Both the position numbers and the translations under genes were made by a program. Shown piece after piece: positions 1 to 33,202 of a stretch of DNA of 33,202 nt. This stretch comes from Bacteroidota bacterium (GTDB lineage Bacteria; Bacteroidota; Bacteroidia; Bacteroidales; JACABE01), in contig JACABE010000026.1 of assembly GCA_013377005.1 (NCBI GenBank), positions 25,937-59,138 of the forward strand. Direction: 5' to 3'. The stretch's first letter is position 1. Each line of letters begins with the position of its first letter. The notes beneath the pieces are model-generated. The model searched no databases and was not told the origin of the DNA. It saw only the letters and a list, made by a program, of their open reading frames with translations.

Positions 1-103
1 CATAAATCCAGTAAAAACTAAATTTTGGTTTCTTCTGCATATTAAAGAGACCCTTTTTATCAGGGGGAGTATTTTTTTCTTGTTTATCTTTTTCGTTTTC
101 CAT
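1..103 (-). CDS. ftsH: FtsH ATP-dependent zinc metalloprotease, N-terminal tip only (partial at window edge)
   Basis: Reading leftwards from an ATG at 101-103, the frame stays open to the window edge and gives 34 residues starting MENEKDKQEK, with KKPKFSFYWIY just before the edge. A short charged, lysine-rich head followed by KPKFSFYWIY at the first membrane segment is the pattern I know from Bacteroidota FtsH, and ftsH lying directly after rsfS is a common gene order in the phylum. FtsH is a membrane-anchored AAA+ protease that degrades membrane and regulatory proteins. Only 25 bp separate it from the rsfS stop, so the two are probably cotranscribed. Neither the AAA nor the zinc-protease domain is in the window, so the call rests on this short N-terminus plus position. 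Confidence 0.72.
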   Translation of the reverse strand, partial: MENEKDKQEKNTPPDKKGLFNMQKKPKFSFYWIY

Positions 104-128
104 TTAACTTATTATTTCAATAGCTTTT

Positions 129-506
129 TTAATCAATATCTTCAATAATTTTTATATCAGCATCCGACCAAAGTTTTTCTAACTGATAAAAAGAACGTGC
201 TTCTTTTTGAAATATGTGTACAACAATATCAAAATAGTCGAGCAAAATCCATTCTGAATTAATAAAACCTTCTTTAAAACGTGGAGTAGCTCCAATTGCT
301 TTTCTAACTTCTTCTTGAACAGAATCTGCAATAGCTTCGGTTTGAGTACGTGAAGTTCCATTGCAAACAATAAAATAATCGAACATACTGTTATGAACAT
401 TTGCAAGGTTCATTACTGTAATGTCTTTCCCCTTTTTTTCTTGTATTCCTTTTACAATAATATCAGCTAACATAGCCGAAGTTGAATTAATTTTCTTTTT
501 TACCAT
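129..506 (-). CDS. rsfS: Ribosomal silencing factor RsfS (Iojap/YbeB family)
   Basis: RsfS binds ribosomal protein uL14 on the 50S subunit and blocks subunit joining when nutrients are scarce. The protein shows the family core: FDYFIVCNGTS, then AIADSVQEEVRKAIG, then EGFINSEWILLDYFDIVVHIF and FYQLEKLWSDA near the end. With the ATG at 504-506 it is 125 aa, close to the usual 105-125. An upstream in-frame TTG at 528-530 would add eight residues, but that TTG is the end of a TAATTTTG promoter box (528-535), so it should lie upstream of the transcript start. The gene is divergent from birA and 25 bp upstream of ftsH, with which it probably forms an operon. Family assignment is firm; the start is inferred. 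Confidence 0.93.
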   Translation of the reverse strand: MVKKKINSTSAMLADIIVKGIQEKKGKDITVMNLANVHNSMFDYFIVCNGTSRTQTEAIADSVQEEVRKAIGATPRFKEGFINSEWILLDYFDIVVHIFQKEARSFYQLEKLWSDADIKIIEDID

Positions 507-527
507 CAATTTTTTAGTTATAGCATG

Positions 528-559
528 CAAAATTACGTTTTTTTAGTGATTATATTCAA
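528..559 (-). promoter_or_regulatory. Bacteroidota-type promoter of rsfS-ftsH
   Basis: On the minus strand, TAATTTTG at 535-528 matches the -7 consensus TAnnTTTG exactly. A TTG at 559-557 lies 21 bp upstream, close to the usual -33 spacing. Transcription would begin near 520, leaving about 15 nt before the ATG at 506. This is motif matching in AT-rich DNA, supported by position. Confidence 0.55.
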
Positions 560-611
560 TACTTTTTAAAGGATTATTTTATTATTTTTACAAACAAAAG
601 AAATCATACTT

Positions 612-1373
612 ATGTTCGATAAATTTATTTCTAAAGATAAAATAATAAAGTTAGCCAATACCAACTCAACCAATGAATTTGCTGCGGATTTATTAAATAA
701 TAAAGATGTAGCTGAAGGAACTATTATTTGGGCTATTTCTCAAACAAAAGGTAAAGGACAAAAAGGAAATTCATGGGAAAGTGAAGATGGAAAAAACCTA
801 ACTTTTAGCTTAATTCTTCATCCTGCAAAACTAGATCCATCCCGACAATTTCTTTTAAACAAAGCTATTTCATTGGGAGTGATTGATTTTTTTAAAACAA
901 AAATTGATGAAACCTTAGTTAAAATTAAATGGCCCAATGATATTTATGTCGGAAAATGTAAGATTGCCGGAATATTAATTGAAAATGAAATACTAGCTTC
1001 TACAATACAATCCTCAATTGTTGGAATTGGTTTAAATATTAATCAATTAATATTTTCAAATAATCTTCCTAATCCGACTTCTCTTCGTTTAATTTTGGGA
1101 ACTGAATTAGATACAGAGGAAGTTTTAATTGAACTATTAAATAAAATTGAAGAAAGAATTATTAAATTATATAATAATGATATTCAATTTATTAATATTG
1201 ATTACTTAAATAATTTATTATACTATAGGGTTTATAATAATTACCTATTATCTGGCGAGAAAATTGAAGCAATGATTCTGGATATTTCTGAATATGGTCA
1301 GTTAATTATTCAAAAAAATAATAATGAAATAATAAAATGTAATTTTAAAGAAATTATATTTTTACATGATTGA
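612..1373 (+). CDS. birA: Biotin--[acetyl-CoA-carboxylase] ligase, catalytic-only form
   Basis: The enzyme makes biotinyl-5'-AMP and transfers biotin to the carrier lysine of biotin-dependent carboxylases in the cytoplasm. Visible landmarks: GKGQKGNSW (residues 47-55, the biotinyl-AMP loop, usually GRGRxGRxW), KWPND (106-110), KIAGILIE (117-124, with the conserved Lys117) and IVGIGLNIN (136-144). At 253 aa it has the catalytic domain and a short C-terminal SH3-like domain. It lacks the roughly 60-residue winged-helix domain of E. coli BirA, so it should not act as the biotin-operon repressor. The glycine-rich loop has Lys/Gln in place of the usual arginines. Divergent from rsfS with an 81-bp gap; no convincing TAnnTTTG box precedes it. 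Confidence 0.93.
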   Translation: MFDKFISKDKIIKLANTNSTNEFAADLLNNKDVAEGTIIWAISQTKGKGQKGNSWESEDGKNLTFSLILHPAKLDPSRQFLLNKAISLGVIDFFKTKIDETLVKIKWPNDIYVGKCKIAGILIENEILASTIQSSIVGIGLNINQLIFSNNLPNPTSLRLILGTELDTEEVLIELLNKIEERIIKLYNNDIQFINIDYLNNLLYYRVYNNYLLSGEKIEAMILDISEYGQLIIQKNNNEIIKCNFKEIIFLHD

Positions 1374-1388
1374 GTTTTCTCTTTTTCT

Positions 1389-2477
1389 TTAACTTTTATT
1401 CAAAATATCATTTTGAATCTGGATAGATTCTTCGTGAAGAATTTCTAATAGTTTTTTAACAAAATCCTTATGTAGTCCTAAATCCTTAGCTTTATTCAAT
1501 CGCATGCAAATTATTTCATTCCATCGTTTTATTTGTAGAATAGTAATGTTATTTTGTTTTTTATATTCACCAATTTGGGTAACCAAATCCATTCGCTTTG
1601 CCAAAATATGAATCAATTCATCATCAGCTTCGTCAATCATTGATCGAAGGCGATGTAAGTCATTCTCAAATTCAATACTTCCTTTTTCTTTACGGAAAAT
1701 TAAAGCTGAAAGCAATTCATTAAATACCTTTGGTGTGATTTGCTGCTTTGCATCAGTAAGTGCTTTTTCAGGATTATAATGTACTTCTATCATCAAGCCC
1801 TGCATCTCCAAGTCCAATGCTTTTTGGGCAACTGAATTCAGTAAATTTCTGTTACCAGCAATATGACTGGGATCCGTAATAATGGGCAAACTAGGTAATA
1901 TACGCTTTAACTCTATCGGTATTTCCCATAATGGTGCATTGCGATAAGGTTTAGAATTATACGTGTAAAAGCCACGGTGAATAGCAGCAATTTTTTTAAT
2001 CCCAACTTGATTTATGCGTTCTATTGCACCCAACCAAAGCTTCAAATCTGGATTTAATGGATTCTTTATCATTACAGGAATATCAACACCTCTAAGAGCT
2101 TCTGCTAACTCCTGCATTGAAAACGGATTTCCAACAGTTCGAGCTCCTACCCATAATACATCAATGCCATAATTTAAACATTCTTCTATATGATTAGGAG
2201 TTGCAACTTCCACTGTAGTGTACAACCCTGTTGTTTCTTTTACTTCTTTTAGCCATTCTAAGCCAATTTTCCCGATACCTTCAAATCCATCAGGACGAGT
2301 ACGTGGTTTCCAGATACCAGCTCTAAAAATCTTAACAATTTTTAGTTTTGCAAGCTCCATAGCTGTTTGTAAAAGCTGTTCTTTACTTTCTGCACTACAA
2401 GGACCAGCAATAATAAGTGGTTCATCAAAAAATGCAAACCATTGATTTATAGGTAATATGTCTATATTTGTACTCAT
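1389..2477 (-). CDS. aroF: Bifunctional 3-deoxy-7-phosphoheptulonate synthase / chorismate mutase
   Basis: The N-terminal domain (about 1-265) is a type I-beta DAHP synthase, condensing phosphoenolpyruvate and erythrose 4-phosphate to open the shikimate pathway. Motifs are GPCSAES (25-31), KPRTRPDGF (57-65), IHRGF (166-170), DPSH (202-205) and EVHYNPEKALTDAKQQ (231-246). The C-terminal helical domain (about 274-356), with LRSMIDEADDELIHILAKR, is an AroQ-type chorismate mutase, often the site through which prephenate inhibits such fusions. I start it at the ATG at 2475-2477 (362 aa). A longer reading from TTG at 2490-2492 starts inside a TAATTTTG promoter box. The symbol varies between genomes (aroF, aroG or none). 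It is convergent with birA, with 15 bp between the stops, and divergent from asnS. Confidence 0.93.
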   Translation of the reverse strand: MSTNIDILPINQWFAFFDEPLIIAGPCSAESKEQLLQTAMELAKLKIVKIFRAGIWKPRTRPDGFEGIGKIGLEWLKEVKETTGLYTTVEVATPNHIEECLNYGIDVLWVGARTVGNPFSMQELAEALRGVDIPVMIKNPLNPDLKLWLGAIERINQVGIKKIAAIHRGFYTYNSKPYRNAPLWEIPIELKRILPSLPIITDPSHIAGNRNLLNSVAQKALDLEMQGLMIEVHYNPEKALTDAKQQITPKVFNELLSALIFRKEKGSIEFENDLHRLRSMIDEADDELIHILAKRMDLVTQIGEYKKQNNITILQIKRWNEIICMRLNKAKDLGLHKDFVKKLLEILHEESIQIQNDILNKS

Positions 2478-2489
2478 TTGTTCTTTTGG

Positions 2490-2497
2490 CAAAATTA
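2490..2497 (-). promoter_or_regulatory. -7 box of the DAHP synthase/chorismate mutase gene
   Basis: TAATTTTG on the minus strand (2497-2490) matches TAnnTTTG and is followed by C, as at rsfS. No clear -33 TTG lies at the right spacing. The predicted start of transcription is only a few bases before the ATG at 2477, so the leader would be very short. Confidence 0.45.
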
Positions 2498-2545
2498 ATT
2501 AAAGTTTATTTACAGATTTTTAATAATTTTACACTCTTAAACTTT

Positions 2546-2580
2546 TAACAAAGTATTTTTATTGATAAAATACTTTGTTA
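2546..2580. repeat. Perfect 14-bp inverted repeat upstream of asnS
   Basis: TAACAAAGTATTTT (2546-2559) and its exact reverse complement (2567-2580) flank a 7-nt loop, TATTGAT. It sits in the divergent region between the DAHP synthase gene and asnS, 67 bp before the asnS ATG. There is no T-run, so it is not a classic terminator. It could be an operator for a dimeric regulator or a leader hairpin. Confidence 0.7.
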
Positions 2581-2647
2581 TCACAATATCATTTTATTAC
2601 GAATTAAAAGTACATTAGATTTTATTTATCATTTCAAGAATTTAAAA

Positions 2648-4054
2648 ATGAAAACATTGAACAGAAGTATCATTAAAGACTTATTAAAATCTGTTAAGAA
2701 AGAAGAATTAGGAACAATTATTAACGTAAAAGGTTGGGTTAGAACTAAAAGAGGAAATAAAAACATAGCATTTATTGCATTAAATGATGGTTCTATAATA
2801 CACAGTATTCAAATTGTTGTTGATTTGGCAAATTTCGATGAAGAAGTAATGAAGCTTATTACCACAGGAGCTTGTATTTCAGTAAATGGCAAATTAGTGG
2901 AATCGATGGGACAAGGACAAAGCGTAGAAATTCAGGCTACTGAAATTCATGTTTATGGTACTTCTGATGCTGAAACCTATCCCTTACAAAAGAAAGGTCA
3001 TTCACTAGAGTTTTTGAGAGAGATCGCACATTTACGTCCTCGAACCAATACCTTTGGTGCTATTTTGCGTATTCGCCACGCTATGTCTTTTGCTATTCAT
3101 AAATACTATAACGACAATGGTTTTTATTATGTTCATACTCCAATCATTACAGGTTCGGATGCCGAAGGTGCAGGAGCTATGTTTCGTGTAACAACTTTAG
3201 ATGCTAAAAATCCACCTTTAACCGAAGATGGAAAAGTAAATTATACTGAAGATTTTTTTGGAAAAGAAACCAATTTAACTGTTTCCGGTCAATTAGAAGC
3301 AGAATTAGCAGCATTGGCTTTAAGTAAGGTTTATACTTTTGGACCAACTTTTAGAGCCGAAAACTCAAACACACCTCGCCATTTAGCCGAATTCTGGATG
3401 AACGAACCAGAAGTTGCCTTCAATGAAATTAAAGAAAATATGGATCTGGCAGAAGATTTCATTAAATCACTTGTTAGTTATGCTTTAGAAAATTGCAAAG
3501 ATGATCTTGAGTTTTTAAACAATATGTATGACAAAGAACTTATTGAAAGATTGAGTTTCGTAGTTAACAATAGTTTTGAAAGATTAGCATATACTGATGC
3601 CGTTGATATTTTATTAAAATCTGGACAATCTTTTGAATTCCCTGTTTCTTGGGGTGTTGATTTACAATCGGAACACGAACGCTATTTGGTTGAAAAACAT
3701 TTCAAAAAACCTGTTATTTTAACTGATTATCCTAAAGATATCAAAGCATTTTATATGAAACAAAACGAAGATGGAAAAACAGTACGTGCAATGGATGTTT
3801 TGTTTCCAAAAATTGGCGAAATCATTGGTGGATCACAAAGAGAAGAAAACCTTGAAAAACTTCAACAAAGAATTGCTGAAATGGGAATTCCTGAAAAAGA
3901 CGTTTGGTGGTATTTAGACACTCGTCGTTTTGGAACAGCTCCACACAGTGGGTTTGGTTTAGGATTTGAAAGATTGATTTTATTTGTAACAGGTATGTCA
4001 AATATCAGAGATGTAATTCCATTTCCGAGAACACCAATGAATGCTGAATTTTAA
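2648..4054 (+). CDS. asnS: Asparaginyl-tRNA synthetase
   Basis: A class II aminoacyl-tRNA synthetase that charges tRNA-Asn in the cytoplasm. The N-terminal OB-fold (about 20-115, including [20 protein letters not shown]) binds the anticodon. The catalytic core carries motif 2 as [21 protein letters not shown] and motif 3 as GFGLGFERL near the C-terminus, followed by [10 protein letters not shown]. At 468 aa it has the expected length. The sequence [15 protein letters not shown] and the family length favour AsnRS over AspRS. It is followed by rpoN 82 bp downstream in the same direction. Both flanks hold long AT-rich hairpins (2546-2580 and 4064-4104), which may affect its expression or that of rpoN. 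Confidence 0.96.
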
Positions 4055-4063
4055 ATCAATATC

Positions 4064-4104
4064 GTTATTATTTAAATTATCTTGTTGATAATATAAATAA
4101 TAAT
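4064..4104 (+). repeat. AT-rich hairpin between asnS and rpoN
   Basis: TTATTATTTAAATTATC (4065-4081) pairs with 4087-4103 around a TTGTT loop. Sixteen of 17 pairs match (one A-A mismatch), with a possible G-T pair beyond them. It begins 10 bp after the asnS stop and ends 32 bp before the rpoN ATG. There is almost no GC and no T-tail, so it is a poor intrinsic terminator. It may be an mRNA 3'-end or processing structure. Confidence 0.6.
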
Positions 4105-4136
4105 AAACTAATCATATAAATTTTAATTAAAACACA

Positions 4137-5603
4137 ATGTTAAGTCAACGATTACAGCAAAAACTACAGCAAAAACTTTCTCCACAGCAAATACTGCTGA
4201 TGAAGTTATTGCAGGTGCCTACCGTTGCACTTGACCAACGCATAAAGCAGGAGTTAGAAGAAAATCCATTATTGGAAGACTTATCAGAGAATAGAGAGAA
4301 GGATATTTCTGACAATGGAGATGAATATGAAAATGATTATTCTGATGATAATTCACGAGACACTTCTGATTTTGACTTTAACGATTATCTGGATGAAGAT
4401 GATGTAGATTCTTATAAATTAAGAGCTAATAACAAATCTGCCGATGAAGATCGTAAAGAAACACCTTATGCTTCAGAGGCTTCATTCCAAGAGTCCTTAA
4501 CGGATCAACTCATGATGCTGGGTCTGGATGAAAAAAAACAAACTATTGGTTTAACTCTTATTGGTAATTTAGACGACTCAGGATATTTAATGAGAGATGT
4601 TAGAGCTTTAGTGGATGATTTTGCTTTTTCTCAAAATTTGATAACAACTACAGGAGAAATAACAGAAGTGCTGGAAATTATCCAGGAACTTGATCCTCCG
4701 GGAGTTGGAGCACGTAGTTTGCAGGAGTGTTTGTTATTACAATTACAGCGCAACGAAGATCAAACAAAATCTGTTCAATTGGCATATAAAATCATTAATA
4801 CTCAGTTTGATCGATTTTCAAAAAAACATTATAATAAAATTATTGAAAAATTAGAAATTACCGAAGAGGATCTTAAAGCTGCAATTGACGAAGTGTTGAA
4901 ACTAAATCCTAAACCAGGAAGTTCAATAGGAGGATCTTCAAAGCTAAATCAATATGTAATTCCTGATTTTATTATTACAAATATTAATGGCTCTTTAGAA
5001 CTTTCATTAAATAATAGGAATACACCAGAGCTTCGTATAAATCAGGATTATGCAGAATTAGTGCAAGGATATGCTGTTAGTAAACAAAAAACCGAACAAC
5101 AAAAAGATGCCGTGATGTTTATTAAACAAAAAATTGATTCGGCACGTTGGTTTATTGATGCTATTAAACAACGTCAGCATACTTTATATGTAACAATGAA
5201 TGCAATAATGAACTATCAGCATGAATATTTTCTTGAAGGTGATGTTTCTAAGCTTAAACCAATGAAATTACAAGATGTTGCTAACATTGTAAATCTTGAT
5301 ATTTCAACAATTTCCAGGGTTGCTAACAGCAAATATGCCGAAACTCATTTTGGGACTTTTTTGCTTAGAGATTTTTTCTCAAAATCAATGACCAATGATG
5401 CTGGTGAAGGAATTTCAACTACTGAAATCAAAAGGATTTTAAAAGAATGTATTGATAATGAAGATAAAACGTCACCTTTAAATGATGACGAACTTACAGA
5501 AATATTAGGGAAAAAAGGTTATAAAATTGCTCGTCGTACAGTTGCTAAATATCGAGAAGGAATGGATATTAGAGTTGCTCGACTTAGAAAGGAAATCTCA
5601 TAA
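4137..5603 (+). CDS. rpoN: RNA polymerase sigma-54 factor RpoN
   Basis: Sigma-54 directs RNA polymerase to -24/-12 promoters that need AAA+ activators. Region I is glutamine/leucine rich (1-48: SQRLQQKLQQKLSPQQILLMKLLQ, ending ELEENPLLED) and binds activator. Region II is a strongly acidic linker (about 50-115). The core-binding domain follows (about 120-310), then the helix-turn-helix around DVANIVNLDISTISRVANSKY. The RpoN box that reads the -24 element is ARRTVAKYRE (465-474). The 488-aa length is normal. All regions are intact, so the protein should be functional. It ends one base before the next gene, so the two are translationally close. No sigma-54 activator (AAA+ NtrC-like) is visible in this window. 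Confidence 0.96.
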   Translation: MLSQRLQQKLQQKLSPQQILLMKLLQVPTVALDQRIKQELEENPLLEDLSENREKDISDNGDEYENDYSDDNSRDTSDFDFNDYLDEDDVDSYKLRANNKSADEDRKETPYASEASFQESLTDQLMMLGLDEKKQTIGLTLIGNLDDSGYLMRDVRALVDDFAFSQNLITTTGEITEVLEIIQELDPPGVGARSLQECLLLQLQRNEDQTKSVQLAYKIINTQFDRFSKKHYNKIIEKLEITEEDLKAAIDEVLKLNPKPGSSIGGSSKLNQYVIPDFIITNINGSLELSLNNRNTPELRINQDYAELVQGYAVSKQKTEQQKDAVMFIKQKIDSARWFIDAIKQRQHTLYVTMNAIMNYQHEYFLEGDVSKLKPMKLQDVANIVNLDISTISRVANSKYAETHFGTFLLRDFFSKSMTNDAGEGISTTEIKRILKECIDNEDKTSPLNDDELTEILGKKGYKIARRTVAKYREGMDIRVARLRKEIS

Positions 5604-5604
5604 A

Positions 5605-6216
5605 ATGGAACTTAAAATTGCTCGTATTATTTCATACATTTTTCATCCGCTTTTAATGCCTTTTTATACTTTCATCATTTTATTCAACATGAAAATCTTT
5701 TTTGCTTCCATATTAACAGTGGAATACAAATTGATGATTTTAACATTTATTTTAGTATCAACATTCTTGTTTCCTGCTATTTTAACTTACATTTTATTAC
5801 GTAAAAAGAGTATAAGTTCATTACATTTAGAAAAGAGGGAGGAGCGAACTATTCCTTTTTTATTTACCATTGTTTTTTATTATGGAACTTATCATATCAT
5901 GAAAAATGCAGAGGTTCCTGCCATATATCTTCTATTGATGCTGGCTTCTACTTTCATAATAATAATGGCTTTTTTGATTAATTTTAAATTTAAAATAAGT
6001 GTTCATACTATAGCTGTTGGAGCTTTAACTGGTATCCTAATTGGAATTTCTTATCGTTTTAATATAAATTTATTATTACCTATTTTTATGCTAATCATTA
6101 TTGCTGGTTTGGTTAGTTTTTCTCGTTTGGCTCTCAATGCTCATCGTCCTGCCGAGGTATATATCGGATATTTAATGGGCTTTTGTTTTATGTTGGGTCT
6201 TTTCATACTAGGATAG
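5605..6216 (+). CDS. PAP2-like integral membrane protein
   Basis: 203 aa and very hydrophobic, with about six membrane segments (roughly 12-35, 42-65, 84-99, 104-125, 133-172, 183-203). Weak counterparts of the three phosphatidic-acid-phosphatase motifs can be seen: a K77-to-P84 stretch (KREERTIP), a central VHT (His134), and SRLALNAHRPAEVYIG (173-188, with Arg174 and His180). In the true PAP2 family these residues bind and cleave a lipid phosphate or pyrophosphate such as undecaprenyl-PP. Motif 2 lacks the standard SGH, so activity is uncertain. I chose the ATG at 5605, one base after the rpoN stop; a longer reading would overlap the rpoN box in another frame. It is probably cotranscribed with rpoN. 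Confidence 0.7.
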   Translation: MELKIARIISYIFHPLLMPFYTFIILFNMKIFFASILTVEYKLMILTFILVSTFLFPAILTYILLRKKSISSLHLEKREERTIPFLFTIVFYYGTYHIMKNAEVPAIYLLLMLASTFIIIMAFLINFKFKISVHTIAVGALTGILIGISYRFNINLLLPIFMLIIIAGLVSFSRLALNAHRPAEVYIGYLMGFCFMLGLFILG

Positions 6217-6305
6217 AGTTATATCTATTTTAGGAATTAATCTTTTTTATTCAGCAGCGATTCTCATCAAAAAGACTTCTTTTTTAGGAAATATGAAAAA
6301 ATTAC

Positions 6306-6491
6306 AGAGTAGAAAATCTAGAAGCATTGGTTAAAGAACTAAAAAAAGATGTTGTAATAATTACCGATACAATAGAAACCTATGAATACGGAAAATTTGT
6401 ACATATCCTTGATTTAGAATGCAGCAAGATTGAATTATGGGAACCTTATTACATTCAATACAGCAAAATTACAGGCGAAATAACAAAATAA
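6306..6491 (+). pseudogene. C-terminal remnant of a VOC-family (glyoxalase/bleomycin-resistance fold) protein
   Basis: The frame ending at the TAA at 6489-6491 reads YRVENLEALVKELKKD, then YEYGKFVHILDLECSKIELW followed by EP, which matches the last half of small VOC proteins (typically YGxFAxxxDPEGNKIELWEP). There is no in-frame ATG, and a TGA interrupts the frame just upstream of 6306. A +1-frame stretch before it (about 6255-6300) may be the preceding piece, which suggests a frameshift plus loss of the N-terminal half. The Glu in KIELWEP, a metal ligand in the family, is kept. I see no promoter or intact N-terminus, so I call it a relic. It fills most of the 320-bp gap between the PAP2-like gene and the acyl-CoA dehydrogenase. 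Confidence 0.7.
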
Positions 6492-6536
6492 TCAACATAT
6501 TAATTCGTATTTTTCTTAAGTCTTTTTACACTATTG

Positions 6537-8075
6537 CTAAGCAAAGCTAAACCAATTGCTGTTATCTTCGTAATTGGCAACTACATGACTACTGTTAGGA
6601 TAATGATAAGTATTTATAAGTGCAGAAACTTCCTGTTTCAGTACTATTAATGCATTTTCAATTAAATCTTTTCTGAAACCTTTTTCTTCTAAGTACAACA
6701 CATGATCCATAGAAACTATTCTGCTAATTACTTTACCAAAATCAACAAGTTTTCGCTGAGAAAGCGGAATATGCAAATCAAAATTCACCATTTCGTGAAC
6801 ACTGTCTGCTACTCGTGCAGTAAAACCTTTTAAAAACTGATAAAAATTATTATTTTTAGTAGCCTTCATCATTTTTAGAACAGAGTCTGCAATCTGATGA
6901 TACAAAATATCATTAGATCCTTCAAAAATCTGAAATGGCCTACTATCCACCAATGAGCGCCCTGCAAAATGATTAATCTTATAACCTTTGGCTCCTACCA
7001 ATTGCAATAATGATTGAGCTGATTCCTGCATCAGATCGGAAGTAACCGTTTTAACAACATTGGCTTCGAGTCCAAATGCAGACAAATCATTTTCTGTACC
7101 CGCAATTTCACTCGATTTAAGACAAAAAGCAGAACAAATTGTATAGTTAGCTTGCAAACGAGAGAGACGACTTTGCACCTGATCATAATCGAATAAACTT
7201 TTTTTACTAACAATGCGTAAATTAGCATGAGCAATGGCTTCGTCTAATATCCGGTGGATAAAACCCAGCCCCATTGCCGGAAATTGAAACCTGCTCCGAT
7301 GAAGTAAGTCAAGTAGCATCTGAATACCGGTAGTATGAGGAATTAGTTTTTGTGCCGCTGGAATATAAACATCGATATTATTTCTACCATAAGGTATTTG
7401 ATAAAGTCCGAGATTTTCAAAATACTCCTCAACCTGAATTGCTTGCCGTGGAGCACTTACATCACAAACAAACATATCAATATCTCGCATTAAACTACCT
7501 GATTTTGAATGTTTACGTGCTGTAAGCAACCAAAAATCAGCCATACCGGTAAGTCCAGCCCAATGTTTTTTCCCTTTAAGATGATAATACCCATCTTTTT
7601 CATAAAAAGAAGTAAGCATACTCAATGCATCACTACCAAAATTGGGTTCAGTAATCATTAATCCCCCCATACAACTATTATTCAGAAATTGACCAAAAAC
7701 CTTTTGTTTTTCAGATTCTTGTCCATACTTTGAAAAAGGTTGAATGAACAATCCGTTATTGATACCAAGTGTCAACGCAAGAGCAAGTGATTCGTAGGAA
7801 GCAGCTGAAATAAAAGCAATATTTTCTTTAATGCTGGCTCCAAAACCTCCGTATTGCCTAGGAATACAAAGAGCCAGAGGGTTTGTTGACATCAGTTCTT
7901 TTAAAACATCAGGAGGAAATCCTCTTGTACTGCAAAAACTGTCAATATCATCCACTTGCCTGAAAGCATGTTTCATACTTGTTTTAAACTTTTCTAACAA
8001 CGTTGGAAATGCTATGTCTTGTAGATTTGTATTAATGGGTTGTTCTGAATTTAAATTATTTTGAGAATGCTGCAT
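6537..8075 (-). CDS. Acyl-CoA dehydrogenase family protein, long form
   Basis: Flavoenzymes of this family oxidise acyl-CoA to trans-2-enoyl-CoA and pass electrons to electron-transfer flavoprotein. The order is N-terminal helical domain (about 25-135), middle beta domain with the FAD/substrate loop ITEPNFGSD (141-149), and C-terminal helical domain with SRPFQIFEGSND (378-389), where Glu385 sits in the catalytic-base position. At 512 aa it is over 100 residues longer than a standard 380-aa enzyme. The extra part lies after the catalytic Glu (about 400-512), which recalls the C-terminal extension of very-long-chain dehydrogenases. No other beta-oxidation gene is adjacent, so the substrate cannot be read from context. 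The stop lies 45 bp from the VOC relic. Confidence 0.85.
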   Translation of the reverse strand: MQHSQNNLNSEQPINTNLQDIAFPTLLEKFKTSMKHAFRQVDDIDSFCSTRGFPPDVLKELMSTNPLALCIPRQYGGFGASIKENIAFISAASYESLALALTLGINNGLFIQPFSKYGQESEKQKVFGQFLNNSCMGGLMITEPNFGSDALSMLTSFYEKDGYYHLKGKKHWAGLTGMADFWLLTARKHSKSGSLMRDIDMFVCDVSAPRQAIQVEEYFENLGLYQIPYGRNNIDVYIPAAQKLIPHTTGIQMLLDLLHRSRFQFPAMGLGFIHRILDEAIAHANLRIVSKKSLFDYDQVQSRLSRLQANYTICSAFCLKSSEIAGTENDLSAFGLEANVVKTVTSDLMQESAQSLLQLVGAKGYKINHFAGRSLVDSRPFQIFEGSNDILYHQIADSVLKMMKATKNNNFYQFLKGFTARVADSVHEMVNFDLHIPLSQRKLVDFGKVISRIVSMDHVLYLEEKGFRKDLIENALIVLKQEVSALINTYHYPNSSHVVANYEDNSNWFSFA

Positions 8076-8388
8076 TTGTGTTTTATTATACTGAGTAATA
8101 CCTATGCTGTAATTGTAACAGTCATTTTGGAAGGAATTACAACAAAAAAATTATGATAAAATTAAGGATGAAAAATATTTAATATTGTAGTGGAAACTAA
8201 TTGGATGTAAGAATCAACAAACCGAATCACATTTTGTTTTTATAAGTATGTAATAGTGATACAAAAATTATAAATTACTACAAATCCAATTTAATACCCT
8301 ACATTTGCAAAAAAAATTCACTTACGGACATTTCCCACCCTATAATAGTCAGGTTTTGGTCACTAAAAAAATCTACTTTAATTAAATT
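8076..8388. other. Divergent intergenic region, acyl-CoA dehydrogenase / DEAD-box helicase
   Basis: 313 bp without a gene. It contains a perfect helicase -7 box (8300-8307) and a 7-bp inverted repeat TGTAATT (8108-8114) / AATTACA (8135-8141) about 30 bp upstream of the dehydrogenase start, which could be an operator. I found no TAnnTTTG box for the dehydrogenase. Confidence 0.5.
8300..8307 (+). promoter_or_regulatory. -7 box of the DEAD-box helicase gene
   Basis: TACATTTG matches TAnnTTTG exactly and is followed by GCAAAAAAAA. The implied leader is about 75 nt. The same 15-nt core, TACATTTGCAAAAAA, occurs upstream of the first hybrid kinase on the other strand (14018-14004). No clear -33 element. 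Confidence 0.55.
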
Positions 8389-9660
8389 ATGCCATTTCAA
8401 TCATTAAACATCATTGAACCTATTCTTAAATCAATCAAACAAGAAGGTTATGAAATCCCTACGCCTATACAAAAAGAAGCAATTCCAATTGTGTTACGAG
8501 GAACAGATTTGCTGGGTTGTGCCCAGACAGGAACAGGAAAAACTGCAGCTTTTGCAATTCCTATCCTACAATTATTGCACGCAACAAAAACTTATGATAG
8601 GAAAAGAAAAATCAGGAGTCTGATTATTACTCCAACTCGCGAACTAGCCATACAGATTAACGAATCTTTTAAGGCATATGGTCGTTTTACAGGATTAACC
8701 TCTACTGTAATTTACGGTGGTGTTAATCAAAATCCACAAACAGCAACCTTACAAAAAGGTGTTGATATTTTAGTTGCAACTCCAGGTCGTTTGCTCGACC
8801 TGATGAATCAAGGATTTATTAGCTTACACGATATTGAAATTTTTGTGCTGGATGAAGCTGACTGTATGCTAGATATGGGATTTATACACGATATTAAAAG
8901 AATCATAGCGGCATTACCTCATAAACGCCAATCGCTTTTCTTTTCGGCAACCATGCCTGCTGAAATTATTAAACTCGCAAATACTATTCTTCATCAACCA
9001 TCAAGGGTAGAAATTACACCTTCTGCTACACCTGTTGATATTATTAAACAATATGTATATTTTGTTGATAATGGAAACAAAACTGCTTTATTGATAGATG
9101 TATTGAGAGATAAAGATATTAAAACTGCTTTGGTTTTTACCCGTACTAAACACGGTGCCGATAAAGTGGTGAAAATACTGGAGAAAAACAAAATAAGTGC
9201 CGAAGCCATACATGGCAACAAATCGCAGAATGCCCGTCAACGTGCATTGGCAAATTTTAAGGAACAAACTACCAGAGTTTTGGTAGCCACCGATATTGCT
9301 GCTCGTGGTATTGATATAGATGAGATGGAATTTGTAATTAATTTTGAAATATCAAATATTGCTGAAACTTATGTTCACCGAATAGGAAGAACAGGCAGAG
9401 CTGGAGCAAAAGGTACTGCATATTCATTTTGCGATGCAGAAGAAAAAGCTTATTTACGTGATATAGAAAAACTAATCGGAAAGAAAATTCCGGTAATTGA
9501 TGACCATCCGTTTCCTTTGATAGATCATAATCCAGTGAAAAAGGCAAAGCAACAACGGAATAATTCGCCACGTCAGCACAGAAATACTAATGAATCTTCT
9601 TCGGATGTAAATAGTAATAAAAAGAAATGGTTTGTAAAAACTACAGCAGGAGCTCGATAG
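8389..9660 (+). CDS. rhlE: DEAD-box ATP-dependent RNA helicase, RhlE type
   Basis: Unwinds RNA duplexes with ATP, in ribosome assembly or RNA turnover, often raised in the cold. All helicase motifs are present in order: Q motif YEIPTPIQ (21-28), motif I AQTGTGKT (45-52), PTRELA (82-87), TPGR (131-134), DEAD (155-158), SAT (186-188), ARGIDI (305-310) and HRIGRTGR (330-337). The C-terminal tail (about 375-423) is basic and low complexity (KKAKQQRNNSPRQHRN), a likely RNA tether. The compact 423-aa form with a short basic tail and the opening F-x-SLNIIEPILKSI suit RhlE better than DbpA or CsdA, but the subfamily is inferred. It has its own promoter and an intrinsic terminator 20 bp downstream. 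Confidence 0.93.
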   Translation: MPFQSLNIIEPILKSIKQEGYEIPTPIQKEAIPIVLRGTDLLGCAQTGTGKTAAFAIPILQLLHATKTYDRKRKIRSLIITPTRELAIQINESFKAYGRFTGLTSTVIYGGVNQNPQTATLQKGVDILVATPGRLLDLMNQGFISLHDIEIFVLDEADCMLDMGFIHDIKRIIAALPHKRQSLFFSATMPAEIIKLANTILHQPSRVEITPSATPVDIIKQYVYFVDNGNKTALLIDVLRDKDIKTALVFTRTKHGADKVVKILEKNKISAEAIHGNKSQNARQRALANFKEQTTRVLVATDIAARGIDIDEMEFVINFEISNIAETYVHRIGRTGRAGAKGTAYSFCDAEEKAYLRDIEKLIGKKIPVIDDHPFPLIDHNPVKKAKQQRNNSPRQHRNTNESSSDVNSNKKKWFVKTTAGAR

Positions 9661-9678
9661 TTTTTGTTTAATTCTTTA

Positions 9679-9715
9679 AATTCGCAATACATTGAATGTA
9701 CTGCGGATTTTTTAT
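9679..9715 (+). terminator. Intrinsic terminator of the helicase gene
   Basis: A 15-bp stem (9679-9693 with 9695-9709, one A-C mismatch and one wobble pair; the innermost bases would open to form the loop) is followed by a T-rich run, TTTTTATTT. It begins 18 bp after the helicase stop. Confidence 0.75.
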
Positions 9716-9724
9716 TTACTTTTG
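9692..9724 (+). promoter_or_regulatory. Promoter of ywbE and the next gene
   Basis: TTG at 9692-9694 and TACTTTTG at 9717-9724 (perfect TAnnTTTG) are 22 bp apart. The promoter overlaps the helicase terminator. It would give a leader of about 100 nt before ywbE. Confidence 0.45.
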
Positions 9725-9827
9725 TAAGGAAAGTTAAGATAAATTGCTTACTCGTTGTAACAATATTTAAGATGTATGAATTTATATTTTCTTTGCATTA
9801 TTAAAACAAAAAAATACAAGTATTTAT

Positions 9828-10019
9828 ATGCCGGGAGAAAGCAGAAATGATATTAAAATTGGACTGGAGGTAGGAATTGTTACAAAAAAGTATCAAAAAT
9901 CGGGTGATATTACTGAAGGTATCGTTCAACAAATCCTTACCAAAAGTTCTTTCCATCCGCATGGTATTAAAGTAAAACTAGAAACTGGCGAAATAGGCAG
10001 GGTAAAAATAATTAAATAA
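9828..10019 (+). CDS. ywbE: YwbE family protein (DUF2196)
   Basis: A 63-residue protein that matches the YwbE family end to end: RNDIKIGLEVGIVTKKYQKSG at the front, then TEGIVQQILTKSSFHPHGIKVKLE and GRVKII at the end. In the family the conserved part is the HPHGIKVRL segment in a small beta-rich fold. I know no established biochemical function for it. It has no signal peptide or membrane segment, so it is cytoplasmic. The ATG is preceded by an A-rich stretch rather than a Shine-Dalgarno. The next gene starts 14 bp after its stop, so the two probably share a transcript. Confidence 0.9.
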   Translation: MPGESRNDIKIGLEVGIVTKKYQKSGDITEGIVQQILTKSSFHPHGIKVKLETGEIGRVKIIK

Positions 10020-10033
10020 ATTGTGGTATTGGT

Positions 10034-10513
10034 ATGAAAACCGCTTCGCTCAAAGAAATTAAAACAGAACTGAATTTACTGCATCCAAACCGCGTAATGG
10101 AGCTTTGTATTCAAATGGCTAAGTTCAGAAAAGAAAACAAAGAACTGCTTGCCTATCTTTTGTTTGAAGCTGATAATGAAAATACATATATTGAAAATGT
10201 AAAAATACAGATTGACGAATTATTTGAAGAAATTAATAAAAGTAATATATACTTTGCTAAGAAAACCATTAGAAAAATACTGCGAAATACAAATAAATAC
10301 ATTAAATATTCCGGTTCTAAACAAACTGAAGTTGAATTGCTACTTCATTTCTGTAAAAGATTAAAGAATTTGGGCATTCCGTTGCCGCCAAATTCAGCAC
10401 TTGGAAATATTTATCAGCGTCAACTTAAAAAAATACATCAGGCAATGGCTACACTGCATGAAGATTTACAGTTTGATTATTCGAAAGAATTTAGTCTTAT
10501 AAATTGTATCTAA
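10034..10513 (+). CDS. Uncharacterised helical protein in an operon with ywbE
   Basis: 159 aa, with no domain I can name. It looks all-helical and is rich in Lys, Glu and Leu, without a signal peptide or membrane segment. Its most distinctive part is KKTIRKILRNTNKYIKYSG (about 76-94), followed by TEVELLLHFCKRLKNLGIPL, which looks like a conserved surface. I have the impression that related hypothetical proteins occur in other Bacteroidota, but I cannot confirm it here. It starts 14 bp after ywbE and is followed by a strong terminator at 10637-10668, so it is the last gene of this unit. A nucleic-acid-related role is possible from the basic central helix and the ywbE/helicase context, but that is speculation. 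Confidence 0.72.
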   Translation: MKTASLKEIKTELNLLHPNRVMELCIQMAKFRKENKELLAYLLFEADNENTYIENVKIQIDELFEEINKSNIYFAKKTIRKILRNTNKYIKYSGSKQTEVELLLHFCKRLKNLGIPLPPNSALGNIYQRQLKKIHQAMATLHEDLQFDYSKEFSLINCI

Positions 10514-10636
10514 ACAAGCACTTTCCTACAAAGATACTGGTTTGTATATTGAAAATAATATGCTGTTGATTTATTCTCTAAAAGGATATTTCTAAAACTG
10601 GTTTAATGCCTCTGAGGTAGTAAAAGGTAGTTTTAA

Positions 10637-10668
10637 TAAAAAAGCCAAGCGTTGGCTTGGCTTTTTTA
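10637..10668. terminator. Bidirectional intrinsic terminator
   Basis: A 14-bp perfect hairpin: AAAAAAGCCAAGC, loop GTTG, GCTTGGCTTTTTT. It has A and T runs on both sides and lies between convergent genes (stops at 10513 and 10702), so it should stop transcription from either direction. Confidence 0.93.
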
Positions 10669-10701
10669 TACTTTAAATTTTGAAAAAAATGTTAAAGCAC
10701 T

Positions 10702-11700
10702 TCATATCCCATTTACACTGGAAGTATCGTTAAACAATTGGTCATTGTCTTTACCCAATAAATTGTCGTAGTTTTCGTATCCAGCTTTGGGGATTTTAAT
10801 TTCATAAGTCTTTTTAGTTTTATTGGTAAGTTGTTTGTTTCGCAACCAAGGGTTAAAGTCTTTCAAAATACGATAAGTAATGTGGTTGGCTTTAGCAAAA
10901 GCAACTAAATTAGAAATACTAGAGTCAATGCTAACAATATTGTAAGGAATAGAAGGATAAAGGTCTTTTATTCTGAGATAATAGCCATATTTAACGGGTT
11001 GAGAATATATTAGCTTAAGCGCCAGAATTCGGTAAACATAGCGCGAAGTTTCATCGTTAAGATATAAATCGTAATAAGAACTAACATTCTGGCTTTCAAG
11101 CGAACGTTTTATGCCAAATTCGCCCATATTATAGGCAGCAGCAGCCAGTGTCCAATTGTCAAAAATATTATAAGTAGTTTTTATAAACTTACATGCAGCT
11201 TCGGTAGCTTTTTCAAGATGGTAACGTTCATCTACTTCTTCAGTAATTTCCAAACCATATTTTTGTCCGGTAGGTTTTATAAATTGCCAAAATCCGGCAG
11301 CATTAGCAGGTGAAACCACATTAAGAAAACCACTTTCAATCAAAGCCAAATATTTAAAATCGTCAGGGATATCATTCTTTTTTAAAATTGGTTCAATAAC
11401 AGGAAACCAGCGATAAGCACGCTTTAGCATCAACATGGTATTCGATTGCCAAAAAGTATTGGTGAGCAATTCGCGTTCTAAGGATTCGCGTACATAAAAC
11501 ATTTTTAAAGGAACTTCTTCGTTACAAAATATTAATTTCGAAGGCACTTCTGCCGAAAAAATCTTATAGTTAGTTTGAAATGCTTTTCGGTAATTCTCAT
11601 CTGATTTTTTTTCGTATTGTGAAGAGTAAATTAAATATTTACCCGAAACCAATGCAATAATTGTAAAGAAAACAACAAAAAATAATCGTTTAATATTCAT
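10702..11700 (-). CDS. Membrane-anchored lytic transglycosylase (SLT/MltD-like)
   Basis: Cleaves peptidoglycan glycan strands with formation of 1,6-anhydro ends. Residues 1-26 form an N-terminal signal or membrane anchor (IKRLFFVVFFTIIALVSGKYL). There is no lipobox cysteine. The SLT domain spans about 100-235: YLALIESGF with catalytic Glu122, then SPANAAGFWQFIKPTGQKYG (130-149) and AAAAYNMGEFGI (186-197), the standard GLMQ-like and AYN motifs. The C-terminal part (about 250-318), with SISNLVAFAKANHITYRILK and DFNPWLR, resembles the LysM-like wall-binding tail of MltD-type enzymes. At 332 aa it is single-copy and complete. It is convergent with the ywbE operon and has its own -7 box at 11759-11766. 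Confidence 0.9.
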   Translation of the reverse strand: MNIKRLFFVVFFTIIALVSGKYLIYSSQYEKKSDENYRKAFQTNYKIFSAEVPSKLIFCNEEVPLKMFYVRESLERELLTNTFWQSNTMLMLKRAYRWFPVIEPILKKNDIPDDFKYLALIESGFLNVVSPANAAGFWQFIKPTGQKYGLEITEEVDERYHLEKATEAACKFIKTTYNIFDNWTLAAAAYNMGEFGIKRSLESQNVSSYYDLYLNDETSRYVYRILALKLIYSQPVKYGYYLRIKDLYPSIPYNIVSIDSSISNLVAFAKANHITYRILKDFNPWLRNKQLTNKTKKTYEIKIPKAGYENYDNLLGKDNDQLFNDTSSVNGI

Positions 11701-11758
11701 AATGAAAGTCTATAGAAATGGAATGCTAAAATAACGTCCAATAGCTTTTTATATTGCG

Positions 11759-11766
11759 CAAAAATA
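11759..11766 (-). promoter_or_regulatory. -7 box of the lytic transglycosylase gene
   Basis: TATTTTTG on the minus strand fits TAnnTTTG. It would give a leader of about 50 nt. No -33 TTG at the usual distance, and the region is very AT-rich, so a chance match is possible. Confidence 0.4.
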
Positions 11767-11924
11767 GGAAAAATATCTGATTGATAAGCTATGAATTTTC
11801 CTGAATTTGATAAAAAACCTTTATTTTTGCTAAGTTTCAGTAAAAAAATATGTAATTTTCTTATCCTCAAATTTAAATATAAATCTTCTTTGATGAATAT
11901 TTTTAAACATCAACTAAATAAAAA

Positions 11925-11958
11925 TTCCGAAAAAGATTGAGGTTTTAAAAAATGCCTC
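11925..11958 (-). terminator. Possible weak terminator after the REC-HK-REC kinase
   Basis: On the minus strand GAGG (11958-11955) and CCTC (11942-11939) can pair around an AT loop that contains TTTTAAAA. This is followed by ATCTTTTTC. The GC stem is only 4 bp. Confidence 0.3.
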
Positions 11959-11984
11959 TATGACTTCGTTAATCTTGATGACAT

Positions 11985-13874
11985 CTATCCTTTTTTACTT
12001 AATAATTCTTGAATTTCATAATAATTATAATCATTCGTAAGATTAAGAAAATATTGAGCCAGTTCGGGGTTTAAAGGTGTAATACTGTTAATGACTACTA
12101 TCATCAAATCGATATCAGCAGTAGCTATTGCATCAGTCAAATTTTTAACAATATAATTGGGCAAGTATTCAATACCCGCAGTAATTTGTTTTTCAGTGAT
12201 GTGTTCTTTTTCATTTTGGGAGGAAGAAACTTTCTTAGCATTGTTTTTTTTATATATTTCGCTTTTAATAATAGTAAGCATTTCCTCATTATTAATTGGC
12301 TTACTTAAATATTGATTACATCCCGCCTTTATTGCTTTCTCTTTTTCACCTGATAATGCATGTGCAGTCTGAGCAATAATAATGACATCAGTATTAAATT
12401 CTCTTATTTTTCTAATGGCTTCAATACCATCCATTCCGGGCATTTGAATATCCATAAGCACCAAATCTATGTCTTTACAATTACGACAAGCCTCAACGGC
12501 TTCAATACCATTATTTGCAATTATTACTTCTTTGGCAAAAGTATTAACTTCAATGCTGATAATCATTTGAGACATTTTATCATCATCAACTATTAATATT
12601 TTAAGATTTTCTAATTCAGCCTCACTATTGTGAGATAATACAGTATTTACTAAAGGTATTTCTTCATGAACTGATTCCTCGTAAGGTAATGAAATACTAA
12701 AAACTGAACCCTTGCCTTTTTCACTTACAAGACTTATGCTTCCCCCGAGTATTTCAGCATGCGCTTTGGCAATAGATAAGCCTAATCCCATTCCTTCATA
12801 TTTCCTGGTACTTGAAACATCAGCCTGCATAAATCTTTCGAAAATTATTTTTTGTATATTTTCAGGAATCCCTAAGCCTGTATCTTTAACAGAAAATATT
12901 ATATAATCAGATTCAAGTTTAGCTTTAATTTCCACATCCCCTTTTTGTGTAAATTTTATAGCATTTCCAACAAATATTGATAGAATTGAATTAAGTTTCA
13001 GGCTATCTGTTGATAGATATTTATATGAATCGGACAATTCATTTTTGATTATGAATTTTAAACCTTTGCTGTCAGCATTTTTTTTGTTTTGAACATAAAT
13101 ATCATCAATCAGACTTTTAATATTTGTTTCAGATTTATTCAGTTTTATCAAACCTGCCTGAATTTGTGAAATTTCGATAATATCATTAATAGTAAACATG
13201 AGACGATTAGCACTTTTATTAATAATGCGAATATATTCAGCTCTATCCTCTTTGTTAAGTTTTTCGTTTTGAATCATCGAAAGAAACCCGAGTAAATCAT
13301 TAAAAGGTGTACGAATTTCATGCGAAATATTATTAAGAAATGCAGTTTTTAGGCGATCGCTTTCTTCAGCTTTATTTTTAGCTACGTTTAATTCTGAATT
13401 CGTTATCTGTAATTCCAGTGTTCGTTCTTTTACTTTTTCATCTAAAATCTCATTTTGATTTTTTAGTTGTTGATGAAGAAAACGGGTTTCAAGCAAGTTC
13501 TTAATTCTAAGGTCCACTTCATTGAGATTAAATGGTTTGGCTATAAAGTCTTTTGCTCCACCAGCCAATGCACGTTGCTTGGCTTCCTCAGTTAAATCTG
13601 CTGTAAGAACCAGTACCGGTAAAAAAGTATCCTTTGAAATTAGCTCTTTTATTTGATTCATCACTTCATAACCTGAAAAATAAGGCATCATTAAATCCAG
13701 TAAAATTATATCAGGATCAAAATTTTTCATCAAACTTACTACCAAACGAGAGTCTGTTGTGTATTTAATATTAGTATATCCTTGAAATTCGAGCAAACCA
13801 ATAAGAATATCTACATTAGCTTCTTTATCATCAACGATGAGAATATTTGCATTTTTTAATGTTGAATCTATCAT
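11985..13874 (-). CDS. Hybrid histidine kinase, REC-HisKA-HATPase-REC
   Basis: A soluble 629-aa hybrid with no membrane segment. The N-terminal receiver (about 8-125) has the acidic pair D15/D16, phosphoacceptor D60, T91 and K113. A short coiled coil (about 130-175) leads to HisKA with SHEIRTPFND (phospho-His185). The ATPase domain has GNAIKFT (303-309), VKDTGLGIP (329-337) and GMGLGLSIAK (361-370). A second receiver (about 424-540) has D430/D431, D475 (LMDIQMPG) and K525. The tail (565-629), with LPNYIVKNLTDAI and ending IQELLSKKG, is a helical extension often seen at the end of such hybrids. It is not an obvious Hpt, as it lacks a phospho-His motif. Input must arrive through the first receiver, from another kinase. 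All key residues are intact. Confidence 0.92.
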   Translation of the reverse strand: MIDSTLKNANILIVDDKEANVDILIGLLEFQGYTNIKYTTDSRLVVSLMKNFDPDIILLDLMMPYFSGYEVMNQIKELISKDTFLPVLVLTADLTEEAKQRALAGGAKDFIAKPFNLNEVDLRIKNLLETRFLHQQLKNQNEILDEKVKERTLELQITNSELNVAKNKAEESDRLKTAFLNNISHEIRTPFNDLLGFLSMIQNEKLNKEDRAEYIRIINKSANRLMFTINDIIEISQIQAGLIKLNKSETNIKSLIDDIYVQNKKNADSKGLKFIIKNELSDSYKYLSTDSLKLNSILSIFVGNAIKFTQKGDVEIKAKLESDYIIFSVKDTGLGIPENIQKIIFERFMQADVSSTRKYEGMGLGLSIAKAHAEILGGSISLVSEKGKGSVFSISLPYEESVHEEIPLVNTVLSHNSEAELENLKILIVDDDKMSQMIISIEVNTFAKEVIIANNGIEAVEACRNCKDIDLVLMDIQMPGMDGIEAIRKIREFNTDVIIIAQTAHALSGEKEKAIKAGCNQYLSKPINNEEMLTIIKSEIYKKNNAKKVSSSQNEKEHITEKQITAGIEYLPNYIVKNLTDAIATADIDLMIVVINSITPLNPELAQYFLNLTNDYNYYEIQELLSKKG

Positions 13875-14218
13875 AATTTTCAGCTTATTTGTTGTCTATT
13901 CTTAATATGAAACTATCAGTTTAAAATTCCAATCCGACAAACTATTTATAAATATTTTTATTCCGCTTTTCTATGTATTATTATTAGAAAATTTAATATC
14001 ATGTTTTTTGCAAATGTAAGATTTTTTATAATTCTTCATAAAGCATTTCATTAGTTTCTATAGTTTTGAGCAGATATTAGCTATATTTTTTAATGAATTA
14101 TATAATTCATAGTGTAATATTGTTATATTCAAAAATCAATTTTAAATACATATCAGATAATATTAATTATTTATAGTAAAGTAAAATTTGAACGAATTGT
14201 ATTTATTAATACTATACT
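13875..14218. other. Intergenic region between the first two hybrid kinases
   Basis: 344 bp without a coding frame I can support. It holds the -7 box of the REC-HK-REC gene (14011-14018). The part next to the 1381-aa kinase stop (14100-14218) is very AT-rich with no clear terminator, so read-through between the kinases is possible. Confidence 0.5.
14011..14018 (-). promoter_or_regulatory. -7 box of the REC-HK-REC kinase
   Basis: TACATTTG on the minus strand (14018-14011), followed by CAAAAAA. The extended 15-nt core is identical to that of the DEAD-box helicase. The implied leader is about 130 nt. Confidence 0.5.
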
Positions 14219-17200
14219 TTAACTATTATCGCCTATCCAATCATCCACCGATTGTAATAAAGTTTTAACGTCCAATGGTTTGCATAAATATGCTTTACTA
14301 CCTGCTTTCATCAATTTTTCAATCTGATGCGACATTGCATCTGCACTTATAATTATTACCGGAATTGATTTTGTTTTTTCTTCAAGCTGAAGAAGTTTTA
14401 GTACTTCTGCACCGTCAATATCAGGAAGGTTAATATCTAGAAAAATCAAATCAGGCATGTATTCCATTGCCAATTCTACAGCCATTTTCCCATTCTTATT
14501 TGTAATCAGACGAATATTGGGGCGTTGTGAATTAAGTATCTGTTCCATGAGTTCAATATTAGATGCATTGTCTTCAATGTAAAGTATGCATCCTGACTGT
14601 TGAACGTGATTTGTATCAATAATATTGAAATCATTCATATTATCAGTGGTTTCCAGTTGGCTTTTACATTGCTGGAGTTCAATCCAGAAAGTACTTCCTT
14701 TTCCAACTTCACTGTCAATTCCAATAAAACCATTCATAGCATCCATAAGCTTTTTAACAACAGCCAAACCCAGTCCGCTTCCTTCAGTTTCTGTCTTTTC
14801 TGCACCAATTCTTTCAAAAGGTTTAAAAAGTTTAGAAATATTTTCCTGCGAAATTCCAATACCGGTATCTTTTATAGATATCCTAACATATTCTAAGCCA
14901 TCTGAAATCCTTGCATTGCTTTCACATTCAATACTGATAGAACCATTTTTAGTATTATATTTTACAGCATTGTTCAATAAATTAAATAATACCTGATTTA
15001 AACGTTGACGATCAGAGAAAACAAAAAGTTGATCATTCGGAGAAATAAAGAGTTTAAGATTCAGATGATTTTCTCTGATAATTGGTTCCATTATATCAGT
15101 TATATCACGAATAATTGATGATAGCTGTATTGGTTCAAGCGAAATTGAGAATTCTCCTGATTCAATACGCGAAATATCAAGCACTTCATTGATAAGACTG
15201 AGTAAATGTTTACCACTCCGCAATATATGACTAACTCCTTTCTTTTGGATGGGCAAAAGTTCACCCATATCCAGTAATTGAGTAAAACCCAATATAGAAT
15301 TCAATGGAGTACGTAATTCGTGACTCATACGTGAAAGAAATTCACTTTTGGCTTGATTTGCATGCTCTGCTTCGCTTCTGGCTCTGTTGATTTCCTTTTC
15401 AGCAAGTTTATTTTCGGTAATATCCCTAAAAGACCAAATACGACCAAAAGGTTTTCCATCTTCCCCTTTCACTGGGGCTGAATACCTATCCAATATGATT
15501 CCGTTATTGAGTTCTATTTCATCTCGTCTAGTTACTTCTTCATTTTCATAAAGATAAATCACTTTTTTAAGAAAATCATCGGGGTATTTGCATAAACTTA
15601 CAACATGCTTTAATAAGGCAGCATCATTTTCATCTTCCAAAATATTTAGAGGGACATTAAATATTTCAATGATTCTTTGATTTATTAACAAGCGTTTTTG
15701 ATTTTTATTGATCACCAATATGCCATCAAGCGTAGCATTCTTCTGTGCTTCAAGTAAAGCCATTTTTGATTGCAAAGCCTCTTCCATTTGCTTTCTTTTG
15801 GTGATATCAACCATAACTGTAAACAAACATAAATCGTTACCTATGTATATTTTATCAGCAGAAAACAATCCTGTTAAAACTGAACCATCTTTTTTCTTAA
15901 CTTCAATTTCAACCTCTCTAACCTGAATTTTATTATTCAGGAATTCAATTAATGTTTTGCGTATTTTTTTATCAGTAAAAAGTTTAAGTTCAGTCGAGGA
16001 CTTGCCAATTACTTCTTCTTTTGTAAAACCCAGAGTGCTGAGGAAAAGATCATTTACATCAATATATGATTCATTTTCAAAATTGGAAATAGCCATAAGG
16101 GCAGTATTGGATTGAAAGGCTTTGAAAAATTTTTCTTCAGATAATTTAATTTTTGACACATCCTTACTTACACCGAAAATTACAGGTTTTCCATCCCAAT
16201 AGCCTGGTTTTACTCTGGTTTCAACAGGAATATATTCATTGGATTTTGTAATCAATGGAACAGGACAAAAATCAGCAGTACCTGCTAACATTTCACCAAC
16301 AATTCTGCCTGCTTCAGCCCTCCTTTCCTCCGGATGAACCATAAGAACTGATTGATCAAACAACTCTTCTTTTGTATATCCAAGTCGTTGATTTACAGTT
16401 ATATTAGTATGTATAACATTACCTTTTTCATCCAAAACAAAAAGAAAGTCATCTATGGTATTAAAAAAGGTTTCATAATTCTGTCGGGTTTGATTCAGAA
16501 TAGTTTCTGCTTGCTTTTCGGATGTAATATCCCAATTGGTACCAATAAGCTTTAATGCTTTTCCGTTACTATCCCTTTCAACAATAGCAAGTGCTCTGAT
16601 ATTATGAATACTTGAATCAGGCCATATTACCCTGAATTCGATATCAAATTCTTTTTCACCAGCTATCGCTTTTTGAATGGCTTCATCGCCTTTTATCTTA
16701 TCTTCAGGATGTAAACCCACAAGCCATGTCTCATAAGCACCAATAAAATTTTCTTTTTTGATGCCATAAAGCGCAAACATCTGATCATCCCATACAAGAA
16801 TATTATTAACGATATCCAGATCCCAAACGCCTACGCCTCCGGCTTTGGTTGCAAGTGTCAGGCGGGTAGTTATTTCTTTAAGTTCATTCTCAGTCTTTTT
16901 ACGTTCAGTAATATCAACAAAAGTAACTACAGCACCTTCTATTTTTCCATTAATAAAAACTGGAAAAGACCAATACTCAGCAGGGAAACAACTTCCATCT
17001 GCCCGCCATACAACTTCATCGTCTACATGCGAACCTTTCTCCTCAATAAAAGCTTTAAAAATCCTGCAATCATGTACATCAAAACTACTACCATCTGCAT
17101 GTGCATGATGTATCAAGTCATGCATATTCTTCCCTAATAATTGTTCTGAACTTTCATAGCCCAGCAATTGATGACAAGCTGAATTTGAAAATATACAATT

Positions 17201-18364
17201 TCCGTTCATATCCAGTCCGTATATTGCCTCAGCAGTGGAATTAATTAAAATTTTAAAACGTTCTTCTCTTCCTTTGAGCTCTGAGGTTAATTGATCTGCA
17301 ATCTGTTGCGCCATTTGCCTAGTAGTGTATAATGATAAAGATAAAGAATACAATAATAAACTGATAAAAACACAGGCAGCGAAAAATGAAATAACTTCCA
17401 TGTGTGTATTATTATAAGCTTTATTTGATTTTGTAAAAAGTAATATCCATTTTTTACCGTTAAATTCTATCGGTATTTTGATCGTAAAGGTCGAATCATC
17501 ATTGTTATTAATTGAATCATTTTTCTGAGAATCAAGTAATATGGATTTAGTAGAAATACTATCATCAAATATCTGTAAATGAATCCGTTCTTTATTTAAC
17601 AAATCCCAACGACCTAATATTCCTATCATTAAATCATTCATACGATAAGGACTGTATACCCAACCTTTGATAGCCAGTCGACGTTGTTCAATTGTATTCA
17701 CAGGCATGCCATTAGAATAAACAGGTACATACATCAATGTACCAATCTGAACATCTTTGTTAGATTCCTGAACTAAAATTACTTTTCCACTCAACATTGC
17801 AACATCTTCATCTCTGGATTTTTCCATCGCAGTTCTTCTGGTTTTATCAGAAAACATATCGTAACCGAAAGCCTTTAGATTTCTTCCTGCAAATGGCTCA
17901 AGATAAATGATAGATGTATATAACTCCCTATCACCTGCAGGTTTTACGGTATAATCAGGGAAGCCTTGCTGACGAATGCTTTGGATATGCTGTTGTAGTT
18001 GATTTTTAGGAATTATCACAGTATAGCCCAAGCCTAGTATTCCGGGTAAGTTTTTTTCAATCTTTGATCTTTCATTAAATACTTTCCAATCATTACGGCT
18101 AATGGAATCTGAAGCCTCAAAAAATGCAGACCCGGTTCTTAAAAGCTGTGCATGCGCATGAAGCCGGGTTGATATTTTATTTGTAATTTCATTACAGACT
18201 GAGGTAAATTCTACTTTAAGCTCTGTCGATACCTGACGATGAATGTAAAATGCTACAACAAAGCTAACAATCAGTCCTGAAATTAAAATCAGTATTGCTT
18301 TTCGCCTGTTTTCTCTGTTAATTTCAGAAAGCGAGAACAGATGTTTTAAGTTGTTTATTTTCAT
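14219..18364 (-). CDS. Membrane-bound hybrid histidine kinase, CHASE-5xPAS-HisKA-HATPase-REC
   Basis: 1381 aa. Two membrane segments (about 22-42 and 323-346) bracket a periplasmic CHASE domain (about 50-310) with its landmarks EPFAGRNLKAFGYDM (156-170) and SGKVILVQE (192-200). CHASE domains sense small extracellular ligands. Five PAS domains follow at about 368-487, 500-615, 628-737, 745-856 and 870-985, most ending in the DIT-x-x-K/R cap. HisKA carries SRMSHELRTPLNS (phospho-His1015). The ATPase has NLLNNAVKYN (1128-1137), DTGIGIS (1166-1172) and EGSGLGL (1194-1200). The receiver (about 1257-1378) has D1310 and K1362. The start is the ATG just before a lysine-rich cytoplasmic head. The kinase core and receiver closely resemble those of the next gene, which indicates duplication. 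No output domain; the partner is unknown. Confidence 0.93.
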   Translation of the reverse strand: MKINNLKHLFSLSEINRENRRKAILILISGLIVSFVVAFYIHRQVSTELKVEFTSVCNEITNKISTRLHAHAQLLRTGSAFFEASDSISRNDWKVFNERSKIEKNLPGILGLGYTVIIPKNQLQQHIQSIRQQGFPDYTVKPAGDRELYTSIIYLEPFAGRNLKAFGYDMFSDKTRRTAMEKSRDEDVAMLSGKVILVQESNKDVQIGTLMYVPVYSNGMPVNTIEQRRLAIKGWVYSPYRMNDLMIGILGRWDLLNKERIHLQIFDDSISTKSILLDSQKNDSINNNDDSTFTIKIPIEFNGKKWILLFTKSNKAYNNTHMEVISFFAACVFISLLLYSLSLSLYTTRQMAQQIADQLTSELKGREERFKILINSTAEAIYGLDMNGNCIFSNSACHQLLGYESSEQLLGKNMHDLIHHAHADGSSFDVHDCRIFKAFIEEKGSHVDDEVVWRADGSCFPAEYWSFPVFINGKIEGAVVTFVDITERKKTENELKEITTRLTLATKAGGVGVWDLDIVNNILVWDDQMFALYGIKKENFIGAYETWLVGLHPEDKIKGDEAIQKAIAGEKEFDIEFRVIWPDSSIHNIRALAIVERDSNGKALKLIGTNWDITSEKQAETILNQTRQNYETFFNTIDDFLFVLDEKGNVIHTNITVNQRLGYTKEELFDQSVLMVHPEERRAEAGRIVGEMLAGTADFCPVPLITKSNEYIPVETRVKPGYWDGKPVIFGVSKDVSKIKLSEEKFFKAFQSNTALMAISNFENESYIDVNDLFLSTLGFTKEEVIGKSSTELKLFTDKKIRKTLIEFLNNKIQVREVEIEVKKKDGSVLTGLFSADKIYIGNDLCLFTVMVDITKRKQMEEALQSKMALLEAQKNATLDGILVINKNQKRLLINQRIIEIFNVPLNILEDENDAALLKHVVSLCKYPDDFLKKVIYLYENEEVTRRDEIELNNGIILDRYSAPVKGEDGKPFGRIWSFRDITENKLAEKEINRARSEAEHANQAKSEFLSRMSHELRTPLNSILGFTQLLDMGELLPIQKKGVSHILRSGKHLLSLINEVLDISRIESGEFSISLEPIQLSSIIRDITDIMEPIIRENHLNLKLFISPNDQLFVFSDRQRLNQVLFNLLNNAVKYNTKNGSISIECESNARISDGLEYVRISIKDTGIGISQENISKLFKPFERIGAEKTETEGSGLGLAVVKKLMDAMNGFIGIDSEVGKGSTFWIELQQCKSQLETTDNMNDFNIIDTNHVQQSGCILYIEDNASNIELMEQILNSQRPNIRLITNKNGKMAVELAMEYMPDLIFLDINLPDIDGAEVLKLLQLEEKTKSIPVIIISADAMSHQIEKLMKAGSKAYLCKPLDVKTLLQSVDDWIGDNS

Positions 18365-18539
18365 GTGTTATTATTTTTAAAATTATTTAAGTGCCACATG
18401 GAATACGCCATATAACATCATTCTCGGTTTGTATGAATATTTTACTTATGGCTATTTCATATTATAAATACTTCTTAGATTAAAACTTATAAATTATTTA
18501 TCATACCGAAACCATAGAATGTTTATTTTTATTCTATTC

Positions 18540-21500
18540 CTATTTTTTATTATCTATCCATTTATCTACTACATCCAAAAGAGTATTAACATCCAATGGT
18601 TTACATAAATAGTCTTTACTTCCAGCTTTTTTTAACTGCTCAATCTGAAGAGGCATGACATCTGCACTGATAATTACTACTGGAATATCTTTGGTTCTTT
18701 CATCATTTTGCAAAAGTTGTAAAACATCCTTGCAATGAATATCAGGCAAATTGAGATCCAGTAGAATAAAAGCCGGCTTATATAAAATCGCCATTTCAAG
18801 CGCCTTCTTCCCATTTTTATTTGCAATCAAACGAATAGCCGGACGATGCGAAGTAAGAATTTGATTCACCAACTCAATATTGGATACATTGTCTTCAATA
18901 TACAAAATACAATGCTTTTCTGCTGTTTTGTCAATAGAGGTATCCATAAGATTTTTATTTTGAGTGGTGAGTTCTCTTATTTTTTCTAAGAACTCAGACT
19001 GTAGTTTTTCTTTCTCTTCGCTTTGCAAGAGCATTTCTAAATTTGCAATTACAAGTTCAGCTGCAAGTTTTGCTTTCTCATCATTTTGGATGTCAATAGT
19101 TTTATAAGCTAGCAACAGTTCTGCAGCCAGTTTAACTTCCTCTTTGTTTTTAAGAACAAGGTCTCTGTTTGCTATCAATAGCTCTGCAGCCCGCTTTGCT
19201 TTTTCAATTTTCTGAGATTCTATTTCAGTATTGGCTAGTTTAAGAGCAGTTGTCTGATCTGTAATTTCCTGGCTTTGCAATGCATTTTCTTTTTTGACAA
19301 TTCCCAAAGCAGTTGTTAGTTTATAGTTCTCAATATTTTTTTTTTTAGTATCCAAAGAATTTTCAATAATGGGTAATTCAATCCAAAAACAACTACCTTC
19401 TCCAAATTTACTTTCTATACCAATACTTCCTTTCATGGCATCTATCAGCTTTTTCACAACTGAAAGGCCTAGACCTGTTCCCTCTACTTCTGTTTTTTCA
19501 GCACCAATTCTTTCAAAAGGCAGGAATATTTTATCCAGATTTTCAGAAGGAATACCTGAACCAGTATCAGTTATTAAAATTCTGAGATTTGAAATACCAT
19601 CATTATTTGCAGGTATTTCCTTGCAATCTACACTTACAGATCCTCCTATTTGATTATATTTTACAGCATTGTTCAACAAATTTATCAACACCTGTTTTAA
19701 TCTCTGACTATCAGCATATACACAAACAAGATTATTTGCAAAATCTGAAAACTGAATGCAGATATTTTTCTTTGCAGCAATAGGCTGAATAATATCCAAA
19801 CAATCGGATACAAGGCCTCTTACTTGAATAGCTTCCATTAAAAGAGACAAATAGCCGGCTTCAATACGTGAGATATCAAGTACCTCATTAATCATGTCCA
19901 GTAAATGTTTTCCGCTTTGTAATATATGATGGACGCCTTTTTTTTGTTTTACATCCAACTGACCCATTTCAAGTAACTGAGCAAATCCAAGTATTGAATT
20001 CATAGGAGTTCTAAGTTCATGACTCATACGCGAAAGAAATTCGCTTTTGGCCAGATTGGCTTTCTCTGCTTCATCTCTTGCTTCAAGAATTTTTTCTTCT
20101 GCCAGTTTGCGTTCAGTAATATCCATTGAAATACCTCCGAGTATCGGTTCTTTGCCATCTATAGAAATAAGAAACTTTTGGGTTTCAAAGTCGTGCAGTT
20201 TGCCATCGAGCTGAAGCAAACTTTCATCAATTTTATGATAACCCAACTTCATAGATTCAATATCATCCTTTGTAAGTTTTTCACCAAATTCACCCGGAAA
20301 GACTTCGAGCATCGTCTTACCTACCCATTTTGAAGCTCCAAAAGCTATATCCATGTATTTATTAACAAATAGCGTTTTCCCATTTTGATCTTTAAGAAAT
20401 GCCACAACAGGAAGATAATCCATAAAGGAAGAAAATCTTGCTTCACTTTCCTTAAGTGCATTCTCTGCTTTCTTACGTTCAGTTATATCATGATAATTAA
20501 GCAATATACCATTAATAATCGGATCATTTACCAGATTAGTAGCTGTGAGTTCTATTAATTTATAAGTTTCATCTTTACATTTGTATCTGTATTCAAGTAT
20601 TACAGAAAAATTATCTTTTTCGAGCAACTTTATATATTCATTTTTAACATACTCCATATCATCGGGATGGATAGTAAACCAACCCTCTTTTCCTACGAGA
20701 TCTTCAGGTTTCCATCCAAAATATCTTTCAATGTTCGGACTTTTATACTTCATAATACCATCAACCCCCATTATACCTATAACATCCGAAATATTGGATA
20801 TCATTGAAGCATGCTTTATTTCACTATCAATAATAGCTTTTTCAGCTTTTTTTCGTTCTGTGAGATCCATATTGGAACCTGTTACACGAATTGCTTTTCC
20901 TTCTATATCTCTGCTAATAAATCCACGTGAAAGAACCGGGACATAGTGTCCCTTTTTATGCAATAAGCGAAATTCAGCTTCGTAGCTATCCATATTGCTA
21001 TTTAATGCATTACTTAAAATAGCGTTTATATTTTCAATATCATCAGAATGCATTAGATTTCTCCATAGTCTGCTATCCGATGGAATTTCTTCTGGCAAAT
21101 ACCCAATTTGTTCCCACCATTTTAACGAATAAAAAAGATTATCGGTAAGCAAATTCCAATCCCATGGTGCATCGTTTGAACCTTTAATTACTAAATTTAA
21201 CTGCTCTCTACTTTCTTTTAAAGCTTCTTCGGATTGTTTGCGTTGACTAATATCTTCAAATATATAAAACCGTCCGTAATACTCATCTTTGCTTCCTCGT
21301 ATTTGAGTAGAAAAACGTCTTACTGTTCTGTTTTCGGTAAAAGCAATTTCATCTTCAATTACTATCCGGTTCGATTCTTCCTGCAAGGGTTTGCACGATT
21401 CGGCAAAAGCGGGAATATCTGTCAGCACAGGTAAACAATACGGAATAATATCATTATTCTTCAGTTCTCCTCTTTGCATTTGATCAGCAATTTTTTCAAT

Positions 21501-24500
21501 TCCCCATATTTGACAAAAACGTTGATTGAAATATAAAATATCATCAGTACGATTATCAACTACCAAAAATCCCAGAGGTGAAGAATTAGACATTAATTGT
21601 AACAAAGTCTGGTTCCATTGAAGAGCTTCTTGTGTTAACTTACGCTCTTCGATTTCATTCTTTAAACTGATATTTATTTCTGCCAGTTGAGTAGTTCTTT
21701 CTTTAATTTTATGTTCAAGATTGGCATTGAGATTATTGATTTCAGCTTCAGCCTGTTTGCGTTTTGTGATATCTTCCTGTACTGCAAGAAAATTCATGAT
21801 CTTACCTGATGAATTAAAAATAGGTGAAAGCGAAGCAGATGTCCATATCAACTCGCCATTTTTCCTTTTATTTCGAAATTCTCCATACCAAGCATTTCCT
21901 GACTCTATGGTTTCCCAGAGTATACGATATTCATCTTTAGACTTTGCACCTGATTTTAAAATACGTGCATTTTGCCCCAGCAATTCCTCCAAAGAATAAC
22001 CTGTCATTTCAGATGCTTTTGAATTTGCATATTCAAAATTTCCATCCAAGTCGGTAATGCAAATCATCACTGGGCTTTGCTCAACTGCATACGAAAGTTT
22101 TTTCAGTTCTTCTTCAGCCCCGATACGCTCGGTAATATCCCAGGCCATATCTGACAATAAAGAAACAATTTCAACATCTTTATCTGTATAATCAATTGGC
22201 TTATTTCCGACTCCAACAATAGCTACTACTTTTTCATTCCGGAATACAGGAACCACCAATTCGCGAACTACTTCTGCATGTCCATCTGGTAATCCTTTAC
22301 GATGAGATAGGCTTAAATAATCATTATGAATAACTGCTTTTTGTTCACGGACACAATCTACCCAAACCCCTGCTTTATCAATATCATAATGTTCTCCCTT
22401 GCTTTCTGCACTGCATATATTTTTCAATGTATTAGATGACCAACACTGCAAGGTTAACGACAGTTGGTCATTGTTGACACAGTGAAAAAACCCAATCTGA
22501 CTATTGCATATTTTTTCAAGTTCATCTAATAGTTTTTGTTGCAGTTCAATGCGGGAATGAGATTGTGCATATTCGCTTAATATAAGCCTTGTTTGAATAA
22601 TTTGTTCTGATTGCTTGCGTTCACTTATATCTCTGGTTACAAAAACCAAATGAAATGCTTGCCCATGTTCATCTTTTATAAATTCACCATTTACTTCAAT
22701 ATCAAATGTAGTTCCATCTTTTTTTATGCCTAAATATTCTTCAGAACCCCATAAACCATTATACATTGACAAGAGATTAGCTAAAACTCTTTCTTGATCA
22801 CTGTTGTGAATAAATTCTATTAATGATTTATTGATAATCTCTTCTTCTGTATCATACCCAAACATCTCAAAAGTCTTTGGCGACGACATAATAATTTTGC
22901 CTTCCAGATCGGTAATGGTAATAACATCAGGCGAAGCATTAATAATAGCACGGTACATGGCTTCACTTTCCTGCAATGCACTTTCTGCTTTCTTACGATC
23001 AGTTATATCTCTAAAAATACCATAAGCACCCACATAATTATCATTTTCATCAAATTTGGGTGAAGCTGATACATAGATATATTTAAGATTTCCTTTTTTT
23101 GTTTTAATTTTAAGTTCATAAGAATTTGTATTCCTGTTTTTCCTTTTTTGAGTCTGATTTTTAATTAATTCAACTTCATCTGGATGTAAATAATCAAACA
23201 ATGAAGTTCCCACAAGTTCATTTTCTTCTGTTTCAAATATGGTTGCAGAAGCAATATTAGCAAATTCAAATTCTTCATTAATATTTATAAAGCCAATACC
23301 TTCGACTTGAGATTGGATTATTTCCTTGAATTTCCTTTCACTTTCTTCAACTAATCTTTTGGTTTTAATTAATTCATTTTCTGCATACTTCCTGTTAGTT
23401 ATATCGCGCATACTGCCGATTATTTTTGTAGGATTACCCTCTGTATCATAAAAAAGACCAGATGTAATTGCTATTGGAACAATTGAGCCATCTTTGTTAT
23501 AAAATGATAATTCATAGTCAGTTACTTTACCATATTTTTTAATATCTGTAAAAAATCTGTTTCTGTCTTCCGGATCTGAATAAAAATCAGCAATTGATGT
23601 TCCGATGAGCTCCTCTCTGTTATATTGTCCTTTTGAAATAAATTCAATAGAAGGGCTTATTTCTAACAACTTACCTTCAAAAGTAGCTTCATAATAAACA
23701 TCCAGTATATTTTCAAATATATTACGGTATTTTTCCTCGCTTATTCTTAGTTTATCTTCTGCCTGTTTTCGACTGGTAATATCATTTATAATAGACAATA
23801 TGTAAGGTTTATTATCCAAATAAATAATAGATGCTGAAAAAATAGCATTAATAATATCTCCATTCTTAATCCTAAACTTTTGCTCTAATCCTCTTATTTC
23901 TTTTCCCGCTTTTAGCTGAATGGTTATTTTATTTCTTTCCTCAATGTCAACCCATAAATTAAGTCCGATAGAAGAATCGGACAAGGCTTCTTCTTTGGAA
24001 TATCCACTCAAATAAAGAAAGGCATCATTTACTTCAATAAATTTACCATCTTCAGGGTGTGTAATAAGAATGGCATAAGGTGACATAAGGAAGGCTTTTG
24101 AATATTTTTCTTCGCTTAAGCTTAATGCTATTTCAGCCTGTTTCCTTTCGGTTATATCGGTTAGTAATCCCGAAGCACCTATCATTTTACCATTTTCAAT
24201 GATGGCATTGGTGGATGATCTTACCCAGCATATTTTGCCATTTTTATTAACATATCTGTATTCGAGATAAGAGTAATCCCTTTTATAAAGTTTTGAAATC
24301 CTTTCATAAATCATTGCTTTATCTTCATCGTAAATATAAGTAAGAATGTTGGTTCCAATTACTTCTTCGGCTGTATAACCCAGTACTCGGCTAACAGATG
24401 GACTTACATATTTTATAATACCTTCGTTTGTAATTTCATAAACAACATCATTGATGGATTCAACCATATTACGATAGTTTTCTTCACTTATTTTAAGTTT

Positions 24501-25793
24501 TTCTTCTGCATTTTTACTTTCGGTAATATCATAAAGTGTACCCGAAGCACCTTTAAAGTTCCCATCTTTAAAAATAGCATTGCTCGAAAAACGAATCCAT
24601 TTGCTGATTCCTGATTTATTTTTAATTTTATAATCATGTACTATTTCATTTTTTTCTTTGAGTAATTGAAGTCGTGTAGATAAATATTCAGCACTTTCGC
24701 CTACAAAATCAATGAATTTTTTACCAATTATTTCTTGTCCAGAATATCCAAGTATAGTTTTAATGGATGGACTTATGAATTTAACAATTCCCTGATAATC
24801 TATTTCATAAATTGCTTCACTAATAGATTCAACCAGATTGCGATAAGTCTCTTCACTTTTCTTAAGTTTTTCTTCAGTTATTTTTTTATCTGTAATATCA
24901 TGAACCAATGAATATAAAAGCTTAGTATCACCAAATTGAATAGGACCTGAATTTACTTCAACATTTCTTATTTCGCCACTAGCCAAACGATGATTAAAAT
25001 AAAAATGTTTGCGTTTTTCGTCTTTAGCCTTTTGCATTTCTGCAATAATTTCCTCTTTGTTCAATGTATTTATTTCGGAAATATTCTTACAACAGATTAC
25101 CTGATGGGACCAACCATAATATTTGCAGGCTGCCGGATTTGCATCTTTAATTGCTCCGTTTTCAGGATCTATTAATAGCATAACAGCATGATTGTTGTGA
25201 AATAAAGACTTGTATCTTTCTTCACTCTGAAACATATTTCCCAGAGGTTCTAAACCTACAATCATTTCAATTGCAGTTAGCAGACATTGCCCTCCATCTT
25301 TGCTTAGAATTCCTTCAAGGTAAATATTTTTTAGCGAATTATCGGGTGTCAAAAGGTTAAGTGTACAATATTCTCTGGTTTTAAGTGTAAAAATATTTTT
25401 TAAAAAAAGCTGGAAGTTAGCCTTAGTATCTGTAGAAACAAATAAATTAAAATACTTATTTATCAGATGTGGACGTTTTTCTCCAAGCATTTCAGCAGCA
25501 CTTAAATTTAACTCTAAGATTTCACTATTGTTTGAAAGTGTAAAGTATGCTGAAGGTGCATAATCATACAAATGAGAATATTTTGTAAAATCAACTTCTG
25601 CTTGCTCTTTTGCCTGCATAAGTTTTTCATTTTGCATTTCCAGTTCAATCTGAAATTCATGAAGTTCATGTATAAGTTTTATTGTTTCAGATTCAGTAAA
25701 TGGAGTATTCTTGTTTAATTCCTTGTTTTTCAAAAATTCTTCTGCTTTTTGGCGAAGAAGGTTTGCATCTTTAGATTGAGCAGCTTTTTTCAT
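18540..25793 (-). CDS. Giant soluble hybrid histidine kinase, 13 PAS domains + GAF + HisKA-HATPase + coiled-coil repeats + REC
   Basis: 2417 aa with no signal peptide or membrane segment, so a cytoplasmic multi-input sensor. I count PAS domains at about 73-175, 192-300, 316-424, 439-548, 562-673, 687-799, 819-932, 945-1057, 1233-1343, 1395-1516, 1530-1645, 1658-1771 and 1783-1893. A GAF domain sits at about 1080-1222 (HRKGLPDGHAEVVRELVVPV). Most PAS units end in DITERK-type caps and signalling helices. HisKA has SRMSHELRTPMNS (phospho-His1925). The ATPase has NLLNNAVKYN (2038-2047), DTGSGIP (2076-2082) and EGTGLGL (2104-2110). Five 21-residue coiled-coil units (2181-2285) lie between the ATPase and the receiver (about 2294-2413, D2346, K2398). 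In the receiver the usual Gly after NLPDI is replaced (DIHCKD). Exact PAS limits are approximate; the first is weak. No frameshift is seen. Confidence 0.9.
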   Translation of the reverse strand: MKKAAQSKDANLLRQKAEEFLKNKELNKNTPFTESETIKLIHELHEFQIELEMQNEKLMQAKEQAEVDFTKYSHLYDYAPSAYFTLSNNSEILELNLSAAEMLGEKRPHLINKYFNLFVSTDTKANFQLFLKNIFTLKTREYCTLNLLTPDNSLKNIYLEGILSKDGGQCLLTAIEMIVGLEPLGNMFQSEERYKSLFHNNHAVMLLIDPENGAIKDANPAACKYYGWSHQVICCKNISEINTLNKEEIIAEMQKAKDEKRKHFYFNHRLASGEIRNVEVNSGPIQFGDTKLLYSLVHDITDKKITEEKLKKSEETYRNLVESISEAIYEIDYQGIVKFISPSIKTILGYSGQEIIGKKFIDFVGESAEYLSTRLQLLKEKNEIVHDYKIKNKSGISKWIRFSSNAIFKDGNFKGASGTLYDITESKNAEEKLKISEENYRNMVESINDVVYEITNEGIIKYVSPSVSRVLGYTAEEVIGTNILTYIYDEDKAMIYERISKLYKRDYSYLEYRYVNKNGKICWVRSSTNAIIENGKMIGASGLLTDITERKQAEIALSLSEEKYSKAFLMSPYAILITHPEDGKFIEVNDAFLYLSGYSKEEALSDSSIGLNLWVDIEERNKITIQLKAGKEIRGLEQKFRIKNGDIINAIFSASIIYLDNKPYILSIINDITSRKQAEDKLRISEEKYRNIFENILDVYYEATFEGKLLEISPSIEFISKGQYNREELIGTSIADFYSDPEDRNRFFTDIKKYGKVTDYELSFYNKDGSIVPIAITSGLFYDTEGNPTKIIGSMRDITNRKYAENELIKTKRLVEESERKFKEIIQSQVEGIGFININEEFEFANIASATIFETEENELVGTSLFDYLHPDEVELIKNQTQKRKNRNTNSYELKIKTKKGNLKYIYVSASPKFDENDNYVGAYGIFRDITDRKKAESALQESEAMYRAIINASPDVITITDLEGKIIMSSPKTFEMFGYDTEEEIINKSLIEFIHNSDQERVLANLLSMYNGLWGSEEYLGIKKDGTTFDIEVNGEFIKDEHGQAFHLVFVTRDISERKQSEQIIQTRLILSEYAQSHSRIELQQKLLDELEKICNSQIGFFHCVNNDQLSLTLQCWSSNTLKNICSAESKGEHYDIDKAGVWVDCVREQKAVIHNDYLSLSHRKGLPDGHAEVVRELVVPVFRNEKVVAIVGVGNKPIDYTDKDVEIVSLLSDMAWDITERIGAEEELKKLSYAVEQSPVMICITDLDGNFEYANSKASEMTGYSLEELLGQNARILKSGAKSKDEYRILWETIESGNAWYGEFRNKRKNGELIWTSASLSPIFNSSGKIMNFLAVQEDITKRKQAEAEINNLNANLEHKIKERTTQLAEINISLKNEIEERKLTQEALQWNQTLLQLMSNSSPLGFLVVDNRTDDILYFNQRFCQIWGIEKIADQMQRGELKNNDIIPYCLPVLTDIPAFAESCKPLQEESNRIVIEDEIAFTENRTVRRFSTQIRGSKDEYYGRFYIFEDISQRKQSEEALKESREQLNLVIKGSNDAPWDWNLLTDNLFYSLKWWEQIGYLPEEIPSDSRLWRNLMHSDDIENINAILSNALNSNMDSYEAEFRLLHKKGHYVPVLSRGFISRDIEGKAIRVTGSNMDLTERKKAEKAIIDSEIKHASMISNISDVIGIMGVDGIMKYKSPNIERYFGWKPEDLVGKEGWFTIHPDDMEYVKNEYIKLLEKDNFSVILEYRYKCKDETYKLIELTATNLVNDPIINGILLNYHDITERKKAENALKESEARFSSFMDYLPVVAFLKDQNGKTLFVNKYMDIAFGASKWVGKTMLEVFPGEFGEKLTKDDIESMKLGYHKIDESLLQLDGKLHDFETQKFLISIDGKEPILGGISMDITERKLAEEKILEARDEAEKANLAKSEFLSRMSHELRTPMNSILGFAQLLEMGQLDVKQKKGVHHILQSGKHLLDMINEVLDISRIEAGYLSLLMEAIQVRGLVSDCLDIIQPIAAKKNICIQFSDFANNLVCVYADSQRLKQVLINLLNNAVKYNQIGGSVSVDCKEIPANNDGISNLRILITDTGSGIPSENLDKIFLPFERIGAEKTEVEGTGLGLSVVKKLIDAMKGSIGIESKFGEGSCFWIELPIIENSLDTKKKNIENYKLTTALGIVKKENALQSQEITDQTTALKLANTEIESQKIEKAKRAAELLIANRDLVLKNKEEVKLAAELLLAYKTIDIQNDEKAKLAAELVIANLEMLLQSEEKEKLQSEFLEKIRELTTQNKNLMDTSIDKTAEKHCILYIEDNVSNIELVNQILTSHRPAIRLIANKNGKKALEMAILYKPAFILLDLNLPDIHCKDVLQLLQNDERTKDIPVVIISADVMPLQIEQLKKAGSKDYLCKPLDVNTLLDVVDKWIDNKK
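18939..19253 (-). repeat. Five tandem 63-bp (21-residue) coiled-coil units
   Basis: Residues 2181-2285 of the giant kinase divide exactly into five 21-residue units, that is three heptads each. The clearest core is AAELLIANRDLVLKNKEEVKL, then AAELLLAY..., AAELVIAN.... The first and last units have diverged. The units predict a parallel coiled coil linking the ATPase domain to the receiver. Confidence 0.85.
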
Positions 25794-26113
25794 AAAAAAA
25801 GAATATTAATAGGGACAAATAAACAGTCAATTTTTAAAATTATAATGGGGGAAATTAAGTATTTATAAAATAATAAAGTAAAGATAATAAATTATTTCCA
25901 GAAATTCAGTTTTTATTTATAGCAACGTGTGATTATAATTAAATATAAGTTTTTGAATTTGAATTTGAATTCGTGTTACTGGTAAAGAAATTAAAAAGCT
26001 TTTATGATGAAAAAAGGAAATTATTGTCAGGAAAGACTTTAACATAAATAAAATGTCCTAAAACAGATTGACTATTCTAGGACATCATTTAGCAAAAAAT
26101 ATCTGTTGTTTAA
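25794..26113. other. Intergenic region between rfbC and the giant kinase
   Basis: 320 bp with no gene I can support. It holds the likely terminator of lpdA-rfbC (26041-26085) and a short (TTTGAA)3 run at 25952-25969. I found no TAnnTTTG box for the kinase gene. Confidence 0.5.
26041..26085 (-). terminator. Probable terminator of the lpdA-rfbC unit
   Basis: On the minus strand ATGTCCTA (26085-26078) and TAGGACAT (26060-26053) form an 8-bp stem with a 17-nt loop, followed by TTTATTTATGTT. It lies 29 bp after the rfbC stop. The loop is long and the T-run is broken. Confidence 0.5.
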
Positions 26114-26656
26114 CTAAAATTCACTAACAAAGTCAGCAAATAAAGGAGAAACCTTATCCTTGTCAGATAAAATAGGATTTTCAATATTCCATTCTATATT
26201 CAAATCAGGGTCATTCCATAATATTGAACCTTCTGATGCTTTGTTATAAATATTTGTACACTTGTAAGAGAAAATAGTATCGTCTTCCAAGGTAGCGAAA
26301 CCATGGGCAAAACCAGGGGGTATCCACAACATGGTTTTATTAAGTTCGGTAAGTTCAAGCATAAAAGATTTCCCATAAGTAAGCGATGATTTACGAATAT
26401 CAACAGCTACATCTAATACACTACCTTTAATAACTCTTACCAATTTGCCCTGAGCAAAAGGAGAATTTTGAAAATGTAATCCTCTCAATACATTTTTTTG
26501 AGATTTAGATTCATTATCCTGTACAAAATTCAAATTTAATCCTGCATCCAGAAATTTTTGCTTACTGTATGATTCAAAAAAATATCCTCTGTCATCGCGA
26601 AAAACCTGAGGCTGAATGATCAGTAAATCGGCTATTGGTGTTTTAATTATTTCCAT
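26114..26656 (-). CDS. rfbC: dTDP-4-dehydrorhamnose 3,5-epimerase
   Basis: Converts dTDP-4-dehydro-6-deoxyglucose to dTDP-4-dehydrorhamnose in dTDP-L-rhamnose synthesis for surface polysaccharide. The cupin-fold landmarks are DDRGYFFESY (21-30), VLRGLHFQ (56-63, catalytic His61), GKLVRVIKGSVLDVAVDIR (70-88, with Lys71 and Asp86), PPGFAHGF (113-120) and Tyr131 as the likely acid. The 180-aa length is standard. The other rhamnose genes (rfbA, B, D) are not adjacent, so the pathway must be completed elsewhere. The gene lies 83 bp downstream of lpdA, an unrelated gene. The gap is made almost wholly of 8-bp tandem repeats starting 10 bp before the rfbC ATG. Confidence 0.94.
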   Translation of the reverse strand: MEIIKTPIADLLIIQPQVFRDDRGYFFESYSKQKFLDAGLNLNFVQDNESKSQKNVLRGLHFQNSPFAQGKLVRVIKGSVLDVAVDIRKSSLTYGKSFMLELTELNKTMLWIPPGFAHGFATLEDDTIFSYKCTNIYNKASEGSILWNDPDLNIEWNIENPILSDKDKVSPLFADFVSEF

Positions 26657-26666
26657 CTTTAAATAA

Positions 26667-26740
26667 ATGATTAATTGATTAAATGATTAACTGATTAACT
26701 GATTTTATTCAATTACTCAATTACTCTGTTATTCCATTAC
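26667..26740. repeat. Two adjoining 8-bp tandem arrays between lpdA and rfbC
   Basis: 26667-26706 is five units of NTGATTAA (ATGATTAA, TTGATTAA, ATGATTAA, CTGATTAA, CTGATTTT). After a 2-bp joint, 26709-26740 is four units: TCAATTAC twice, TCTGTTAT, TCCATTAC. Both arrays have period 8. The second array ends on the first base of the lpdA stop codon. Confidence 0.85.
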
Positions 26741-28131
26741 TATAAATGAATAGCTTCGCCATAAGCAGCGGCAACTGCTTCCATTATAGCTTCTGACATT
26801 GTTGGATGCGGGTGAACTGCATCTAATATATCACGTCCTGTAGCCTCTAATTTACGAGCAACTACAACTTCTGCAATCATTTCGGTAACATTGTCGCCAA
26901 TCAAATGTGCACCTAAACACTTATTGGTTTTTACATCAAAGATAACTTTTACAAAACCATCTCTATTGCCCGATGCTGTGGCTTTACCAGAAGCAAGATA
27001 AGGGAATTTCCCTATTAATAACTCATAACCAGCTTCATGAGCTTGTTTTTCTGTCATTCCTACCGAAGCAATTTCGGGATTAGTATAAGTGCAACCCGGA
27101 ATATTACCATAATCTAAAGGAATAGGATGATGCCCGGCAATTTTCTCTACACAAATAATACCTTCATGTGAAGCAACATGTGCCAACGCAGGACCATGAA
27201 CAATATCACCAATTGCATAATAACCATCTATATTAGTACGATAATACTCATCAACAGTAACCTTACCTTTATCATAAACTATACCGGTTTCGTCTAATCC
27301 TATGCCATCTATATTGGTAGCAATACCCACTGCCGACAACACAACTTCTGCTTCTACTACTACTTCGCCTTTCTTAGTATTGATAGTAACTTTACATAAA
27401 TCGCCAGTAGTATCAACACTTTCTACAGTAGCTTCGGTCATTACTTTCATTTTTTGCTTTTTAAACGAACGTTCAAGCTGTTTTGAAACTTCTTCATCTT
27501 CAACAGGAACTATAATGGGCATAAATTCAACCAACGTAACTTGTGTACCAATTGAGTTATAAAAATAAGCAAATTCAGAACCAATGGCACCCGAACCAAC
27601 AACAACCATTGATTTAGGTTGATTAGCCAAGGTCATGGCTTCTCTGTAACCAATTATTTTTTTTCCATCTTGTTTTAGATTCGGCAATTCACGTGAACGA
27701 GCACCGGTAGCTAAAATAATATGGTTAGCTGAAATTTCAGAAATATTACCTTCGGCATCTGTAACATCAATTTTTTTACCAGGTTTGAGTTTTGCGAAAC
27801 CATTCATTACATCAATATTACTCTTTTTAAAAAGGAATTGAATTCCTTTGCTCATTCCTTCGGCCACTCCCCTACTACGTTTTACAATATTTTCAAAATC
27901 AGCTTTTATTTCGCCCTCAATTTTAATACCATAATCAGCTGCATGCGATGCGTAATTGAAAACCTGAGCACTTTTGAGCAATGCTTTAGTTGGAATACAG
28001 CCCCAATTTAAACAAATACCACCTAATTCGGCACGTTCTACCACTAAAGTTTTCATGCCTAATTGAGTTGCTCTGATAGCAGCTACGTAACCCCCAGGAC
28101 CACTACCTATAACTATTATATCGTAATTCAT
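26740..28131 (-). CDS. lpdA: Dihydrolipoyl dehydrogenase (E3)
   Basis: Reoxidises dihydrolipoamide in 2-oxoacid dehydrogenase complexes or the glycine cleavage system, with FAD and NAD+. The FAD motif GSGPGGYVAA (9-18) is at the N-terminus, followed by the redox disulfide in GGICLNWGCIPTKA (Cys40/Cys45). The NAD motif is GSGAIGSEFAYFY, and AIGDIVHGPALAHVASHEG marks the second FAD contact. The C-terminal HPHPTMSE carries the catalytic His442-Glu447 pair. At 463 aa it is full length and complete. No E1 or E2 gene is next to it, so the complex it serves cannot be told from context. It is followed by rfbC on the same strand. Confidence 0.95.
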   Translation of the reverse strand: MNYDIIVIGSGPGGYVAAIRATQLGMKTLVVERAELGGICLNWGCIPTKALLKSAQVFNYASHAADYGIKIEGEIKADFENIVKRSRGVAEGMSKGIQFLFKKSNIDVMNGFAKLKPGKKIDVTDAEGNISEISANHIILATGARSRELPNLKQDGKKIIGYREAMTLANQPKSMVVVGSGAIGSEFAYFYNSIGTQVTLVEFMPIIVPVEDEEVSKQLERSFKKQKMKVMTEATVESVDTTGDLCKVTINTKKGEVVVEAEVVLSAVGIATNIDGIGLDETGIVYDKGKVTVDEYYRTNIDGYYAIGDIVHGPALAHVASHEGIICVEKIAGHHPIPLDYGNIPGCTYTNPEIASVGMTEKQAHEAGYELLIGKFPYLASGKATASGNRDGFVKVIFDVKTNKCLGAHLIGDNVTEMIAEVVVARKLEATGRDILDAVHPHPTMSEAIMEAVAAAYGEAIHL

Positions 28132-28424
28132 ATTTTTTTATAATTAATTTATTACTGAAATTTATTCATCTTTCAAACAATGATAATGTGTATTGCCTAA
28201 ACAACTTTTAGTTTATATAGTTTGATAAAAATGAAAATGCGAAATTATTAATTTATTCAATATTTTGCCAGAAACAATTGCATTTTTAATTATAAAAAAA
28301 CGATTAGAGGAAAATAAACTCTATAATTTGCAGAGAGTTTTAAAAAAAAGAGTTAGAAAGTGTGGAATATCTTCTTTTTTTTATTTTTATCTTTTTTGTG
28401 AAATTCTATTTTAGGACAAAAGGT
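28132..28424. other. Intergenic region between lpdA and the surface-protein operon
   Basis: 293 bp. It contains a 7-bp inverted repeat AAACTCT (28316-28322) / AGAGTTT (28334-28340); on the minus strand this is followed by a T-rich stretch and may be a weak terminator of the surface operon. No clear lpdA promoter box was found. Confidence 0.4.
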
Positions 28425-29468
28425 TTATCTTATTAATGTTATAGTTCCCTTTTTAATACCTTCTAAATTATCCTTTTCATTAGTTTTTGAATTATATTCA
28501 AGCATCCATATATAAACTCCTTCTGATGCCTGTTTACCTTTATAGTTACCATCCCATCCATTTTGGCTATTTTTTGATTCAAAGACTAATTCTCCCCAAC
28601 GATTATAAACATATAAGTAAAATTGTTTTAATTCGGGAGAGGTTGTTATTTTAAATTCATCGTTTAATCCGTCTCCATTTGGCGTAAAGCTATTAGGAAC
28701 CCAAATGTTTACCTGATTATTGATAAAAATTAGTTTTCCAATAGAATCCGAACAACCAAATTGATTGGTTGCGACTAAGTATATATAAGAATTTGTTAGG
28801 TTATTTAGAACGAAAGATGTATTTTGTTGTGTTGAAATTAAGTTAAACATATCATCATACCAATTATAACTTATTACAGGAGTTCCCGTGTATGAAAGAA
28901 ATACGGTTTCACCATACGATGGCATATCAGGAGAATATAAAAATTCCAATACAGGCTTTTGATGAACTGTTAAAGTATGATTTAAAGTATCTGTAGTACA
29001 TTGATTAGATGCAACAAGGGTGTAATTAGTTGTTGAAATTGGCATTACAAAAATTGAATCGTTTACAGAACCTGTGTTCCAATGATAATTTGTTCCATTA
29101 GTTGCAAAAATTAGTGCGATTTCTCCTTCACAAATTTCAGAAGTGCCTTGAATTGAAACAGTAGAAAAAGGTAAAACAATAACTTCTGACTTCATCGTGT
29201 CTCCAACACAACCATTAGTTGTTGTTTCGATAACAGAAATAGGATAGGTACCAGCATTCACCCCCCATTGAATATGAATACTATCGTTTGATTGTGAACC
29301 TATTATTAATCCTCCTGTTACATTCCAATTGAACATAGAGGCAGAGTCGCCTACAACTTTATAATTAGAAAGTTGCCCAATACATACGGTATCTATAATC
29401 TGACTTTTTCCTTGAAGAAAACAAAGATTTAGTACTAATAAAAATAATATAACTTTTGTTTTGTACAT
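28425..29468 (-). CDS. Secreted Ig/PKD-like protein with T9SS type B (gliding-motility) C-terminal sorting domain
   Basis: 347 aa. Residues 1-22 are a signal peptide (KVILFLLVLNLCFLQGKSQ). Domain 1 (24-100) begins DTVCIGQLSNYKV and ends GCVGD...VIVLP, with Cys29 and Cys87; it is clearly related to the N-terminal domain of the gene upstream. Two more Ig-like domains follow (about 101-175 and 176-252). The last 94 residues (254-347) are the gliding-motility-associated C-terminal domain: WVPNSFTPNGDGLNDEF, YNRWGELVFES, GWDGNYKGKQASEGVYIW. In this family the domain directs export by the type IX system and attachment to the cell surface. It starts 16 bp after the stop of the upstream gene and is the last gene of the operon. 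Confidence 0.9.
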   Translation of the reverse strand: MYKTKVILFLLVLNLCFLQGKSQIIDTVCIGQLSNYKVVGDSASMFNWNVTGGLIIGSQSNDSIHIQWGVNAGTYPISVIETTTNGCVGDTMKSEVIVLPFSTVSIQGTSEICEGEIALIFATNGTNYHWNTGSVNDSIFVMPISTTNYTLVASNQCTTDTLNHTLTVHQKPVLEFLYSPDMPSYGETVFLSYTGTPVISYNWYDDMFNLISTQQNTSFVLNNLTNSYIYLVATNQFGCSDSIGKLIFINNQVNIWVPNSFTPNGDGLNDEFKITTSPELKQFYLYVYNRWGELVFESKNSQNGWDGNYKGKQASEGVYIWMLEYNSKTNEKDNLEGIKKGTITLIR

Positions 29469-29484
29469 TATTAGCGTTTTGTTA

Positions 29485-31404
29485 TTAATAATGAGTGATT
29501 CCTGATGTAATTGGTTTTGAATGAACTGTTACCATAGTTGTACCTGTTAAATTCGGACAAGAACCTGTTACATTCGTAGCATTAAGTGTATAAATACCAG
29601 ACATAATGGGTAAAGCAGTAGATGAAACATTCGGGTTTTGCGATGTTGAAGTAAATCCGTTTGGTCCAGTCCAGTTGTAAGTTGCTCCTGCAACATTTGA
29701 AGTTAATGATAATTGGCTTCCCTGACAAACAGGACCATTGTTTGATAATGTAAGGGTTGGTCCTTGTGTTAATGTATATGTTATTGTATCTACAATATTC
29801 TGGCAAGGCAAATTTCCGTAAGCCTTTAAAATGAATTTTATACTTCCTGCTATAATATCAGCAGTTGTTATTGTATAAATAGGATGAAGAACGCTTGAAT
29901 TACTGAATCCACCAGTACCAGTAGTTGACCATGATAACGTATTGTAATTTGAAGCAGATGAGCCAGAAAGTGTAATTTGAGTGCCATTAATAACACATAT
30001 TGTTTGATTTATCCCTGCTTCAACTACTGGCAATTGAATAATTATCAATCTTAGTGAGTCTTTTGCAATACTACAAGGTATGTTACCAGATGCTGTTAAA
30101 TATAATTTAACAAACCCAGCAGTAATATCGGTAACACTTGGTGTGTAAATAGGATTAATGATACCTGTATTTGAAAAAGTGCCTGTACCACTTGTACTCC
30201 AAGTCAAATTTGAATAGTTAGATGCCGAAGCATTAGAAATTTGATAAGTTGAATTTGAGCATATTGTATCATTATTTCCTACTTCTACTAACGGAGAAGG
30301 AATAATATGTAATATTTTAGTGCTTATAGCACTATCGCAAGGATAAATACCCAAAGCCTTTAGTTTCAGCAAAACTTGTCCCACAATTTTATCAGCAGTA
30401 CTTGGTGTATAGATTGTTAATAAAGAGTTTGCAGACGAAAATGTACCACTACCTGAAGTTGACCAAATTAAGGAAGAAGCATTATTTTGTGTTGCCAATG
30501 TTGTAGTATAGGTTGAATTTGCACAAATAGAATCATTGTTTCCTGCAAAAACAGTTGGAATTGGTGAGAAATGAAGAGTTAATGAATCAACAATACTTAA
30601 ACAGGGAGCATTCCCATTTACTATTAGTCTTAATATAACCTGACCAGCAGCCAAATCATTAACACTTGGAGTATATATTGTATGTAGCTGATTTGCATTA
30701 CCAAAGCCACCAGTTCCAGAAGTAGTCCATAGTAAATTATTGTAATTATTAGCAGTTGCATTAATTGTAGAAAAGTTTATACTTGCACATATTGTAGTAT
30801 CACTTCCTGCATCTACAGTTGGTTTAGTAATAAGCGTTAAAATAATTGTTGATGAAACTTGTGAGCAATTTGCTTGTCCTGTTGCAATTATCGTTAAAGT
30901 AACACTTCCTGTATTAACATCAGCTGCGCTTGGATGATAGACAGGATGTAAAATAGAAGTATTAGAAAACGTACCTGTTCCTGATGTTGACCAAAGCAGT
31001 GTATTTTGATTGGAAGCAGTTGAACCAAACAATGTATAAGAATTTGTATCGCATAAAATAGCTGCATTTCCTGCAAAAACTGTTGGTAAAGGAAGTATAG
31101 TAACAGCAATTGTTTTAGCATCTCCCTTACATCCATTAGAGTCGGTTTCAACTACTGATAAATCATAAGTTCCCTGAACATTTGTCCATATAACAGAAAT
31201 ACTATCAGTGTTTTGTCCTAAAGTTACTGTACCTCCCGAATTTGAAACCGACCAAAAATAAGTTGAATTTTGAGTACCATTCAACCAATATACATCCAAC
31301 GAACCCGCACAACGGGTTTGTGTGAGATTTTCATTTTGTCCATTTGCAACTACAGAAATAAGCAGTATTGCAAAGAATCCGGTTATTTTAAATATTGTAC
31401 GCAT
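29485..31404 (-). CDS. Secreted repeat protein with five 88-90-residue Ig-like units and a KPITSGITHY tail; no sorting domain
   Basis: 639 aa from the ATG at 31402-31404. An upstream ATG at 31414-31416 would put an acidic residue before the signal peptide, so I prefer the inner one. Residues 1-22 are a signal peptide (MRTIFKITGFFAILLISVV). Domain 1 (23-105, Cys32/Cys92) is homologous to domain 1 of the next gene. Five tandem units (107-548) follow, each with WSTSGTGTFSN and YTPSxxD signatures and two cysteines. The last domain (549-628) has the NWTGPNGF signature and SGIYTLNA, and the protein ends SKPITSGITHY. Export is expected from the signal peptide, but the type A or B T9SS domain that such proteins normally carry is absent. 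The upstream protein ends the same way. No known function beyond a likely adhesive or structural surface role. Confidence 0.85.
   Translation of the reverse strand: MRTIFKITGFFAILLISVVANGQNENLTQTRCAGSLDVYWLNGTQNSTYFWSVSNSGGTVTLGQNTDSISVIWTNVQGTYDLSVVETDSNGCKGDAKTIAVTILPLPTVFAGNAAILCDTNSYTLFGSTASNQNTLLWSTSGTGTFSNTSILHPVYHPSAADVNTGSVTLTIIATGQANCSQVSSTIILTLITKPTVDAGSDTTICASINFSTINATANNYNNLLWTTSGTGGFGNANQLHTIYTPSVNDLAAGQVILRLIVNGNAPCLSIVDSLTLHFSPIPTVFAGNNDSICANSTYTTTLATQNNASSLIWSTSGSGTFSSANSLLTIYTPSTADKIVGQVLLKLKALGIYPCDSAISTKILHIIPSPLVEVGNNDTICSNSTYQISNASASNYSNLTWSTSGTGTFSNTGIINPIYTPSVTDITAGFVKLYLTASGNIPCSIAKDSLRLIIIQLPVVEAGINQTICVINGTQITLSGSSASNYNTLSWSTTGTGGFSNSSVLHPIYTITTADIIAGSIKFILKAYGNLPCQNIVDTITYTLTQGPTLTLSNNGPVCQGSQLSLTSNVAGATYNWTGPNGFTSTSQNPNVSSTALPIMSGIYTLNATNVTGSCPNLTGTTMVTVHSKPITSGITHY
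29761..31086 (-). repeat. Five tandem Ig-like protein repeats (88, 88, 88, 88, 90 residues)
   Basis: The units start at Pro residues 107, 195, 283, 371 and 459 of the repeat protein. Shared positions are xAGxxxxIC (Cys12), LLWSTSGTGTFSN (about 30-42), IYTPSxxD (49-56), AGxVxLxL and Cys74 (Cys76 in the fifth). The repeats are diverged at DNA level, so they are not a recent expansion. Confidence 0.9.
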
Positions 31405-31428
31405 ATCTATATACATTTAATAATATAG

Positions 31429-33202
31429 TTAATAATGGATAATATTGGGTGTTATGGGTTTTGGATTTACAGTGAGTTGAAGATCTGAAGGCATGCTTTC
31501 ACAGCCACCTGCTCTTGCTTTTACTGTATATACACCACTCATTAAAGTAGTTGCATTGTTTATTTGCAAGTCATAGTTTGGAGCTGACAATATCTGATAA
31601 AACCCATTGGGACCATTCCAAATCAGTTGAATCGTGTTGCTGTAAGAATTTGTTGGCTGAATAGTAACAGATGTTCCAACACACATTATAACGTTAGCAA
31701 CCAAAGGTTGCGAAGGCGTATTAATACTGCTGATATTGATAGAATCATTGTTTTTACAACCATTGCTTCCTGTAATCTGAACATTCACATGCGAAGAATC
31801 CGTAACAGTAATGCTTTGCGTAATTGCTCCCGTTGACCAAAGATAAGCATTCATTCCGGATGTTGCAGTTATAGTGAATGTCTGACCGGAACATATTATC
31901 GTATCATTTCCCAAAAAAAGAAAAGGTAGCGCATTTACTAAAAAGCTGCTCGCAGCTGAAGTGTTGAAACAATTGTTGAAATTCCCTTTCGCAGAGATAT
32001 TATGACTTCCGATGGACAATCCACTTATTTTTAATATTCCGTTTTGTCCCTGATTCCCCAGAGAAACACCATCAATAAAATATTCATAGGTATTAGCACC
32101 AACAGCTGTTACAGTTAAAGTATCATTCTGGCATATTGTATTTCCTAATAATGTTATGGAAACTAAAGGTGCATTAGGATCTGAAATACTTACAGAAGAA
32201 ACCGAAGAACAACCAATAGAATCGTAAACTGTTACCTGATAAGAACCAGCTGATAAACTATCCAATAAATTTCCATTTACAATTGGTGTTTGATTCCAAC
32301 TAAAATGATAGGCAGGATTTGATAAATACGGAAAGCCACCGCTGGCAGTTGCAATAATATAACCATTACTTAATCCGCAATCTGTCGGATTAGTTGGATT
32401 AACAGTAATTTGTGGCAGTGTGCTAACTCTAATTGATACAGAATCATTACCAATGCAACCATTAAAACCTTTTACATAGCCAGTGTATTGTGTGGTTGAC
32501 AAAGGCGAAACCATTGGATGTTGCAGGGTAGAATCATTCATTCCCTGAGAAGTATTCCAATTATAAGAATAGGGGAGACTGCCTCCGCTTGCAGTAAGAT
32601 GCAAAGGAATAGTTGCACCCGGGCATATTAATGTATCTGATAATGCTGTTACTACTGGTTTAGGTTTTACAGTAACATTAATAGTGTCTGAATATACACA
32701 AGCCACACCATAACTTGCCTGTACCCAATAAGTGCCGGGATTGATGATGTTAAAAGAAGTTCCTGTAGCTCCTGTTGACCACAAATAAGAAGCCGCTCCG
32801 TTAAAATTAATTGTTTGCAGGGCTTCACCATAACATATTGCAGTATCAGGACCTAAACCATACACATAGCCGGGAGAATTGGTAAAAATCCATCCTAAAT
32901 TATTACCTAAATCTACACTGTATGTACCTGCATAATAAGTAGCTCCTCCCATAGCATTTATATCCCTTACTTCCAGGAAATCTCCGGAAACCATGCTGCC
33001 GGGTTTTTGAATATGTGAAAGAACGCCCTGCTGTGTTGAACGCAATATCGTTGTAAAACAATTATTTCCCCTGACATTTAATTCTTTATTAACATGCGTA
33101 GTATCATTTGCCCCAAAAAGATAAACATGCCCAGCAGCCAGTGAAAGTGTATCAAAAGTATTAAAGTTAGAGATAGTACTGTTTCCGTTAAGCATACAAA
33201 AT
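31429..33202 (-). CDS. Large secreted repeat protein, C-terminal part (5' end outside window), with SprB-type repeat and KPITPNIIHY tail
   Basis: The frame remains open through the right edge of the window (..FC before the Met at 33193-33195), so the visible 588 residues from that Met are the end of a longer protein. In order: a beta-rich stretch with GDFLEVRDINAMGGATYYAG and DLGNNLGWIF (about 70-104), typical before Ig repeats in Bacteroidota surface proteins; Ig-like domains at about 111-180 and 181-261; one SprB-like repeat (about 262-340, SGGFPY...SAGSYQVTVYDSIGC); further Ig-like domains (341-424, 425-491); a GPNGF domain (about 492-577); and the tail PKPITPNIIHY. There is no T9SS sorting domain. 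It is followed 24 bp later by the next gene. Role is probably adhesion or surface structure. Confidence 0.82.
   Translation of the reverse strand, partial: FCMLNGNSTISNFNTFDTLSLAAGHVYLFGANDTTHVNKELNVRGNNCFTTILRSTQQGVLSHIQKPGSMVSGDFLEVRDINAMGGATYYAGTYSVDLGNNLGWIFTNSPGYVYGLGPDTAICYGEALQTINFNGAASYLWSTGATGTSFNIINPGTYWVQASYGVACVYSDTINVTVKPKPVVTALSDTLICPGATIPLHLTASGGSLPYSYNWNTSQGMNDSTLQHPMVSPLSTTQYTGYVKGFNGCIGNDSVSIRVSTLPQITVNPTNPTDCGLSNGYIIATASGGFPYLSNPAYHFSWNQTPIVNGNLLDSLSAGSYQVTVYDSIGCSSVSSVSISDPNAPLVSITLLGNTICQNDTLTVTAVGANTYEYFIDGVSLGNQGQNGILKISGLSIGSHNISAKGNFNNCFNTSAASSFLVNALPFLFLGNDTIICSGQTFTITATSGMNAYLWSTGAITQSITVTDSSHVNVQITGSNGCKNNDSINISSINTPSQPLVANVIMCVGTSVTIQPTNSYSNTIQLIWNGPNGFYQILSAPNYDLQINNATTLMSGVYTVKARAGGCESMPSDLQLTVNPKPITPNIIHY

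Follow-up and report, generated by a model that had tools for sequence, protein, structure and literature searches.

Several described systems resemble the locus reported here. Type V fimbriae of the Bacteroidales (FimA, Mfa1-5) are Bacteroidota surface fibres with a tip, a shaft and an anchor, built of lipoproteins whose first strand is cut off by the Rgp protease, leaving a gap that a further subunit is expected to fill (PMC5789003, PMC5954841). Chaperone-usher pili likewise join Ig-like subunits by donor strand complementation, but there a neighbouring subunit donates its N-terminal strand, and the process involves a chaperone and an usher (PMC5789003). Grappling hook protein A (GhpA) of Aureispira (PDB 9flp, 9fls, 9flu-9fly, 9g8b) is one chain of 5898 residues with its domains in tandem. 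To our knowledge, T9SS type B cargo proteins such as SprB and Fjoh_3952 are also single chains. Type B cargo needs PorP/SprF shuttles, and a PorP/SprF gene beside the cargo gene is common but not universal (PMC12618676).

The locus studied here is an operon of three genes whose products are very probably subunits of an ordered, non-covalent surface chain, joined by split-Ig donor-strand complementation between a C-terminal tail (the plug) and an N-terminal domain (the socket). Its domains are related to those of GhpA, but here they are distributed over separate proteins, with the division falling between strands A and B. The strand that Rgp removes in type V fimbriae is here not encoded in the protein at all, and the anchor, unlike that of type V fimbriae, has a T9SS signal; the proposed donor strand is a C-terminus, in contrast to the N-terminal strand of chaperone-usher pili. 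The anchor matches TIGR04131 and often has PorP/SprF next door, as type B cargo does, but it differs in having a socket for CTD-less partners.

The window, by which we mean the whole stretch of 33,202 nucleotides analysed, corresponds to positions 25937-59138 of a contig of 59138 bases, which ends at the window's end. Its relevant features are as follows.

31429..33201, minus strand: gene 1, 5′ end lost at the contig end; Ig_7 domain followed by a plug, without a sorting domain
31432..31464, minus strand: plug 1, PKPITPNIIHY-COOH, the C-terminus of gene 1; an ordered strand in the junction model
31417..31428, minus strand: gap of 12 nt between genes 1 and 2, in frame
29485..31416, minus strand: gene 2, linker subunit; signal peptide, socket, repeats, Ig_7 and plug
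31336..31416, minus strand: signal peptide of gene 2, assigned by eye, with a putative cleavage site
31081..31335, minus strand: socket of gene 2, PKD_6-like without the first strand (PKD_6 profile 12-80 of 82)
29488..29520, minus strand: plug 2, SKPITSGITHY-COOH, the C-terminus of gene 2
28425..29468, minus strand: gene 3, anchor subunit; signal peptide, socket, Ig_7-like domain and T9SS type B signal
29154..29402, minus strand: socket of gene 3 (PKD_6 profile 13-73 of 82); anchor sockets are nearest in the tree
28434..28700, minus strand: CHU_C / TIGR04131 type B sorting domain of gene 3 (TIGR04131 E 9.3e-17)

The initial annotation is right about the three open reading frames, both tails and the presence of just one type B domain, and the N-terminal domains of genes 2 and 3, which it had called homologous, are 40% identical. 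Gene 3 scores 61 bits against TIGR04131, for which the cut-off is 35, and neither gene 1 nor gene 2 has an NCBIfam match to a type A or type B C-terminal domain at E <= 1. None of the three proteins matches a fimbrillin Pfam family at E <= 1. Gene 1 is the most upstream subunit seen, either a tip or a further linker. An Ig-like domain had been noted before the tail in both proteins, and an Ig_7 domain does precede both tails; it is nonetheless incidental and is excluded from the tail module, because the last domains of tail proteins vary, the tail alone being common to them (by eye).

We collected 80 sockets from 28 families of one Bacteroidota order, 76 of them chosen by domain score alone. 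Discovery regions were taken in order of E-value, minus two skipped places in long frames (G047:C60 and G022:C13), and include the window and L047, which contribute four of the set's 34 sockets, these four having been known beforehand by their tails; validation regions follow a separate ranking, and some share a genome or family with the discovery set. The gene upstream of each socket is the longest open reading frame within 600 nt. A single scan of genome contigs gave four loci, at least two of them repeats (L148 is L107 and L149 is L111), and 30 of the 33 tips were scanned, leaving out L108 10138, L164 11258 and L189 198. Among 18 regions outside the order, chosen from the listed hits and mostly with shorter frames, we found no gene combining a signal peptide with a socket: the two genes flagged as sockets by script in L202 have no signal peptide and overlap within a giant repeat region, and the strict tails in L196 and L201 are chance matches.

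The sockets are PKD_6-like domains that lack the first strand. Considering only copies whose first cysteine can be placed, a strand-A motif, defined as [PTSA]x1-3[IV]xG ahead of the first cysteine, occurs in 29 of 48 internal copies vs four of 71 sockets; for a proline at -22..-7 the counts are 47 of 48 vs 18 of 71. By eye, the position of strand A is occupied in sockets by the signal peptide, or in one of the 71 by the start of the protein. Wherever a range is shown, the PKD_6 (PF19408) matches of sockets start at profile position 11-13 of 82. The isolated gene 2 socket scores 27.1 bits, above the cut-off of 25, and gene 3 16.6 bits, below it; of 31 sockets, 11 have a match with E <= 0.01. 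The matches leave out the first strand of PKD_6 even after the plug is joined on, and in five pairs joining gave no PKD_6 gain over a control C-terminus (four differ by less than 1 bit and one has no match). A matrix built from 40 cis strands recognises 47 plugs, with an AUC of 0.93 when 448 background C-termini serve as the comparison and of 0.88 for 375 pieces drawn at random from the same proteins. Its high proline content means that composition may account for some of the recognition, and in 29 of the 47 plugs the best-scoring register is off by one residue.

Across 82 regions, the genes contain the motif P..[TN][SPNT].I.H at the C-terminus (0-2 residues) in 39 cases, at 3-12 residues in two and nowhere else, and plugs carry I-x-H, internal motif copies I-x-G. 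With no internal I-x-H copies, a module occurring inside proteins, part of what had been named as counting against the initial annotation, is out for the regions covered. In the validation set, strict tails are enriched before socket genes as that annotation anticipated (27/44 vs 18/252 other genes; Fisher p = 2.6e-15, with operons of related species not independent); the discovery set, window included, has strict tails before 20/31 sockets vs 7/221 other genes, and chance is excluded as the origin of the tails. By eye, 24 of the 25 background strict tails (7/221 + 18/252) belong to real plug genes and one (L164 11258) to chance.

A plug matrix trained on the discovery set accepts 38 of the 44 genes upstream of validation sockets. 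Among the six misses, the L157 gene ends in LNPLQIIRK and is probably a plug variant, L172 is ambiguous, L181 and L191 have a probably spurious upstream reading frame with the plug gene sitting further upstream, and in L168 and L174, as in L120 and L121 of the discovery set, the gene preceding the socket has no plug. The corresponding discovery figure of 26/31 (misses L108, L111, L120, L121 and L146) is partly circular, because 20 of these genes trained the matrix. In most cases a tail stands next to such a domain in the following gene; other tails, found in arrays or at the end of a chain, lack a neighbouring socket. The KPxTSxIxH tails that the initial annotation mentions for other Bacteroidota surface proteins are real and common in one order.

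Complexes of tail and N-terminal domain had been proposed for prediction, and AlphaFold2 models cover two junctions, both as single-chain read-through fusions in which the plug is therefore tethered near the socket. Judged by pLDDT and by first and last aligned residues, the plug forms an ordered strand in each (residues 99-101 and 97-100; plug block pLDDT 92 and 83). Among the 50 listed alignments to solved chains, 26 for the first model and six for the second have their first aligned residue at 89-94, in the plug or immediately ahead of it; the remainder start further upstream and none inside the socket. Solved Ig domains align from the tail onwards, as with 5dmy_A (Z 9.3, 2.0 Å, 83 residues, 93..217) and 6tqd_B (Z 8.7, 2.3 Å, 90 residues, 91..216). 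GhpA, which the socket profile also finds (E 4.8e-24 summed over many copies), aligns across both proteins, two consecutive GhpA domains superposing on the Ig domain of the plug protein plus the socket (9fls_A, Z 9.3, 3.5 Å, 158 residues). Docking of the plug strand in the socket is a prediction of these tethered models.

Sequence and models together support the earlier proposal, in which each protein's tail would bind the N-terminal domain of the next and a single exported anchor would hold them all, with the refinement that the tail would represent strand A, absent from the N-terminal domain of the next protein. On removal of the signal peptide the mature chain of a socket protein would start past strand A of a PKD_6-type Ig-like domain, and the plug (P-x-P-x-T-S-x-I-x-H-x) of the protein encoded just upstream would donate that strand in trans. 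After Sec export the subunits would click together in the periplasm, and the anchor signal would take the chain via the SprA translocon to a surface shuttle, with the CTD-less proteins riding along. Plug-socket affinity, periplasmic assembly and export as one chain are what we infer from this arrangement.

The composition of these proteins follows a simple grammar: tips have only a plug, linkers combine a socket with a plug, and in anchors the socket is accompanied by a T9SS signal. A strict plug closes 30 of the 73 socket proteins that are complete, and among the other 43, 31 match TIGR04131 and five TIGR04183 (one member may match both). PorP/SprF is the neighbour in 17 of the 28 anchors, from a total of 37, that have a same-strand neighbour within 1 kb; none adjoins gene 3, which is followed by a lipoamide dehydrogenase gene. 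Plugs might fit sockets in an open-ended manner, with linkers polymerising into long fibres and no fixed chain of tip, linker and anchor. Linkers do possess both halves, lone socket-plus-plug genes occur with no tip or anchor nearby (L120, L121, L168 and L174), and both plugs in the window end in HY. Nonetheless, we consider this reading unlikely, as linker and anchor sockets are largely separate in the tree (four changes vs 24 in shuffles, 0 of 500 as low, with seven rows ungrouped and 'anchor' meaning a complete C-terminus without a plug), with L124, L125, L108_10770 and L111_5689 labelled anchor but placed among linkers. This separation suggests that assembly is ordered. The last residue of the plug also varies with its destination: Q occurs in 7/24 plugs into linkers and 0/16 into anchors (p = 0.03) and N in 4/24 and 10/16 (p = 0.006), these being two uncorrected tests on related operons that are not independent, with L111_5689 (cut by an N run) and L108 left out.

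A second alternative to the ordered chain is a tail that serves export or anchoring by itself, as a miniature sorting signal with a dedicated transporter, and to which the neighbouring N-terminal domains are unrelated. Its strictly C-terminal position in the regions covered, the lack of a known sorting signal in genes 1 and 2 and the tails without an adjacent socket would all agree with this, but the tail is similar to the strand A that is missing from the domain in the next gene, adjoins a socket gene in most cases and is an ordered strand in both junction models, and we regard a sorting role as improbable. Breakage of one long tandem-Ig gene by stop codons, frameshifts or read-through, which the in-frame gap between genes 1 and 2, the two in-frame gaps of L109 and intact tandem versions such as GhpA might bring to mind, is rejected as very improbable because gaps of less than 120 nt between a strict plug and a socket gene favour no reading frame (9/9/12 over the three) and each socket gene has, by eye, its own signal peptide (one of 71 starts at the domain), and also in view of the recurrence of the arrangement in 28 families and of I-x-H in plugs vs I-x-G in internal copies. 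An ancient gene fission is compatible with strand complementation.

A literature search of open-licence papers found no description of the plug and socket arrangement, and the T9SS passages covered describe no transport of a multi-chain assembly. The chances seem to us about even that these loci represent an undescribed and widespread assembly class, in which Ig-split surface proteins assemble in the periplasm in an order that plug-socket recognition dictates and leave through the T9SS pre-assembled on one CTD, displaying CTD-less proteins. Were this so, the T9SS would be an exporter of multi-subunit assemblies, and proteins with no known export signal (ice-binding, IgGFc-binding-like and others) would be displayed, explaining how many Bacteroidota proteins with a signal peptide and no sorting domain arrive at the surface; the several plug proteins per socket in some operons would then be interchangeable tips. 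For annotation, the plug, socket and anchor rule predicts which proteins belong to one structure and offers a testable recognition code, and a pair of Ig-domain parts that clicks spontaneously, with no protease or chaperone, could serve as a protein-joining tool. The genome of the window contains one SprA gene and four PorP/SprF genes, and it has a second operon of this type, encoding an ice-binding tip, a linker and an anchor.

The window operon comprises three ORFs, which in both operons found in this genome are arranged in the same way:

31429-33201, minus strand: gene 1, an ORF truncated by the contig end
29485-31416, minus strand: gene 2, an ORF
28425-29468, minus strand: gene 3, an ORF
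L047 3269-16601 (G000 C12:211000-229000): a further plug-and-socket operon of the genome that carries the window

The initial annotation proposed that the first two window proteins share a KPITxxIxHY tail, and PKPITPNIIHY and SKPITSGITHY are indeed the final residues of genes 1 and 2 respectively. Its claims that genes 2 and 3 have homologous N-terminal domains and that the third protein alone has a T9SS type B domain also hold: the domains are 40% identical to each other, and among the three proteins TIGR04131 is matched by gene 3 only (61 bits), with no T9SS signal matched in genes 1 and 2 in the model scan. We refer to the tail as the plug (in its strict form I-x-H plus 0-2 residues) and to the PKD_6-like domain following the signal peptide as the socket; a tip has only a plug, a linker has both, and an anchor has a socket and a T9SS C-terminal signal. 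In the second operon, on contig C12, the first protein is ice-binding-like (PF11999, E 6e-40) and ends in PLPPTSSIYHQ, the second has the N-terminal domain at its start and ends in PLTPNTSAIWHN, and the third combines the domain with a type B-like end. Because the arrangement is the same, 4/4 tails of the two operons precede such domains. A profile of the four domains, which therefore scores its own members, finds those four in the whole genome at E <= 2.6e-31 and 21 other matches at E >= 1.4e-9. By eye, a large ice-binding-like protein lies 3′ of the C12 operon, with genes for PorP/SprF and an OmpA-family protein coming next.

For a wider survey of linkage, regions were picked without use of the tails. 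Searching 148 relatives' genomes gave 51 with matches at E <= 1e-8, from which 40 regions were taken by rank, leaving out two places in long frames; this first set additionally holds both operons described here, which were known by their tails. When 393 genomes of the order were searched with a second profile, built from 31 sockets, 140 had matches at E <= 1e-11, and 40 new regions in rank order of that search form the validation set. It contains 46 socket genes (domain within 75 residues of the start, E < 1e-8), of which 44 have an upstream gene, counted as a same-strand ORF within 600 nt. The strict tail ends 27 of these 44 and 18 of 252 background genes (Fisher p = 2.6e-15), so that the tail is commoner before such neighbours than elsewhere, as the initial annotation had anticipated; by eye, nearly all of the background genes with a strict tail are plug genes too, belonging to arrays or closing a chain. 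With a scoring matrix derived from the first set, 38 of the 44 pass, at a cut-off exceeded by 2% of 234 background genes lacking the strict tail. Together, the two sets contain 80 socket genes from 28 families, four of these genes being from the window's own genome. In 18 regions read outside the order, copies of the domain were seen only inside proteins. In one operon (L157 5625-6838) the apparent second plug, before an anchor socket, is LNPLQIIRK, which bears little resemblance to the consensus.

Among socket proteins with complete C-termini, 30 of 73 end in a strict plug; of the other 43, 31 match the type B and five the type A T9SS model (with overlap possible), and others, by eye, include variant plugs (SPIFNY, SPVWHK, PAIQKN) and genes broken by N runs. 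Tip domains are varied, those of the 30 scanned (of 33) including Ice_binding (4), LTD (4), IgGFc_binding (3), P_proprotein (2) and several PKD types. In a tree of the 80 sockets, in which many single forks are weak, linker and anchor sockets fall largely apart (4 changes vs 24 in shuffles, 0/500 as low), and the last plug residue differs with the destination, linker or anchor socket. Taken together, the two differences suggest that tip, linker and anchor recognize one another in order, with the numbers inflated by related operons.

We propose that the plug supplies strand A missing from the socket of the next protein, as in split-Ig donor-strand complementation. The PKD_6 match begins at profile position 12-13 of 82 in both window sockets. 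In 48 internal copies (domains deeper than residue 120), a proline-rich strand such as NPRPVPTISGLSAV precedes the first cysteine, whereas in sockets this place is filled, by eye, with the signal peptide plus several residues. Proline occurs at -22 to -7 in 47/48 internal copies vs 18/71 sockets, and the pattern [PTSA]x1-3[IV]xG before the first cysteine in 29/48 vs 4/71. A matrix from 40 such cis strands recognizes plugs with an AUC of 0.93 against 448 background C-termini and 0.88 when 375 pieces drawn at random from the same proteins serve as background, composition contributing to this success since the matrix is proline-rich; its register is offset by one residue in 29/47. As to whether the tail occurs inside proteins, in the genes of the 82 regions scanned the I-x-H form was counted 39 times at the C-terminus, twice close to it and never internally; the I-x-G form is internal six times and never terminal. 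Counting against the plug as the missing strand, the PKD_6 score did not rise in five pairs when the plug was joined to the socket.

Two junctions, window genes 1-2 and one from a different family (L133), were each folded as one read-through chain from a 30-row alignment, so the plug is tethered in both models. For genes 1-2 the pLDDT is 94-97 in the socket, 92 in the plug block (91-100) and 66-78 in the upstream Ig domain, with a strand at 99-101; in L133 the plug block has 83 and a strand at 97-100. Alignments to solved chains start at the plug (89-94) and run into the socket in 26/50 listed for genes 1-2 and 6/50 listed for L133; the remaining listed ones start further upstream, none inside the socket. 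For genes 1-2, examples are 5dmy_A (Z 9.3, 2.0 A, 83 residues) as well as an archaeal PKD domain, 1l0q_A (Z 9.0, 3.0 A, 85 residues); for L133, an example is 6tqd_B (Z 8.7, 2.3 A, 90 residues). The aligner itself states that middling Z values are common, and it gives aligned ranges by their end points only, so we rely mainly on the low rmsd and on the recurring start at the plug.

In each junction model, alignments to two-domain units of GhpA, a grappling hook protein, extend across both proteins (9fls_A; Z 8.6, 3.5 A, 142 residues for genes 1-2 and Z 9.3, 3.5 A, 158 for L133), and GhpA is the best PDB sequence match of the socket profile (E 4.8e-24, summed over many repeats). The predicted working of plug and socket resembles donor strand complementation in pili. 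Judged by the single feature tested, the window system does not belong to the type V fimbriae. Two points set it apart from both the type V and the chaperone-usher class: the donor is C-terminal, with no processing required by the model, and the anchor is a T9SS one. Searches of open-licence papers gave no description of the arrangement.

The window genome encodes SprA and four PorP/SprF proteins. PorP/SprF genes make up 17/28 of those downstream of anchors (9/37 anchors have no same-strand neighbour within 1 kb); in the window, the gene downstream of the anchor encodes a lipoamide dehydrogenase. Type B substrates depend on PorP/SprF shuttles, according to PMC12618676, and PMC10994853 describes a lateral opening in the SprA pore and substrates bound inside it. 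We infer that the whole chain is exported on the signal of the anchor, which would take it out of the cell; alternatively, the plug proteins may take another export route and join the chain outside.

Extended plugs, running past the usual histidine (TGPIYHIPNN... and variants; L178, L183, L184, L185, L187, L193, L195), directly precede anchor sockets in two small tree groups, apparently a two-gene form without a linker gene. In L173 2-14408, L167 1323-13500 and L171 3-7814, three or four plug proteins in an array precede one socket gene, which extends past the region edge; most of these plugs end in IKHN, IRHN, IRHQ or alike, one belongs to an IgGFc_binding protein, and they are possibly interchangeable tips. 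Lone socket-plus-plug proteins of ~210-250 residues (L120 1025-2938, L121 2626-6702, L168 6521-7234, L174 6144-6785), with no tip or anchor nearby, follow a gene ending CGxxxxGxW, in L121 a radical SAM protein preceded by a spermidine-synthase-domain protein; they may form a homopolymer or have another use. Elsewhere in the window (14219-25793, minus strand), a CHASE/PAS hybrid histidine kinase-response regulator of 1381 residues, the protein covered by the domain scan, adjoins a larger one of 2417 residues, judged by eye to be a multi-PAS sensor kinase.
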